64,000 bases of DNA from Methanococcus voltae (lineage in GTDB: Archaea; AGJL01; Methanococci; Methanococcales; Methanococcaceae): the NCBI RefSeq assembly GCF_024807655.1, contig NZ_JANUCR010000002.1, positions 248,001 through 312,000 on the forward strand. The letters run 5' to 3'. The notes beneath the pieces are model-generated. The model did not search any database and had not been told where the DNA came from. It was given only the letters and a program-made list of their open reading frames with translations. Both the position numbers and the translations under genes were made by a program. The number at the start of each line of letters is the position of its first letter. The stretch's first letter is position 1. This document shows positions 1 through 64,000 of this stretch, piece by piece.

Positions 1-1149
1 CCAAAATATATTTTAAAAGGTGCTTCAATATTAAGACCTGGTTTAGCTTATGCGTCAAATGATATACAAATAGACGACGATGTAATAATTTTAGTGGAAA
101 ATGAAGAGTTAATAAGTAAATATGGTAATATTGAAGGCGTATACACCGATTTATTAGAAAAAACCCCTCTCGAAATAAATGTAAAAAAAATGGACATTTT
201 AGGCGTTGGTAAAGCCAGAATGAATTATAATGAAATTATTGAAGCTCAAAAGGGAATGATTGCAAAAGTAAGAAAGTCTGAAGAGCCAAAACCTGCAAAT
301 ATCAATCCTATTCATTCAGATTTTAAAACAATGGTCGAAGCAAATAAAACACCAATGGATAAATTTGAGACTCAATCTGTAGGTTTTATGAGAAATACTG
401 CTGAAAAAATAAATTTACCTACAACAGTGGCTTATTCTGGTGGGAAAGATAGTTTAGCAGTTTACTTACTTGCAAAAAAAGCATTTAATAACGACCCTGA
501 AATTGAAAAATCACAGATAAATTATGAAATACTTTTCAATGATACAGGTATCGAATTTAACGAGACACTCGAAAATATAGATATGATGGAAAAGCATTAT
601 GGTAAAGAAATATTAAAGACTAAATCAAACGATTTCTGGGAATTAGCAAAGAAATATGGTCCACCTTCCCGAGACAATAGGTGGTGTAGTGAGGAATGTA
701 AATTAAGACCTTTGGGCGAGCTGATAGACTCTAAATATCCAAAAGGTTGCCTCACTTTTGTAGGATTACGAAAATATGAATCCATTAACCGTTCAAAGAA
801 ACCAAGAATTTGGCAAAGCCCAAATATTAAAAAGCAAACACTTGCAGCTCCAATATTGGAATGGACAGCTATGCACGTATGGATTTACATATTCCGAAAT
901 GAAGCACCTTACAACGTACTTTATGAGCAAAATTTTGATAGAGTAGGTTGTTTTATGTGTCCCGCAATGGAAACCGGTGAAATTGAGCTTATAAAGCGTA
1001 ATTATGCAGAATTATGGGAAAAGTGGGAAAACTTTTTAAAGAACTGGGCAAAAGAAAACAATTATGATGAAGAATGGGTTAAAAAAGGTTGGAAATTGAA
1101 ATATCCAAAAGATGGTAAGAAAAGAGATAATAGTGATTATAATAATTAA
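1..1149 (+). CDS. PUA-domain PP-loop protein, PAPS-reductase family (5' end outside window)
   Basis: The frame is open from base 1, so the gene is cut by the left edge; the GTG at 94 is internal. The first ~75 visible residues read like a PUA RNA-binding domain (ILRPG near the start, then GVGKARMNYNEI and a KGMIAKV strand). The rest is a PAPS-reductase/ATP-pyrophosphatase fold with the PP-loop SGGKDS and two cysteine motifs, WCSEECK and GCFMCPA, which could hold a metal or Fe-S cluster. PUA plus PP-loop is typical of methanogen proteins annotated as PAPS reductases. The PUA domain suggests an RNA substrate, for example in tRNA sulfuration, rather than sulfate assimilation; that is inference. 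The C-terminus is rich in Lys, Trp and Asn. A T-rich terminator follows. Confidence 0.85.
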   Translation, partial: PKYILKGASILRPGLAYASNDIQIDDDVIILVENEELISKYGNIEGVYTDLLEKTPLEINVKKMDILGVGKARMNYNEIIEAQKGMIAKVRKSEEPKPANINPIHSDFKTMVEANKTPMDKFETQSVGFMRNTAEKINLPTTVAYSGGKDSLAVYLLAKKAFNNDPEIEKSQINYEILFNDTGIEFNETLENIDMMEKHYGKEILKTKSNDFWELAKKYGPPSRDNRWCSEECKLRPLGELIDSKYPKGCLTFVGLRKYESINRSKKPRIWQSPNIKKQTLAAPILEWTAMHVWIYIFRNEAPYNVLYEQNFDRVGCFMCPAMETGEIELIKRNYAELWEKWENFLKNWAKENNYDEEWVKKGWKLKYPKDGKKRDNSDYNN

Positions 1150-1154
1150 TTAAA

Positions 1155-1214
1155 TATTTTTATTCTTTTATTCTTTTATTATTTTATTATTTTATTATTT
1201 TATTTATTTTTTAT
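1155..1214 (+). terminator. T-rich transcription terminator
   Basis: Repeated T4-T6 runs start a few bases after the stop codon of the PP-loop gene and continue for about 60 bases. Oligo-T tracts are the usual archaeal intrinsic terminator. No hairpin is seen. Confidence 0.5.
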
Positions 1215-1337
1215 AGTTTATTTAATCCTATTTTTTATAATTCTATTGTATATTATATCTTAAAACACACCTTAATTATAAATACTATATTTTTAATAAA
1301 TTTATTAAATTATATTCACAAAAAGATAAGTGATACT

Positions 1338-2666
1338 ATGGGAAATACTGAAAATATGGAAAGTGATTACAGAAAATTTATAAATTCCTTGGATAAAATA
1401 AAAATTGATTCCGCAAACAAAGTATTTGAAATTTCAAAAATATTGAATGATAATGATAAAACCACTGTTAACACCTTAATGATTAATGACGTTGGCGGTT
1501 ATAAAGTAGTTGGTAATTTATGCACTCGTGAGAATGTAGCAAAGAGCCTAAATATAAAGCCAAATGAATTAATGAATCATATGATTAAAGCAATGGAAAA
1601 CGAACCAAACGGTCAACTTGTATTGGATGAGGAACTTGAGAAGCAATACGTAGACGATGACGTAAAGAAAATAACAGATTATCCAATTCCTACTTATTAC
1701 GGTGAAGATGCAGGACCTTACTTAACTTCAGGTATCGTAATTGTCAAGGATAAAGACGAAGGAGTTAATGCTTCAATACACAGAATTTTAGTAAGACCAG
1801 ATGGAAATTTAGTAATTAGGATGGTTGAACAGAGACACCTCCATTATATATATAACAAAAATATCGAAAATATGATAAAAGAAGGTAAAGACGGCGTTGA
1901 TGTAGCAATAGTAATCGGTGTAGAGCCCGCATTACTTTTGGCAGCTTCAACTTCCGGAGATGTATCTTTCAACGAGTTAAAATATGCTTCCGCAATAATG
2001 AACAAACCTATCAAAACAATTAAAGGTAAAACGGTAGACTTAGAAATTCCAGAAGCTGAGTTTATAATAGAGGGTAAGATAACTAATAAAAATGATGACG
2101 AAGGTCCATTTGTGGATATTACAGGAACTTACGACGTTATCAGAAAACAGCCAGTAATTAAAATAACCGCACTTAGGACAAAAAAAGACCCAATTTTCCA
2201 CGCTTTACTTCCTGGTGGAACAGAACATAAGATTTTAATGGGTTTACCTCAAGAGCCAAGAATGTTTAAAGGTATTAGAAACACCGTACCATCTGTTAAA
2301 AATGTTGCTTTAACCGAAGGTGGTTGTTGCTGGTTGCACGCAGTCGTATCTATTGATAAAAAAACACAGGGCGATGGTAAAAATGCAATTTTAGCAGCTT
2401 TAGCGGCTCACCCAAGTTTAAAACACGTTGTAATAGTTGATGATGATATAGATATCTACAATCCAATAGATGTAGAGTATGCAATTGCTACAAGAGTTCA
2501 AAGTGCAAAAGATGTTATAATCGTAGATGGTGCAAAAGGCTCATCTTTAGACCCTTCTGCAGACCATAAAATGAAATTAACGTCAAAAATGGGAATAGAT
2601 GCTACTATGGACTTAATAAAAGGTAAAAAAGAATTTGTAAGGGCTGTAATTCCCGATATAAAATAA
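1338..2666 (+). CDS. UbiD-family decarboxylase, probable anhydromevalonate phosphate decarboxylase
   Basis: A 442-residue member of the UbiD family, which uses prenylated FMN to remove a carboxyl group from an unsaturated acid. Family landmarks are the HRILVRPDGNLVIR segment and EGPFVDITGTY around Glu255, where UbiD enzymes carry the Glu that acts with prenyl-FMN. The length suits the archaeal group thought to make isopentenyl phosphate in the modified mevalonate pathway (trans-anhydromevalonate 5-phosphate decarboxylase). That role is taken from family knowledge and from the presence of a UPF0058 gene next door, as I recall for Methanocaldococcus; the sequence alone proves only UbiD. The ATG follows AAGTGATACT, a modest Shine-Dalgarno motif. 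Confidence 0.85.
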   Translation: MGNTENMESDYRKFINSLDKIKIDSANKVFEISKILNDNDKTTVNTLMINDVGGYKVVGNLCTRENVAKSLNIKPNELMNHMIKAMENEPNGQLVLDEELEKQYVDDDVKKITDYPIPTYYGEDAGPYLTSGIVIVKDKDEGVNASIHRILVRPDGNLVIRMVEQRHLHYIYNKNIENMIKEGKDGVDVAIVIGVEPALLLAASTSGDVSFNELKYASAIMNKPIKTIKGKTVDLEIPEAEFIIEGKITNKNDDEGPFVDITGTYDVIRKQPVIKITALRTKKDPIFHALLPGGTEHKILMGLPQEPRMFKGIRNTVPSVKNVALTEGGCCWLHAVVSIDKKTQGDGKNAILAALAAHPSLKHVVIVDDDIDIYNPIDVEYAIATRVQSAKDVIIVDGAKGSSLDPSADHKMKLTSKMGIDATMDLIKGKKEFVRAVIPDIK

Positions 2667-2970
2667 ATTTGAGATATTTAATTTAAAGTAAGTTAAAGTA
2701 AGTTAAAAAAAAATACTTATTGAATTTTCCAATTGGAATATAATAATTAACATTTAGGATTGATTATATTTTTAAAAATTCAAAAATATTTCAATATATA
2801 AGATATCCTTAAATATGATTAACCTAAAAACAATATCTAATAATAAGAATACTATTAAATATATGATTAAATTGATTATCAAATTATTATATATTTTTAG
2901 TATTTTTTATTTTGTTAATGTTAAATGTGCATATATATGGCACATATTTTATATTTATCGTGGTGGTTAA
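2667..2970. other. Intergenic region with TTCCAATTGGAA palindrome
   Basis: This 304-bp AT-rich gap lies between the UbiD and UPF0058 genes. It holds a doubled AAGTAAGTTA near 2690-2706, a perfect 12-bp palindrome TTCCAATTGGAA at 2727-2738, and several TATA-like runs. A GGTGG ribosome binding site ends the gap. No gene is seen in it. Confidence 0.6.
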
Positions 2971-3267
2971 ATGCATAAGGATGAATTAATTCAATTACAT
3001 CAACTTTTGGTATATATGAGAAAGGACCTATACACTACTTTTGGGGAGGATAACTTAGGAGAAAGTTTTGAGGAATATGACAATTTAAATATTAGACCTC
3101 ATCACATTCATAGGACAAAATCAGAGCATACCTATGCAATATTTTTATTGTCAAGCATTATTGGGAAAATCTTGTCTGAAAAAGGAGATGTTCCGAGAAG
3201 TGTTGCAAGTAGGTTAAAAGATACTGGGGAAAAAATTGGGAAAGAAATTGCAAGAAAAAAAAGATAA
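2971..3267 (+). CDS. UPF0058 family protein
   Basis: A 98-residue protein recognised as UPF0058, a small family of unknown function found in methanogens and other euryarchaea. It begins MHKDELIQLHQLLVYMRKDL and has a central His-rich segment (RPHHIHRTKSEH) followed by a hydrophobic helix and a basic C-terminus (KEIARKKR). No catalytic motif is apparent; the conserved histidines may bind a metal or nucleic acid, which is only a guess. The ATG has a strong GGTGG site 5 bases upstream. Its stop faces the dnaG stop across a 99-bp gap with terminators in both directions. Confidence 0.85.
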   Translation: MHKDELIQLHQLLVYMRKDLYTTFGEDNLGESFEEYDNLNIRPHHIHRTKSEHTYAIFLLSSIIGKILSEKGDVPRSVASRLKDTGEKIGKEIARKKR

Positions 3268-3309
3268 TAAAATAATAATAAAATAATAATAATAATAATA
3301 ATAAAATAA

Positions 3310-3350
3310 TCTTTTTTAATATATTTTAAAATAAAAAAAATAAATATTTT
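3310..3350. terminator. Bidirectional terminator between UPF0058 gene and dnaG
   Basis: On the plus strand there is a T6 run at 3312-3317. On the minus strand an A-rich stretch (about 3331-3341) gives a T-rich tract just after the dnaG stop. The two genes converge here, so each strand has an oligo-T terminator. Confidence 0.5.
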
Positions 3351-3366
3351 ATGATTGTAAATAATT

Positions 3367-5178
3367 TTACGCTTTTAATTCATTGAATGAAAGTAATCTC
3401 AATTCTGACGGTCTTTTTGATACATTAACGTTTTTACCAATAATCAACTTAGTTTTATCGTATAATTTATCAACAATTTGCTGATTTATTGGATAATCTA
3501 AAATTATCACATCATTATCTTTTATTTCTGGATTATCCATTAATTCGTCGATATTTATAAGTTTTTCCACACCTTCGTGTATTAAACTTACCATTCCAGT
3601 ACCTTGGATTTTATCAACGATAGATTTTACACTGATTATGTTGTTAATATCAATAACTGATTGTAATTCGTTTTCAGCACTTAATTCTTTGGCAGGTATT
3701 AATTTTTCAACCAATTCTTTGTTTTTTGAATCTTTACTTATTAATTCGCCAATGTTAAGTTCAGATTCGCCACTGGTATCTTTAGAAACTTTTTTAACAT
3801 CGTTTTTTGATTTAATTTTACTATTTTTATTTTCGATTTTCTCAATTTTTTCAGTTTCCTTTTTTGATAAGTCATCAGACTTTTTAAACACTTTTTCTTT
3901 TTCTTTTTCCACAGCTTCTAAATTGGAAGTTTTTATACTCACTTCTGCAGGTGATTTTTTGTATTTTTCAACCCCTAATGTAGTATCTTTATCTTTATTT
4001 TTTTCTTTAGAACCTGTTTTAAGTGTTTTAGACTCTTCATTTAGTTTATCAACGTCTATGATTCCATCACTCTTTAGATAATTTTCCGAAGATGCTGATT
4101 TTTCAAATTTTTCAGTTTTTTCATTTAATATCTGAGATGTACTAAAATTTTCTTTTATATGTTCTAAATTAGAATTTAATTCTTTTTTATACTTATGGTA
4201 TCCAAAACCCTCTGGTTTATCTTTAGATTGCTGTGAAGACTGTACTGCTACTTCTTCAAGTTTTTTAGCACCCTGAATATGCCCGTTTCCATTTCCATTT
4301 CCATTTCCATGCGGTTTTTCGTATTTGTTATATTTTTCGTATTTATCATTTTTAAGTTCTTCTGTATTGATATTATATTGTTCTATCGGTATTTTAGACC
4401 TTAAACACTTTAATATTTCTTTTTTAGATGTTTCTTCAACTTCTTTACCATAAGGCGCTCTTGCAACGTAGTCTACATCACAAGTTTGTAATAACTCTTT
4501 TAATATAAGTTCTCCGCCCCTGTCTCCATCAGTAAACACAGTAGTAGTTTTTCTTTTGGTTAATTCGATTATTGATTTTGGAACCGATGTACCTTCAACA
4601 GCTACGGCGTTTTTAATCCCACATCTCAGTAAATTTAAGACGTCCGCTCTACCTTCAACTACGATTATGGCATCAGAATGTATTACATTAGGGCCACAAG
4701 GCAAGTTTTCTTCGCCAAACTCTAAAATTTCCTGAACCCTAAGTGATTCCTTTATTTCATCGGTTATTTCGTAGGAATCTGCCATTTCGTCCATTAATTT
4801 TTTAAGTATATTTTGAGCACGTTCAGTAATGTAGTGCCTTTTAGATATTCTAATATCTTCTACATTCGTAATATTGACGGTGGCTAAGCAAGGACCCACT
4901 CTATCGATAGTTTCGAGAGTGGCAGCGAGTATCGACGTTTCAACCTTATCTAAACTTGAAGGGAGGGTAATTTTTGCAAGAGATTTACCACCCATATTTT
5001 CAAGTTCTACATCAATACGGCCAATCCTTCCACTTTTTTGTAAATCCCTTAAATCCAATTCATTACTTAAGAGACCTTCAGTTTGCCCAAAGATTGCACC
5101 AATAACGTCGTGTTTCTCCACATAACCGTCAGCCATTAATTCTGCGTATATAATATATTTACTTGTACCTAAATCCAT
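3367..5178 (-). CDS. dnaG: Archaeal DnaG (Toprim-domain) with an enlarged disordered linker
   Basis: The N-terminal domain starts [20 protein letters not shown], which matches the usual archaeal DnaG start. I therefore chose the ATG at 5178, which has AGAGGATT upstream, over the ATG ten codons earlier. The Toprim domain follows with VVEGRADV (Glu175) and TDGDRGG (Asp217, Asp219), the metal-binding residues. From about residue 260 to 500 the chain is Lys/Glu/Ser/Asn-rich low complexity, with a (GN)4-5 repeat at about 291-300. A conserved C-terminal domain of about 100 residues then ends the protein. The total, 603 residues, is longer than the roughly 400-450 usual for archaeal DnaG. Archaeal DnaG has primase activity in vitro and in many species binds the exosome. 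Confidence 0.93.
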
Positions 5179-5809
5179 AATAATCCTCTTATAAGTTTCA
5201 TAGTTCATAATTTAATAAATAGAATTATAATTGTAGTTATTTATATCTAACATCAGTTTATTATTTTATTAATTTACTTTACAGTATCTAATTTATATAT
5301 CAGTATATATTAATATTCAAATATATTAATATTACAATAATTTAGAATCATACTTTTAGCTATTCTGTACCCGTTTTTTAGGCTATATTTGTATTTTATA
5401 TCACAATTTTCCAAGTATTTTAATTTTTTAATCATATTATTAGTTTTTAAGGGTTTTTTTAAAATTTAATTGATTTTATTCGTTAAAATTTTTGAATGTT
5501 TTGTTTCCTGTTTATTTCATAAACTTTATAATACGGTGATGAGATAATATATTAATCAATAATAATCATAATAATTGAAATAATGTATAAATTATTTTTT
5601 CATAATCTATACTAAATATGTTTTTATTGTTTTTTGTATATAAAGTATAACACAATGATTGATGATATTGTTTTTTAAAAATGTTTTGAAAGCGATAAAT
5701 TTATAAGTATTATGAAAATAAGTACAAATGAAAATATATTTATTAACAAATTATTGCACTAATTATGCTAATTTGCATTAATCTATTAAATATTAAAATG
5801 GGGCAAAAT
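5179..5809. other. Divergent intergenic region between dnaG and rad50
   Basis: About 630 AT-rich bases lie between the chosen dnaG and rad50 starts. The only supported element is the rad50 promoter near 5690-5707. An ATG at 5765 in the rad50 frame would add 15 residues (hydrophobic, with no ribosome binding site), so I treat it as untranslated. No RNA gene is recognised. Confidence 0.5.
5690..5707 (+). promoter_or_regulatory. Probable rad50 promoter (BRE + TATA box)
   Basis: AAGCGATAAA (BRE-like) runs into TTTATAAG at 5700-5707. Transcription would begin about 25 bases downstream, leaving a leader of some 75 bases before the chosen rad50 start. Confidence 0.45.
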
Positions 5810-8800
5810 ATGATATTAAAGACTTTAGAACTTCAAAACTTTAGAAGCCATCGAAATAGCAAGATTGAGTTTAAAGAGGGCATTACAACAATCGTGGGGA
5901 AAAATGGTAGTGGGAAATCATCTATTTTTCAGGCAATTAATTACGCATTGTTTGCTCCAAGTAAAAGAAAGGAATATGAATTAAGCAATATGATAAAAAA
6001 CGAAGCAGATAGTTTTAAAATTGTTTTTACGTTTGAGGTTAGGGGAAAAACCTACAAAATCATAAGGCAAAGAAATAGAAAGTCGACAAAACCTGAAAAT
6101 ATATTGCTTTTAAACGATACAATACTCGCAGATAATAATAGTATGGTTAATACGAAAGTTCAAGAAATTTTGGAGATGGATAATAACGTATTTTCTAATG
6201 CAATCTATATTAAACAGGGTGACATCATTAATTTGATTAATTTACCACCTAAAGACAGAAAAGACGTTATTGATAAAATATTGGGTGTGGAAAAATACGT
6301 AAAAGCACACGATAGAATGAAAGACGTTATAACACGTTATGATGAAAAAATAAACTTATTAAATAAAAATTTGGTAGATGAAACGCAAATAAACGAAAGT
6401 ATTTTAAAAAATAATCAAGAAATAGAAAATTATAACAATTTAAGTTATGAAAAATCTCAAAATCTAAAAAATCTAAAAAATGATGAAAAAGAGATTTTAA
6501 ATAAATTAAACCTTTTAAAAGCAAATAATGAAAAAAATGAGGAATATAACTTAAATTTATCCAAAAATAATCAAGAAATTTCCGTATTTAATGATACAAT
6601 TTCTAATATAACGGCTGATTTAAAGACAATATTAAATAATAAAGATAATTTAAATTCTAAAGAAGAAAACTATGAAAATTATATTACTTTAATGGAAAAA
6701 ATAAACAATTTAAATGAAAAAATAAACAATGAAACCAATAAACAGATTTATAATCATTATAAAGAGTTAAATTCAAAATTATCGTATTTAATTTCTGAAT
6801 ATAACGAATCTATAAGAAATGAACAATTTAACATCCGCAATGGAAACAAAAAAGAAGAAGAATGCAATTTATTAGATATAACAAATATAACAAATATAAC
6901 AAATATAACAAATAATGAACGTTTAATATCAAATAATATTGCTGAAATGAATAGTATCGCAAAAAATACTAAATCTCTCAAGGATTTTGATAGTTCGTTA
7001 GAACTTTTGATAACCAATTTTGAGCAAATAGTTAATCAACTGGAAAATATGGAACTTCAAGAACGAAATAAGCAAGAAAATGAGCAATATTATAATACTT
7101 ATGAACAAATAAATAATCAAATAATTGATTTAACGGAAAAAATAAACAAATCAACCTTATTGGAAGCTAATATTAAAAATACACTAAATGAACTTAAAAT
7201 TTTAGAAAATAAATTATGTGAAAATACTAAGCAAACCGTAAAATTTAATGAAATCAATGAGCAATTAATAAGTTTAGATACTGTAAAAATAGAAAATGAC
7301 ATAAAAGCAAGTACTGAAAAACTAAACAATTTAAAATCAACAAAAATAAATTTGGAGTCTAAAATAGGCGAATTAGATTTATCAAATGATGAATTAAATA
7401 ACATAAGTGATAAAAAAGTATGTCCTACTTGTAGGGCAGAATTATCTGACGAAAAAAAGAATGAAATCATAATGAATAATAATACTTTGATAAAAAACTA
7501 CAAAGGGCGTTTATTGGACTGTAATAGCTCTATAGATAATGTTTCAAGTGATTTGAAAATATTAGCGGATAATCAAAATTTATCAAATCAATTAAAGACT
7601 GAATTAGCACGTTTAAGTTCTAAAATAGAATCAGAAATTAGTTTAAAAGATGAAATTACTGCTAAAAAAGAAATTTTGTCAAATTTACAAGCAGAAAATA
7701 AATTAAATGGTAAATTGGAAGATTTAGATTTATTAAATCAAGATTTAAAAGATAAACAACAACTTCTTAAGGATAAATATACAAAATATTTGTATGCTGT
7801 AGATTATCTTAAAAATTCTAAAATGGATAAAAAAACCTTAGAAAATAAAAAGAATGAAATTTTACTTAATTTTTCAGAAATAATTAAAAATTACAATGAT
7901 TTGGATTTAAAAAACAATGAGGAGTTTGGAAATAAATTAAATTATAAATTAAATTATAACTTAACTCATTTGAAAACTATTGAAATTACGCAAACTATTA
8001 AAGCATTTAAATCTTCTTTAAAATCAAATTTAGATCTATTAAAAGATACTATGAAGTATTTAAGTGGTTTAAACAAAATATTGTGTAGTATTAATGATAT
8101 ATTGAATGAAATACTTGAAAAAGATTTAAAAAACAAGTATGAACAGTATGAAAATAATTTAAATGATAAATACCGATTAGAATCTGAGATAAAAATCTAC
8201 ACTGAAGATTATGAACAATATAAAAGCTCAGAAGCAATTATTAATACTTATATCTCAAATTACTGCTCTAAAAGTTCTAAATATTACAATACTTTTGAAA
8301 ATCTAAACTCCGAATACATCGAATACCTCAAATATTTAATGGATAAAAACGTTAAAATAACTGAAAAGATAGTTAATTTCGAGAAATTACTTAATAATTT
8401 GTTGGATTTCTTTAAAAATTCCATAATGAATATTGAACTTAAAAATGAAGCTATAAAAAATGATATTCAGACTTTAAATTATTCTAAAGAAGAGCACGAG
8501 AATATTCGAATACAAAATGAAATCCTAAAACAACAAATTTATGATATTAATTTGGAGTTGCAAAAAATAGATTATAATATTTCAAGTTTAAATAAGGATA
8601 ATATTGGCTTAAATCAAATTTTAGAAGATAATATTATTAAAAAAGATGAATTAAATAATTTAACGTACTTTAAAAACTATTTAGTTAAGGTTAGAGAAGT
8701 ATTTTCAAGAGATGGCGTTCAAAAACATATTAGGGAAATGTACATACCTTTAATTCAAAAATATGCAAATGAGATATTTTCTGAATTTGGTATGCAATAC

Positions 8801-9139
8801 TCCCACATACAAATAACCTCAGATTGTGATTTAATCGTTGATGGGATACCTGTAAGTAATATGAGTGGTGGGGAGCAGGTTGCTGTTGCTTTAGCTCTTA
8901 GATTAGGTATCGCAAATGCAATATGTGATAATATGGAATGTATTATATTAGATGAGCCTACTGCTTATTTAGACGAAGATAGGAGAAGGAATTTGTTGAC
9001 CATTTTTTCAAGCATAAAGAAAATAAACCAAATCGTTATAATTACCCACCATCACGAAATGGAGGAAATTGCAAACGAAGTAATACAAATTTCCAAAAAT
9101 GGGGATGATTCCAAAATAAAAATTGCTGAAACAAATTAA
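5810..9139 (+). CDS. rad50: DNA double-strand break repair ATPase Rad50
   Basis: An SMC-like ATPase that works with Mre11 in double-strand break processing. Residue numbers here count from the ATG at 5765. The Walker A motif GKNGSGKSS is near residue 40, a long coiled coil is interrupted by the zinc hook CPTC (553-556), and the signature MSGGEQ (Ser1034) and Walker B IILDEPTAYLDED lie near the C-terminus. The start at 5810 gives MILKTLELQNFRSH, the usual Rad50 beginning, with GGGG nine bases upstream. At 1109 residues it is somewhat long; the coiled coil holds an in-frame ITN repeat near 6881-6915 and is very Asn-rich. It is convergent to mre11 instead of following it. Confidence 0.96.
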   Translation: MILKTLELQNFRSHRNSKIEFKEGITTIVGKNGSGKSSIFQAINYALFAPSKRKEYELSNMIKNEADSFKIVFTFEVRGKTYKIIRQRNRKSTKPENILLLNDTILADNNSMVNTKVQEILEMDNNVFSNAIYIKQGDIINLINLPPKDRKDVIDKILGVEKYVKAHDRMKDVITRYDEKINLLNKNLVDETQINESILKNNQEIENYNNLSYEKSQNLKNLKNDEKEILNKLNLLKANNEKNEEYNLNLSKNNQEISVFNDTISNITADLKTILNNKDNLNSKEENYENYITLMEKINNLNEKINNETNKQIYNHYKELNSKLSYLISEYNESIRNEQFNIRNGNKKEEECNLLDITNITNITNITNNERLISNNIAEMNSIAKNTKSLKDFDSSLELLITNFEQIVNQLENMELQERNKQENEQYYNTYEQINNQIIDLTEKINKSTLLEANIKNTLNELKILENKLCENTKQTVKFNEINEQLISLDTVKIENDIKASTEKLNNLKSTKINLESKIGELDLSNDELNNISDKKVCPTCRAELSDEKKNEIIMNNNTLIKNYKGRLLDCNSSIDNVSSDLKILADNQNLSNQLKTELARLSSKIESEISLKDEITAKKEILSNLQAENKLNGKLEDLDLLNQDLKDKQQLLKDKYTKYLYAVDYLKNSKMDKKTLENKKNEILLNFSEIIKNYNDLDLKNNEEFGNKLNYKLNYNLTHLKTIEITQTIKAFKSSLKSNLDLLKDTMKYLSGLNKILCSINDILNEILEKDLKNKYEQYENNLNDKYRLESEIKIYTEDYEQYKSSEAIINTYISNYCSKSSKYYNTFENLNSEYIEYLKYLMDKNVKITEKIVNFEKLLNNLLDFFKNSIMNIELKNEAIKNDIQTLNYSKEEHENIRIQNEILKQQIYDINLELQKIDYNISSLNKDNIGLNQILEDNIIKKDELNNLTYFKNYLVKVREVFSRDGVQKHIREMYIPLIQKYANEIFSEFGMQYSHIQITSDCDLIVDGIPVSNMSGGEQVAVALALRLGIANAICDNMECIILDEPTAYLDEDRRRNLLTIFSSIKKINQIVIITHHHEMEEIANEVIQISKNGDDSKIKIAETN

Positions 9140-9247
9140 AATAATAAAAAAAGAATAAAAATAAAAGTATAAATATAATATATAATTTTAATTACAAGTT
9201 ATTTGATAATAAATTGGCAATACATTGGCAATACATTGACAATAAAT

Positions 9248-9700
9248 TTATAAATAACCTTGTAATTCGTAATATTTTTGTTGTTTAATTAATATAATTG
9301 GCACGCCTAATTCAATAATTGTTTTTTTTAAGAATTTGTCATTAGTCCCCACAATACAATTTTTATGATTTTTAACGTAATTAACTATCATTTCATCGGC
9401 GTATTTCCCTTCAGAATAATCTACAATTTTATAGCGAGTAATCAATTTTAAAGCTAAATTAATGGCTAACTTCTCTTTTCCCTTTAATTCCTTCTTAAGT
9501 TTATTTAATTCGTCAATAACACACTGTAGTATTATTACTTCACTATTTACAGGTATTACTCTTTCCAATTCATAAGTTATGTTTATACCTTGCTTAAACG
9601 AATATATTAAAAAATTTGTATCCAATATTATAGAATACTTGCTTAATTCAGTTTTAACACGGTTATCTACGTTATTATCTATTTTATCTATTTTATCCAT
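9248..9700 (-). CDS. PIN-domain (FCF1/VapC9-like) ribonuclease-fold protein, coupled to mre11
   Basis: A PIN domain of about 150 residues carrying the expected acidic positions: Asp27 in ILDTNFL, Asp63/Glu64 in IDELNKL, Asp102 in ADEMI and Asp121 in TNDKFL. It most resembles the single-domain archaeal proteins related to the rRNA-processing nuclease FCF1/UTP24, rather than toxin VapC, because no antitoxin gene is adjacent. Longer starts exist up to 9820 but lie inside mre11. The ATG at 9700 comes one base after the mre11 stop, with AAGGGA just upstream, so translation is probably coupled to mre11. The N-terminus has a short KIDKID repeat. Substrate unknown. Confidence 0.75.
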   Translation of the reverse strand: MDKIDKIDNNVDNRVKTELSKYSIILDTNFLIYSFKQGINITYELERVIPVNSEVIILQCVIDELNKLKKELKGKEKLAINLALKLITRYKIVDYSEGKYADEMIVNYVKNHKNCIVGTNDKFLKKTIIELGVPIILIKQQKYYELQGYL

Positions 9701-9701
9701 T

Positions 9702-10877
9702 TTATCCCTTATTTTTGATATTATTTTTAACATATTCATTATAGTAATCTTCCACGTATTCCAGGTAGTTTTCTTCTTCCGAATTGATTTTATTATGTAC
9801 ATTCTCAACAAAATTAACATCTAAGCCTTTTGAGTATACGTAATCCTCAAAAACCTGTTTAATACTGGTTTCATTTACATTTGTAATATCTATTTCTTCA
9901 ACGGATTTTCTAACTAATCTATAGAATAATGTATGTTCATTTAATTTGGCTTTTAAAGGTTCGTAAAGCTCTTCACAGACTTTTCCAATTGCAATAGGTT
10001 TTGAATCGTAGCTTTTTAAATTATTAACGAGCGTATTATAATCAATTTGATTGTCTACATCTATTTTCTCAAATTTTCTGCATTTAATATTTATTTTTTC
10101 AATGTTATTTTTATCGAGGTCGCAGTTGTCAAAATCAACGTAATAAAATCCTTTTCCATTTTTTTCATAATCGTAGTATTCTTTTTCAGACAATGAATCA
10201 GTAGAGCCAGAATATGCCAACAGTGGACTTTTTGTTTTAAATTTATGGTTAGAATCTTCATCGTATGATACAAGACTTCTTTTATGGATATGACCGCAAG
10301 CAATGTAATCTACTTCTGGAATATCGCCAATACCAACCTCGCATAATTCATCAAGCGGTAAAAATCCATTAAAACCTTGGTGCATCAATAAAATGGATTT
10401 TTTAACACCGTCATTCTGATTCAAGTTTATTTTTTGCTCTATTTCTTCAAGTTTTTCATCAATAACGGGTTTTTTATTAACTGGGTAATAATCAAAACCA
10501 CAAACTGAGATGTCTCCAATGTTATGGCAGTTTTCTTTCCCAAAAGTTTTAAAAAACTCGTTTCCAAGCACTCTTTTTAAAACTACAAAAGGTTTACCTT
10601 TTGAAATATCTCGGGGCATATCGTGATTGCCTTGTATCGCATATATGGGTATCTTATGCTCTTTTAACTTTTCAAAGCCCTTAATGGCGGTTAACATCGC
10701 ATTAATTGATGGATTTGACCTATCAAATAAATCACCACTATGTACAACAAAATCAGGCTCTAATTCTATTATTTTATCAATACACTGATTAAATGAATTA
10801 TAAATGTCTTTTTCCCGTTCATCAAGTCCGTACTGCCTATTACTCAAGTGCGTATCTGCAATATGTACAAATCTCAA
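9702..10877 (-). CDS. mre11: DNA double-strand break repair nuclease Mre11
   Basis: A calcineurin-like metallophosphoesterase with the Mre11 motif order: ADTHL (Asp8, His10), GDLFD (Asp49), GNHD, then HQGF and GHIH. It is a Mn-dependent exo/endonuclease that pairs with Rad50. The start is TTG at 10877, giving MRFVHIADTHL and preceded by AAGGGG. The C-terminal part (about residues 290-391) is the variable Rad50-binding region. The PIN gene begins one base after the stop. Mre11 usually neighbours rad50, herA or nurA on one strand; here rad50 is convergent, about 560 bp away across the PIN gene, and herA is 25 kb away. Confidence 0.95.
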   Translation of the reverse strand: MRFVHIADTHLSNRQYGLDEREKDIYNSFNQCIDKIIELEPDFVVHSGDLFDRSNPSINAMLTAIKGFEKLKEHKIPIYAIQGNHDMPRDISKGKPFVVLKRVLGNEFFKTFGKENCHNIGDISVCGFDYYPVNKKPVIDEKLEEIEQKINLNQNDGVKKSILLMHQGFNGFLPLDELCEVGIGDIPEVDYIACGHIHKRSLVSYDEDSNHKFKTKSPLLAYSGSTDSLSEKEYYDYEKNGKGFYYVDFDNCDLDKNNIEKINIKCRKFEKIDVDNQIDYNTLVNNLKSYDSKPIAIGKVCEELYEPLKAKLNEHTLFYRLVRKSVEEIDITNVNETSIKQVFEDYVYSKGLDVNFVENVHNKINSEEENYLEYVEDYYNEYVKNNIKNKG

Positions 10878-10959
10878 ATTATCCCCTTTATATCTATTTT
10901 GTTATTATCTATTTTTTTATTTTTCTTTATTTTATACTATTTTCATTTTAATCTTAATT

Positions 10960-12813
10960 TTAGTCTTTTTTTATAAATTTAAGCTCATTATGATTAATAA
11001 TTATGTTTCCAATACATTTATCATAAGTTTCAGGATAGTCTTCCCTATAGTGTGCACCCCTACTTTCCTTACGATATAACGCTGATTTTATAACTAATTC
11101 GGATACTAAAGCCATATTTTTAAATTCGAAATATTTTTGAACGTCATAAAGTCCCTTAACGTTTAAATTTTTAGATTTTTCAACTAATATGTCTAATTCA
11201 GCGAGTGCTTTATATAATCCTTTTTCATTTCTTACAATTGAAACATAGGTCCACATAATATTCTTTAATTCATTTATTAATTTAGAATAATTTAATTTTT
11301 CGTCTTCGTAATTATTTTCGCACTCTTTTTTTAATTTAATTTCGTTATTTACCTTTTTTAACTCTAATTCTATTATTTTGTTTAATTTATTCTCGTCTTC
11401 ACGTTCAGTTTCATTGTTCAGTGCATATTTAACCGCATTTTCACCTGCTATAGCACCAAAAACTTGAGTATCTGCGAGTGCATTACCGCCTAATCTATTT
11501 GCACCGTGTATACCTCCTGCAATTTCGCCACACGCAAATAAACCGTTAATGGAAGTTTTACAATTGTTATTTATTACAATACCGCCCATAAAATGGTGTG
11601 CAGTGGGTGCAACGAGCATAGGTTCTTTCCTAATATCAACGCCTAAATTCATAAATTGTTTGAACATCGTTTCGAGTTTCTTTTCTATAACATCGTTATC
11701 AAGATGGCTTACATCTAAATAAACCCCTCCATTAACTCCATTATCCAAATTTAAGATTTCATTGTAAATAGCTTTAGCTACAACATCACGAGTGGAGAGT
11801 TCCATTTTTTTAGCATCGTATTTTTCCATAAATCGCTCGTGATTTTTATTGTATAATATACCGCCTTCTCCCCTAACTGCTTCCGTTACAAGAGTACCTT
11901 TCCCTACAACCCCAGTCGGGTGAAATTGAACCATTTCCATATCCATTAAATCTAAACCTGCATCATATGCCATAGCAAAGCCGTCCCCGACTTTTTGAAC
12001 AGGATTTGACGTAATCGGGTATATTTGACCAGCACCGCCTGTGGAAAGAATGACAGATTTTGCATAAATCGGGAAAATTTCTCCAGTTATCAAATTTAAG
12101 AATATTGCACCAATGCAAATTTTATTATTATTATTATTATTTTTTATTTCTTTATTTTCGTTATTATTCTTATCATCTTTATTATTTTCCTTAATAATTA
12201 ATTTTAAAGCCATTACTTCTTCCATAATGGATACATTTTCCAATTTTCCAATATATTCCATTAAACCAGTCATTATTTCGTGCCCAGTTCTATCGCCTGC
12301 ATAGCAAGTTCTATTGAAGCTCTGACCACCAAAAGCCCTCTGAGCTGTTTTAAATCTATCATAAGGGTTATTGGAATTATATTGATTATTGTTATTCTCA
12401 GAATCTTCTTCGTATTCTTCGTATTCTTCGTATTCTTCGTTTTTCTCATTTTTTCGGTCAAATAAGCAACCAAACTTTTCTAAATTCTTTAATTCTTTTG
12501 GAGAATTTTCCACTAAAATTTTTACAAGCTCAGAATTATTTATAAAAGCACCGCCCTTCATAGTGTCGTAATAGTGCTTTTCACAACTGTCTCGGGAATT
12601 TAAAACAGCGTTATACCCCCCTTCCGCCATAACTGTACAGCCACTTTTACCAAATAAACCTTTTGATGCTATTGTGATATTTAAGTCCTTTTCAGTTGTT
12701 TTTGCGTTAGAAGAAGCTTCAACACAAGCACGTGCCGCAGCCCCTCCTCCACCGATTATTAAAATATCCGTTTTTACGTAATTATCTTTAGTACTTATTT
12801 TTTCGTCTCTCAT
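10960..12813 (-). CDS. tfrA: Thiol:fumarate reductase / fumarate reductase flavoprotein subunit
   Basis: An FAD enzyme of the succinate dehydrogenase/fumarate reductase flavoprotein family. The dinucleotide-binding loop GGGGAAARA is at residues 21-29. Family motifs include SGCTVMAEGGYNA, QFHPTGVVGKG, TEAVRGEGG, HHFMGG and RLGGNALAD, which hold the substrate-binding and proton-transfer residues. In methanogens this subunit (TfrA) oxidises coenzymes M and B while reducing fumarate, making succinate for biosynthesis; the Fe-S subunit TfrB is not in the window. Two low-complexity insertions interrupt the FAD domain: a 9-bp repeat encoding EEY units (12408-12440) and an Asn/Lys-rich stretch near 12120-12195. 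The start overlaps the DUF190 stop as TAATG. Confidence 0.87.
   Translation of the reverse strand: MRDEKISTKDNYVKTDILIIGGGGAAARACVEASSNAKTTEKDLNITIASKGLFGKSGCTVMAEGGYNAVLNSRDSCEKHYYDTMKGGAFINNSELVKILVENSPKELKNLEKFGCLFDRKNEKNEEYEEYEEYEEDSENNNNQYNSNNPYDRFKTAQRAFGGQSFNRTCYAGDRTGHEIMTGLMEYIGKLENVSIMEEVMALKLIIKENNKDDKNNNENKEIKNNNNNNKICIGAIFLNLITGEIFPIYAKSVILSTGGAGQIYPITSNPVQKVGDGFAMAYDAGLDLMDMEMVQFHPTGVVGKGTLVTEAVRGEGGILYNKNHERFMEKYDAKKMELSTRDVVAKAIYNEILNLDNGVNGGVYLDVSHLDNDVIEKKLETMFKQFMNLGVDIRKEPMLVAPTAHHFMGGIVINNNCKTSINGLFACGEIAGGIHGANRLGGNALADTQVFGAIAGENAVKYALNNETEREDENKLNKIIELELKKVNNEIKLKKECENNYEDEKLNYSKLINELKNIMWTYVSIVRNEKGLYKALAELDILVEKSKNLNVKGLYDVQKYFEFKNMALVSELVIKSALYRKESRGAHYREDYPETYDKCIGNIIINHNELKFIKKD
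12408..12440. repeat. 9-bp in-frame tandem repeat in tfrA
   Basis: About 3.7 copies of ATTCTTCGT, encoding EEY units on the minus strand. The period is a multiple of three, so copy changes would preserve the frame. Confidence 0.85.
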
Positions 12814-13130
12814 TACTTAACCACCTGAATATTTTCCATAGTAATTAACCCATTTTCTCCAACAACCTTTGTTAATTCTGGTAAAACCTTTTTAAAATTT
12901 GTTTCATAATCGATACACTCTATAATTACAGGTAAATTCATAGATAATCTTAATATGTCAAATCGAGATACTCCACGTCTCCCATATCCACATTGTGCTT
13001 TAAATACTGTAGCACCCGATATACCACGACTTTTTAACAATTTTATAATTGTTTGAGTCATGTTTTGACCTTCAAATTTATCACTTTCTTTTAAATAAAT
13101 CCTTAAAATTTTGCAATCTATAAATTTCAT
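12813..13130 (-). CDS. DUF190 (UPF0166) PII-like protein, overlapping tfrA
   Basis: A 105-residue protein of the DUF190 family, whose fold resembles the PII signalling proteins. Typical segments are KILRIYLKESDKF, LLKSRGISGATVF and GYGRRG. In many genomes this family is encoded beside the fluoride channel gene crcB. Here crcB is 10 kb away, and the DUF190 gene instead shares a TAATG junction with tfrA. The ATG follows GAGATGAT, a fair ribosome binding site. The overlap implies coupled translation; whether the protein senses a metabolite relevant to fumarate reduction is inference. Confidence 0.8.
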   Translation of the reverse strand: MKFIDCKILRIYLKESDKFEGQNMTQTIIKLLKSRGISGATVFKAQCGYGRRGVSRFDILRLSMNLPVIIECIDYETNFKKVLPELTKVVGENGLITMENIQVVK

Positions 13131-13319
13131 AATATCATCTCATAAACCGAACTAATTAAAATTATTAATTATATCTATCATCTAATATCTATCAATTTCT
13201 ATTAAAATATATGGATTAGTCGAAAAAAATAGTATAAAATAAAAATAAAAATAAAAAATAATATAAAAATAATATAAAAATAATAAAATCAAATGTTTTA
13301 TGAATATTTTATAATGTAA

Positions 13320-14252
13320 TTATTCAAATTCAATGGTTGCAGGTGGTTTATCTGTAATATCAAGTACAACACGTGTGACATTTGGAATTTCAGAGGTAAT
13401 TCTTTTACTAATTCTTTTAATAATCTTAAAGGGTAATTCTGGAGCTGTTGCAGTCATAGCATCCAATGATTCAACAAATCTAAGTGCTACAACCCAGTTG
13501 TAGTCCCTAATATCTCCTTTAACCCCTGTAGCTTTTGTATCGAGCACAGCAGCAAAGTATTGCCATAATTCTTTGTCAAGACCTTCTTTTTCAATTTCTT
13601 CGCTTACAATAGCATTTGCTTCCTTGCAAATTTCTAATTTTTCCTCGGTAATCTCTCCGAGTATTCTAACAGCTAAACCTGGACCTGGAAAAGGTTGTCT
13701 GAAAGCAACGTTGTCTGGCAAACCTAATTCAACAGCAACTTGCCTAACTTCGTCCTTATACAATTCTCTGATAGGTTCTACAACATCTAATACCATTCCT
13801 GAAGGTAAAGCAATGTTATGGTGTGTTTTAATTTCCCCTTCACTTTCAATCCAGTCTGGAGCAATTGTTCCTTGAATTAAGACTTCTTCGCCGTTTTCTT
13901 TTGCAACATCTTCAAATATTTCAATAAATAATCTTCCAATTATTTTTCTTTTTTCTTCAGGGTCGGTAATTCCAGCTAATTCTTTTAAAAACATGTCTTT
14001 TGCATAAACAACTTTTAAATTTACACCCATTTCTTCCTGGAAAATTTTTTTAATTTCTTCAGTTTCGTTTTTTCTCATTAAACCTGTATCTACAAATACA
14101 GCTAATAAGTTCTCTCCAACCGCTTTGCTAACTAAAACAGAAGCTACAGAGCTATCAACGCCACCACTTAATGCAATAATTGTTTTTCTCCCGTTGATGG
14201 CTGTTTTTATTTCTTCGATAGTTTCTTCTATAAACATTTTTGAATTAAACAT
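13320..14252 (-). CDS. guaAB: GMP synthase ATP-pyrophosphatase subunit (subunit B)
   Basis: The ATP-PPase half of GMP synthetase, which aminates XMP to GMP. The PP-loop SGGVDSS is at residues 29-35. The C-terminal dimerisation part carries [13 protein letters not shown] and ends [10 protein letters not shown], as in this family. At 310 residues it lacks the glutamine amidotransferase domain, as expected in archaea where that subunit is separate; its gene is not in the window. GGAGGA lies nine bases before the ATG, a strong ribosome binding site. The gene stands alone between 190-bp and 275-bp gaps, upstream of the DUF190-tfrA pair on the same strand. Confidence 0.95.
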
Positions 14253-14527
14253 ATTTTAATCCTCCAATATAAAAAATTGAATTAATTGACGTATGGATAA
14301 TATAATTATTATGTACCTTTTTATCAATACTCGTAATATTTATTTAATATAATTTTAATATACTTTTAATATACTTTTAATATAATTTTACTAATAGTTT
14401 TTAATTATTATATATACTTTTAGATGATGGGATTAAATAATCTAAAATTAAAATTAAATTGTATTTAAAGTCATATATACAATTAGATTTAATAAGATTT
14501 AAAATTAAAAATTTAAAAGAGAAAAAT

Positions 14528-16453
<1,926 letters not shown>

Positions 16454-17227
16454 ATGAGAATTTCTGCAATCGTAGACTTATCAAGTTTAGATTATCCAAA
16501 AGTACCTTCTTCTGTCGTATTTTTCTCAGACTGTAATATGAAATGTGGTTATTGCCAAAATTATGACCATATGCAAGAGCGGATGCAAGAATTAACCGCA
16601 GAGCAAATTTTCAATGGAATGGACAGAATGTTTTCTGAAGCAATTGTAATAAGTGGTGGAGAGCCTACTTTACAATTAGATGGTGTAAAAGAACTTTTAA
16701 TAATTGCAAGAGAAAACAATTTAAAAACAAAATTAGATACAAACGGAACAAATCCTGAAGCTGTAAAAGAATTACTCAATGAAAATTTACTGGATTATGT
16801 TGCAATGGATGTAAAATGTGGTTTTGATAATTATTTGAAATTTACAAACTACAAAAATGAAAATATTGAAAATAAGTCCGAAGAAGAATTTAAACCAATA
16901 AATGACAAATTTAAAGAAAAAATGAAGCAAAATATTTTGAAAATCATAAAATACTGTAAAGACGCAGGCGTATTTATAGAATGTAGGACAACCTACATAC
17001 CTCAAGAAATATCAAATACCGATATCGAAGAAATAGCAAAAATTGTAAAAGATGCCGATTTATATGCAATACAACAATACGACAATGAACACGCTTGTTC
17101 TGAGGAATATAAAGAAATGAAGCCTGCAACAGATGATGAACTTTTAAATGTGGGAAAATTAGCTAAGAAATATCATAATAATGTGGTTGTACGTGGTTTA
17201 GCTGGCGAAATTGTGGATTTAGAATAA
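16454..17227 (+). CDS. Radical SAM glycyl-radical-enzyme activating protein (NrdG/PflA-like)
   Basis: A radical SAM protein with the Cx3Cx2C cluster motif at Cys27, Cys31 and Cys34 (CNMKCGYC), followed by the GGEPT motif that positions S-adenosylmethionine and LKTKLDTNGT. It resembles activating enzymes of the anaerobic ribonucleotide reductase or pyruvate formate-lyase type. No glycyl radical enzyme gene lies nearby, so the partner is not identified from context. A role as NrdG for the class III reductase is the most likely reading for a strict anaerobe. The ATG follows TGTGATATT. It starts a plus-strand series through mmp4 at 22308, with gaps of 30-210 bp. Confidence 0.82.
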   Translation: MRISAIVDLSSLDYPKVPSSVVFFSDCNMKCGYCQNYDHMQERMQELTAEQIFNGMDRMFSEAIVISGGEPTLQLDGVKELLIIARENNLKTKLDTNGTNPEAVKELLNENLLDYVAMDVKCGFDNYLKFTNYKNENIENKSEEEFKPINDKFKEKMKQNILKIIKYCKDAGVFIECRTTYIPQEISNTDIEEIAKIVKDADLYAIQQYDNEHACSEEYKEMKPATDDELLNVGKLAKKYHNNVVVRGLAGEIVDLE

Positions 17228-17436
17228 TTTATTATTAAATTTAATAATCTAACAATCCAAAATCTTTTTTATATATTATATCATATTGTTTTAATATTAT
17301 TAAATCCATAATATCATTGAAATTAATAATATATGGATTAAACGATTATTAAAATTATTATATTGAATATATTTTTATATTTTTATATCTATATATTTTT
17401 ATATTTATTATTTAATTAAATTTAAAAAGGGATAAT

Positions 17437-18186
17437 TTGGATAAAAACACCTGGAATTCTTGGTATCATAAAATTATGGATGATTTAGGCTTCAATAAAC
17501 ATAATGATTTAAAAACAACGGAATTATTAAATAATTTATTAAAAGAACACCCTAAAAAATCCAATTTAAATGATTTGAAAAATTTAATCGAAAATAAAGA
17601 AGTTTACGTGTTTGGTGCAGGGCCTTCAATTAACAAACACATAGAAAAATTCAAAAAATTGCAAAAAAATAACCCGAATAATATAAATAAAAATAATAAT
17701 TACGTGATTATATCTGCAGATGGTACTACAAAAGCACTTTTGGAGGAAAATATTTACCCTGACGTAATAATTACGGATTTAGATGGTCATATGGACGAAA
17801 TCATACAATCATCTAACAATGGAGCCATAATTATAGTTCACGCACACGGGGACAATGAAGAAAACGTTATTATGTATGTAAATCAACTTTCAAATATAAT
17901 AGGCAGTTCTCAAGTTCCAGATGTTTCAAATTTTGAAAATATATTAAATTACGGCGGTTTTACTGATGGAGACCGTTGTATTTTTTTAGCAAATGAATTT
18001 AAACCTTCAAAAATAGTACTTTGCGGTATGGATTTCGGAGACAAAATTACAAATTATTCAAGACCTAATTTAAAGAATAAAATTGAGCAAGCCGATGAAA
18101 TAAAAATTAAAAAATTAAAATATGCTGAGGAATTAACTAATTGGTTAATTAAAAATGGAAATTGTACAATTGAATTTATAAAATAA
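17437..18186 (+). CDS. mptE: 6-hydroxymethyl-7,8-dihydropterin pyrophosphokinase MptE
   Basis: Archaeal MptE (DUF115 fold) transfers pyrophosphate from ATP to 6-hydroxymethyl-dihydropterin on the way to tetrahydromethanopterin, the C1 carrier of methanogenesis. Recognised motifs are VYVFGAGPSINKHI, ISADGTTKALLE, VIITDLDGH with the acidic metal ligands, and IVLCGMDFGDKI. It is 249 residues long. The start is TTG at 17437 with AAAGGGA a few bases upstream; no ATG in frame gives a complete N-terminus. An Asn/Lys-rich run (NNINKNNNY) sits in a loop between conserved strands. Confidence 0.9.
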   Translation: MDKNTWNSWYHKIMDDLGFNKHNDLKTTELLNNLLKEHPKKSNLNDLKNLIENKEVYVFGAGPSINKHIEKFKKLQKNNPNNINKNNNYVIISADGTTKALLEENIYPDVIITDLDGHMDEIIQSSNNGAIIIVHAHGDNEENVIMYVNQLSNIIGSSQVPDVSNFENILNYGGFTDGDRCIFLANEFKPSKIVLCGMDFGDKITNYSRPNLKNKIEQADEIKIKKLKYAEELTNWLIKNGNCTIEFIK

Positions 18187-18287
18187 ATTTATAATAACAT
18201 TATATGTGTAAAAATAACATATTTAAAAATTATAAGTAATTGGATTACTCAATTAATTAAATTAATCGAAACTCGTGGAATGAAATT

Positions 18288-18773
18288 ATGACAATTAACT
18301 TAAGAACTTTTAAAGAATCGGATTTAAATAGGGTTTTGGAAATTGAAAAACAATCGTTTGATTATGAATATCCTGAATTTTTAATAAAGAGTTTACATTC
18401 AAAATGTCCAGACGGTTTTTTAGTTGCTGTAGACGAAAGCGGTTATGTTTTAGGCTATATAATCACAGTTTTAGAATGGGGCAATGCTCACGTAGTTTCT
18501 ATTGCAGTGGATAAAGACTATAGACATCAAGGAATAGGTAATTTGCTTTTAGACGCTATTGAAAATCACTTTTTCACAGTTTACGCAGTGAAACACGTAG
18601 TTTTAGAGGTAAGGTTTACAAACACCGTTGCCAGAATGTTTTACTATAAACGAGGCTACAGTGATAGGAAAATTTTATATAAATATTATGATGATGGAAG
18701 CGATGCAATTTTAATGATTAAAAAAAGAAAAGGATTACTTAAAGATTACCCTATTTACATAAATATGTGGTAA
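18288..18773 (+). CDS. rimI: RimI-type N-acetyltransferase (GNAT)
   Basis: A GNAT acetyltransferase of 161 residues. The acetyl-CoA-binding motif A is visible as VSIAVDKDYRHQGIGNLLLDAI (R/Q-x-x-G-x-G type), followed by VVLEVRFTN and MFYYKRGY, all typical of the RimI/Ard1 N-terminal acetyltransferases that act on nascent or ribosomal protein N-termini. The ATG is preceded by GTGGAATGAAATT. A T-rich terminator lies just after the stop, so it probably ends a transcription unit with mptE. Confidence 0.88.
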   Translation: MTINLRTFKESDLNRVLEIEKQSFDYEYPEFLIKSLHSKCPDGFLVAVDESGYVLGYIITVLEWGNAHVVSIAVDKDYRHQGIGNLLLDAIENHFFTVYAVKHVVLEVRFTNTVARMFYYKRGYSDRKILYKYYDDGSDAILMIKKRKGLLKDYPIYINMW

Positions 18774-18786
18774 TACCGGATAATAA

Positions 18787-18812
18787 TTTATTTTTTTACT
18801 ATTTTATTCTTT
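18787..18812 (+). terminator. T-rich terminator after rimI
   Basis: T-runs including T7 at 18791-18797 directly follow the rimI stop codon. Confidence 0.5.
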
Positions 18813-18953
18813 AATCTTTTAAATTTTTTAAATTATACCTTACGTTTTTTAAGTAAATTATCAAATCCAAAAGATAATTTTATAAGTTATAATTTAAATA
18901 TGTAAAATTATTATAATTATCATAATGTATTATCTAATTTATTAAGTGATATC

Positions 18954-20426
18954 ATGCCAAGTAGTAAAAAAACCGAAATAACAATTTATTCCCCAAATTA
19001 TTACACTTACGGTGCGATGCTAATCGGCGGAATCTTGAAAAACGAATTTAAAAATGGTAAGGTTAATTTAATAAATAATCTAAATCCCCAAAATAAAAAA
19101 ATCTTATCAAATTCAAATTTTATAATATTTAGCCTTTATTCTACTCTTCATATATTAAACCAAGAGATAAAGGACACGATAAATGAAATTAAGCTAAAAT
19201 CTCCCGATACAAAAGTTTTTGTAGCCGGTGCTATTTCTGCATATTATGAAATTATATTAAATGAAATGACAAATGTTGATGCTGTAATTGTGGGTGAAGG
19301 TGAATATACAACCCCTAATTTAATTAAATACTTCCAAAATACTGAGGATACAAAAAATTCAAAAAATTCAAAAAATATAAATCTCGAAGATTTTAAAGAA
19401 TTTGGCGGTATAGCGTATTTATCAAAAGAAAATATAAAAGAAAATATTCAAGGAGAAAATCTCAATAAAATATCTATTCAAGAACCAAAAATGAATAATT
19501 CAATAGAATTGGACTTTTCGGACTTGTTAATCCCTAAAGATATTGAAAAACAAAGTATACGTGGAGCAAACGTATATATTGAAACACATCGGGGTTGTTT
19601 GGGTAATTGTACATTTTGCCAAGTCCCTGAGTTTTTTGGACGAGATATTAGAAGTAAACCACTTGAATTAATCTTAAAAGAAGTTAAAAACCTTAAAAAG
19701 CACGGCGTAAAAAGGATAGCAATTAGTGGTGGTACTGGAAGTTTATACAACTTTAAAAAATCATCTAACAGAAATTTGTTCATAGAAATGATAGAAAAAG
19801 TTTCAAGTATGGTGGGGTCAAAAAACTTATCGGTACCTGATATGAGGGTGGATTATGTTGATTCAGACATATTAACAGCTGTAAGAAATAATACTGTAGG
19901 TTGGGTATTTTATGGTATAGAAAGTGGCAGTAATAAATTGTTAAGTGATATGAAGAAAGGTACGAACCCAGAAAAGAATTTAAATGCAATAAAGCTTGCA
20001 AAAGACTGTGGTGTAAAAGTAGGGGGTAGTTTCATTGTAGGATACCCTACAGAGCGAGAAGTTGATTACTTAATGACTAAAGACTTTTTAGTCGACGCAG
20101 AACTAGATGACGTATTTGTAAGCAGTGCAGAACCTATCCCTAAAACCAGATTGTGCAATAAAGTACTGGAAACAAAAAAAGAAGATAATCCTACGTTTAA
20201 ATCTCATAAAGGAATGTATGGAAAGTTAAATTTAACTGAAAGTGAGGCAAGATGTTTTGATTTGCTATTGCACGCAGAAATGTGGCGTTCAGTTCCAAGA
20301 ATCCCGAACCCTCAAATCAAAAAGATATATTTGGATGAAGCTAAAACACAGGGTAATGATATTAGAAACATTACAAATTTGGTATATGAATACAAAGATT
20401 TAATTTATAAAGATTTTAACAATTAA
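18954..20426 (+). CDS. B12-binding-domain radical SAM protein
   Basis: A 490-residue two-domain enzyme. Residues ~1-120 resemble a B12-binding fold, ending in VDAVIVGEGEYTTPNLIKYF, the usual link before the catalytic barrel. The radical SAM motif Cx3Cx2C is at Cys215, Cys219 and Cys222 (HRGCLGNCTFCQ). Later motifs are ISGGTG, VFYGIESGS and GSFIVGYPTE. Such proteins are methylases, thiolases or ring-forming enzymes. This looks like one of the methanogen-conserved groups without assigned function (I recall an MJ0865-type family, but cannot confirm it). Between the domains an Asn/Lys/Ser repeat (NSKNSKN) and an Asn/Glu-rich stretch are inserted. Confidence 0.82.
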   Translation: MPSSKKTEITIYSPNYYTYGAMLIGGILKNEFKNGKVNLINNLNPQNKKILSNSNFIIFSLYSTLHILNQEIKDTINEIKLKSPDTKVFVAGAISAYYEIILNEMTNVDAVIVGEGEYTTPNLIKYFQNTEDTKNSKNSKNINLEDFKEFGGIAYLSKENIKENIQGENLNKISIQEPKMNNSIELDFSDLLIPKDIEKQSIRGANVYIETHRGCLGNCTFCQVPEFFGRDIRSKPLELILKEVKNLKKHGVKRIAISGGTGSLYNFKKSSNRNLFIEMIEKVSSMVGSKNLSVPDMRVDYVDSDILTAVRNNTVGWVFYGIESGSNKLLSDMKKGTNPEKNLNAIKLAKDCGVKVGGSFIVGYPTEREVDYLMTKDFLVDAELDDVFVSSAEPIPKTRLCNKVLETKKEDNPTFKSHKGMYGKLNLTESEARCFDLLLHAEMWRSVPRIPNPQIKKIYLDEAKTQGNDIRNITNLVYEYKDLIYKDFNN

Positions 20427-20528
20427 ATTTATGGATTTATGCAAATAGAAAATAAAACTAATATAAAATTAATATAAAAATAATATAAAATAATATAAAA
20501 ATAATATAAAAAATCAAAACGTGAAATT

Positions 20529-21434
20529 ATGAAATGCACAAAATCTGATTTAAAATCAAAAAATGAAACTAATCCAGATATAAAAAGCAAAACTAACGAC
20601 TATACGGGCAATATTAATAAAAATATTGAATTAAACGTGTTGGATAAAAAAGTAAATTTAATAGTTGATTTTATAAGGGAATATTATGAAACTACGGGGG
20701 TAAAAGGCGTAGTTTTAGGACTTAGTGGCGGTATAGATAGCTCTTTAGTGGCTCATTTGGCAGTAAAAGCTTTAGGTGCTGATAAAGTTTATGGAATTAT
20801 TATGCCAGAATCTAAATCTAACCCAATGGACAAAGAACACGGCGAATTAGTAGCTCACTTACTGGGAATTAATTATCATATAAGTGATATTACGCCATTA
20901 ATGGAAGCATTCGGAGCAGGAGGATATTCCAAAGACGAAAATGGTAATTTAAAAGAGTTTGATAAATTAGCAGATGGTAATTTAAAGTCAAGATTTAGAA
21001 TGTGCACGTTATATTATCACGCAAATAAAAATAATAATTTAGTACTCGGTACTGGCAATAAATCAGAGATATATATGGGATACGGCACTAAATTCGGCGA
21101 TTTGGGTTGCGATGTATTACCTATCGGTCATTTATTTAAAACTGAAGTTCGTGAGCTTGCAAGATATATCGGCGTTCCAGAGGATATAATTACAAAAGCA
21201 CCGTCAGGTGGCTTATGGGAAGGTCAAACCGACGAAAAAGAGATGGGAATTACTTATGAAACATTAGATAAATTATTAGGTGCAATGGAAATGGGTAAGG
21301 ACCCAGAATATACTGCGGAGCTTTTAAATATTTCCACCGAGCAAATGATTAACGTAATGACTAGAATAGATAATAATAAACACAAATCATTACCTCTTCC
21401 AATACCTAATAAATATTTAGAATTAATCGATTAA
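20529..21434 (+). CDS. nadE: NH3-dependent NAD+ synthetase
   Basis: NadE adenylates nicotinic acid adenine dinucleotide and amidates it with ammonia to give NAD+. The PP-loop SGGIDSS is at residues 66-72. The P2 region GTGNKSEIYMGYGTKFGDLGCDV and the following VRELARYIG are characteristic. There is no glutaminase domain, so free ammonia is the nitrogen source. About 40 Lys/Asn-rich residues precede the conserved fold, more than in related archaeal enzymes; either a later start is used or the extension is real. The ATG at 20529 has GTGAAATT upstream. mmp4 follows 31 bp downstream. Confidence 0.94.
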   Translation: MKCTKSDLKSKNETNPDIKSKTNDYTGNINKNIELNVLDKKVNLIVDFIREYYETTGVKGVVLGLSGGIDSSLVAHLAVKALGADKVYGIIMPESKSNPMDKEHGELVAHLLGINYHISDITPLMEAFGAGGYSKDENGNLKEFDKLADGNLKSRFRMCTLYYHANKNNNLVLGTGNKSEIYMGYGTKFGDLGCDVLPIGHLFKTEVRELARYIGVPEDIITKAPSGGLWEGQTDEKEMGITYETLDKLLGAMEMGKDPEYTAELLNISTEQMINVMTRIDNNKHKSLPLPIPNKYLELID

Positions 21435-21465
21435 TATAAATTTACATTAAACGTTGGGTGATTTT

Positions 21466-22308
21466 ATGTATATTTTGGGATATGATAAGAATATGGAAAG
21501 TGCCAATGAAATTTTAAAGGCATATAATAAGTTAAATTCTGAAAATATAAATGTAAAATTAGTTGAATCACCTAAAAAGTTTTTAAAATTGTTTGAAGAT
21601 AGTCTAATAGATGATGATAACATATACAATAAAAGTCATACGGATAATATTGATGGCTTTGTGCGGGGTAATTTATCATCGTCCAAAATAATGCCTGAAA
21701 TAAAAAGTATTATTGCAAATAAATTAAAAAGCAGATTTTACCGAGCTTCAATTCTAAAAAATCCTTTTACCGATAAAAATTTTATATTGGCACCTGTAGG
21801 TATCGATGAATTTAGTTTCGAGTATAATAAAAGAATTGATGATAAATTAGAGTTCATAGACTATATTGTAAGCTATTTAAAAACTCAAAATAATACAACT
21901 AATAAAAATAATACAACTAATATAAAAATAGGTTTACTATCCGGTGGCAGATTGTCCGATTTAGGTAGAAATCCTTCCATAGATAACACAATATACGAAT
22001 GTAATGACATTGTAAAGTTATTTGAAAAATCTAAGCAAAATAATACCTTTTATGATAATGTAGATGTTGTACATAATGGTATTTTAATAGAGGATTATTT
22101 AAAAGAGGGTTTTGATGTAATTATTGCCCCCGACGGCATTTCTGGAAATTTAATATTCCGTTCTTTAGCGTTAGTTTGTGGATTAGAGGGTTGTGGTGCG
22201 CTTTTAACATCAAAAAAACCCATAAATTTTATAGATACAAGTAGAAGTGGAAATTATATGCGGTATTATAATGCTGTAAAATATCTTTATAATCAAAAAA
22301 ATAAATAA
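21466..22308 (+). CDS. Methanogenesis marker protein 4 (MtxX-like)
   Basis: A 280-residue protein that I recognise as Mmp4/MtxX, conserved in methanogens and of unknown function, with a fold related to phosphate acetyl/butyryltransferases. Supporting segments are IGLLSGGRLSDLGRN, VVHNGILIEDYLKEGFDVIIAPDG and SGNLIFRSLALVCGLEGCGAL. The ATG at 21466 is chosen because GGTGATTTT precedes it; a TTG four codons earlier overlaps that ribosome binding site. An Asn/Thr-rich repeat (NNTTNKNNTTN) lies between the N-terminal part and the conserved core. It probably shares a transcript with nadE. Confidence 0.75.
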   Translation: MYILGYDKNMESANEILKAYNKLNSENINVKLVESPKKFLKLFEDSLIDDDNIYNKSHTDNIDGFVRGNLSSSKIMPEIKSIIANKLKSRFYRASILKNPFTDKNFILAPVGIDEFSFEYNKRIDDKLEFIDYIVSYLKTQNNTTNKNNTTNIKIGLLSGGRLSDLGRNPSIDNTIYECNDIVKLFEKSKQNNTFYDNVDVVHNGILIEDYLKEGFDVIIAPDGISGNLIFRSLALVCGLEGCGALLTSKKPINFIDTSRSGNYMRYYNAVKYLYNQKNK

Positions 22309-22319
22309 TTAATAATAAT

Positions 22320-22371
22320 AAAATAGTAAATTAAAATAGTAAATTAAAATAGTAAATTAAAATAGTAAATA
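22320..22371. repeat. 13-bp intergenic tandem repeat
   Basis: Four copies of AAAATAGTAAATT fill most of the gap between the convergent mmp4 and metallo-hydrolase genes. Confidence 0.85.
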
Positions 22372-22386
22372 AAAAAAGTTAATAAT

Positions 22387-23196
22387 TTAATGTTTTAAAT
22401 ATTCATATTCTATTTTTTCATCAATAGTTAATTTTAGACCTATTTTAGCAGGGATTGTTAAAATACCCGTTCTTTCAGTAATCAATTGCCCAAATTTGTC
22501 CGGCTCTTTCATTTTAGTGCCCATATGATATATGACTATTAATTCGGGCTTTTCAGACGGTTTCATACTATTTATTATAGAAATAATATCTTCCGAATAC
22601 ATATGTCCAGGGACTTTGATATCAGCTCGTACAACATTTGCAATTAATAATTTAACGCCGGAAAAGTCCTTAATAAGTGAAGGAATATTTTCAGTATCTC
22701 CAGTATATCCAATAATTCCTTTAGGGGTTTCAATTTTAAATCCAACTCCGTAAGGGTCGCCGTGCTTAGTTTTAGTTCCTTTAAAGCTTACATCATCTAT
22801 ATTAATGGATTCCCCAACTTTGAGGACGTGTTTTTCTAAAACTTTACTTTGATGGTATGTAGATATCTTTTTTTCAAATATCTCATTTCCAAGTAATACC
22901 GAGCTATTTCCGATAATTCGACCAGCTATTTTAGTCATACCAAAGGTCATAGCTTCAATAATCAACTCTGAATCCGTATAATGGTCAGGATGGCAATGGG
23001 AAACCACCAATAAATTTGTATCCCAAGGGTCAATGTTTAACTGATTCATTCGAACCAAAGCACCAGGTCCCGGGTCAACGTGAGCATTTAATTGCTCAGT
23101 GGTTATTCTAAAACCTCCAGTACCTTTATTTTGCTTAATGGTTTCCCATCTACCGCCACCGCCACCTAAAAATATTATTTCAACAGGTTTTGACAA
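22387..23196 (-). CDS. Metallo-beta-lactamase-fold hydrolase
   Basis: A 269-residue metallo-beta-lactamase-superfamily protein. The signature HCHPDH lies in VVSHCHPDHYTDSE; further metal ligands are probably KHGDPYG, GYTGDTE and the late IYHMG histidine. The glycine-rich FLGGGGGRW start and HVDPGPGAL are also notable. It resembles single-domain archaeal hydrolases of the RNase Z/phosphodiesterase-like branch, but the substrate is unknown. The start is TTG at 23196 with AAGGTG five bases upstream. It converges on mmp4 and lies downstream of crcB on the same strand, 143 bp away. Confidence 0.82.
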   Translation of the reverse strand: MSKPVEIIFLGGGGGRWETIKQNKGTGGFRITTEQLNAHVDPGPGALVRMNQLNIDPWDTNLLVVSHCHPDHYTDSELIIEAMTFGMTKIAGRIIGNSSVLLGNEIFEKKISTYHQSKVLEKHVLKVGESINIDDVSFKGTKTKHGDPYGVGFKIETPKGIIGYTGDTENIPSLIKDFSGVKLLIANVVRADIKVPGHMYSEDIISIINSMKPSEKPELIVIYHMGTKMKEPDKFGQLITERTGILTIPAKIGLKLTIDEKIEYEYLKH

Positions 23197-23339
23197 ATTA
23201 ACACCTTACGATACTTATAAATTTATAAGTCTTAATGTATATTATTTTAATAATTTAATAATTTAATAATTTAATAATATTGTAATTCTTTATTTATTTA
23301 GTTATTTATTTTGTTTTTGTTTTTTAATTATCCCGTGGA

Positions 23340-23720
23340 TTATATTGATATATTGAATATAGAATATGACAATTGTCTACCGATATATATCATCAATAAA
23401 CAGCCTGCAACGTTTAAAAAAACATTGTAAAAAGCTTTGATTAAATAACCTTCATCCATCAATGAAAATGTTTCATAACTAAAAGTTGAAAACGTGGTTA
23501 AAGCTCCGCAGAATCCTGTAGTTATTAAAATTTTCCATTCTACAGGTATATCGACTAATAATGTAGAATAAAGCACAAAACCCATTATTAAGCTACCTAT
23601 TAAATTAACTGTCAAAGTTCCAGAGGGTATTCCAAATTTTACCGGGATTATCCCGCTTATCACATACCTCAAGACCGCACCTAAGAAACCACCTATTCCT
23701 ATAAGCAATAATTCTCGCAA
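23340..23720 (-). CDS. crcB: Fluoride ion channel CrcB/Fluc
   Basis: A 126-residue four-helix membrane protein that exports fluoride and works as a dual-topology dimer. Conserved segments are GGFLGAVLRYVIS, TLTVNLIGSLIMGF and TTGFCGALTTFSTFSYE, which carry the pore Asn and the Phe/Thr residues of the polar track. The start is TTG at 23720 with GGGTG upstream. It is a single copy; many species have paired small crcB genes or a DUF190 neighbour, neither of which is beside it here. I looked for a fluoride riboswitch upstream and saw none. Confidence 0.93.
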   Translation of the reverse strand: MRELLLIGIGGFLGAVLRYVISGIIPVKFGIPSGTLTVNLIGSLIMGFVLYSTLLVDIPVEWKILITTGFCGALTTFSTFSYETFSLMDEGYLIKAFYNVFLNVAGCLLMIYIGRQLSYSIFNISI

Positions 23721-24114
23721 ATTTTCACACCCTATCTAAAAATTCATATTTTAATTTATTTTTCGTTCGTAATTAAGATATTTAAGATATTTTTTAGTTT
23801 AATAACCATACTAACCTATTTTATATTATATAAATATTTTTCAAATATACAATAATTAAAATAAAAATAAAATAAAAATAAAATAAAATACTTAAAAAAA
23901 TGATTAAAAACCCATAAAATTAACTATATACTCATAATTAACTAAATAATCGTAATTATTTTAAAAAAATAGATTTTATTAAAACTACATAAATAGTTAT
24001 ATTTATATACAATAAAGTACAAATAACCGATTTAGATTGTTTTAAATTTAATAATACTACTGGTTGAATTATATGTGAAAATACAGCCGTAAAGTATGTT
24101 TTCACTGATTCTAT
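23721..24114. other. Intergenic region, crcB to tRNA-Arg
   Basis: A 394-bp AT-rich gap containing promoters for crcB (minus) and tRNA-Arg (plus). AAAATA-type short repeats occur near 23861-23890. An inverted repeat at 24075-24105 abuts the tRNA TATA-like box. Nothing else is recognised. Confidence 0.5.
24068..24075 (+). promoter_or_regulatory. Probable tRNA-Arg TATA box
   Basis: ATTATATG lies about 45 bases before the mature tRNA, so transcription would start about 15-20 bases upstream of the 5' end. The box is at the edge of an inverted repeat (GTGAAAA at 24075 and TTTTCAC ending at 24105). Confidence 0.35.
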
Positions 24115-24189
24115 GGGCCCGTGGTTTAGCTTGGATAGAATACAGGGCTTCGGACCCTGTGGTCGGGGGTTCAAATCCCTCCGGGCTCG
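24115..24189 (+). tRNA. tRNA-Arg (anticodon UCG)
   Basis: A full cloverleaf can be folded. The acceptor stem GGGCCCG pairs with CGGGCTC (24182-24188, one G-U); the D stem is GTTT/GAAT; the anticodon stem CAGGG/CCCTG encloses loop CTTCGGA with anticodon TCG at 24150-24152. The variable loop has 5 bases, and the T stem GGGGG/CCCTC holds TTCAAAT. The discriminator base is G at 24189. CCA is not encoded directly after it (TCCA follows). It reads CGA and, by wobble, other CGN codons. Confidence 0.95.
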
Positions 24190-24234
24190 TCCATTTAAAT
24201 TAATATTATAATGTTTATTTTAAAAATATTTATT

Positions 24235-25752
24235 TTATAATATGTTATTATTTTTCAAATCTGCGACATAACTAACGAAAGCACCCGAAGAAATAGTGTC
24301 TCCAAGACCTACTGTACTTTTGGGGTTATTTACGAGTCTTGAAGGGACGAGAACTATATTATAATCGTTATATGTAATTTCTGACGTTGATTCATTTATT
24401 TTATAAACTAAATTTCTCAATAAATCACCATATTGATTGTAGGGCGTTTCCAAACCCATTTTTAAATCTTCGATACTCGTAATTAAACCATTTTTAGCTT
24501 TCGTAGATGCTAAAATCGTGGCAAATTCCAAAGATTTTTTTAATTGAGCGATTTTTATATCGTTTTTCGCTTTATCTTCAATTTTTTTACAAATAAACAT
24601 AATGTAATAAATCGTATGTATCTGTATCATTTCTAAATTATAATTTTCGAGAACTATTTTAGAACCTTCTATTACATCTTCTATTTTACTATTTTTTAAT
24701 ATTTTCTCGCTTAATTCCGAATAACCGACTGAATTTAGTATATTTGCTATTTCGGTCTCGTCTAAGCCTGCACAATCTACAACGGAGTATAAATATTCGA
24801 CAATTTGTTTACGTAATTTTGGATTTTGGACAGAAGCAAATTCTAAATGTACTTTTAAGTTAGGATTTTTACTTTTTAATAAGTTAATGTCTTCAACAGC
24901 TCTTTTAAAGTAATATTCGTCAGTTTTGCCATCGGAATATTGTTCTTTAATGCTTTGATATCCTGAAACGATTGCACAATCGATATTTTTTCCCAATTCA
25001 CTTAATCCCGTTTTTGTTTCATCGGGTATATTTATTCGTAAATTTTCAGGACGTGAAGCGAGTATTAAACGATTTGCACGAGGTACTTCAATTTTTTTAT
25101 TATCAAATTCGAAACTGAATTCTTTATATTCAAAAATCCTATTTATTTTAGTTTCGTCATTTTTATGGGCTTTATTGATGTTTTTTAATACGATATCGCC
25201 CTCATTAGTTGAAACAGGGTAATATATATTTGTATGACTACCCTTATTTTCGAACATTTCGCTCTGTTTTTGAGATAATAATGGCGTATATGCCACTATT
25301 TTGTCTAAATTCAATATTGAAAGTAAATTGGCTATAATTCCAACTTGCCCGCCAATCCTTTCCTCATTAAATTTTAAATTTTCTAACCATTTTTTGAATT
25401 TTGGGGATAAATCTGCACTAATTAATGGTATTTCAACAGGTTTGCCAGATTTCATTGCTAAAATCAGCCTTGCTAAAAATTCCTCAACTGTTTTTATTTC
25501 TCGAGGGTAAATTTCCATATTTTCAATTACTTTATTTATATCAATTTTTAAATTTTCATTTAAATTTTCATTTAAATTTTTATTCAAATTTTTCTTACAA
25601 TCTCCATTTAAAAGTTCAAAAAGTTCATAAAACTCTTTTTCATTAGATATATACTTTAAAGCGTCCACATTTGCATTATATCCTAAAAATATAGATATAT
25701 TTTCCAAATTTTCACAATGTTTTTTCACATCATTCAAATTTTTAAATGGCAA
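24235..25752 (-). CDS. pfkC: ADP-dependent phosphofructokinase/glucokinase
   Basis: An ADP-specific sugar kinase of the ribokinase fold, making fructose 1,6-bisphosphate (and in methanococci reportedly also glucose 6-phosphate) with ADP as donor. The N-terminal FLGYNANVDAL and the late VGLGDTISSGAF, whose GLGD at 482-485 holds the catalytic Asp, are diagnostic. It has 505 residues, including a 12-bp repeat encoding NLNE units near residues 55-70. The start is TTG at 25752 with GAGGGGA upstream. pgi ends 51 bp before it on the same strand, so the two form an operon feeding glycolysis from glycogen. Confidence 0.95.
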   Translation of the reverse strand: MPFKNLNDVKKHCENLENISIFLGYNANVDALKYISNEKEFYELFELLNGDCKKNLNKNLNENLNENLKIDINKVIENMEIYPREIKTVEEFLARLILAMKSGKPVEIPLISADLSPKFKKWLENLKFNEERIGGQVGIIANLLSILNLDKIVAYTPLLSQKQSEMFENKGSHTNIYYPVSTNEGDIVLKNINKAHKNDETKINRIFEYKEFSFEFDNKKIEVPRANRLILASRPENLRINIPDETKTGLSELGKNIDCAIVSGYQSIKEQYSDGKTDEYYFKRAVEDINLLKSKNPNLKVHLEFASVQNPKLRKQIVEYLYSVVDCAGLDETEIANILNSVGYSELSEKILKNSKIEDVIEGSKIVLENYNLEMIQIHTIYYIMFICKKIEDKAKNDIKIAQLKKSLEFATILASTKAKNGLITSIEDLKMGLETPYNQYGDLLRNLVYKINESTSEITYNDYNIVLVPSRLVNNPKSTVGLGDTISSGAFVSYVADLKNNNIL

Positions 25753-25803
25753 GCTATCCCCTCATTTTTTAAATTAGCTGGTTATTATGATGTTATTACT
25801 TTA

Positions 25804-27099
25804 TTATTCAATTTTTATTTCGTTGTATGATTTTTCGACAATACTTCCTTTAAGGACTGCGTGCGATAATTTCTTAGCGTGCTCTACAGCAGGTTGATTA
25901 AACGCATTTATACATAATAATTCTCCACAATATGCCGTTTGAAGTTCATAACCGTACATTAACATTCCTAATGTATACTCGTTTAATTCACTAAGCGTAA
26001 TTTTCACATTTGGTATTCCTTTTTCAGTAATCGATTGTTCAGTTCCTAATTGTTCAGAAATTATTAATTCTGATAATTTATGCTCTATAAGGTCAGAATC
26101 ATAATCCGTTTCAATTGAATAATCTTGTTTAAATTTATTTACTTTTAAAAAGGTCATAATTTTGTCTTCTGGACCATCCATATACAATTGTAGTTGTGAA
26201 TGTTGGTCTGTAGCACCTAAAGCGATTACTGGTGTTTGTCCATTTCCATCTTTTCCCAAACTTTCAGCCCAAAGTTGCCTATACCACATACCAAATTGGT
26301 GTAATCTCCCAATGTATGGCATCATAAGCGATATTTTTTTACCCCTATTGTCCATCTTGTAATGAATTAAAGCATTTAAAAGTGCTGGGTTTCTAAATAT
26401 ATTGTCTGTATGACAAATATCATTCATTTTTCTTGCCCCTTTCACAAGATTGTGGATATCAACGTTTAAGCAAGCTAATGGTGCAAGTCCAACCGCTGAA
26501 AGAACTGAAAACCTACCGCCTACGTTTTCAGGTACTTTATAGCACATATAACCCTCTTTTTCCGCAATTTTTTGCAAAAGACCTCCGCCCGTAATTGCAA
26601 CAAAGTTCGGTTTTGCAGGTATTATATTATTTTTATCCATATGTTTTTTGATTACAAAGTAATTTGCGAGGGTTTCCACAGTATTGCCAGATTTGCTAAT
26701 TACGAATATCAATGTTTTTTCTAATTTAACCGCTTTTAATGTTTCGTAAATCTTTTCTGGGTCTGAATTGTCTAAATAAAACACTTTAGGGTGATAGGTA
26801 TTGCTTGAGCCGTATATACCTTGATGTACAGCTTTTGAGCCTAAAATAGAGCCGCCAATACCTATAATTATAACATATTCAAATTCTTTCGATAATTCTT
26901 TTACTTTTTCGTATTCATCTAAGTCTTTATCTAATGCTTCAATAAATCCTAATTCCCCATTTTCATACTTTTTTGAAACATTTGCTTTTGCAATATTCGT
27001 AAAATCTCTTAATTCATCGATTCCATCAATAGATATCCCATTTTCCCCAATTTTATCCTTTAATACGTTGTCAAAATTGAATTTATACGTTCCCTTCAT
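25804..27099 (-). CDS. pgi: Glucose-6-phosphate isomerase
   Basis: Interconverts glucose 6-phosphate and fructose 6-phosphate. It belongs to the classic PGI superfamily (two SIS domains), not the cupin type. Visible motifs are YVIIIGIGGSILGSKAVHQG, FVISKSGNTVET and GGRFSVLSAVGLAPLA, with the catalytic Glu region LWAESLGKDG and QHSQLQLYMDGP. The length is 431 residues. The ATG follows GAGGTAAATT. It is first in a pair with pfkC and divergent from the glycosyltransferase gene across about 515 bp. Confidence 0.96.
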   Translation of the reverse strand: MKGTYKFNFDNVLKDKIGENGISIDGIDELRDFTNIAKANVSKKYENGELGFIEALDKDLDEYEKVKELSKEFEYVIIIGIGGSILGSKAVHQGIYGSSNTYHPKVFYLDNSDPEKIYETLKAVKLEKTLIFVISKSGNTVETLANYFVIKKHMDKNNIIPAKPNFVAITGGGLLQKIAEKEGYMCYKVPENVGGRFSVLSAVGLAPLACLNVDIHNLVKGARKMNDICHTDNIFRNPALLNALIHYKMDNRGKKISLMMPYIGRLHQFGMWYRQLWAESLGKDGNGQTPVIALGATDQHSQLQLYMDGPEDKIMTFLKVNKFKQDYSIETDYDSDLIEHKLSELIISEQLGTEQSITEKGIPNVKITLSELNEYTLGMLMYGYELQTAYCGELLCINAFNQPAVEHAKKLSHAVLKGSIVEKSYNEIKIE

Positions 27100-27615
27100 A
27101 ATTTACCTCGCAGGCACATTTAAAATAAATTAAGATATTAAATAAGCTATTAAATAAGCTATTAAGTAATCCATTAAGTAAGCTATTAATTAAACTCAAA
27201 TAGGGCTACTTTTAATTATCGAGTTATTTTATCATTTGATTATATTATTCTTCTTAATTTAATTTATATCTTCGTCATATATAATCTTAGCACTTGTAAA
27301 TTGCAATTTATCCAAAATTTATTTTTGATATAACTTATCATATGAGATATTAAAAAAGAAAAAATAAAGAAAATAAAAAATAAAATATCGTTAATAATAA
27401 AAAGTTTTAATTAAAAAATATATATTAGGTTAATTTTATTTTTAGTTTTATATCCTTCGAATCAATTATTAATTAAATAAATATATAGGTATTGAAATTA
27501 AATATTAATTTGTAGGGATAAATTGGCTACTATGAAGCATATTATTATGCCATAGGTTATATTATCAATTATTAGTACTTTAGAATTGAATTTAAAAATT
27601 TGGGGGCGGGATAAG
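27100..27615. other. Divergent regulatory region, pgi-pfkC and GT-GH57
   Basis: About 516 bp of AT-rich sequence. Near 27128-27190 there are degenerate repeats of TAAGCTATTAA/TAAATAAGCTATTAA. TATA-like elements exist for both directions. An ATG-independent extension of the glycosyltransferase frame up to 27586 has no ribosome binding site. No RNA gene is recognised. Confidence 0.5.
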
Positions 27616-28833
27616 ATGAAAATAGCAATGTTAACTTGGGAGTATCCTCCATTAATAGTTGGTGGATTGTCTATTCACTGTAAAAATTTAGCAGAAGCTT
27701 TGGTTAAAATGGGTCACGAAATAGATGTAATAACTACAGGGGAAGTTTTATACGGCTCTAAACCTGAAATTATCAATGGAGTTAACGTTTATCGTGTAAA
27801 ATCGATGGTAAAAGATGAGGATTTCCTATCGTGGTCGTTGTTAATGGCAAGTGAGATGGAAAAAAAACTGGGGGACTTAGGAATTGATAACTATGATTTA
27901 ATACATTGTCACGATTGGATGACTTCAAAAGTCGGTATAAATTTAAAATATTTATTAAATAAACCTTATATCCAGTCAATACACAGCACTGAATACGGTC
28001 GTTGTAGCGGTATTAATTCAAAAATATCCGAAATTATAAATGAAATGGAGTTTTTAAGCGTTTTTGAAGCCGACGAAGTGATAACTGTAAGTAATGCTTC
28101 AAAAGAAGAACTTTGTAGGATATTTAATGCCCCAGATAATAAAATACATGCCATTTATAACGGTATTAACCTTTCGGAATACTGTATTAATCAAAATTCT
28201 GATGAATTAATGGAATTTAGGGAAGAATTGGGTGTCGAAAATGACGATTATATGCTACTTTACGTAGGTCGTTTGGAACATCAAAAAGGAGTTAATTATT
28301 TGATAAGGGCATTTAAAATATTGCTGGATAAATACTCTAATTTAAAATTAGTACTCGTAGGAGAAGGTTCTCAACAAGATTATTTGCAATCTCTTTCCGA
28401 GAATTTATGCTGTAAGGACAATTTGATATTTACAGGTTTTAAAAATGGTGATGAATTAAAAAAACTTTACTGTTGTGCAGACATTTGCGTAGTTCCTTCA
28501 ATTTACGAACCTTTTGGACTCGTAGCATTGGAATCTATGGCTTCAGAAACCCCTATCGTAGTTAGTAATACTGGAGGGTTATCTGAGATTGTAAATTCTA
28601 AAAATGGCATTAAAGTTGAGCCAAAAAATCCAAAGAAGCTTGCTACAGCAGTGTCTAAATTAATTGAAAATAATGAATTTAGAAATAAAATTGTAAATAA
28701 CGCTAAAAATGATTTATTGAACTACAATTGGGATAATATTGCATATGACACCTCAAAAATTTATGGGAGAGCTGTTAAGAATAAATTGGACTCTAAAAAT
28801 GATAATTCTTCCGAAATAGTTGAAAAAATATAA
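27616..28833 (+). CDS. GT4/GT5-type glycosyltransferase, glycogen synthase-like
   Basis: A two-Rossmann-fold (GT-B) glycosyltransferase of 405 residues. It starts MKIAMLTWEYPPLIVGGLSI, the glycogen/starch synthase-like beginning with a glycine-rich nucleotide-sugar loop. Later motifs are LIHCHDWMTS, LLYVGRLEHQKGVNYL and CVVPSIYEPFGLVALESMA, where the E-x7-E pair contacts the sugar nucleotide. The neighbouring GH57 enzyme and the ADP-dependent kinase argue for glycogen synthesis or remodelling, but the exact donor and acceptor cannot be read. I chose ATG 27616, preceded by GGGGGCGGGA. Confidence 0.85.
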   Translation: MKIAMLTWEYPPLIVGGLSIHCKNLAEALVKMGHEIDVITTGEVLYGSKPEIINGVNVYRVKSMVKDEDFLSWSLLMASEMEKKLGDLGIDNYDLIHCHDWMTSKVGINLKYLLNKPYIQSIHSTEYGRCSGINSKISEIINEMEFLSVFEADEVITVSNASKEELCRIFNAPDNKIHAIYNGINLSEYCINQNSDELMEFREELGVENDDYMLLYVGRLEHQKGVNYLIRAFKILLDKYSNLKLVLVGEGSQQDYLQSLSENLCCKDNLIFTGFKNGDELKKLYCCADICVVPSIYEPFGLVALESMASETPIVVSNTGGLSEIVNSKNGIKVEPKNPKKLATAVSKLIENNEFRNKIVNNAKNDLLNYNWDNIAYDTSKIYGRAVKNKLDSKNDNSSEIVEKI

Positions 28834-28975
28834 TATAATATAATATAATTTAATATAATTCAATATAATCCCTATTAAAATATCGATATTTAAACTTTTT
28901 AAAAAATAGTTATACGGATATCTATACAAATAGTATATAATAACCCATAAATATTAAATTCAGGGGGCGAATTTA

Positions 28976-30196
28976 ATGTATTTATCTTTTAATTTTGAAG
29001 TACATCAACCACATAGATTAAATAAATTTATAAACAATGATATGGACTTATGGGGTAGATATATGGATATAAACCTCAACAAAGAGCTTTTTAAAACCGT
29101 ATCTAAAAAATCATACTACCCGGCAAGTTATTTATTGTTAGATTTAATCGATGAGTACGATATAAAGGTTTCTTTTAGTATTACCGGCACTTTTATCGAG
29201 CAAGCTTTAGAATATGACAATTATCTTTTAGATATTTTTAAAGATTTGGTCGATACTAAAAATGTTGAATTAATGACCGAAACATATTATCATTCTTTAA
29301 GTTGTTTTATTTCCGAAGAAGAATTTACCGATGAAGTTAAAAAACATCAATATATGACAAAAGATTTATTTAAATACGAGCCGAAAGTTTTTAGAAATAC
29401 TGAATTAATCTATAATAATCGAGTTGCAAAGATAATCGAAAATATGGGCTTTGATGGCATTTTTACCGAGGGTGTAGACCGTGTTTTAGAGTATGGCTCT
29501 CCAAATTATCTTTATAAAACACTTTCTGGGTTAAAAGTACTTCTTAGAAACTATAGTTTAAGTGATGACATAGGATTTAGATTTTCATCACAAGATTGGT
29601 CAGAATACCCCTTAACTGCTGAAAAATATGCAAATTGGATAAATGGCTGTAATGGGGATTGTATCAATCTTTATATGGATTATGAAACTATAGGGGAGCA
29701 TCACACTAAAGAAAGTGGTATTTTCGAGTTTTTGACTGCACTTCCTGAGCAATTAGCTATGTTGGAAGATATAGAGTATGCTACACCGTCAGACTTAATA
29801 AAAAACTGTAATCCTCGGGGTATTATCAATGTATTTGAGCATAATACTATATCTTGGGCAGATATGGAAAGAGATGCAAGTGCTTGGTTGGGAAACAAAA
29901 TGCAGGATTTAGCATTTCAAAATTTGGAAAGTTTGAAAAATTATATAAATTTCTTTGAATATTCAAAAGAATCACAAGAATATTTGTTGTATAAAAATTT
30001 ACAAACGAGTGATAATTTTTATTATATGTGCAATAAATCGTCAAGTGATAAGGACGTTCATAATTATTTCAGCCATTTTCAAAGCCCTTATGACGCATAT
30101 GGAATTTATTTAAATACAATACACGATTTTAAGAATTATATAATCTTAAAATCAACAAATAATGAAATTATTGATGATATATGGATAAAAAATTAA
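28976..30196 (+). CDS. GH57 family glycoside hydrolase (alpha-amylase-like)
   Basis: A retaining glycosidase of family GH57. Conserved regions are visible in order: FEVHQPHR near the N-terminus, ETYYHSL, the nucleophile region GIFTEG (Glu165) and LYMDYETIGEH with the acid/base Asp235. The 406 residues match single-domain archaeal amylases. It probably breaks down or branches stored glycogen together with the upstream glycosyltransferase. GGGGGGCGAATTTA before the ATG is a strong ribosome binding site. No signal peptide is visible, so it should act in the cytoplasm. Confidence 0.9.
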   Translation: MYLSFNFEVHQPHRLNKFINNDMDLWGRYMDINLNKELFKTVSKKSYYPASYLLLDLIDEYDIKVSFSITGTFIEQALEYDNYLLDIFKDLVDTKNVELMTETYYHSLSCFISEEEFTDEVKKHQYMTKDLFKYEPKVFRNTELIYNNRVAKIIENMGFDGIFTEGVDRVLEYGSPNYLYKTLSGLKVLLRNYSLSDDIGFRFSSQDWSEYPLTAEKYANWINGCNGDCINLYMDYETIGEHHTKESGIFEFLTALPEQLAMLEDIEYATPSDLIKNCNPRGIINVFEHNTISWADMERDASAWLGNKMQDLAFQNLESLKNYINFFEYSKESQEYLLYKNLQTSDNFYYMCNKSSSDKDVHNYFSHFQSPYDAYGIYLNTIHDFKNYIILKSTNNEIIDDIWIKN

Positions 30197-30265
30197 AAAA
30201 TACTAATAAAAATAAACTAACTAACTTAATAAATAAAAAAATAAAATATTTAATCATTATTTTAA

Positions 30266-30826
30266 TTATCTTAATTTTGCACCACAGAATGGACAAACAA
30301 GCCACGTAGCATCAACTTCTCTTCTACATTTCCTACATTTTGGAATCGTGTCTTCTTTTTTCTTCAATTCAACACCACAGTGTGCACAGTGCATCCAATC
30401 CGGTAAAATAGGTTTAGAACATTCTTTACAGTATTCTACGTCGTCAAATACCATATTTTCAGTACTTGCACCGCAATGTATACAGTGTTCCCATCCTACA
30501 TCTATAATACCATTACATTTATTACATAAAGTTAAACTGTTGAAGAATTTGATTCCTAACGTTCTTTTAACCTTTTCTAAGGTTACCATTGCTTCTCTTT
30601 TAAGAACTTCATCTAAATCATAAGATATTATGTATTCAATGCCAGTTATAATTTCATTTAATGACCTTTTATCATACATATCCATATATTGAAATGATTC
30701 CGGTCGAGATTCTGTAAGGTCAACTAATCTTTTTAATGTAACTAATTTTGTAGCTGGAACTGCACTTCTAAGCCCTTTTACAACACTTGCTTTTTCTTCT
30801 TCGTTTAGGGGTATAACGGTAACCAT
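30266..30826 (-). CDS. Helical-repeat plus zinc-ribbon protein
   Basis: A 186-residue protein with an all-helical N-terminal half (two HEAT-like helix pairs, KLVTLKRLVDL and LKREAMVTLEKVKRTL) and a C-terminal half of six CxxC pairs: CNKC, CIHCG, CKEC, CAHCG, CRKC and CPFCG. These form three zinc ribbons. The ribbons resemble those of double-zinc-ribbon proteins, often adaptors for nucleic acid or ribosome-linked complexes. The function is unknown. The ATG at 30826 is preferred over one 7 codons upstream because GGGAGGA lies 5-6 bases before it. Confidence 0.78.
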   Translation of the reverse strand: MVTVIPLNEEEKASVVKGLRSAVPATKLVTLKRLVDLTESRPESFQYMDMYDKRSLNEIITGIEYIISYDLDEVLKREAMVTLEKVKRTLGIKFFNSLTLCNKCNGIIDVGWEHCIHCGASTENMVFDDVEYCKECSKPILPDWMHCAHCGVELKKKEDTIPKCRKCRREVDATWLVCPFCGAKLR

Positions 30827-31037
30827 GGTAATCCTCCCAGTTTTCACATAATGGTTAATAGCATTACATTTTGCTACTTTTTACTACTTTTTTATTAGGA
30901 CATAATTATTTAAATATTTATTTAATTAAATTTACGTTTTAAACAATATATGGTATTTGAGAATTAATCAATGAATTAATGAATTAATGAATTAATGAAT
31001 AATAATTGATAAATATATTTATATCAATAAAGGGTTA

Positions 31038-31529
31038 TTATCGATAATATACCTCTAATTCCCCTAAACTCATAATTTTGGGATAGTAATATTCTAAATT
31101 TCCATAATATTCACTTCTTGAAACATTGCGTAAATTTAAAACTTTGAAATTTTGCTGTTCAATTTCAAATTTATAGTAATCAACTAATGTGCCAGAATTA
31201 TTGTATTTCGATAATATCGTACATTTTTCAAGAGTTTCAAACTCATTTACTGAAATCCAAACTATTTTACAAATATTTAATTTACTATCCCTATCTAATT
31301 CATTATGTAATCTATTACCTAATTCTGAAACGACTTGATTACATGTTAAATATGTATTTCCATCTTCATCTTCATAGGTTTCATAAGAAACTACGCCAAC
31401 CTGTTTGACTTTATAGTCGTAAGTTTCTGATTTTACTTTTTCAGTCGTAAGTATAAGTGGAACAGCGGTTAATATTATTATAATTATCCCTACGAATATT
31501 ATTGGTATATTAGAATCTCTTGATGCCAT
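31038..31529 (-). CDS. Membrane-anchored protein of unknown function
   Basis: A 163-residue protein with one N-terminal transmembrane helix (about residues 8-26, IPIIFVGIIIIILTAVPLIL), which is either an uncleaved signal anchor or a signal peptide. The rest is a soluble domain with mixed beta/alpha character, three cysteines and many Tyr and Glu. By the usual rule the domain faces outside. I do not recognise the family. The ATG is preceded by TTGTGAAACC. It is separate from its neighbours by gaps of more than 200 bp on both sides. Confidence 0.65.
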   Translation of the reverse strand: MASRDSNIPIIFVGIIIIILTAVPLILTTEKVKSETYDYKVKQVGVVSYETYEDEDGNTYLTCNQVVSELGNRLHNELDRDSKLNICKIVWISVNEFETLEKCTILSKYNNSGTLVDYYKFEIEQQNFKVLNLRNVSRSEYYGNLEYYYPKIMSLGELEVYYR

Positions 31530-31725
31530 GGTTTCACAATAAATACTTTTAAACTAATTTTTAGACTTAGAATTTTTTAATTTAAGGGTATGATTCACAT
31601 TATCTATTACAATTAGTTATGAAATTTACCATATATAATACTTACCTCATCAATAAGACATAATATATTAAAAAATTAAAAATAAAAAAAATAATTAATA
31701 AAAAAAATAAAAACAAATACTATGT

Positions 31726-31785
31726 AATAAAATAATAATTAATAAAATAATAATTAATAAAATAATAATTAATAAAATAATAATT
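31726..31785. repeat. 15-bp intergenic tandem repeat after korC
   Basis: Four exact copies of AATAAAATAATAATT end 7 bp from the korC stop codon. Confidence 0.9.
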
Positions 31786-31792
31786 GGTATAA

Positions 31793-32323
31793 TTATAGAT
31801 AATTATATCCTTTATCAAATGCCATAGTATTCTTTTGTTCAGTTCCTTTTGGAACGCTTTCTAAAAGTGCTTTTTTGACTATTTCGGGGTTTATTTCTAA
31901 TATTTTAGTCAAAGAGCCAAGCATTACAATGTTTGCAACAATTCCCAATCCTATTTCTTTATTCGCAATTTCTGTAAATGGAATCTTATAAACATTGTTT
32001 TTTGATTCGTACTCCTTAGAAATACTTACAAGGTCTTTATCAATTAAAATAGTCGCATTTTCTTTTATTTCTTCACCATATTTGTCAAAAGCAGGCTGGG
32101 ACATAGAAATAAGTACATCTGGTAATATAACTTTTGGGAAATCTATTTCCTCCTCTGATATCACCACTTCAGATTTACTTGCTCCGCCTCTTGCTTCCGG
32201 TCCGTATGATTGTGTTTGAACGGCATTTTTGCCACCGTACAAGGATATTGCTTTACCCAATATAACGCCGGCTAATATGATACCTTGACCGCCAAATCCT
32301 GAAAATCTTACTTCTTTTCTCAT
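31793..32323 (-). CDS. korC: 2-oxoglutarate:ferredoxin oxidoreductase gamma subunit
   Basis: A 176-residue gamma-type subunit of 2-oxoacid:ferredoxin oxidoreductases. It begins MRKEVRFSGFGGQGIILAG and has QTQSYGPEARGGASKSEVV, both diagnostic. The enzyme makes 2-oxoglutarate reductively from succinyl-CoA in the incomplete reductive TCA pathway of methanococci, which fits the presence of tfrA. korB lies 136 bp upstream on the same strand. The alpha and ferredoxin-like delta subunits are not here. The ATG follows GAGTGAAATT. Confidence 0.87.
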   Translation of the reverse strand: MRKEVRFSGFGGQGIILAGVILGKAISLYGGKNAVQTQSYGPEARGGASKSEVVISEEEIDFPKVILPDVLISMSQPAFDKYGEEIKENATILIDKDLVSISKEYESKNNVYKIPFTEIANKEIGLGIVANIVMLGSLTKILEINPEIVKKALLESVPKGTEQKNTMAFDKGYNYL

Positions 32324-32459
32324 AATTTCACTCGATAGCTTAGTTATATTATATCATAATTTTTTACAATTTTATAATTCAGTTATGGTTTTATAAATTT
32401 TTAAATTTAAAAGTTTAAAAGTTTAAAAGTTCATATTTCTAAGTTAATTCAAAATTTCG

Positions 32460-33260
32460 TTATAATTCTTGTAATTTCTTCAATTGTTCAATATATTCTG
32501 GTTTTTCAATATCTTGGAATTCTCCAATAATTATTTTATCAATTAATTCCTCAGCACTCATTTTTTCAGCTTTAGCAACCCTTAAACTACTATTTTTTAA
32601 ATGAGTCATCATTTCTCCAGGTTTCTTAGAAACGTTAAATCTACCGTAGTATGTAGGACACTGTGAAATGACTTCAATGAAAGCGAAACCTTTCTTTTCC
32701 ATTCCCTTTTTAATTGAATTAGCAATTTGTATCGGATGTGCAGTTGTCCATCGAGCCACATATGAAGCACCCGCAGCTTTTGCAACTTCGCATAAATTTA
32801 AAGGGTTTTCAGGGTTTCCATAAGGTGCTGTCGTTGCCTTTTTTTCGTGTGGAGTCGTAGGTGAGCATTGTCCCCCAGTCATACCATAAATATTGTTGTT
32901 AATACATATCACAGTCATATCAATGTTTCTTCTACAGCCGTGTAAAAAGTGATTTCCACCTATTGCAGAGGTGTCCCCATCACCTGTGAATACCACTACT
33001 TTTTTGTCTTGTCTTGATACTTTTGCCCCCAAAGCAAAAGCAATCGGTCTACCGTGAGTAGTGTGTAATGAATCACAGTTTAAATATCCCGGAACTCTCG
33101 AAGAACATCCGATTCCTGAAATTGCTATTATATCATCAGTTTCTAATTTCTGTCTTTCCATAGCATTTATAAAACAGTTTAATACAATCCCATTACCGCA
33201 ACCTGCACAAAAAATGTGAGGCAATCTATCTTCACGCATATGTTTTATCGAAGGATGCAT
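32460..33260 (-). CDS. korB: 2-oxoglutarate:ferredoxin oxidoreductase beta subunit (TPP-binding)
   Basis: The thiamine-pyrophosphate-binding beta subunit. FCAGCGNG (Cys18, Cys21) starts the conserved core; the TPP motif runs from GDGD (93-96) to NNN (121-123). SQCPTYYGRFN near the C-terminus is typical of the oxoglutarate enzyme rather than the pyruvate enzyme. The start was set at 33260 because GGTGATAAA precedes that ATG. The longer frame up to 33338 would translate a TCAAATTAA repeat (LINLINLIN) and lacks a ribosome binding site. It is upstream of korC. Confidence 0.88.
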   Translation of the reverse strand: MHPSIKHMREDRLPHIFCAGCGNGIVLNCFINAMERQKLETDDIIAISGIGCSSRVPGYLNCDSLHTTHGRPIAFALGAKVSRQDKKVVVFTGDGDTSAIGGNHFLHGCRRNIDMTVICINNNIYGMTGGQCSPTTPHEKKATTAPYGNPENPLNLCEVAKAAGASYVARWTTAHPIQIANSIKKGMEKKGFAFIEVISQCPTYYGRFNVSKKPGEMMTHLKNSSLRVAKAEKMSAEELIDKIIIGEFQDIEKPEYIEQLKKLQEL

Positions 33261-33562
33261 TTTATCACCACTTGAATTAATCAAATTAATCAAATTAATC
33301 AAATTCAACGTAATCAATCCGATTGTATTGATTATCAATAATACTCATAATTAATTGTAAATCTCATAATTAAATATTTATTACATAATTTAATAATATA
33401 ATATCTTAACTTCATTTAAATAATTAATTATCTCAAAAATAAATAAAAGGATAAATAAAAGGAATTTAAAAATAAACTTTATTACTCGTTTAATTATTAT
33501 TCGTAGATAAATATCCATATATTTACATTTATATATATGCATATTACATTACATATTACATA
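33261..33562. other. Intergenic region upstream of korB with 9-bp repeats
   Basis: About 300 bp. Next to korB lie three copies of AATTAATCA (about 33276-33303), so a 9-bp minisatellite sits in its leader. Near 33543-33568 TTACATATTACATATTACATA is a short repeat at the 3' end of the next gene. No gene is seen. Confidence 0.5.
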
Positions 33563-34387
33563 TTACATATTTGCTGCAGCGTGAGATAATTCGAATACTG
33601 CCCCGCCTAAATCATTACCTATGTCTTGTATTTCACTAATGTCTAATTCGATGTTTTTTTCTTGGAATTTAACCGTGATTGGTAAGTATTTGTATGTGAA
33701 TTCTATGAGTTCAAAAGGTTTTGCAAATACTTCAACAGCTATTAATCCAGAAAACTCTGGTTTTACAATATTTACGCCGTTAACGGATTCAAATTCCATA
33801 GGCTGAGTAATAACCTTGTTAACATACATATCTTCGCTAACGGTTTTTACAATGTTTGATATTACTTCTTCTTCGCTTTTTCCAAATCCTTTTAATACAA
33901 ATTTAGCATCAATATAACCGTCTTCTAAAAAGTCGAATTTATCGTCTTCGTCGTAAATACCTTCTTTTAGCTCTTCGATTGTATTTTCTATTTCCGGTTT
34001 TGTAGATACTGTATAACTAATATCATATCTTGCTTGGATTTTATTGAAAAAGTCAAGTATGTATATCAATAGCTCTCCAAATTCTTTTGAATTTACAGTT
34101 ATTTTTGAAGGCTTCATTACTTCTAAATCAGCACCCTGCTCCATACAGTATTTTATATAGTCCGTAAAAGTTTCAAAATTCAATTTCATTTCTAAAATTT
34201 TAGAATAGAATGTGGTACCGCCATTTTTCTTTTCATCAAATTCTTCATCACAATCTTCAGATAATACTTCCATATTCGGGTATTTTTCTTTTAATTCTTT
34301 TAAAAATTTGTCGTACATAACTTCAGTGACATCTTTATCATTACTTTTTACTTCTTGAAATGTTATGATTTCTATTTCATTTGTCAT
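33563..34387 (-). CDS. Conserved-looking protein of unknown function
   Basis: A 274-residue acidic soluble protein, rich in Glu, Asp, Phe and Lys. It shows no transmembrane segment, no cysteine-pair motif and no nucleotide-binding loop. Alternating strands and helices and two apparent internal modules (about 45-130 and 150-270) suggest a compact alpha/beta protein. I do not recognise it. The ATG is supported by GAGGGC. It is the first gene of a minus-strand run toward korB, but 300 bp away, so co-transcription is uncertain. Confidence 0.6.
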   Translation of the reverse strand: MTNEIEIITFQEVKSNDKDVTEVMYDKFLKELKEKYPNMEVLSEDCDEEFDEKKNGGTTFYSKILEMKLNFETFTDYIKYCMEQGADLEVMKPSKITVNSKEFGELLIYILDFFNKIQARYDISYTVSTKPEIENTIEELKEGIYDEDDKFDFLEDGYIDAKFVLKGFGKSEEEVISNIVKTVSEDMYVNKVITQPMEFESVNGVNIVKPEFSGLIAVEVFAKPFELIEFTYKYLPITVKFQEKNIELDISEIQDIGNDLGGAVFELSHAAANM

Positions 34388-34647
34388 AATATGCCCTCAT
34401 TGTTTATCGTTTAAATTAATGTTTTGTAAATTTTTATAAATACACTTGTCATTTGAATTTTGATTTTTTAACGCATATTTTTTATTACTTTTAGAAATTA
34501 TATATAAGTATCTATATATAATTAAACACATATACTTAAAAAACTAAAATATATTTACAATTTTTTGTTAATATTATACAAAATATTATACAAAATATTA
34601 TATAAAAATTTAAAATTTAATAATTTATTATATCTGGGGTTTTATTT

Positions 34648-34938
34648 ATGTTAATTATGTTAATTTTGATATTTGGTGTATTATTAGGTTATTTATTCAG
34701 AAAACAATTAAAAAATAAAAATATGTCAAATATTATTAATTTAACCTTAATTTTGCTGGTATTTTTTATAGGTGTTTCAACAGGAAAAATGGAAACAAAT
34801 GCACTATCTACAGTTATGGTTTCGTTAGAATTTTGCCTACTAACAATGATTATAACTCTAATACTTGCTACAATTTTAATGAATAGGATGAAAATGAACT
34901 TAAACGCAAAGAAAACAAAAACAAGAAATACTAATTAA
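34648..34938 (+). CDS. LysO-family exporter, N-terminal half (separate gene)
   Basis: A 96-residue protein with three hydrophobic helices (about 1-14, 28-45 and 56-78), matching the N-terminal part of LysO (DUF340), an L-lysine exporter of about 300 residues in bacteria. Matching features are the GYLF helix end and LVFFIGVSTGK. The C-terminus is basic (NAKKTKTRNTN). The rest of the family sequence is the next gene, 87 bp downstream on the same strand. GGGGT precedes the ATG. Confidence 0.75.
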   Translation: MLIMLILIFGVLLGYLFRKQLKNKNMSNIINLTLILLVFFIGVSTGKMETNALSTVMVSLEFCLLTMIITLILATILMNRMKMNLNAKKTKTRNTN

Positions 34939-35025
34939 AAAATAAACTAAAATAAACTAAAATAAACTAAAATAAAATAAGAAAAACAAAAAAATAAATC
35001 TAAATAAAAAAATAAGGATGATTAT

Positions 35026-35664
35026 ATGATTAAATCACAATTTATATTTAAAAATTCTATATTAAAGAAAATAGTTGATAAAATATCTTTTACACATATA
35101 ATGCTATTTGCTTTAATAGGGGGATATGCAGTAGGGAAATATACATCCATAGATTTTGCAAATACCTATGAATTAATGCTTTATCTTATGATATTTTTGA
35201 TAGGCGTCGATTTAGCAAAAAGCGACGGTTTAAAAAGTATAAAACACGTGGGTAAAATGGGATTAATATTGCCTGCAATATCAATTTTGGGGGCAGTAAT
35301 AGCCGCACTAATTGCAACGCCACTTTTTGGAATTCCTATAAAATATAGTTTAGCTATTTCTACGAGTGTAGGGTGGTACAGCTTAGCAGGTCCTACAATA
35401 GCAACTTACTCCACAGAATATGGGCTTATTGCCTTTTTAATGAATTTTATGAGGGAAATATTCACAATGATAGGTTATCCACTTGCAGTAAAGAAATTCC
35501 CAAAGGATAGTGCTATAACTTTGGGTGGGGCTACCTCAATGGACTCTACAATGCCAGTTGTGGCTAAATTCGGAGGTACTGAGTATACTATGCTGTCATT
35601 TGTTCACGGCGTTATATTGAGTGCTTTAGTACCGTTTATATTACCATTAATATTGATGTTATAA
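35026..35664 (+). CDS. LysO-family exporter, C-terminal half (separate gene)
   Basis: A 212-residue membrane protein with about six helices, matching the C-terminal part of LysO. Conserved features are FLIGVDLAKSDG, TSVGWYSLAGP and LGGATSMDSTMPVV. It probably acts with the 96-residue product as one transporter exporting lysine or a related cation. Both genes have intact starts (GGATGATT before this ATG), and the gap between them contains several stop codons and a TAAACTAAAA repeat. This looks like an established gene split rather than a recent frameshift. Confidence 0.78.
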   Translation: MIKSQFIFKNSILKKIVDKISFTHIMLFALIGGYAVGKYTSIDFANTYELMLYLMIFLIGVDLAKSDGLKSIKHVGKMGLILPAISILGAVIAALIATPLFGIPIKYSLAISTSVGWYSLAGPTIATYSTEYGLIAFLMNFMREIFTMIGYPLAVKKFPKDSAITLGGATSMDSTMPVVAKFGGTEYTMLSFVHGVILSALVPFILPLILML

Positions 35665-35710
35665 ATTAATAAATTAATAAATAAATTATGTAGTTATTTT
35701 TTATTATTAT

Positions 35711-35782
35711 CTTATTTTATTATCTTATTTTATTATCTTATTTTATTATCTTATTTTATTATCTTATTTTATTATCTTATTT
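35711..35782. repeat. 13-bp intergenic tandem repeat
   Basis: Five copies and a partial copy of CTTATTTTATTAT lie between the convergent lysO and herA genes. The plus strand is T-rich, so the repeat may also serve as the lysO terminator. Confidence 0.88.
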
Positions 35783-35831
35783 TATATTATTTCATTATTT
35801 TTATTAAACTTAATTTATACCACATATTATC

Positions 35832-37367
35832 TTATAATTCATCTTCTTCATCTTCAAAAATACTTTTGCCCAACGTTTTGTCTGATAAATCATTTTCAGT
35901 TTTTGACCATAACTCATCAAACATTACATCTTCCCCGCCGTAAACTCCGTTAAATCTGTTCATTTTTACAAGTGCAGGGATTTTAAGACAAGGACCTAAT
36001 ACAATAGCTTCACCCACGTTTAATGAAGGTAATTGCGTGATTAAATCTTCACTTAAGCTTTCAGAAGCTTGTTGTATGTATCTTTGGTCTTTTGGTTCTA
36101 TTATCTTTGAGATTATAAAGTTATTGCACTGTGAAAGTGCTTCTTGGTCAAGTGTTTTAGGACGTTGAGAGACAAGACAAATACCGACACCGAATTTTCT
36201 ACCTTCTCTCGCAATTCTTGAAATAGGAGTTTTTGACTTAGTCGGCCTATTTTGAGGAATTACCAAATGTGCTTCCTCATATATTATAAATATTGGATTT
36301 GCAGTTTTTGTATTCCAAAATGATTTTTTTCTATCTTTTAATATCTCTTTTGAGAAATAAGAGATTATTAAATCGGTACTCTCTTCATCAAGTTCGCTGA
36401 TATCAACAATATTAATTCTATTTTCTTTAATTCCCGAAATTGGGTTGTAATTTATTGCAGTAATTTTTGATTTATACGCTAATAAATCCTCAAATCTCAT
36501 TTTTAAAGTTATTAAACTATCTAATTTATTTTTATACTCGTCCATATCGGCGTAAATTTCTATTCTATTTAATATGCTATTTATATACTCTTCAACGCTG
36601 TTAAATTCAACTTCTTCGTGCTCTTTATTTAATCCAAGTATTGCACGTCTACCGAAAGACCTTTGAATTGATGCAGAAGGGTCTACACCTGCTAAATTCA
36701 TAAGTGAATCAGGATGCATATTATAAACATTTATTTTAGGTTTTATCGGGTTTATTTTTAAATCGATGCTATAACTTTCCATTTCTAAATATTCCCTATG
36801 CATATCAAACACTATTACCGTAGCATTCAATTTTTTAAACTGTTCTAATAACACGGAAATCGTATTCGATTTACCCTGCCCAGTAATTGCCAAAACTGCC
36901 AAATGTCGAGAGCATAATTTATTTACGTCTAAAGATACACCTATATCTGATGATATCAATTTTCCAACTTCTAATTTACCATTTGCAAATACTTTATTGA
37001 GTGTTTGTTTTGGAGTTTTGTATATTTCATTTAATGGCTTAGGTGGACGTCTCGGTATTTGCATATTTTTGGTATCTCCCAAAATTTTTATTGAAGAAAT
37101 CGTATATATCTCATCTTCGTCTTCAAATTCTTTTAATTTGGAAATTGCACCATATTCTTTTAATTCATTAGTAATTCTATTCCCTCGAATTACATTTTCA
37201 ACCATTCCCAATATTTCAGTTCCTTCGTCGTCATATATTGATAAATATTCCCCTATTTCTGGAACTTCTGAAGATATCATTTGTAACTCATAAGAAGACG
37301 TTTCACCTATCGTATACCCTAAAATTTTTAAATCATCAAATTCCTTTAAATCGTTTCCCTGATTCAT
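35832..37367 (-). CDS. herA: HerA-type bipolar DNA helicase/translocase ATPase
   Basis: A 511-residue FtsK/HerA-superfamily ATPase. After a HAS-barrel-like N-terminal domain (about 10-130) come Walker A GQGKS (163-167), the Walker B region PIFIIYEEAHLV, and QRPKTLDQEALSQCNNF with the sensor and arginine residues typical of HerA. HerA hexamers pump DNA and work with the NurA nuclease and Mre11-Rad50 in end resection. No nurA is adjacent, and mre11/rad50 are 25 kb away. The ATG follows GAGGGTAAAT. The C-terminal tail is acidic (SIFEDEEDEL). Confidence 0.87.
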   Translation of the reverse strand: MNQGNDLKEFDDLKILGYTIGETSSYELQMISSEVPEIGEYLSIYDDEGTEILGMVENVIRGNRITNELKEYGAISKLKEFEDEDEIYTISSIKILGDTKNMQIPRRPPKPLNEIYKTPKQTLNKVFANGKLEVGKLISSDIGVSLDVNKLCSRHLAVLAITGQGKSNTISVLLEQFKKLNATVIVFDMHREYLEMESYSIDLKINPIKPKINVYNMHPDSLMNLAGVDPSASIQRSFGRRAILGLNKEHEEVEFNSVEEYINSILNRIEIYADMDEYKNKLDSLITLKMRFEDLLAYKSKITAINYNPISGIKENRINIVDISELDEESTDLIISYFSKEILKDRKKSFWNTKTANPIFIIYEEAHLVIPQNRPTKSKTPISRIAREGRKFGVGICLVSQRPKTLDQEALSQCNNFIISKIIEPKDQRYIQQASESLSEDLITQLPSLNVGEAIVLGPCLKIPALVKMNRFNGVYGGEDVMFDELWSKTENDLSDKTLGKSIFEDEEDEL

Positions 37368-37937
37368 ATTTACCCTCTGTTGTAATTCTATAACTAAATT
37401 AACAATTATTGTTGTAATATTTAATAATTTACTATTTAATAATTTAATTGCACATCTATTTGATATTTAATTATAATATGCCTCAATTATAAATAATCTA
37501 TTTATTTAATATCGATTCGGATTTACACAACTATGGGAAAATATTTGGATTTTGGAAATATTACCTGTAATTAACCTCAAAATCTTAATCAAATGTATAT
37601 TAACTATCGAATGTTATTTTATATCAAAAACTATATATGTTTTAGAAACAATTTATAAAATATTAAGTATATAATTGACTAAAATCGTTTTTAGATTAAA
37701 AAATTTAATGGATTGGTAATATCTATACGATAAAAAGGTTTTACAATTGTTAATTAATTTAAATCAATTCTAAACCCATACTTAACGTAATAATTTTAAA
37801 TTTAATTTTAATATTTAAATATCTTCATATAATCAACTAATTATTATTTATTAACTAACAATAACTAACAATAATTATCATACTAAATAATTATATAATT
37901 GATAATAACAGACCCATAAACATATTGGGGGATTTTT
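37368..37937. other. Divergent intergenic region, herA and 79-residue gene
   Basis: About 570 bp, AT-rich, with multiple TATA-like segments and short ACTAACAATAA repeats near 37855-37875. No stable hairpin, tRNA or ORF with a ribosome binding site was recognised. Confidence 0.45.
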
Positions 37938-38177
37938 ATGGCAAAAATTTCGAGTTTAGAACGTTCTAAGCTAGATAGAATTGCAATTGATATGTTAATA
38001 TCCGCTCCATTAATGGATGGGAAGGAAATGGAAGAAACTTTGGAACAGTTAAAATATATGGCAATGTTAAAGTCCGGTAAAAGAAAAGTGAAAAAAGAGC
38101 TGGACAACTGGGCTTCAATAGCTTATTTGGAATCTTTAGATAAGGATGAAACTAAAACTTCCGAATCTAAGCAATAA
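37938..38177 (+). CDS. Small helical protein of unknown function
   Basis: A 79-residue protein beginning MAKISSLERSKLDRIAIDML. It appears to be two or three amphipathic helices with a basic middle (KSGKRKVKKEL) and a Lys/Thr/Ser tail. The strong GGGGGATTTTT ribosome binding site and the neat fit before the DHH gene make it a real gene. I do not recognise the family. It precedes the RecJ-like gene on the same strand by 277 bp, so a shared transcript is possible but not shown. Confidence 0.7.
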   Translation: MAKISSLERSKLDRIAIDMLISAPLMDGKEMEETLEQLKYMAMLKSGKRKVKKELDNWASIAYLESLDKDETKTSESKQ

Positions 38178-38454
38178 TATATCTGATAATTAAAATTCAA
38201 AAAATTATATTATATTATATTATATTCCATATTTCTATGTTTTTATTTTAATATTTTAATATTTTAATGTTGAGTGATTATATTTAATTTAAATGCTTTT
38301 TTTTAATAAGGTATATTAATAAATTTTATAAAAATAGCTATATATTCGAAATAACTATTTTAACTATAAGGATATAATATACAATAGTAAATACATTATA
38401 TGCAATAACTGTTCATAAGAGCAACGCATATAACTAAATAATTTCAGGTGTAAT

Positions 38455-40728
38455 ATGATAAAAGATTGTAAAATATGTGGCGGGACTGGTAAAAAGGTTA
38501 TAAAGTACGACGTATGTCCCGATTGTGAAGGAACTGGTTATCAGGAAGAATTTGAGACCAAAAAGCACTTTAAAAGTGCATCTAAAAATTCAAAATATGA
38601 TTTTGATGATGCCGAAATACCTTGTTCAAAGTGCGAAGGAACTGGAAAAGTACCTGTTTATGGTTTGTGTGAATTTTGCGAAGGTACTGGTAAAATAATA
38701 GCTTGTGATGAGTGTGGGGTTCAAATAGGTAAATATCCGGACGATTCAAACAAAAAGCTATGTAAAAACTGTCAAAAATCTAAGAAAGACGAACAGGATA
38801 ATAAAAAAGTAGTCTACGTTTTAGATGAATTTATTACAATGGAAGACCTTGAAGAAGGTAAGTTCTACAAGGGTAGAATTTCAAGAACCGAAAAATACGG
38901 AGTTTTTATTCAATTAAATGATAAAGTTAGGGGATTATTACGATTTAAAGAAGTAGTTGGTAGGAAAAACAGCGACTTTAAAATCGGTGATGACATAGTA
39001 GTGCAACTTTCAGAGTTAAAATTAGGTAAAAGAGAAGTAGACTTTAGATACATACCAACATCCGGATACGAACTTAAGAAATTTGAAAAACACTATGATT
39101 TAATACCTATTGCTCAGATATTTGAGAATGGTCTCGAAAATATGAAAGATAAGGTAATTAAAATTAGAGGGGAAGTAATCCAAGCAGTACAAACTCCTGG
39201 ACCAACTGTATTTACGATTACAGATGGTACTGAAGTTGGATGGGTTGCAGCATTCGAAAGTGCAGGTGTTAGGGCTAATCCTGAGGTAGACCTCGGTTCA
39301 GTAATTGAAGTAGTTGGTTCAGTTGGTGTAAGGGATGGAAAACTCCAAATTGAGAGAATGACTATTGATATACTCGAAGGGGCAGAGGAAAAATCTGTAA
39401 AAGATACAATTGAAATACAATTGGATAAAAAAGCGGAAGCTAAAAGTGATATTGAATTTTTAGTGGAAAGTCCAATTTTAGAAAAATTAAGACCTAAAAT
39501 GGCAGACGTTGCTAAAAGAATTAGAAGAGCAATGTTAGATGGTAGACCTCTTATATTAAGACATCACGCAGATACTGACGGTTATTCTGGAGGTATTGCC
39601 TTAGAAAAAGCAATATTGCCGGTATTGAATGAATTTTCAATGGATTCAGGAGCTCAATGGCACTACTATAGGAGAAGTCCTTCAAAAGCACCATTCTATG
39701 AATTAGAAGACGTTACAAAAGATATAATCTTTTCATTGGAAGACTACATAAGATTTGGTCAGAAAATGCCTATGGTAATACTCGTAGATAACGGAAGTAC
39801 AAACGAAGATATACCTGCTATTTCAGAGATTAAAGCTTATAATGTAGAGGTTGTTGTTGTAGACCACCACTACCCTGGTGAAGTAATCGATGGAAGAGCA
39901 GAAATTGACGATTATATCGATGCACACGTAAACCCTTACTTAGTTGGTGGAGACAGCAATTTAACAGCTGGTGCACTTGCAACTGAAGTAGCAAGAATGA
40001 TAAATGACGACGTGACCGATTTAATTAAGCACTTGCCTGGTGTTGCAATGGTAGGGGACCACGCAACCGGTGATGAAGTAAATCAGTACATAAAATTAGC
40101 TTTGGAAACCTTAACCGAAAATAGTAAGACAGCTTCAGCAAAAGAATATACTTTCGAAGACTTAGATACAATCGCATTATGTATGGACTTTGAAGCATTC
40201 TACTTGAAATTTATGTCTGGAAACGGAATTGTAGAGGATATCCTTGCAGTAAATAAAGAAGAATTTGCAAGACACGAAAGATTAATTAATATATTATACC
40301 ACAGGGCTATGAAAATGGTTGACAGGCAAATGAAAAGCGTAATACCATCTATTAAGTCAAGAGAACTCTCAAATGGTATTTTATTAAATGTAATCGATGT
40401 TGAAAAATACGCACATAAGTTTACATTCCCAGCACCTGGTAAAACTTGCGGTTTTGCACACGATAGTATCGTAAAAAAACACGGTGAAGGTACACCAATC
40501 GTTACACTTGCATACGGGCCTGATTTCAGTGTAGTTAGGGCAACTGATGCAGTAAGTGAAAAATTCAGCTTTAACTTAAACTTAATCGTAAGTCAGTTAA
40601 TGGAAGAAATCCCTGAAGCTTCACTCGATGGTGGAGGACACGAATGTGCAGGAAGTCTTAAGTTCGTGGAAGGTCTTAGAAGTAAAGTACTCGATAGATT
40701 CTTTGAAATTGTAGAATCTATGAAATAA
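38455..40728 (+). CDS. RecJ-like DHH phosphoesterase with DnaJ zinc finger, S1 and OB domains
   Basis: A 757-residue multidomain protein. Residues 5-85 hold four CxxCxGxG repeats (CKICGGTG, CPDCEGTG, CSKCEGTG, CEFCEGTG), the full DnaJ-type zinc finger, followed by another Cys pair. An S1 domain (~130-200, FYKGRISRTEKYGVFIQL) and an OB fold (~225-305) precede the DHH domain: RHHADTDGYSGG, VDNGSTNED and VVVDHH (Asp470-His472). The DHHA1 domain has GGGHECAG (726-733). It fits the archaeal RecJ1 group (as in Methanocaldococcus MJ0977), a single-strand nuclease; GINS-associated GAN is a related alternative. The ATG follows AGGTGTAAT. Confidence 0.9.
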   Translation: MIKDCKICGGTGKKVIKYDVCPDCEGTGYQEEFETKKHFKSASKNSKYDFDDAEIPCSKCEGTGKVPVYGLCEFCEGTGKIIACDECGVQIGKYPDDSNKKLCKNCQKSKKDEQDNKKVVYVLDEFITMEDLEEGKFYKGRISRTEKYGVFIQLNDKVRGLLRFKEVVGRKNSDFKIGDDIVVQLSELKLGKREVDFRYIPTSGYELKKFEKHYDLIPIAQIFENGLENMKDKVIKIRGEVIQAVQTPGPTVFTITDGTEVGWVAAFESAGVRANPEVDLGSVIEVVGSVGVRDGKLQIERMTIDILEGAEEKSVKDTIEIQLDKKAEAKSDIEFLVESPILEKLRPKMADVAKRIRRAMLDGRPLILRHHADTDGYSGGIALEKAILPVLNEFSMDSGAQWHYYRRSPSKAPFYELEDVTKDIIFSLEDYIRFGQKMPMVILVDNGSTNEDIPAISEIKAYNVEVVVVDHHYPGEVIDGRAEIDDYIDAHVNPYLVGGDSNLTAGALATEVARMINDDVTDLIKHLPGVAMVGDHATGDEVNQYIKLALETLTENSKTASAKEYTFEDLDTIALCMDFEAFYLKFMSGNGIVEDILAVNKEEFARHERLINILYHRAMKMVDRQMKSVIPSIKSRELSNGILLNVIDVEKYAHKFTFPAPGKTCGFAHDSIVKKHGEGTPIVTLAYGPDFSVVRATDAVSEKFSFNLNLIVSQLMEEIPEASLDGGGHECAGSLKFVEGLRSKVLDRFFEIVESMK

Positions 40729-40915
40729 TAAGTAAAAATAAACTAAAATATAAAATAAAATTAAATAAAATATAAAATTAAATAGAATCGATAAAAATAG
40801 ATATATTTGATAAATATTACAGATATTTATTTTTATTATCAAGATTTTATTATATTGAATTACATTATCTTTTTTCCATAAAAAATTAAACTATAAAATT
40901 GTTTATTTTAGGCAA

Positions 40916-42226
40916 TTAATCCAAAACTTTTAAATTATATAAATTAATCGCTGTATTTAATATTTTTTCGTTGTTAGATAAACCATTTACCCATTTTTTA
41001 GGAATTGCGTTATATCCATAGTAAGTACCTGCAAGTGCACCGCACATACTACCTATACTATCAGTATCGCCCCCTGCGTTGATTGAATTTAGTAAAGATG
41101 ATTTAAAACTATTGCTTATCATAAATGAGAATATTGCAGACGGAACTGCTTCTATAGCATTTATTCCAGTGCCTAATTTATCATAACCTTCCAATATAAC
41201 CTTTTTATCGTAATTACTATTATGTACTTTTTCACAAATTTCCAATATATCTAATATTTTTTCAGAAAATTCAATCGAAGTATCGATTAACAAATGACTA
41301 CAGTCTTCAATCGATTTTCTAAATTCAGGGTATTGATATGGTCTTTTTTGTTTAGTTTCTTCAATATATACTATCGGATTGTACCCTTTTTCCATATGCT
41401 TTTTGTTAATTACGTTTTTGTTGTATTCAATTATTTTTGCATATGTTGAGTGGCTTGCATCAGTATGTTCATATTTAGAAATATCATTATCGTAATCAAT
41501 ATTGCCATTATTATTATCATTATCTTTATAATTTTTATATTCATCTTCTTCTTTTTTTTCTTCCAAATCTTTGGAGAGAAATGCACCCACATCTTTTTCA
41601 TATACGCTTTTTATGAGGTTCATATTGCCCAAACCGTCATCAGAACCTTCTTCAAGTCTGTATCTATCATAGGTATTATGTGCGATACCGTGTATCAAAC
41701 ATTTTGAAACCATATATGATATTGATAAAGCACCTGCTACTGCATTAGGACTATTATGGGTTAGTTTTGTAATAGAAATACTTTTTTCAACTAATTTGCT
41801 TAAATCATCGTAATAAAATAAACCTAAAGGTGCCGTTCGCATAGCAGAACCGCAGGTTTCTGAAGGCATACCCTTTTTGATTCCTTTTGATAAATTTTCA
41901 AGTGCTTTACTACTCGTAGGTCCTATACCTATGGGGTTATGATTATACCAGTAGAGTAAATTTTCAATAAATTTATCTTCACTGTACCCAAATTTGTCAA
42001 AAGCATTCGAAAGTGCTAAAGTTTGCTCTGTATCGTCAGTATAATCTCCTGCTTTTAAAATTCCTTTAAATTTGTTAATTGGGTCTATATATTCCCTTAT
42101 TCCACCCATTTCTTCAATTTGTGCCCTAGTAAACCATTCTACAGGCATACCTAACGCATCACCTACTGATAATCCGATAATACATCCTTTATATTTATCC
42201 TCGTATGCTTGGGCTTTGTTTACCAT
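40916..42226 (-). CDS. ADP-ribosylglycohydrolase family protein
   Basis: A DraG/ARH-fold hydrolase that removes ADP-ribose from proteins or other acceptors. The metal-binding motifs are present: GDYTDDTEQ (61-68) and GGDTDSIGS (385-393), with GDALGMPVE near the N-terminus. The 436 residues are longer than the usual 300-350, because about 80 charged low-complexity residues (Glu/Lys/Asp/Asn, near 41500-41580) are inserted between conserved segments. No ADP-ribosyltransferase gene and no nitrogenase gene is nearby, so the target is unknown. GAGTGATTAT precedes the ATG. Confidence 0.88.
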   Translation of the reverse strand: MVNKAQAYEDKYKGCIIGLSVGDALGMPVEWFTRAQIEEMGGIREYIDPINKFKGILKAGDYTDDTEQTLALSNAFDKFGYSEDKFIENLLYWYNHNPIGIGPTSSKALENLSKGIKKGMPSETCGSAMRTAPLGLFYYDDLSKLVEKSISITKLTHNSPNAVAGALSISYMVSKCLIHGIAHNTYDRYRLEEGSDDGLGNMNLIKSVYEKDVGAFLSKDLEEKKEEDEYKNYKDNDNNNGNIDYDNDISKYEHTDASHSTYAKIIEYNKNVINKKHMEKGYNPIVYIEETKQKRPYQYPEFRKSIEDCSHLLIDTSIEFSEKILDILEICEKVHNSNYDKKVILEGYDKLGTGINAIEAVPSAIFSFMISNSFKSSLLNSINAGGDTDSIGSMCGALAGTYYGYNAIPKKWVNGLSNNEKILNTAINLYNLKVLD

Positions 42227-42285
42227 ATAATCACTCTTTTAAACTTAATAAGTATTATGTTATGAATGGTTAATTTATTTATTAT

Positions 42286-42324
42286 TCATTATTTTATTAT
42301 TCATTATTTTATTATTCATTATTT
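42286..42324. repeat. 15-bp intergenic repeat upstream of the ADP-ribosylglycohydrolase gene
   Basis: About 2.6 copies of TCATTATTTTATTAT, with related sequence just before, in the leader/promoter region of the minus-strand gene. Confidence 0.75.
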
Positions 42325-42402
42325 GTTTAATTTAGTTAGTTATAAATGTTAATTTAAAATTATATTAAATTTGCGATATCAAATTACGCCAAAAGCATAT
42401 AT

Positions 42403-43680
42403 TCATTGAATCATCTTATTATTTAACAAATATTTTATTAATTCGACTTTGTATTCATAATATTCCTTATTTCCTTCAAATTCAGAAGAAACTTGTTTTA
42501 ATAAATTTGGAATATCTAAATGTTGAGGACATTTTTCAACACATTCGCCACATTCAATACACTTTGAAGCATTTTTCCAAACTCCATTAACGCCACCTAT
42601 ATCTTTCATATAGTCTAATTTAGTGTAATAGGTCCCTACACTGTTATTTTCGTCTTCAAAAATATGTTTATCGTTATACAATTCAAATATTCGAGAAATA
42701 GCAATATCTTCTGTACAAGGCATACAGTAATTACAATCTGTGCAATTTATTCGTGTTTTATTTTTATAAATTTGAGCTATTTTTGAAATAGCGGAATTAT
42801 ATTCTTCAATTGATGAATTTCCATACGTATCATAAATATCATACTTTTTTAAATCAAAATTATCTGCCAATTCTATATTTTCAACTAACTGGGGCATATA
42901 ATTCATACCTGACAGTACGCAAGTAATTTCGGGGTGTCCCCATAACCAATTAAAAGACCAATTAACTGGATTTTTGCCTGCATCGTATTCATTCATTACT
43001 TTTTTAACTTCTAAAGGTATTTTATAAACTAATTTACCACCCCTAAGTGGTTCCATAATAAAAATTCCTAAATTTTTAGATTTTGCATATTCAAGTCCCT
43101 TATTTGTAATTTGAGTATTTTGGTCGACATAGTTATATTGTACAAGGCAAACGTCCCAGTCATAAGTGTCTACAATTTTTTTAAACGTTTCAAAGTCTTC
43201 GTGCGTAGAAAATCCGATATTTTTTATTTTACCTTCTCTTTTAGCTTTTTCTAAAAATTCAAATACTTTAATCGATTTTAATTTTTCCCAGCTCTTTTTA
43301 GTTATAGCGTGAATTAAATAATAATCAATATAATTAGTTTTTAAATTTTCAAGCTGTTTATTTAGATAATTTTCCATATCTGAAATAGTTTGTAATGTAT
43401 CTCCATTCATAATTGACGAACCAAGAGATAATTTTGTAGAAATCTTTACTTTATCTCGTATTTTGTGTTTATGTAGTATATCTCCGATAATTGATTCACT
43501 ATTCCCATTATGGTACGGTACTGCCGTATCTATAAAATTTACACCATTATTTATTGCATATAAAATTAATTCTTCGGTTTTATTTTTATCAACTTCTCCA
43601 TAATATTCCGGTAGTCTCATCGCACCAAATCCCAATATTGATATATATTCCCCATTTTTCGGTACTTTTCGATAATGCAT
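42403..43680 (-). CDS. Aldo/keto reductase with C-terminal [4Fe-4S] ferredoxin domain
   Basis: A 425-residue oxidoreductase. The TIM-barrel part has the aldo/keto reductase tetrad: Asp51, Tyr56 (AVPYHNG), Lys83 and His124 (YYLIHAI). The C-terminal 120 residues carry cysteine groups CTDCNYCMPC and CIECGECVEKCP, the latter a typical 4Fe-4S binding motif. Such fused enzymes, common in anaerobes, may use ferredoxin-linked electrons as well as NAD(P)H. The substrate is unknown. GGGGGAAATT before the ATG is a strong ribosome binding site. The gene has no close partner. Confidence 0.88.
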   Translation of the reverse strand: MHYRKVPKNGEYISILGFGAMRLPEYYGEVDKNKTEELILYAINNGVNFIDTAVPYHNGNSESIIGDILHKHKIRDKVKISTKLSLGSSIMNGDTLQTISDMENYLNKQLENLKTNYIDYYLIHAITKKSWEKLKSIKVFEFLEKAKREGKIKNIGFSTHEDFETFKKIVDTYDWDVCLVQYNYVDQNTQITNKGLEYAKSKNLGIFIMEPLRGGKLVYKIPLEVKKVMNEYDAGKNPVNWSFNWLWGHPEITCVLSGMNYMPQLVENIELADNFDLKKYDIYDTYGNSSIEEYNSAISKIAQIYKNKTRINCTDCNYCMPCTEDIAISRIFELYNDKHIFEDENNSVGTYYTKLDYMKDIGGVNGVWKNASKCIECGECVEKCPQHLDIPNLLKQVSSEFEGNKEYYEYKVELIKYLLNNKMIQ

Positions 43681-44290
43681 AATTTCCCCCTATCACACAT
43701 TTTATAAATTAATATAATATATCTTTTTGAAACTATATATTAAAATTACACGAAAAAGATAATATTGAGTAAGTATTGTATAAAATAATAATTTAACAAT
43801 ATTTTTAATATTATAATAATAAAAATTGAAAAAAAGTATTACTATGTATTTATTAAAAATTATTTCGAAGATAAGATATATTTTTTAAAATTGAATATTT
43901 GCACATAAATAATTCAATAATATATTAAATGTGTGTTATATGTGTTTATATATGGTTATGTGATTACCTGTAAAATGTGTAATATATGTGATTACCGATT
44001 TTGTGACTTTTTTATGTTTTGACTATATGATAACGTGTTTTATGGTTATTATGTTCTGTGGCATATTATTTGATATAATTATGGCTATTAAAGTGTTTAT
44101 GGGATGAGATGTTAATTTTATGGTATTTTTTTATTATTTTATTATTTTATTATAATTTATTTTAAATATTAAGTTTGTAATAAAGCCCACGTTTAATTTA
44201 TATTACAAACGTGGGTTTATGGATTATTACAAAACTTAAAATTTAATAGTTTTAATAGTTTAATAATGTTTATTTATATCGTGGCATCAT
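43681..44290. other. Intergenic region with a G/T-rich stretch and hairpin
   Basis: About 610 bp between two minus-strand genes. From 43930 to 44110 the plus strand is unusually G/T-rich for this genome. It holds two exact copies of TATGTGATTACC (43957-43968 and 43985-43996, 28 bp apart). A strong hairpin follows at 44183-44218. No ORF with a ribosome binding site is seen; a small RNA is possible but unproven. Confidence 0.5.
44183..44218 (-). terminator. Hairpin downstream of the cbiM operon
   Basis: AAGCCCACGTTT (44183-44194) pairs with AAACGTGGGTTT (44207-44218): 12 pairs with one G-U and a 12-base loop. This is one of the few GC-containing stable hairpins between genes here. On the minus strand it starts about 73 bases after the stop of the PDGLE gene and is followed by a short T-containing tail, so it may end or protect that transcript. 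Confidence 0.55.
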
Positions 44291-44659
44291 TTAGTTAGCA
44301 ATTCCTTCTTTTTTCTTTAATATCGAAGCTACCCCATAGCCCAAAACTGCTATTAATAAAATACCTATCAACATAGCGACTATTTCGCCAATTTTGTCCA
44401 TTCCAGGTATAGAATAATCTGCAAATGGCGATGGGGCGACAGTACCTTCTTCTTCTAAACCAAGCTCCTGTAAATTATATTCAAGTGCTTCACCGTTGAT
44501 TATTTTTCCTGCGGCACTTTCCAAACCGTCAGGGTCTCCTGAAGCAATGAATGGTGCTAATATACCAATTATAAGGGCAATGATTAAACCGCCCATTATA
44601 AATTTGCTATTTTTTGATTTTAAATTTAAACCGGAGTTATCGGGACTTTCATTACTCAT
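44291..44659 (-). CDS. PDGLE-domain component of a cobalt/nickel ECF transporter (CbiN/NikN-like)
   Basis: A protein of 122 residues with two transmembrane helices (about 22-40 and 92-115) and the extracytoplasmic motif DPDGLE that names the family. These small proteins partner CbiM or NikM in ECF-type metal uptake. The ATG at 44659 overlaps the cbiM stop by 8 bases (ATGAGTAA), and GGTGG lies five bases upstream inside cbiM, so translation is coupled. No cbiQ (transmembrane) or cbiO (ATPase) gene follows; they must be elsewhere if the transporter is complete. Confidence 0.85.
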   Translation of the reverse strand: MSNESPDNSGLNLKSKNSKFIMGGLIIALIIGILAPFIASGDPDGLESAAGKIINGEALEYNLQELGLEEEGTVAPSPFADYSIPGMDKIGEIVAMLIGILLIAVLGYGVASILKKKEGIAN

Positions 44660-45284
44660 TTTTACCACCTGCCCATTTTAATAGGTCAGGTCTTGCAGAT
44701 GCAATGTAGCCCAAGACTATTGCAGTAATTAATCCTTCAATTAATCCAATGATTGCGTGATATAATCCCATAGCACTCAGTCCGGCAATTAAAGGGAATG
44801 TTCCGGCGATTGTTAATTCTAAAGAGCATACTATTGCACTCGTAAATAGGGACAACCAACCCCCTACGAAAGCAGCAATTGATATACCTTTACTACGTAA
44901 ACTTTTAAATGTATAATACCCAACAAAAGCGGATACAATGCCCATATTGAATATATTTGCACCCATTACAAGTATTCCCCCGTCTGCAAAGAATAAACCT
45001 TGTACAAGTAATACAAGAGTTAACAATAAAACACCTGCATACGGACTATCGAATATCATAGATGCCATAGCAGCACCTACCATATGACCACTTGTCCCCA
45101 TACCAATAGGGACGTTAATGGCTTGAATTGCAAAAATACCTGCACCAAGAACGGCAAATAATGGTACGGATTTTTCATCCATATTATTTTTTGCCCACTT
45201 GATGGCTAATGCAATAAATATTATGGAAATTATCCAAAATATTGCACTTTCCCACGTTGGAATAAATCCATCTGGTATGTGCAT
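44652..45284 (-). CDS. cbiM: Cobalt/nickel ECF transporter substrate-binding membrane component CbiM
   Basis: A 210-residue membrane protein with about six to seven helices. It begins MHIPDGFIPTW; the N-terminal Met-His of this family forms part of the metal site, so the start must be exactly at 45284. GAGGTG lies upstream of that ATG. Other conserved parts are PIGMGTSGHMVGAAMAS (metal-binding His) and ADGGILVMGANIFNMG. Cobalt for corrinoids and nickel for F430 and hydrogenase are both needed by methanogens; the sequence does not decide between them. A palindrome lies about 100 bp upstream. Confidence 0.92.
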   Translation of the reverse strand: MHIPDGFIPTWESAIFWIISIIFIALAIKWAKNNMDEKSVPLFAVLGAGIFAIQAINVPIGMGTSGHMVGAAMASMIFDSPYAGVLLLTLVLLVQGLFFADGGILVMGANIFNMGIVSAFVGYYTFKSLRSKGISIAAFVGGWLSLFTSAIVCSLELTIAGTFPLIAGLSAMGLYHAIIGLIEGLITAIVLGYIASARPDLLKWAGGKNE

Positions 45285-45305
45285 ATCTAACACCTCAAAG
45301 ATATG

Positions 45306-45316
45306 CCAAAATGATA
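45306..45316. promoter_or_regulatory. Half-site repeat in the cbiM leader
   Basis: CCAAAATGATA is the exact reverse complement of TATCATTTTGG at 45394-45404. It lies about 22 bp before the cbiM start codon, in the probable leader. Confidence 0.4.
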
Positions 45317-45381
45317 AATTTAGTAAATATTTTAAAATTATTAAAAAAATATAAATTTTAAAATATTAAATAAAGATTATC

Positions 45382-45401
45382 AAATGATAAAACTATCATT
45401 T
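45382..45401. promoter_or_regulatory. Candidate operator palindrome upstream of cbiM
   Basis: AAATGATA, spacer AAAC, TATCATTT: perfect 8-bp arms with a 4-bp spacer, about 98 bp upstream of cbiM and about 25 bp beyond a likely minus-strand TATA box near 45349-45356. The arrangement suits a dimeric metal-responsive regulator; no regulator gene is nearby. Confidence 0.5.
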
Positions 45402-46079
45402 TGGTAAGTTATATTATTAATTCCTAAATTGTTATGTTATTCGTTTATATTTTCTTAAGTTAATTTCACGTTAATTCAATTTCTCTTAATTGTTTATTGT
45501 ATGTTTATTGTATGTTTATTGTACATTTATATTGTATATTGTATATTGTATATTGTAAAATGTGTGTTGTATATTAATATTAGAGATTTTTTTATCGTTT
45601 ATATGTATATTATTTTATTTGGAGATAGTATTAAACAATAATATATTGTTTATTTTATGTTTATTGCATTTTTTGTGCTTATTTTATTGTTTACTATGAA
45701 GTCATATTTTAGTTATCTATTAATTGTTAGTTAATAACTTTATTTTGTTATATTATTTTATATTTATTTTGCGTAATACTTATTTCAAAAAAATATTACG
45801 TATAATATGTAAGAATATTTTAGTATAAATAATTTTCTTTTTAGTATTATCATTTCATAATAATTTTAAATTATTATTACGATTAAATAAAATTAAATAA
45901 ATTAAATAAAATTAATATTTTGGACCATGACTAAAATAGCATATGATATATAATAATGGTATAACAAATCATTTAAATTATAAATATGTATAAATTTATT
46001 GATAAATTACATATGTACGTGAAATAGCATATAATATTTTAAAAAAAATTGATTAAAATAATATTTAAAGAGGTTTTAA

Positions 46080-47381
46080 ATGACTCGAGAAACTTGGAAC
46101 TCTAAAAAAGGGTTTATTGCAACCACAATTGGTTCAGCAGTTGGTTTAGGCAATATATGGATGTTCCCATGGAGAGTTGGTACTGAAGGCGGTGCGGCAT
46201 TCTTAATCCCTTATATCATATTGTTAGTTTCTATTGGTGTTGTAGCGTTAACAGTAGAATGGACTTTGGGTAGAATGACAAAGGGCGGTCCATTAGTAGC
46301 TTTTGAAAAAGCAGGACTACCATTTGGTAAGTATTTTGGTATATTAAGTAATGTTATAATGTTTTTAGTTTTTGTATTTTATTCTCTTATTATAGGTTGG
46401 ATGATAATGTACTTGGTAAATATGTTAATCGGCGGTGTGAGTGCAGTTGATGCAGGTCATTTTTTAGCATCACAAGCATTTAGTCCTTCGATGGCAATTT
46501 GGCAGTTCATAGGTATCGCCATAACTGTTATAATCGTTTCAAGAGGGGTAAAAAACGGCATTGAAAAAGCAAATAAGGTAATGACTCCATTATTATTTGT
46601 TTTACTTGTAATTTTAGCAATAAACAGTTTAACATTGCCGGGAGTTAATCAGGGGCTTTCATTTTATTTAGTGCCAAATATGCAAAAATTGTTTAGCCCA
46701 AATACGTGGATGATAGCATTATCACAAATGTTCTTCTCATTGAGCTGTTTGGGTACTACTATGGTTGTTTATGGTAGCTATTTAAAAGAAAAAGAAGACG
46801 TGCCAGTTTCCGCAGTAATAACGGCTTTTGGAGATACCGTAATAGCATTTTTAGCTGGTTTAATAATCTTCCCCGCAGTATTTTCATTTGGATTTACGCC
46901 AGGAGCAGGGCCTACCTTAGTATTTGCCATATTACCGGAAGTATTCCAACAGATGACAGGCGGTTTATTCTTAGGAATATTATTCTTCTTAGCTTTGTTA
47001 TTCGCAGGAATTACCTCGGCAGTTTCAATGTTGGAGGTATGTGTTGAAGCCGTAATATCAAAGACAAATATAAGCAGAACTGTAGCATCGGTTTCATTAG
47101 GTTTAGCCGTATTTTTGGTGGGTTTACCATCTCTTTTAGGGGTAAATTTATTTGGTATGCCGTATTTTGACTTTGTTATTTACCTTTCAACTGTCATTAT
47201 AGGACCAATAGGAGCTTTGGCAGCAGCAGTTTCATTAGGCGTACTTGGCATAGATAAAGCATATAAAAATATGCAAGCTGGTTCAAGTGTTAAAATACCT
47301 AAAATATGGAAACCCTGGGCAAAATACTTTTATCCAATAGTTGTGCTCGTAATTTACTTTTACACATTAGCAAATGGATAA
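46080..47381 (+). CDS. Sodium-dependent symporter of the SNF (neurotransmitter:sodium) family
   Basis: A 433-residue membrane protein with about 11-12 helices. The N-terminal signature ATTIGSAVGLGNIWMFPWR carries the Na+-site and substrate-site residues of the LeuT fold. FSLSCLGTTMVVYGSYL and FAGITSAVSMLEV correspond to TM6-TM8. Prokaryotic members carry amino acids such as Leu, Tyr or Trp, or alanine-like solutes, with sodium; the substrate cannot be read here. GAGGTTTTAA precedes the ATG. It is divergent from cbiM. Confidence 0.9.
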   Translation: MTRETWNSKKGFIATTIGSAVGLGNIWMFPWRVGTEGGAAFLIPYIILLVSIGVVALTVEWTLGRMTKGGPLVAFEKAGLPFGKYFGILSNVIMFLVFVFYSLIIGWMIMYLVNMLIGGVSAVDAGHFLASQAFSPSMAIWQFIGIAITVIIVSRGVKNGIEKANKVMTPLLFVLLVILAINSLTLPGVNQGLSFYLVPNMQKLFSPNTWMIALSQMFFSLSCLGTTMVVYGSYLKEKEDVPVSAVITAFGDTVIAFLAGLIIFPAVFSFGFTPGAGPTLVFAILPEVFQQMTGGLFLGILFFLALLFAGITSAVSMLEVCVEAVISKTNISRTVASVSLGLAVFLVGLPSLLGVNLFGMPYFDFVIYLSTVIIGPIGALAAAVSLGVLGIDKAYKNMQAGSSVKIPKIWKPWAKYFYPIVVLVIYFYTLANG

Positions 47382-47561
47382 TTTAACTAAAAATAAATGT
47401 GGAACTGAATTAAAATAATGGGCTATATTAAATAATAAAATAATAAAATAATAACTAATAAAATAAAATAGGATATTTGATATATAATATATAAAAATAG
47501 AAAATATGACATATAAAATATAATGAATAAAAAATAAAGATAAATAACTAATTTAAATTAA

Positions 47562-48248
47562 TTATTCTTTTTCTTCTTTTCTTTTTACGAATGTATCTAC
47601 TAATGAAACTTTTTCAACTTCTAATCTTTTCATTAATTCGTTTGCAATTCCTAATTTAGCCATTTGAACATTTTCAATGAACGCAGCTTTTTCAGGGAGT
47701 GTTACTGTAACAGTTGATTTTGTAACTTTTGCTTTTAATTCTTCAGCTTTTAATTGTGGCATGAACAATTTTACAACTTCTTTTGCAACATCTTCTTGTT
47801 CTGAAACTACTTCTTCAATTTTAACTTTGTAGTTTACTGTTTTTCCAGCTAATTCGTGGTTAAAGTCTACTAAAATTCTACCGCCGTTTACACTTGCGAT
47901 TTTACCAACTTTACCATCTAAATTTACAGGCATTCCTTGGATAGGTTGTACATTATGTTTCTTGAATTCTTTTGCAGGTACGATTTTAACTAATGACGAA
48001 TCTCTTTTACCGAAAGCGTTTTCAGGAGTTAATTCAACTTCTTTTTCTTCTCCAACTTCCATTGCTGCTAAAACGTCGTCTAAACCTTTTAACATCATTC
48101 CTTCACCAGCAGGTATTGTAACAGGTCCATATACCATTTTAGGGTTGTGGATTCCGTTTTCTTTTGCTAATTCTTCGTTGGTTGTGTCGAATAATTTACC
48201 GTCGGTGTATCCTTCGTATGAAATTTTTATAAAGGTTCCTTTTTCCAT
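47562..48248 (-). CDS. Long-type FKBP peptidyl-prolyl cis-trans isomerase (SlyD/FKBP26-like)
   Basis: A 228-residue FKBP-fold isomerase and chaperone. The FKBP core includes ISYEGYTDGKLFDTT and LKGLDDVLAAMEVGEEKEVELTPENAFG, with the insert-in-flap domain (VQPIQGMPVNLDGKVGKIASVNGGRILVDFNHELAGKTV) typical of SlyD-like forms. About 80 further residues make the extra C-terminal domain of the archaeal long type. It helps protein folding in the cytoplasm. GGTGATTTTTT precedes the ATG. Confidence 0.93.
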   Translation of the reverse strand: MEKGTFIKISYEGYTDGKLFDTTNEELAKENGIHNPKMVYGPVTIPAGEGMMLKGLDDVLAAMEVGEEKEVELTPENAFGKRDSSLVKIVPAKEFKKHNVQPIQGMPVNLDGKVGKIASVNGGRILVDFNHELAGKTVNYKVKIEEVVSEQEDVAKEVVKLFMPQLKAEELKAKVTKSTVTVTLPEKAAFIENVQMAKLGIANELMKRLEVEKVSLVDTFVKRKEEKE

Positions 48249-48731
48249 AAAAAATCACCAAATTTTTTTATATTTAGTTTTTTGTATTGTGTTTTAGTGT
48301 AATTATACAATAATTTGCATTTTATGTTGCATTAATCATTGTGTTTCATTTTATATCTTATATTTCTATATCCTATTTAGAATATTTTTATTAATTACAA
48401 ACTAATAATTTAATAATTACATCATACCCATTTAAATATGTTTTGTATGATAAATAGGATTATTAAGAATTTTAATCGTTTAGTTTATCTAATTTAAATT
48501 AATTTAAAAAACAATATTACTTCAATTTCTTGATATATAAATTTTTGTTAACCTTATCAAAACTATTGATGTGGTTATATATAAATACCATATTAATATA
48601 CATAAAAATAAAATAATAAGAAATAATAGAAAAATAATAGAAAAATAATAGAAAAATAATAGAAAAATAATAGAAAAATAATAGAAAAATAATAGAAAAA
48701 TAATAGAAAAATAATAAAAAGATAGATAATT
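48249..48731. other. Divergent intergenic region, FKBP gene and mobA
   Basis: About 480 bp. The half next to mobA is mostly an 11-bp tandem repeat (48623-48718). The other half holds ordinary AT-rich promoter sequence. TTTTGTTAACCTTATCAAAA near 48544 is not a strong hairpin. No gene was recognised. Confidence 0.5.
48623..48718. repeat. 11-bp tandem repeat in the mobA leader
   Basis: About 8.7 copies of AATAGAAAAAT-type units (phase arbitrary), ending about 13 bp before the mobA start codon. The plus strand has almost no C and few G bases here. Confidence 0.9.
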
Positions 48732-49397
48732 ATGATATCAGCGATTATATTATCAGGCGGTAAAGCTTCGAGGATGGGGGGCGAAAAGTCCTTTAGGAAA
48801 ACCTCTAAAGAAAATAAGTATCTAATCGAAAAAGTTGCAGACATTTTGGTTGATATGAATTTACCGTTTATTACAGTATTTAAAAACCCCAAATTTATGA
48901 ATTACGACTCTGAAGAAGTAGAAAAGCAGACCTATTTTAAAAATAAGTATAAACAACCGATAACTTGGGATACTATTGAAGGCAAAGGTCCTTTAATTGG
49001 AATTTACGAAGGTATGAAAATTTCAAAGGGGGACTGGATATTAGTACTGCCCTGTGATATGCCCCACATCACAAGAAAAGCTATCGAAAAACTAATTAAG
49101 AATGTGTATTTTGCTGAAAAAAACGGTTATAACTGTATAGTTCCTAAACATAAAAACGGATTTATAGAACCTTTATTTTCGTTATACCATATATCTTCTA
49201 TATCAAAGCTTGAAAATATCGTTAATCAAATCAAAGAATCGGGTAAATCTGCACCTATTAGGCTTTTAATAGATAGTTTAAACCCCCTTTATGTAGATGC
49301 CCAGGAAATAGATATCAATCAAAAAACTTACGTTAATATAAACACCTTTGAAGATTTTGATAATTTGAATAAAGATTTAGGCAAAAGAGTTAGATAA
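48732..49397 (+). CDS. mobA: Molybdenum cofactor guanylyltransferase
   Basis: MobA attaches GMP to molybdopterin, giving the dinucleotide cofactor of formate and formylmethanofuran dehydrogenases. It begins MISAIILSGGKASRMGGEKS (nucleotide-binding loop at 8-17), and WILVLPCDMPHITRKAIEKL carries the Asp that binds Mg. EGKGPLIGIYEGM is also typical. It is 221 residues long. No Shine-Dalgarno motif is visible: GATAGATAATT lies before the ATG, and beyond that comes an 11-bp repeat. Translation may be weak or leaderless, or depend on the repeat. Confidence 0.88.
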   Translation: MISAIILSGGKASRMGGEKSFRKTSKENKYLIEKVADILVDMNLPFITVFKNPKFMNYDSEEVEKQTYFKNKYKQPITWDTIEGKGPLIGIYEGMKISKGDWILVLPCDMPHITRKAIEKLIKNVYFAEKNGYNCIVPKHKNGFIEPLFSLYHISSISKLENIVNQIKESGKSAPIRLLIDSLNPLYVDAQEIDINQKTYVNINTFEDFDNLNKDLGKRVR

Positions 49398-49432
49398 AAA
49401 AGTCAAATAAAAGAGTCAGACGACGTGTAAGT

Positions 49433-50149
<717 letters not shown>

Positions 50150-50350
50150 AAAAAATTATAACTTTCAAAAATATAAAATCAAACTTTTTTAATTAAGCAT
50201 AAATTTATATATTAATTTAAAATATCTTATCATATAATTTTAATGATACACATTAGATTAAAGATGATTACAAATTTATTACTTATTTATTTATATTTAT
50301 TAGTAGATTAGTAATTAAAAGAAACAAGATACAGTTTAGAGGTGCATATT

Positions 50351-50998
50351 ATGAAATTCTTTTTAGACACAGCAAATGTAGAAAAAATCAAAGAATTCAA
50401 CGATTTAGGATTAGTAGACGGAGTTACAACAAACCCAAGTTTAGTAGCAAAAGAAGGAAGAGATTTCCACGAAGTAATCACAGAAATCTGTAGCATTGTA
50501 GAAGGTCCAGTAAGTGCTGAAGTAATCGCTTTAGATGCAGAAGGAATGGTTAAAGAAGCAAGAGAATTGGTTAAAATCGCAGAAAACGTTGTAATTAAAA
50601 TACCTATGACAAAAGAAGGTATGAAAGCTGTAAACACCTTATCAAAAGAAGGTATTAATACAAACGTTACATTAGTTTTCTCAGCTAATCAAGCTTTATT
50701 GGCAGCAAAAGCTGGTGCGACATATGTTTCACCATTTGTAGGAAGATTAGACGATATCGGACAAGATGGAATGCAATTAATCCAGGAAATCGTTGAAGTA
50801 TTTTCAAACTACGGAATTGCAACAGAAATTATTGTGGCTTCAGTTAGACACCCAATGCACGTTTTAGAATCAGCAAGAATCGGTGCAGATATTGCAACAA
50901 TTCCATTCGACGTTTTAGCTAAGTTGTTCAACCATCCGTTAACAGACAACGGTATTGCAAAATTCTTAAAAGACTGGGAAGGTCATATGAACAGATAA
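50351..50998 (+). CDS. tal: Transaldolase (fructose-6-phosphate aldolase-like)
   Basis: A 215-residue short-type transaldolase that transfers a three-carbon unit between sugar phosphates; in methanogens it supports pentose formation. Visible features are [29 protein letters not shown] and the Schiff-base Lys83 in [11 protein letters not shown], then [38 protein letters not shown] lies before the ATG at 50351, which decides the start over one three codons earlier. Codons look more optimised than in neighbours (AAC for Asn is frequent), suggesting high expression. An oligo-T terminator follows. Confidence 0.94.
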
Positions 50999-51029
50999 TT
51001 AAATAATAATTAAATAATTCCTAAACTAA

Positions 51030-51038
51030 TTTTTTTTT
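51030..51038 (+). terminator. Oligo-T terminator after transaldolase
   Basis: A run of nine T bases about 30 bp after the stop codon. Confidence 0.6.
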
Positions 51039-51199
51039 AATTATATTAAATTTAAGTCAAATTTAAGTCAAATTTAACTTTTAAATTTTTCAACTATTCG
51101 GTTTTTTATATGATAATTTTAATAATGTAATATCATATTCAGTTTTAATTTATTGTATTTTACAAATAATAGTATATATACTAATCAAATGGTGAAAAA

Positions 51200-52150
51200 T
51201 TGACATTAACTATTAGAATAGGCACAAGGGGAAGCAAATTAGCAATGGTACAAACAAATTACGTAAATGAAATTTTAAACAAAGAAATTCAAACTAATAA
51301 AGATATCGATACAGAAATCATAAAGATTAAAACAGTCGGGGATAAAGACCAGAATAAAAAACTTGTAGATTTGGGTTTAGGTGTCTTTACTAAAGAAATT
51401 GATAAGAGTATGTTATTGAACGAGACAGACATTGCAGTACACAGTTTAAAGGACGTTCCTACACTTTGGAGTGATGAATTAATTATAAAGGCTGTTCCTC
51501 CAAGAGAAAGCTATAACGATTTACTAATTTGGAAGAAAAATAGAAAATTAAACGTTTTCCAGGATGATATTGTAGTGGGAACCTCAAGTATAAGAAGAGC
51601 TGCGTTCTTGGAAATAAGATACCCGAATTTAGACGTAAAATTATTAAGGGGTAATGTTCAAACAAGATTAAAAAAATTAGATGATGAAGAATACGATGCA
51701 ATAATAATGGCAGAAGCTGGTTTAAACAGATTAAATATTAATCTTGAAGACTATAATTATGAAGTTTTAAATATGTTGCCAGCTCCCGCACAAGGGGCAA
51801 TAGGAATTGCAACGAGGAAAGCAGACGAAGAAATAAATGAAATAGTGGAACTTTTAGATGATAAAAAAACCCACCTTGAAGTTTTAGCGGAGAGAAATGC
51901 TTTAAAAGAGTATGGTGGCGGTTGTCAAGCACCTTTCGGAGCTTTGGCAGTTTATGACGAAGAAGAAAATGTTTTATCACTCACCTGTGATTTAGTATTT
52001 GAAGCAAACGGTAAAAATGTGCTCGTTTCAAAAGAAGGTTTCGTTTATTGTGATATCGACGACTTTGAAAAAGCAGCTGATTTAGGTAAAAATCTCGGAA
52101 AATTGTTAAAATCCTATGAAAATGAAGTTTTAGGTATTAATAACGAATAA
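51200..52150 (+). CDS. hemC: Porphobilinogen deaminase (hydroxymethylbilane synthase)
   Basis: HemC joins four porphobilinogens into hydroxymethylbilane, the linear precursor of uroporphyrinogen III. In methanogens this feeds corrinoids and coenzyme F430. It begins RIGTRGSKLAMVQTNYV, and the chain-binding Cys242 lies in GGGCQAPFGA, where the dipyrromethane cofactor attaches. AVHSLKDVPT and VVGTSSIRRAA are further signatures. It is 316 residues long, with a long C-terminal domain. The start is TTG at 51200 with GGTGA upstream. Confidence 0.96.
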   Translation: MTLTIRIGTRGSKLAMVQTNYVNEILNKEIQTNKDIDTEIIKIKTVGDKDQNKKLVDLGLGVFTKEIDKSMLLNETDIAVHSLKDVPTLWSDELIIKAVPPRESYNDLLIWKKNRKLNVFQDDIVVGTSSIRRAAFLEIRYPNLDVKLLRGNVQTRLKKLDDEEYDAIIMAEAGLNRLNINLEDYNYEVLNMLPAPAQGAIGIATRKADEEINEIVELLDDKKTHLEVLAERNALKEYGGGCQAPFGALAVYDEEENVLSLTCDLVFEANGKNVLVSKEGFVYCDIDDFEKAADLGKNLGKLLKSYENEVLGINNE

Positions 52151-52512
52151 CTATGTATAAAATTACAAACTTATAAAAATAAAATCTACTTTTTAAATTT
52201 TTAAATTTTTAAATTTTTTAAAACAATTTTTAAAATAGCAACAAAGTAATATATTAAATAATTAAAATAGAAATAGTAATAATTGATTAACTCAATTATT
52301 TGTTATCTCTTTTATCTTTTTTCATTCTTCTGAGTCTTTTCTTGTAGTGCTTCCATCTCATTTGTCCTTTCTTTTTCCATCTTCTTGAACTTCTTTTGAT
52401 AGTACCACGCTCCTTTTTTAGCTTTTTTTTAATATACACTTATAGAATATAAATGTTAGTATTTATATTGACTAAATTCAATAGATAAATGAATCTATTC
52501 AAAAATATGAAT
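52151..52512. other. Region between hemC and gatC containing a basic micro-ORF
   Basis: About 360 bp without a long frame. Next to hemC are repeated AAATTTTT tracts (52188-52222), which can terminate transcription. The minus strand from about 52425 to 52296 is coding-like for a very basic peptide (see the L41e candidate), with TATA-like sequence near 52444-52470. Confidence 0.5.
52296..52361 (-). CDS. Possible ribosomal protein L41e (21-residue, very basic)
   Basis: From ATG 52361 the frame reads MRWKHYKKRLRRMKKDKRDN plus a final Lys. Archaeal L41e proteins are about 25 residues, start MRWK-like and are rich in Arg/Lys, so the match is good but the C-terminus differs from what I remember. 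GAAAGGAC precedes the ATG. The same frame stays open upstream for another ~20 basic codons (KRSSRRWKKKGQ) without a standard start codon, so the true N-terminus is uncertain. It lies downstream of the S17e-dapA cluster on the same strand. Confidence 0.5.
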   Translation of the reverse strand: MRWKHYKKRLRRMKKDKRDNK

Positions 52513-52752
52513 TTATTGACTCCATTTACTTTTTTCAACAACAATTGAGCCGTCTTTTGTTTTTGGAGCAACTTTTAATGCGTTTTCTCTAAATGAAGGG
52601 TCGAGTATTGCTTCGTCTCCTTCCCTTAGTACATTTTTGTTTTCAAGAATGTAATATTCTTCTTCAACGTCCAATGAAAAATTTTCGAGAACTTCTGAAA
52701 ACTTTTCAACAATTTCATTGGCCTGTTTTTGAATTTTTTCAATTTCGACCAT
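52513..52752 (-). CDS. gatC: Asp-tRNA(Asn) amidotransferase subunit C
   Basis: A 79-residue GatC-type protein: MVEIEKIQKQANEIVEKFSE, a VLREGDEAI region and the archaeal C-terminal APKTKDGSIVVEKSKW. GatC stabilises the GatA/GatB amidotransferase that converts Asp-tRNA(Asn) to Asn-tRNA(Asn); GatA and GatB genes are not in the window. The start is ATG 52752, preceded by TGTGATAAAA, rather than the GTG three codons earlier. dapA lies 159 bp upstream on the same strand. Confidence 0.8.
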   Translation of the reverse strand: MVEIEKIQKQANEIVEKFSEVLENFSLDVEEEYYILENKNVLREGDEAILDPSFRENALKVAPKTKDGSIVVEKSKWSQ

Positions 52753-52911
52753 TTTTATCACATTTTGATTTGATTAACAAGATTATTATTTAATATTTAT
52801 GATTTAATATATATTAATTATACTTAATATTTATTATACTTAATATTAATTATAGATAATTGTATATAACAATATACAATTAATAATCTCGTTTAAATAA
52901 TAATAAAGTAA

Positions 52912-53778
52912 TTAAATCAATTTTAAATCATTCAAGGACTTTTTAAGAATTTCCTTGTTTGATTCGGCCATTTCTGTTAAAGGTAATCTAAGTTCTCCCG
53001 AAGGTTTACCCATCAAATTCATAGCTGTTTTAATAGGAATCGGGTTTGTTTCTAAGAACATACTTTTCATTAATGGGAATAACTCATAATGAATTTTTTG
53101 AGCTTCTGCGAATTTTCCTGCTTGTGCAAGTTCCACCATTTCCACAAATTCCTTAGGAACAATGTTTGCTACAACACTAATAACCCCACTACCGCCTAAG
53201 GCCATAATAGGTAGTGTTAACTCATCATTTCCAGATAATATGTTAATATCACATAAATCTTTAATTTCTGAAACTTGGGACATGCTTGGATTTGCTTCTT
53301 TAACAGCTTGAACTGTGTCATACTCGTCATACAAGTATTTAACAGTTTCAGGTTCAATGTTAAGTGCAGTTCTTGATGGCACATTGTATAGAACCATGGG
53401 GATGTTTGTAGCTTCCGCAATAGCTCCAAAATGTCTTTTTAAACCTTCCTGAGTTGGTTTATTATAGTAAGGACTTATCAAAAGTATGCCGTCAGCACCT
53501 ACGTCTTCAGCGTGCTCTGAAAATTCCAAAGCTTCCGCAGTTGAGTTTGAACCCGTACCTGCAATAACTTTTACCCTTCCATCAGCAAATTCGACAGCTT
53601 TTTCAATTACTTGATTATGTTCCGTATATGTTAAGGTAGGGGATTCTCCCGTTGTACCCATTGGAACAATACCACTAACGCCGTTTTCTATTAAAAAATC
53701 TATATTATTTTTTAAGCCTTCAAAGTCAACCTTTCCATCTTTGAAAGGAGTAATAATGGCTGGAAATACTCCTTGCAT
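52912..53778 (-). CDS. dapA: 4-hydroxy-tetrahydrodipicolinate synthase
   Basis: DapA condenses pyruvate with aspartate semialdehyde, the first step of the lysine/diaminopimelate branch. The TIM barrel has GTTGES (41-46, Thr43), LYNVPSRT with Tyr131, and the Schiff-base Lys160 in QAVKEAN. It has 288 residues, the usual size. The ATG is only 12 bp after the S17e stop, so the two genes share a transcript with chorismate mutase. Together they pair lysine and aromatic amino acid synthesis with a ribosomal protein. Confidence 0.96.
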   Translation of the reverse strand: MQGVFPAIITPFKDGKVDFEGLKNNIDFLIENGVSGIVPMGTTGESPTLTYTEHNQVIEKAVEFADGRVKVIAGTGSNSTAEALEFSEHAEDVGADGILLISPYYNKPTQEGLKRHFGAIAEATNIPMVLYNVPSRTALNIEPETVKYLYDEYDTVQAVKEANPSMSQVSEIKDLCDINILSGNDELTLPIMALGGSGVISVVANIVPKEFVEMVELAQAGKFAEAQKIHYELFPLMKSMFLETNPIPIKTAMNLMGKPSGELRLPLTEMAESNKEILKKSLNDLKLI

Positions 53779-53790
53779 TAAATCACATCC

Positions 53791-53988
53791 TTATGCTTTT
53801 GCTTGCATTTTTTTAACTTTGGCAGTAACATAACCAGCAACTCTGTTTCTGAGTGTTTTGGTTTCGATTAAAGCCACTTCTTCAACAGCCTTTTTGTTGC
53901 TATCGAAGTCGGTTGTGAATTTTTCAGCAAATCTTTCTACAAGCTCATCGCCTGCTCTTTTAATGAATGTTTGTCTTATTCTTCCCAA
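53791..53988 (-). CDS. rps17e: Ribosomal protein S17e
   Basis: A 65-residue small-subunit ribosomal protein. It begins MGRIRQTFIKRAGDELVERF, and ETKTLRNRVAGYVT follows, both diagnostic of S17e. The start is TTG at 53988 with AGGTGATAAC upstream. It sits between chorismate mutase (27 bp upstream) and dapA (12 bp downstream), an order I recall also in Methanocaldococcus. Confidence 0.95.
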   Translation of the reverse strand: MGRIRQTFIKRAGDELVERFAEKFTTDFDSNKKAVEEVALIETKTLRNRVAGYVTAKVKKMQAKA

Positions 53989-54015
53989 GTTATCACCTGT
54001 GTATTCGGAATAAAT

Positions 54016-54345
54016 TTATTCTGATTTAATATTGGATTTTGTTGATGTATTTTCTGATTTTAGTTTTTCAAATTGTTTTATTTGAAGTTCTTTATTTTGC
54101 TCGATTAAAATCTTCATAACTTTAACTGCAATTTCTGAATCAAAGCCATATTTTTCAGATATTTCACGTGTTTTAGCATATACATCTTTTTCACGAGATG
54201 AATCAAGAATATCCATATCCAAAGAAAATTTTAATTTTGCAATTTCTGGCGCTAACTGTGTTCTTTTCGCCATTAGTTCAATGATTTGTTCATCGATTTC
54301 GTTTATAGAGTTCCTAACCGTTTGAAGTCTTTTTTTGGAAGACAT
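54016..54345 (-). CDS. aroQ: Chorismate mutase (AroQ class)
   Basis: A small all-helical chorismate mutase converting chorismate to prephenate for Phe and Tyr synthesis. LQTVRNSINEIDEQIIELMAKR carries the conserved Arg and Glu/Asp residues, followed by APEIAKLK (active-site Lys) and DSSREKDVYAK. It has 109 residues after the start at 54345, chosen for GTGGAGATATT; a start 16 codons upstream has no ribosome binding site. The C-terminal Lys/Ser/Asn tail is extra. It is the first gene of the aroQ-rps17e-dapA operon. Confidence 0.92.
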   Translation of the reverse strand: MSSKKRLQTVRNSINEIDEQIIELMAKRTQLAPEIAKLKFSLDMDILDSSREKDVYAKTREISEKYGFDSEIAVKVMKILIEQNKELQIKQFEKLKSENTSTKSNIKSE

Positions 54346-54624
54346 AATATCTCCACGATAACAATAGTTTATTAATACGATTTTGAATTGCACGAAATTA
54401 ATTCGAGTTCATATTAAAAATTAAATCATATCGTAATTTTCATAAAACTTATATTAAAAGCTATTATTTAAAGTTATCTATATTATATATTCATACGATA
54501 ATTCCATTTAAAACCAAATAGTTCAAATAATTGGTTAATTTGTATAAAAACAATATATAATATGTTTTTTAATTATTTGGGGGCATTTTTAATTTTTCAT
54601 TTTTATTTATTTTTAAGTTATTAT

Positions 54625-55521
54625 TTATTTTTTAACATATTTTATAACTTCTAAAAATATGTCAAATCCTTTTTTAAATGTAATATTTGATACAGCATTT
54701 TCGTGATAATTCGTAGATATGGGTATTTGTTTTAATTTAATATCTTTTCTCAATAATTCCAGTGTTAAAATGTGTTCAAGGCTGTAATAATTCCCGTATT
54801 CGATATCTTTTAAATTTTTTAGTTTAATTGCTTTAAAACCACATTGTACATCTTTTAAACATATTTTTCTTTGCAAATAGTAAGAAGAAATTGCAGAAAT
54901 GCCAATATTCGCTATTTGATTGGTTATATTTCTAAAAAATGGTACTTTTGAATAGTTTCTTATTCCGAAAACTGCATCAGTCTCTTTTTTACATAATTCA
55001 TTTAATAATTTGGGTACGTCATAAGGCTCGTGTTGATAATCTGCATCCATATAAACAACAGCATCATAATGATTTTTGAACGCATATTCCGTACCTAACT
55101 TAATAGCATTAGCTTTACCTTTATTTTCGCCGACTTTTATTATATTTATTGCAATTTCTCGAGATTTGGAAAAATTGAATGATTCAATATTGTTATTATT
55201 GGTATTAGCTGACTCATTTGATGTATTGCCCGCTTCGGATTCATTTACGTTATTTATTATAATAATATCCTTTAAATCGTTATTATTTTTTGGAGTTCCT
55301 AATCCGTTTAAATCCTTTAATTCGCTTAAATTTTTTATCCCTGTTTTTTTTAAATTGTTTTTATAGTATGTTTTTATAAATTTCGACGTAAGTTCGTGAG
55401 TTTTATCCGTACTCCCATCATCAATGACAATAATATCAACACCAACATACGTTAGGTCATTCAGTAGCCCGTAAATATTTTTTTCTTCATTATATGCAGG
55501 TATTACTATTATTGTATCCAT
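54625..55521 (-). CDS. Family 2 glycosyltransferase (dolichyl-phosphate hexose synthase-like)
   Basis: A GT-A fold glycosyltransferase of 298 residues. It starts MDTIIVIPAYNEEKNIYGLL, with VIDDGSTD and VVYMDADYQHEP (DxD-type metal motif), KGKANAIKLG and CLKDVQCGFKAIK. It resembles the enzymes that make dolichyl-phosphate glucose or mannose, as used in archaellin and S-layer N-glycosylation. A 60-residue Asn/Leu/Lys-rich insert (about 60-115) separates two conserved motifs that are normally close. No transmembrane helices are visible. ACCCC-rich GGGGTAAT precedes the ATG. Confidence 0.86.
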   Translation of the reverse strand: MDTIIVIPAYNEEKNIYGLLNDLTYVGVDIIVIDDGSTDKTHELTSKFIKTYYKNNLKKTGIKNLSELKDLNGLGTPKNNNDLKDIIIINNVNESEAGNTSNESANTNNNNIESFNFSKSREIAINIIKVGENKGKANAIKLGTEYAFKNHYDAVVYMDADYQHEPYDVPKLLNELCKKETDAVFGIRNYSKVPFFRNITNQIANIGISAISSYYLQRKICLKDVQCGFKAIKLKNLKDIEYGNYYSLEHILTLELLRKDIKLKQIPISTNYHENAVSNITFKKGFDIFLEVIKYVKK

Positions 55522-55790
55522 ATTACCCCTTTTTTTAATAAAAATTGTTAGATTTGCAGAAAATTGACAATAACTAACAATATTACCCTATAAGTAATTT
55601 AAAATAGTTTTAAATTTATTCTGAGTTTAATATACCGTTTGTGTTGCAAAATACAACCATATGATACAATATAATATAATATAATATAATATAAGATAAT
55701 ATAACCTAATATACTTAAAAATATTGATTAAATTTAAAGTATTAAATAAATTATTGATTAATCTATTAATTAAAATTTGTCTAATTTTTA

Positions 55791-56591
55791 TTATCTTTTC
55801 AATAAACGTTTTAATTTATCAACTAATGTGGAACTACTTCCTTTTTGTGGTATATACCGGTTTCCTGTTAATTTTGCAGCTAATTCCATAATTGCATTTG
55901 ATAAACCTGATTCAGGTTGTTTTTGCACCGATAAAATCCCATAAGCAGCGTTTGCCCTAACTGTGTCATCTTCCGGTACAGAAGCAATTACGGGAAGTTC
56001 CAATATGGTCTCAATAGCTTTTGTAGTTAATTCCGAACTATCATTCGTTATTTTATTTACAACAGCCCCTAAAACACTGGTTTCTAATTTAGAAGATAAG
56101 TTTATCAATTTTATCGCATCTGAAACAGAGGTTATATCCGGGGTGACAACAACAATAACGTGGTCTGCTGAGGAAATTATCGAATTAACATCTTGATTTA
56201 ATCCCGCCGGACAGTCTATTAATAATACTTCGCACATCGAATTTAATCTTTCAATTATTATTTCAAGTTCTGCAGAGTTATCAAATTTTAATTCATCTAA
56301 TGAAACGCCTGCGGGTACTACCCTCATATTTTCAGTATATTCATATATTGCCTGGGTAATATCTGCATTACCCGCCATAACTGAGTTTAATGTAATGGGC
56401 ATACCTTCCATACCGACGATTAATTCTAAATTCGCCATATTAACGTCAGTATCTACTATTACAACATCTTTACCATATTTAGATAAAGCGAATGCTAAAT
56501 TTGCACTTACTGTAGATTTTCCTGTGCCGCCCTTACCCGAAACCATTGCTATTTTAATAGCCTCGTTTTTCTTAGAATCTACCAGATTCAT
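55791..56591 (-). CDS. minD: MinD/ParA-family ATPase with C-terminal amphipathic helix
   Basis: A deviant Walker A ATPase: SGKGGTGKST at about 19-27, with VVIVDTDVNMANLE and LLIDCPAGLNQDVNS (switch and Walker B). The last 12 residues, LVDKLKRLLKR, form a short basic amphipathic helix like the membrane-targeting sequence of bacterial MinD. It has 266 residues. In archaea, MinD homologs position the archaellum and chemosensory arrays rather than FtsZ; no MinC or MinE is present. AAGGGG precedes the ATG. Confidence 0.88.
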   Translation of the reverse strand: MNLVDSKKNEAIKIAMVSGKGGTGKSTVSANLAFALSKYGKDVVIVDTDVNMANLELIVGMEGMPITLNSVMAGNADITQAIYEYTENMRVVPAGVSLDELKFDNSAELEIIIERLNSMCEVLLIDCPAGLNQDVNSIISSADHVIVVVTPDITSVSDAIKLINLSSKLETSVLGAVVNKITNDSSELTTKAIETILELPVIASVPEDDTVRANAAYGILSVQKQPESGLSNAIMELAAKLTGNRYIPQKGSSSTLVDKLKRLLKR

Positions 56592-57019
56592 TGCAAACCC
56601 CTTTCTGTATTTTTAATAATCCTATATATTATAAATATACATAAATTTTTAATCCACTATATAAATAATAAATAATTATAATTATTTATATTTTATTATA
56701 TAATCCGCATTATGATTTATTTTATCTTTTTTAATTAACCGTAATATTTTTTTATTGGAAAGTATTATATTAAATTATGAATAATGATTTATTGATATGA
56801 TATATTATATTTACCCTATTATACTCTTTTATTATTAATTAATCTTTTTAGTATTATAATATATTATATGGGATATACGTTATTTATAACATAACCCTAA
56901 TAGTCATATATGAATTTAAACTATTATCATTGTTAAATTAGTACTATCAAATATGGAATATTATAATTATTATCATAATTGAATATATTAAATCTAATTA
57001 AAGTTATAAAGGTATTATT
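56592..57019. other. Divergent intergenic region, minD and engB
   Basis: About 430 bp of AT-rich promoter sequence. TCATATATGA near 56905 is a small palindrome. No other element was recognised. Confidence 0.4.
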
Positions 57020-57997
57020 ATGAATTCACAAAATAAAAATTCAAAACCCAACTCTGGAAAAAATATGAAAAATTCAAAAACTACAAAAACTACAAAAACT
57101 ACAAAAGCTACAAAAGCTACAAAAAATCCTAAAAATACGAAAGTTAGCGTTAAGAGTACCAAAAAAATGGGAAAAAAGCTACAAAAAATGAGACTTACAA
57201 AAAGTGAGAAAATTACAACATCAAAAACTGAGAGTTTAAATCATAAGGAAGAAAATAATTTGGATAGACAAGTTAATAAGAATTTGGATATCAATATAAA
57301 TATTGAAGACGTAAATAAGTTCAAAAAGATAATTAACACAAAAAAAGAAGATACAAAACCCAAAATAATAGTAATGGGTCGTTCAAATGTTGGTAAATCT
57401 ACATTTGTAAAGGCAATGGCAGCAGATAAAACTATACGAATAGGTAAAAAGCCAGGGGTTACTTTAAAAATAACTGAGTATGATATGGGTAATTATTATC
57501 TTGTGGATTTGCCAGGATTTGGTTTTATGGAAGGTATTGACCAAAAAGGGCAGGAAGAAATAAAGGATAATATTGTAAAATACGTAGAAGATAATCAAAA
57601 GACTATCGCAACAGCAATTCAAATTTTGGATGCAAAATCGTTTGTAGAAATTGTAGAAAGATGGGAAGAAACAAGAGAATTACCAATCGATTTGGAAATG
57701 GCGGACTTTTTGGAAGAATTAGATTTAAAACCGATTTATGTAATTAACAAAATGGATAAAATAAAAAATGCACAATGGGATGAAGAATTAGATATAATCT
57801 CTGAAAAATTGGGCTTTTTACCACCTTGGAGACAATGGATTGATATATTAGCTCCAGCAATTTTAAAAGAAGGTTTTGGTATTGAAGAAATAAATGAGAG
57901 AATTAAAAATAATATTAAACAATATTATGATAATTTAAGAAAACAAGCTAAAAATAAAGACCTAAATAAAGAAATTACTGATGAAAATACTGAATAA
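57020..57997 (+). CDS. engB: EngB/YihA-family GTPase with repetitive basic N-terminal extension
   Basis: A small Ras-like GTPase: G1 GRSNVGKST (120-128), G3 DLPGFG (163-168), G4 NKMD (243-246). The family takes part in ribosome assembly, and archaeal members are annotated EngB. The conserved domain starts only at about residue 112. Before it lies a Lys/Thr/Asn/Ser-rich, probably disordered region with [16 protein letters not shown] from a 9-bp repeat. Such a basic tail could contact rRNA. AAAGGTATT precedes the ATG. Confidence 0.86.
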
Positions 57998-58020
57998 AAA
58001 AATATAATTTAAATATAAAA

Positions 58021-58065
58021 TAATAAAGATAAAAATAATAAAGATAAAAATAATAAAGATAAAAA
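58021..58065. repeat. 15-bp intergenic tandem repeat after engB
   Basis: Three copies of TAATAAAGATAAAAA lie between the convergent engB and rRNA methyltransferase genes. Confidence 0.85.
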
Positions 58066-58074
58066 TAAGAATAA

Positions 58075-59310
58075 TTAATTACCTATTGCGAAAAATAGAC
58101 ATTTTAAATATTCTAAATCTTTATTTGCCATCGTAATAACGTGGTCAGGAGCTTGTGTTTTATAATCTCCAACTTGCTTAATTTCTTTTTTAGCACGATA
58201 TGATGCTGAAACAACTGTTTTTTTGAATTCTTCACGGTCAACGTGATGAGAGCAAGAGCAAGTTATTAACATCCTTTTTGCAAGCTTTAAACCCAACACA
58301 TTCATAGTATTATATGCGTTAAGTGCATTTTTTAAATCTCTTTTGGAATCCGTAAATGCAGGGGGGTCTAATATTACAACATCGAATTTTTCGCCTCTAT
58401 TTATCATTTCTTTCATTATTGAAAACGCATCTCCGCAAATACCGTTATATTTGTCAGAGCCTATTCCATTTAATTCCATATTTTCCTTTGCAAATTCGAG
58501 AGCTTTTTCAGACATATCCACACTCGTAATTTCTGCACCTTTAATTCCGGCGTGAACAGCAAAACCACCGGTATAACTACATATATCAAGTACTTTATCA
58601 TCTTTTTTAACGTAATTTTCTAAATCAATCCTATTATTACGTTGGTCTAAGAAGAAACCCGTTTTATGACCTTTTAGACTTACCTTAAATTTAACATTTC
58701 CTTCAGTTATAATAGTTTCGAGATTATCTTTATTGCCGTGTATTACCCTGTTTGAGTTTTCATTTTCCGTATTTTTTCCTTTTTTATGTTTGTTTTTTGA
58801 TTTGTTCCCTTTTACAACTCCTAATGTACTAATATCTGTTAAGTCTTCAAGTATCTCAAAAATCATTTTTGAGTTATCAAAAGCAAAGTTTGAAGAAGCG
58901 TGCATCGAACCAATATCGTTGTATTTATCCAATACTATTGTAGGCAATCCGTCAGCTTCCGCATATATCATTCTGTAGGTATCTTTATAGTTTAAAACAT
59001 CTGTTCTGTAATCATTAGCCTTTTTTATACCATTATAGAAGTATTCATAATCTATATCCTTGGTGGAATACTCCTGAAGTGTTGTAAGTATTTTTATCGT
59101 TGGAAAATCTGTACTGTATATCGCTTTTCCAACAAAATTGCCATTGTATTCTAAATTGATTATATCTTCATTCTTTGAGTTATCTGCTAATTTTTTATCA
59201 AATTCGTACATATCTTCCTTATTTGTAATTGCATTTTTATATACTACTTTTGAAAAATTTTTAATGGATTGATAAGCTCTTTTATCAATTTTAAGTGTTT
59301 CATATGTCAT
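58075..59310 (-). CDS. RlmI/RlmK-type class I SAM-dependent rRNA methyltransferase
   Basis: A 411-residue SAM-dependent methyltransferase. The conserved HKTGFFLDQRNNR is followed by VLDICSYTGGFAVHA (SAM loop), DMSEKALEFAKEN and VVILDPPAFT (motif IV, DPPxF). CSCSHHV near the C-terminus matches RlmI-type 23S rRNA cytosine methyltransferases. About 150 residues precede the catalytic core. A Lys/Asn/Glu-rich loop (KGNKSKNKHKKGKN) interrupts the linker. The start is 11 bp after the stop of the Ski2-type helicase gene, so the two are co-transcribed. GGTGAATT precedes the ATG. Confidence 0.88.
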   Translation of the reverse strand: MTYETLKIDKRAYQSIKNFSKVVYKNAITNKEDMYEFDKKLADNSKNEDIINLEYNGNFVGKAIYSTDFPTIKILTTLQEYSTKDIDYEYFYNGIKKANDYRTDVLNYKDTYRMIYAEADGLPTIVLDKYNDIGSMHASSNFAFDNSKMIFEILEDLTDISTLGVVKGNKSKNKHKKGKNTENENSNRVIHGNKDNLETIITEGNVKFKVSLKGHKTGFFLDQRNNRIDLENYVKKDDKVLDICSYTGGFAVHAGIKGAEITSVDMSEKALEFAKENMELNGIGSDKYNGICGDAFSIMKEMINRGEKFDVVILDPPAFTDSKRDLKNALNAYNTMNVLGLKLAKRMLITCSCSHHVDREEFKKTVVSASYRAKKEIKQVGDYKTQAPDHVITMANKDLEYLKCLFFAIGN

Positions 59311-59321
59311 AATTCACCAAT

Positions 59322-62300
59322 TTATTCCCTTTTGTTATTATTTTTACCATTATTATTAGGATTATTATTAGTTTTATTATTAGGATTATTATTAGGATTA
59401 TTATTAGTTTTATTATTATTATTATTATTATTTTTGTTTTTTCCGCCCCTATTCTTAATTTTAACTTTAATATGGGGGTTATTCACTTTTTCAGGCGTTT
59501 TAATATCGCCATCGTTTTTAAATTTAGAATCTTCATCTTCTTTTTTATATATTTTCTTAGTTTTATTATTTTTATTATTTTTAGTATTTTTAGATTTGGG
59601 GTCTATTTTAATTTTAATTTTTGATTTATACTTTGTATTATCTTTTATTTTTTTATTAAATGGATTTTCTATTTTTAATTTTAATTCAACAGCGTATTTA
59701 CTTAATGCAGGATAGTGCAACTTACTAATTCTTTCAATCGCATCAAGCGTATTTACAGTACTTTCAAGATAAGAATACACGTCTCCGCCGTAAGTTTGCA
59801 ATTTTAAGACTTCATAAAGCGTATTTGTAATTTTAGAAGGTACTTCACCCATCATTCTATACCTAATTACTCTTTTAGACACTTCATAAGCGATATCTTC
59901 TTCAATACATCCGTCAAATTCAACTAACCAGTTTATAACGTCGTCTTTAGTGCTATCTTTTAATTTATTAATGTTTTCTTTGACTATTTCAAAAGCATCG
60001 GTAAATTTAGAGGGTACATTAACATTGGTTATCTTAGAAATCCTATTTTTTAAATTACCTGGGATATATATACTTTCAAATGGGTTAGCCTTCACAGAAA
60101 TGTCTAAAATTTCCTCGTAAATTTCCATTCGTGTAATTCTTTTATTTTCCAAATCTTCTATTCTTTCAGCATCAGAAATATCTTTATCTTCCATTATTCT
60201 ATTTTTATTCTTGTTATGGCATTTTTTAAGTAATTTCTTTATTTCTTCAGCTTGTTGGGGATATAAGAATGATAGTGATACGGCATTACCATATCGAGTA
60301 GTTTTAAGTGCTTTTTTATCTGAAAGACTTATCATTTCAAATTTTTCAAGTTGTTCTAAAACATAATTAGCGTTTAAATTCCTTCCAAGCATTGGTACTT
60401 TGTCTATTTCATATTTTGGATTAATTTTATCTTTAAGTTTTAATTTTGGGTCATCTAAATTAATTTTTCGTTCATCAAATTCATTAGATATATTTTTACC
60501 ATATTTCTCAAAAGAGGATATTGTAGCAAGTATTTGCTCGAATTCCTGTTCTTCTTCGTAAACTACATCTACATCTTGCGGTTCTGACCCTAAAAGCCTA
60601 AAAGCGATTTCGTCTTCTGAAAGCTCCATTTTAGCGTGATATTTTTTACCTACTTCTACAAGAGTATAAACTTTCCCGAGGTCGTGCATCCCTTTACGAC
60701 CTGCCCTACCACACATTTGTTGGAATTCTGACGCATTAAGCCAATCGCCACCCATTGCAAGACTTTCAAGTACAACAGCGGAAGCTGGGAAGTCTACACC
60801 TGCAGCAAGTGCTGCAGTGGTGACAATACATTTTGTTTTTTGAGTCATAAACCTATTTTCCACAGCTCTTCGTTTGCCATACTCCATACCGCCGTGGTAG
60901 TAATCTGCCTTAATACCTCGGGTATTAAGATAATTGGCGATATATTCGGCTCTTTTACGTGAAAATGTAAATATAAGACTCTGACCTCTGTATCCGTATT
61001 TCGATTTGCTATTGAATTCTATATTTACGATATCTACAATATTATTTAATTTTGCATAGTCATTTCTTGCAAATATCAAGTGTCTTTCAAGAGGTACGGG
61101 TCTACCTGAATATATGACGAGATTTGAATTAAATTGTTTGGATAACTCTTCGGGATTTCCAATTGTGGCCGATAAGTAAATTATTTGTGCATCAAACAAT
61201 GTTCTAAGCCTCGATATTAAACCATCAAGTCTTGCACCTCTTTCTTCCATATTTAGAGTATGCACTTCGTCAATAATAACAGTTCCAACGTCCTTTAATT
61301 TACCTGAACGTATTAAATAATCGATACCTTCATAAGTACCCACTATTATGTCGGAATTAGGGTCGCTATTTATTTTAAAATTCTTATTTTCAGCTAAACG
61401 ACCAGTACCTACACGTAAAGCTACCTTATAACCTAATTTACTATATTTTTCTTCAAATTCAACATATTTCTGGTTTGCAAGTGCTACCAGTGGTACAAGG
61501 AATAAAAACTTTTTTTGTTGAGGGGGTGTTTCATTCTTACCATTTTCAAGGTTTTTAATACCTGCAAGCTCCCCAATAAGCGTTTTTCCTGAAGAAGTAG
61601 CCGAAGTAATAAGTAAATCGTTATTATGTCCTTTAGATGAGGTTATTGTTTTGGAAATTAAACCTGCTTTAACTGCAAGGGTTTGTACAGGCAATAATTC
61701 GTAAATATTTCTATTTTTTAATTCCTTTTTCATTAATTCAGGAATTTCTAAGTCTTTTATTTTGAAATTATCAATTTTATCCTCTTCATTACCCGTTAAT
61801 ATATCATAACGGGTTAAATCAGGATTTTTAACGGGGTTAGACGTCGTAAATAGACTTATTACTTTATCTGCATCTTTAAATCTTCTTAATAATTTTTCAA
61901 TAAATTCCTCATTTATGTTAATTTCGTGTTTTATTTCGTTAATGGCACATTCCAAGCATACTTCGTTGGTTTTGTAAATTTTATAGGTATTTTTCTTTTC
62001 TTTTTTAGTTTTTTCCGTTTTTCCAGTGCTTTCTTTATTTTCTTTATTTTTGGTTTCTTCTAATTTGATAGCTTTTTTGGATGGTTTTAATTCTTTAATT
62101 ACGTCAATAATATTATATTTTCCATTCAATAAACAAAATGGACATAATACAACAATCCCATAATTTAAATTATTTTCTTCCAAAAATTGCCCAAATTTAA
62201 GCGATTCAGGGTCATTACTTATATATATTTTCTTTTCTCTCAGTACTGTCATTAATTTAGATGGTTGAAGTGGCGTAATATTGCTTTCCACCTGCTCTTT

Positions 62301-62423
62301 ACATTTGTAAAGCGTAATCTTAGTTTTAGTGGGTCTTAATGTGGCATAATAAATTGTCTTCGTTTTTAAGTCCGTTATTTGTATTTCATCTTTCTTTTTT
62401 TTAGGTTTTCTAATAATTAACAT
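59322..62423 (-). CDS. Ski2-like SF2 RNA helicase (ASH-Ski2 / DUF5814-type)
   Basis: A 1033-residue SF2 helicase. The N-terminal zinc-finger domain has Cys94-Cys97 and Cys156-Cys159, then Walker A SATSSGKT (274-281), DEVH (385-388), motif III LSATIG and QMCGRAGRKG (motif VI), followed by winged-helix and ratchet-like regions. The layout fits the euryarchaeal ASH-Ski2 group (Methanocaldococcus MJ1401-like), reported elsewhere to work with aRNase J in RNA decay. The tail (from about 930) is Lys/Asn/Pro-rich with TNNNPNNN repeats. The ATG at 62423 is chosen since GGTGAATTTA precedes it. Confidence 0.85.
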   Translation of the reverse strand: MLIIRKPKKKKDEIQITDLKTKTIYYATLRPTKTKITLYKCKEQVESNITPLQPSKLMTVLREKKIYISNDPESLKFGQFLEENNLNYGIVVLCPFCLLNGKYNIIDVIKELKPSKKAIKLEETKNKENKESTGKTEKTKKEKKNTYKIYKTNEVCLECAINEIKHEININEEFIEKLLRRFKDADKVISLFTTSNPVKNPDLTRYDILTGNEEDKIDNFKIKDLEIPELMKKELKNRNIYELLPVQTLAVKAGLISKTITSSKGHNNDLLITSATSSGKTLIGELAGIKNLENGKNETPPQQKKFLFLVPLVALANQKYVEFEEKYSKLGYKVALRVGTGRLAENKNFKINSDPNSDIIVGTYEGIDYLIRSGKLKDVGTVIIDEVHTLNMEERGARLDGLISRLRTLFDAQIIYLSATIGNPEELSKQFNSNLVIYSGRPVPLERHLIFARNDYAKLNNIVDIVNIEFNSKSKYGYRGQSLIFTFSRKRAEYIANYLNTRGIKADYYHGGMEYGKRRAVENRFMTQKTKCIVTTAALAAGVDFPASAVVLESLAMGGDWLNASEFQQMCGRAGRKGMHDLGKVYTLVEVGKKYHAKMELSEDEIAFRLLGSEPQDVDVVYEEEQEFEQILATISSFEKYGKNISNEFDERKINLDDPKLKLKDKINPKYEIDKVPMLGRNLNANYVLEQLEKFEMISLSDKKALKTTRYGNAVSLSFLYPQQAEEIKKLLKKCHNKNKNRIMEDKDISDAERIEDLENKRITRMEIYEEILDISVKANPFESIYIPGNLKNRISKITNVNVPSKFTDAFEIVKENINKLKDSTKDDVINWLVEFDGCIEEDIAYEVSKRVIRYRMMGEVPSKITNTLYEVLKLQTYGGDVYSYLESTVNTLDAIERISKLHYPALSKYAVELKLKIENPFNKKIKDNTKYKSKIKIKIDPKSKNTKNNKNNKTKKIYKKEDEDSKFKNDGDIKTPEKVNNPHIKVKIKNRGGKNKNNNNNNNKTNNNPNNNPNNKTNNNPNNNGKNNNKRE

Positions 62424-62432
62424 TAAATTCAC

Positions 62433-62761
62433 CGATATTTAACATAAGCGTAAGCATATTTAATAAAATGTGCAAATACTTATAATCCGTTTTTCAAATT
62501 AAATTATATCCAATTATATTAAATAGTCGTTTGTGTTATTCTTACAATATATGTTTTTTATTTCTTTTTTTAATTATTATTTTATTTTATTTATCTTATT
62601 TAGTTTATTTATTTATTTATTTCAGTTATTTTTAAATTAGTTTATTTAATGTTATATATATTTCTATAGAAATTTAAATCTTTGAGAATTATATATATTA
62701 TAAATTACATAATACTTTTTAATGAGAAAAGGATTTTTAATTAAAATTAGATGGTGTTTAT
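62433..62761. other. Divergent promoter region, helicase and pilin genes
   Basis: About 330 bp. A TATA-like TTATATATA at 62689-62697 fits the pilin gene. Repeats of TTTATTTATTT lie at 62583-62625. No gene is seen. Confidence 0.45.
62689..62697 (+). promoter_or_regulatory. Probable pilin gene TATA box
   Basis: TTATATATA about 65 bp before the start codon; transcription would start near 62720. Confidence 0.35.
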
Positions 62762-62974
62762 ATGGGTGTTATCAAAAAAACTATTTCTAAAAGATTATTT
62801 TCAAAAAAGGCACAAATTAGTCTTGAATTTTCTTTGTTAATCGGTGCAGTAATTGCCGCCGCAGCTATTTTGGGATATTATATATTAGACGTTTCCCAAA
62901 CGATACAAGATTCAAGTATTAAGTCGATAAATAATACTTCAAATCAAGCTTTAAATGACTTAAAAAACGTTTAA
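62762..62974 (+). CDS. Type IV pilin-like protein with class III signal peptide (QxSxEF, EppA type)
   Basis: A 70-residue prepilin. The basic leader (MGVIKKTISKRLFSKKA) ends at Ala17, and the mature protein would begin QISLEF, the Q-x-S-x-E-F motif recognised by the methanococcal prepilin peptidase EppA. A hydrophobic helix of about 25 residues follows, then a short Ser/Asn-rich C-terminus. Its small size (53-residue mature form) is near that of known minor or major methanococcal pilins. GGTG precedes the ATG. It stands alone; no other pilus gene is nearby. Three AAACGTTT copies overlap its stop. Confidence 0.85.
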   Translation: MGVIKKTISKRLFSKKAQISLEFSLLIGAVIAAAAILGYYILDVSQTIQDSSIKSINNTSNQALNDLKNV

Positions 62975-62990
62975 AACGTTTAAAACGTTT
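62965..62990. repeat. 9-bp repeat of AAACGTTT at the pilin stop codon
   Basis: Three AAACGTTT palindromes (62965-62972, 62974-62981, 62983-62990) spaced 9 bp. Each unit carries an in-frame TAA, so the pilin stop is repeated. Confidence 0.85.
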
Positions 62991-63131
62991 GGGTCATACC
63001 TATTTGATATTAAATAACTAATTTAAAAAAGTACTTCAATATGTCAATACTGTAATTTGTAATTAATGAAAACCAAAATACGCCTAATTTGACGTATTTC
63101 AGTTAATAAATTATAAAAATTAATATTTAAA

Positions 63132-63332
63132 TTATTTTAAAGCTAATTTTAAGTCTTCTGCTTTAACTGTTTTTCTACCAGCGTGTACTGATAATTCAAC
63201 AGCTTCTTTTGCGAATTCCATTGCGATTTCTTCTAATTCTTCTGAGAGCAAAATTGCAGCATCTCTGCTTACTCTTTCAGCTCCTGCTTTTTTTAATATT
63301 CTTTCCATTGGTGCTATTGGAAGTTCTGCCAT
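63132..63332 (-). CDS. Archaeal histone
   Basis: A 66-residue histone-fold protein that wraps or compacts DNA as dimers and longer hypernucleosomes. It starts [20 protein letters not shown], then [20 protein letters not shown] and [16 protein letters not shown], the three-helix histone fold with no tails. AAGGTGA precedes the ATG, a very strong ribosome binding site. It is a single-gene unit, with a likely promoter just upstream. Confidence 0.96.
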
Positions 63333-63382
63333 ATACTCACCTTCTTTTTGATATTATATAAATAAAAATGGTATTTTCACAG

Positions 63383-63398
63383 TATTTATAATTTTCGA
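63383..63398 (-). promoter_or_regulatory. Probable histone promoter
   Basis: On the minus strand TCGAAAA followed by TTATAAATA forms a BRE/TATA pair about 55 bp before the ATG. Start of transcription would be near 63360. Confidence 0.4.
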
Positions 63399-63514
63399 TT
63401 TAAATCTTATTTAGATTATAATTTTCACTACATTATGTCTATTTTTTAATTATACAAGAATGTAATAAATATATTTATTAATTTAAATTTTTAAATAATA
63501 TATCTAAAAAACGA

Positions 63515-64000
63515 TTATGAGTTTTCATAACGGGCTTTTGCTTGCTTTTCCCATTCTATATCATAATCTATATCTTTTCCACGAATATCTATATTTATAA
63601 TTGGTTTATTTTCGATTATTTCTTTTTTAACTCCTTTAAACCCTTCATCTAATTTATTGTATATTTTTGAAAGATTTATTTCTAAATTTTTGTGATATTC
63701 ATTGTTTTTTTCATTATTTTCATTATTATTTGTGCCCCGATAATTTTTATTAGAATATTCATCGTTTTTACCCGTATAATTCGTATAATTCATATAAGAA
63801 TTAGCTTCTCTACCAATATTGTGAATATTTTCATAATTACCATTTTTATTTGCAATGGGATTTTTGCCACTATATAATCCGTTTGTACCATTAAAATCGT
63901 TATTTTTTAAAATATTGCTTGCAGAAGTGTTTAAATTTTCTAAAATATAACTATAATCTTTATGTACTTTGTAATTCTTGTAAATATTGTAAACACCATA
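63515..64000 (-). CDS. Asn/Tyr-rich protein of unknown function (5' end outside window)
   Basis: The minus-strand frame is open from base 64000, giving at least 161 residues, so the ATG at 63793 is internal. The visible part is low complexity, rich in Asn, Tyr, Gly and Lys (NNENNEKNNEYHKN, NYTNYTGKN), and ends with an ordered, charged segment (IYNKLDEGFKGVKKEI to RYENS). No family is recognised. The composition suggests a disordered linker rather than a catalytic domain, and the missing N-terminus may hold the real domain. Confidence 0.6.
   Translation of the reverse strand, partial: YGVYNIYKNYKVHKDYSYILENLNTSASNILKNNDFNGTNGLYSGKNPIANKNGNYENIHNIGREANSYMNYTNYTGKNDEYSNKNYRGTNNNENNEKNNEYHKNLEINLSKIYNKLDEGFKGVKKEIIENKPIINIDIRGKDIDYDIEWEKQAKARYENS

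Follow-up and report, generated by a model that had tools for sequence, protein, structure and literature searches.

What is a long and almost perfectly regular 11-bp repeat doing directly before a molybdenum cofactor-type gene in Methanococcus voltae, and could its copy number act as a switch on the expression of that gene? The repeat lies in the window analysed here, a 64,000-nucleotide stretch of a 1.86-Mb draft genome in 18 contigs (contig NZ_JANUCR010000002.1, positions 248,001 to 312,000; coordinates below are those of the window). We consider it most likely, with a probability of about 65%, to be a species-private AT-rich minisatellite, probably born by slippage and tolerated in the predicted 5' untranslated leader of mobA.

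The mobA-type gene and its 11-bp array

The gene that follows the array (48732..49397, plus strand) encodes an NTP transferase of 221 amino acids. Its best matches are MobA families, under their curated cut-offs: the best NCBIfam MobA score is 94.3 bits against a cut-off of 164, while the match to Pfam NTP_transf_3 exceeds its own cut-off. Because the Pfam cut-off was passed and the NCBIfam MobA cut-off missed, we call the gene MobA-type only. Identity as the CobY guanylyltransferase was rejected (32 bits against a cut-off of 250); the CobY of this genome is encoded by a separate gene elsewhere. Divergent from mobA is a gene for a FKBP26-type peptidyl-prolyl isomerase (47562..48248, minus strand). 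The gene after mobA, encoding a DUF2119 protein, carries an in-frame trinucleotide repeat at about 49548-49605 that encodes Asn-Thr pairs and an Asn run and appears to be absent from the sister sequences.

The perfect period-11 tandem run spans 48621..48716 on the plus strand (96 bp, 8.73 copies), in line with the almost nine units reported in the initial annotation. Decayed copies flank this core on both sides, and with them the array extends over 48610..48724 (plus strand, 115 bp), to which Tandem Repeats Finder assigns 10.5 copies and a score of 202. The unit is intergenic and has A or T at 10 of its 11 bases. The gap to the ATG at 48732 was originally given as 13 bp; it is 15 bases when counted from the perfect run and 7 from the decayed edge. 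When the 483-bp intergenic region was shuffled 200 times with its dinucleotides preserved, the top score was 86, against the real 202, and 65 of the shuffles contained an array scoring at least 50. A pattern of three units gave seven overlapping matches, six exact and one with two mismatches, against none in 100 shuffles of the window.

Within a 464-kb sample of the genome, the array ranks third of 465, coding arrays included. It belongs to a known class of repeats and is ordinary but for its unusual length and regularity. The two arrays that outrank it lie at L034 10772-10923 (17-bp unit, 9 copies) and L031 14215-14329 (11-bp unit, 10.5 copies). In a search of seven genomes, the exact two-unit sequence was found in its own genome only within the mobA array, and once elsewhere, in the sister genome G006. 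A dispersed-repeat search of the genome returned at least 42 matches (40 of the 227 candidates were scored), among them the locus itself and one match inside the mobA-type gene; we take the others for general A-rich similarity. Since the exact two-unit sequence is local, a dispersed repeat family was rejected.

A conserved promoter candidate upstream of the array

Between the FKBP26 gene and the array lies a noncoding block (48360..48587) that is 93-94% identical in both sister species; elsewhere in the genus it finds only short weak matches, as does the wider stretch 48360-48595. By bit score, the FKBP26-mobA region is the second most conserved of the 39 intergenic regions of at least 100 bp in the window, 36 of which matched both sisters. 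The best BLAST alignments to both sisters run from the FKBP26 start through 48587 and then cease. The last conserved bases ahead of the divergent leaders are those of a TATA-like box, TATATAAATA, at 48578..48587 on the plus strand, 154 bp before the mobA ATG and 140 and 139 bp before it in the sisters. Because conservation ends at its last base, we regard this box as the best promoter candidate. A second TATATAAA (48534..48541, plus strand) stands 198 bp before the ATG, and its 44-bp spacing to the first is common to all three genomes.

Archaeal transcription typically starts some 25-30 bp past the beginning of the TATA box. From the position of the TATA-like box, the mobA leader is thus predicted to be about 126 nt long (48606..48731, plus strand), and the 115-bp array would make up about 90% of it. 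The array lies between box and ATG and appears to sit in the mobA leader, as originally described; we infer a transcript start upstream of it. The companion suggestion, that copy number would alter either promoter spacing or leader length, survives in its second half: a gain or loss of units downstream of the box should alter the length of the leader and leave promoter spacing as it is. The predicted leader is 71% A and 0% C; its sense strand is free of T4 runs, and its antisense strand has ten. Long leaders have been described as common in methanogens (PMC6705878).

Across genes, TATA-like motifs peaked too weakly by position to be of help, and a scan for sigma-70-type promoters, the wrong type for an archaeon, told nothing, with 4 sites found where shuffles predict 7.0. 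A structured RNA or riboswitch in the leader, such as a molybdenum-cofactor riboswitch, was also rejected. No Rfam family matches near mobA at gathering threshold, the single match at E<=1 over 48100-48900 is sub-threshold and inside the mobA-type gene, and the array is unpaired in the predicted fold. The same fold places the start codon in a weak hairpin (-5.5 kcal/mol, z -1.72), and 13 of 200 shuffles fold equally well.

The conserved block has features of its own. A 15-nt inverted repeat with 87% complementarity encloses, at 48370-48460, sequence that is identical or nearly so in the three genomes of the clade, and a six-frame translation of the block, judged by eye, gave no convincing frame for a small protein. 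The most conserved of the 39 intergenic regions by bit score follows hemC (52236-52507) and, over about 272 bp, shares 93-95% identity with both sisters. It has no Rfam match at gathering threshold, and may hold an unrecognised RNA or regulatory element.

The Shine-Dalgarno sequence of mobA

The initial annotation described mobA as lacking the clear ribosome binding site found at most other genes, and duplex energies bear this out. Its best Shine-Dalgarno duplex has an energy of -1.1 kcal/mol, while the median for 391 genes is -6.5; 80% of these genes reach -4 kcal/mol or better and 9.2% equal mobA or are weaker. As the start-codon caller rewards Shine-Dalgarno motifs, these percentages flatter the other genes and somewhat inflate the contrast. 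Duplexes were scored with the canonical anti-Shine-Dalgarno sequence in place of the host's own, since the draft genome yielded no 16S rRNA. The corresponding mobA values are -3.3 to -4.0 in six other members of the genus. At 14 further loci of the family, where starts were set by a crude rule, they are -2.8 to -5.0 in 13 cases and -9.3 in one. The weakness of the mobA Shine-Dalgarno is partly a family trait.

Species-private arrays in a repeat-rich clade

In seven members of the genus, the sequence ahead of mobA resembles the beginning of the divergent FKBP26 gene. The region is 109-110 bp long in four congeners, which carry TATATAAA 43-44 bp before the mobA ATG, and 467-483 bp long in the three-genome clade to which the window belongs. 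The mobA leaders of the two sisters hold arrays of other units, of 10 bp in G005 and 21 bp in G006, and an A-rich array is present in the mobA leader of all three clade genomes.

Upstream arrays within 160 bp were then compared for those 38 genes of the window that have orthologs in both sisters and no less than 100 bp of upstream region. An array is present in at least one of the three genomes for 25 of these genes, in all three for seven and in none for 13. For ten genes, an upstream array in the genome of the window is matched by one in a sister or in both, and in all ten the unit listed for it differs from those of the sisters; the two sisters share some units with each other. That seven of the 38 genes have arrays in every one of the three genomes, a count uncorrected for kinship, is suggestive.

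Such arrays are common throughout the clade. Their density per 100 kb is 100, 84 and 119 in its three genomes, 6-13 times that of two congeners (15 and 9); four other members of the family have 46, 68, 42 and 10. The 328 intergenic regions of the 464-kb sample contain 326 arrays, where 20 shuffles average 88.1 (range 77-101); of arrays scoring at least 100 there are 42, against 4.1. The top shuffle score across these regions was 232, which indicates that a few of them are near simple sequence. One array of the sister G006 (L041 11444-11683) is 240 bp long, scores 459 and lies 7 bp from a called start; its opening bases are much more G+C-rich than the AT-rich arrays, and it is perhaps a different kind of repeat.

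We propose that replication slippage gives rise to arrays of this kind locally, as the decayed edges around the perfect core suggest. The promoter common to the sister species would stay fixed just upstream, and the array would extend the mobA leader to the predicted length. It would be tolerated and not selected, since it gives an A-rich RNA that has no U4 terminator tracts. Rapid turnover by slippage would account for the differing units and for the differing array densities. The mobA array thus looks like one of the lineage's many young, fast-changing repeats and not like a genetic switch. A purely local birth is countered by a remark on similar short-repeat satellites across genomes, for which a possible transposition mechanism and a function have been suggested (PMC6749651).

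Strand bias and possible selection on the leader

The presence of A-rich arrays in all three mobA leaders could also mean that a long A-rich leader is selected. Under such selection, a sense strand free of U4 tracts would suit a gene almost without a Shine-Dalgarno sequence, and the antisense T5 tracts would terminate antisense transcripts. Besides the recurrence at mobA and the one-sided T4 runs of its predicted leader, this reading draws on the strand composition of leader arrays. These were defined as arrays whose end lies no more than 60 bp from a called start codon, and the three clade genomes, sampled over 464, 300 and 300 kb, together supplied 148. On the sense strand, 102 of them are A-rich and 40 are T-rich; among the 322 arrays near stop codons the corresponding numbers are 135 and 182. 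A sharper signal comes from paired U4 tracts, which occur on the sense strand only in 8 leader arrays and on the antisense strand only in 53; these counts are not fully independent, since the genomes are related, the sisters share some arrays and the gene calls are simple. Efficient binding of the termination factor aCPSF1 in M. maripaludis takes at least two U4 tracts (PMC8716108). When 148 control windows, matched in length and position but not in skew, were resampled 2000 times, the mean sense fraction was 0.36 against the observed 0.13, and no resample was as low. Eight of the 40 T-rich leader arrays have a U4 pair on the sense strand, against 52 of the 102 A-rich arrays with the mirror pair (Fisher p 0.0007).

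Against selection, plain A-richness above background is not supported once |A-T skew| is matched. Matched leader arrays are A-rich in 98 of 138 cases against 91.0 expected (z 1.28), with no significant excess; a slight one is seen in strong arrays only (25 of 29 against 20.0 expected, z 2.04). The T excess of trailer arrays remains after the same matching (128 of 296 A-rich, 157 expected). A cruder test by region halves matches background in most classes, and arrays in the 3' half of tandem regions are A-rich in proportions of 0.60, 0.59 and 0.72 against 0.63, 0.63 and 0.55 expected. Polarity is absent from six other family genomes (100 kb each), where 38 leader arrays comprise 18 A-rich and 18 T-rich ones, with U4 pairs on the sense strand in 8 and on the antisense strand in 12, although this count excluded arrays with periods above 60 that the U4 count of the three clade genomes included. 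The predicted hairpin, moreover, holds the start codon, which disfavours a role in ribosome access and for which we rate the reading lower. Selection for an A-rich leader is accordingly an unlikely explanation of the mobA array.

A related and tentative idea, with a somewhat better but still small chance of being right, concerns the whole clade. Arrays may turn over between promoter and start codon, and mainly units without paired U4 tracts on the sense strand may persist, since units with them would recruit the aCPSF1 terminator and be lost. Leaders would then filter transcription by direction, letting mRNA pass and blocking antisense RNA, with mobA as a clean example.

Other readings of the array

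If the true promoter lay within or after the array, the repeat would be upstream DNA and not leader. The TATATAAA sites 43-44 bp before the ATG in the four congeners fit this arrangement, as does an extra one 82 bp before the mobA ATG in one sister. The genome of the window, however, has no TATATAAA closer than 154 bp, and conservation ends at the upstream box; we think such a promoter quite improbable.

It is more doubtful still that the array is a phase-variable contingency locus, as the initial annotation implied, in which slippage in copy number changes leader length and so makes mobA expression differ from cell to cell. The long perfect run is a tract capable of slippage, it falls within the predicted leader, and this location alone still allows an effect on expression. 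The array nevertheless lies in neither the promoter spacer nor the reading frame, being downstream of the TATA-like box, and the sister species show other units at the same place in lieu of copy-number variants of the 11-bp unit. The molybdenum cofactor is probably required for methanogenesis, so an off state of mobA would be costly.

Least probable, and barely credible on present evidence, is that A5 tracts every 11 bp bend the DNA past the promoter and affect promoter or histone behaviour: coherence at 10.5 bp is 0.80 over the ten tracts of the mobA array and above 0.7 in 29% of 51 leader arrays with at least three tracts (13% of 193 trailer arrays, 17% of 1016 random windows), but 25% of 89 arrays far from genes also exceed 0.7, the sister leaders reach 0.55 and 0.48, and intergenic periods are widely spread.

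Comparison with known repeats and terminators

A limited literature search, confined to titles and the beginnings of abstracts, found no paper on the mobA-leader locus or on a U4 strand bias; nor did this limited search find work joining tandem repeats with U-tract terminators. As a single locus, the mobA array carries little weight. It illustrates how, in an AT-rich archaeon with abundant intergenic repeats, a leader can be rebuilt from species-private arrays while its promoter stays fixed. Should the strand bias hold in more genomes and in transcript data, it would mean that transcription termination influences which repeats persist.

The antisense strand of the array, with its repeated T5 tracts, resembles the aCPSF1-dependent U-tract terminators of M. 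maripaludis and fits their requirement for two U4 tracts (PMC8716108). Unlike those terminators, the sense strand has no U4 tracts, and any terminator role here is putative. Tandem repeats of 6-11 bp are extremely over-represented in M. voltae intergenic regions, and over-represented in M. aeolicus too (PMC4060949). The mobA array agrees with these repeats in unit length and intergenic placement; that work, in its available part, is a statistical survey without single loci, unlike the analysis of one locus given here.

The closest counterparts are the 48 satellites reported for M. voltae, all very AT-rich and likely of local origin (Subirana and Messeguer 2019, PMC6749651). The G+C content of the present genome (28.6% in the 464-kb sample) equals the M. 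voltae value given there. The mobA array is likewise AT-rich, built of a short unit and set in an array-rich genome, and it has the features by which satellites are recognised: a short unit (90-100% AT), a noncoding position and a local occurrence. The satellites in the available part of that account are not placed relative to promoter and strand, unlike the mobA array, which can be set between a candidate promoter and the start codon, with its A-rich strand in the sense direction.
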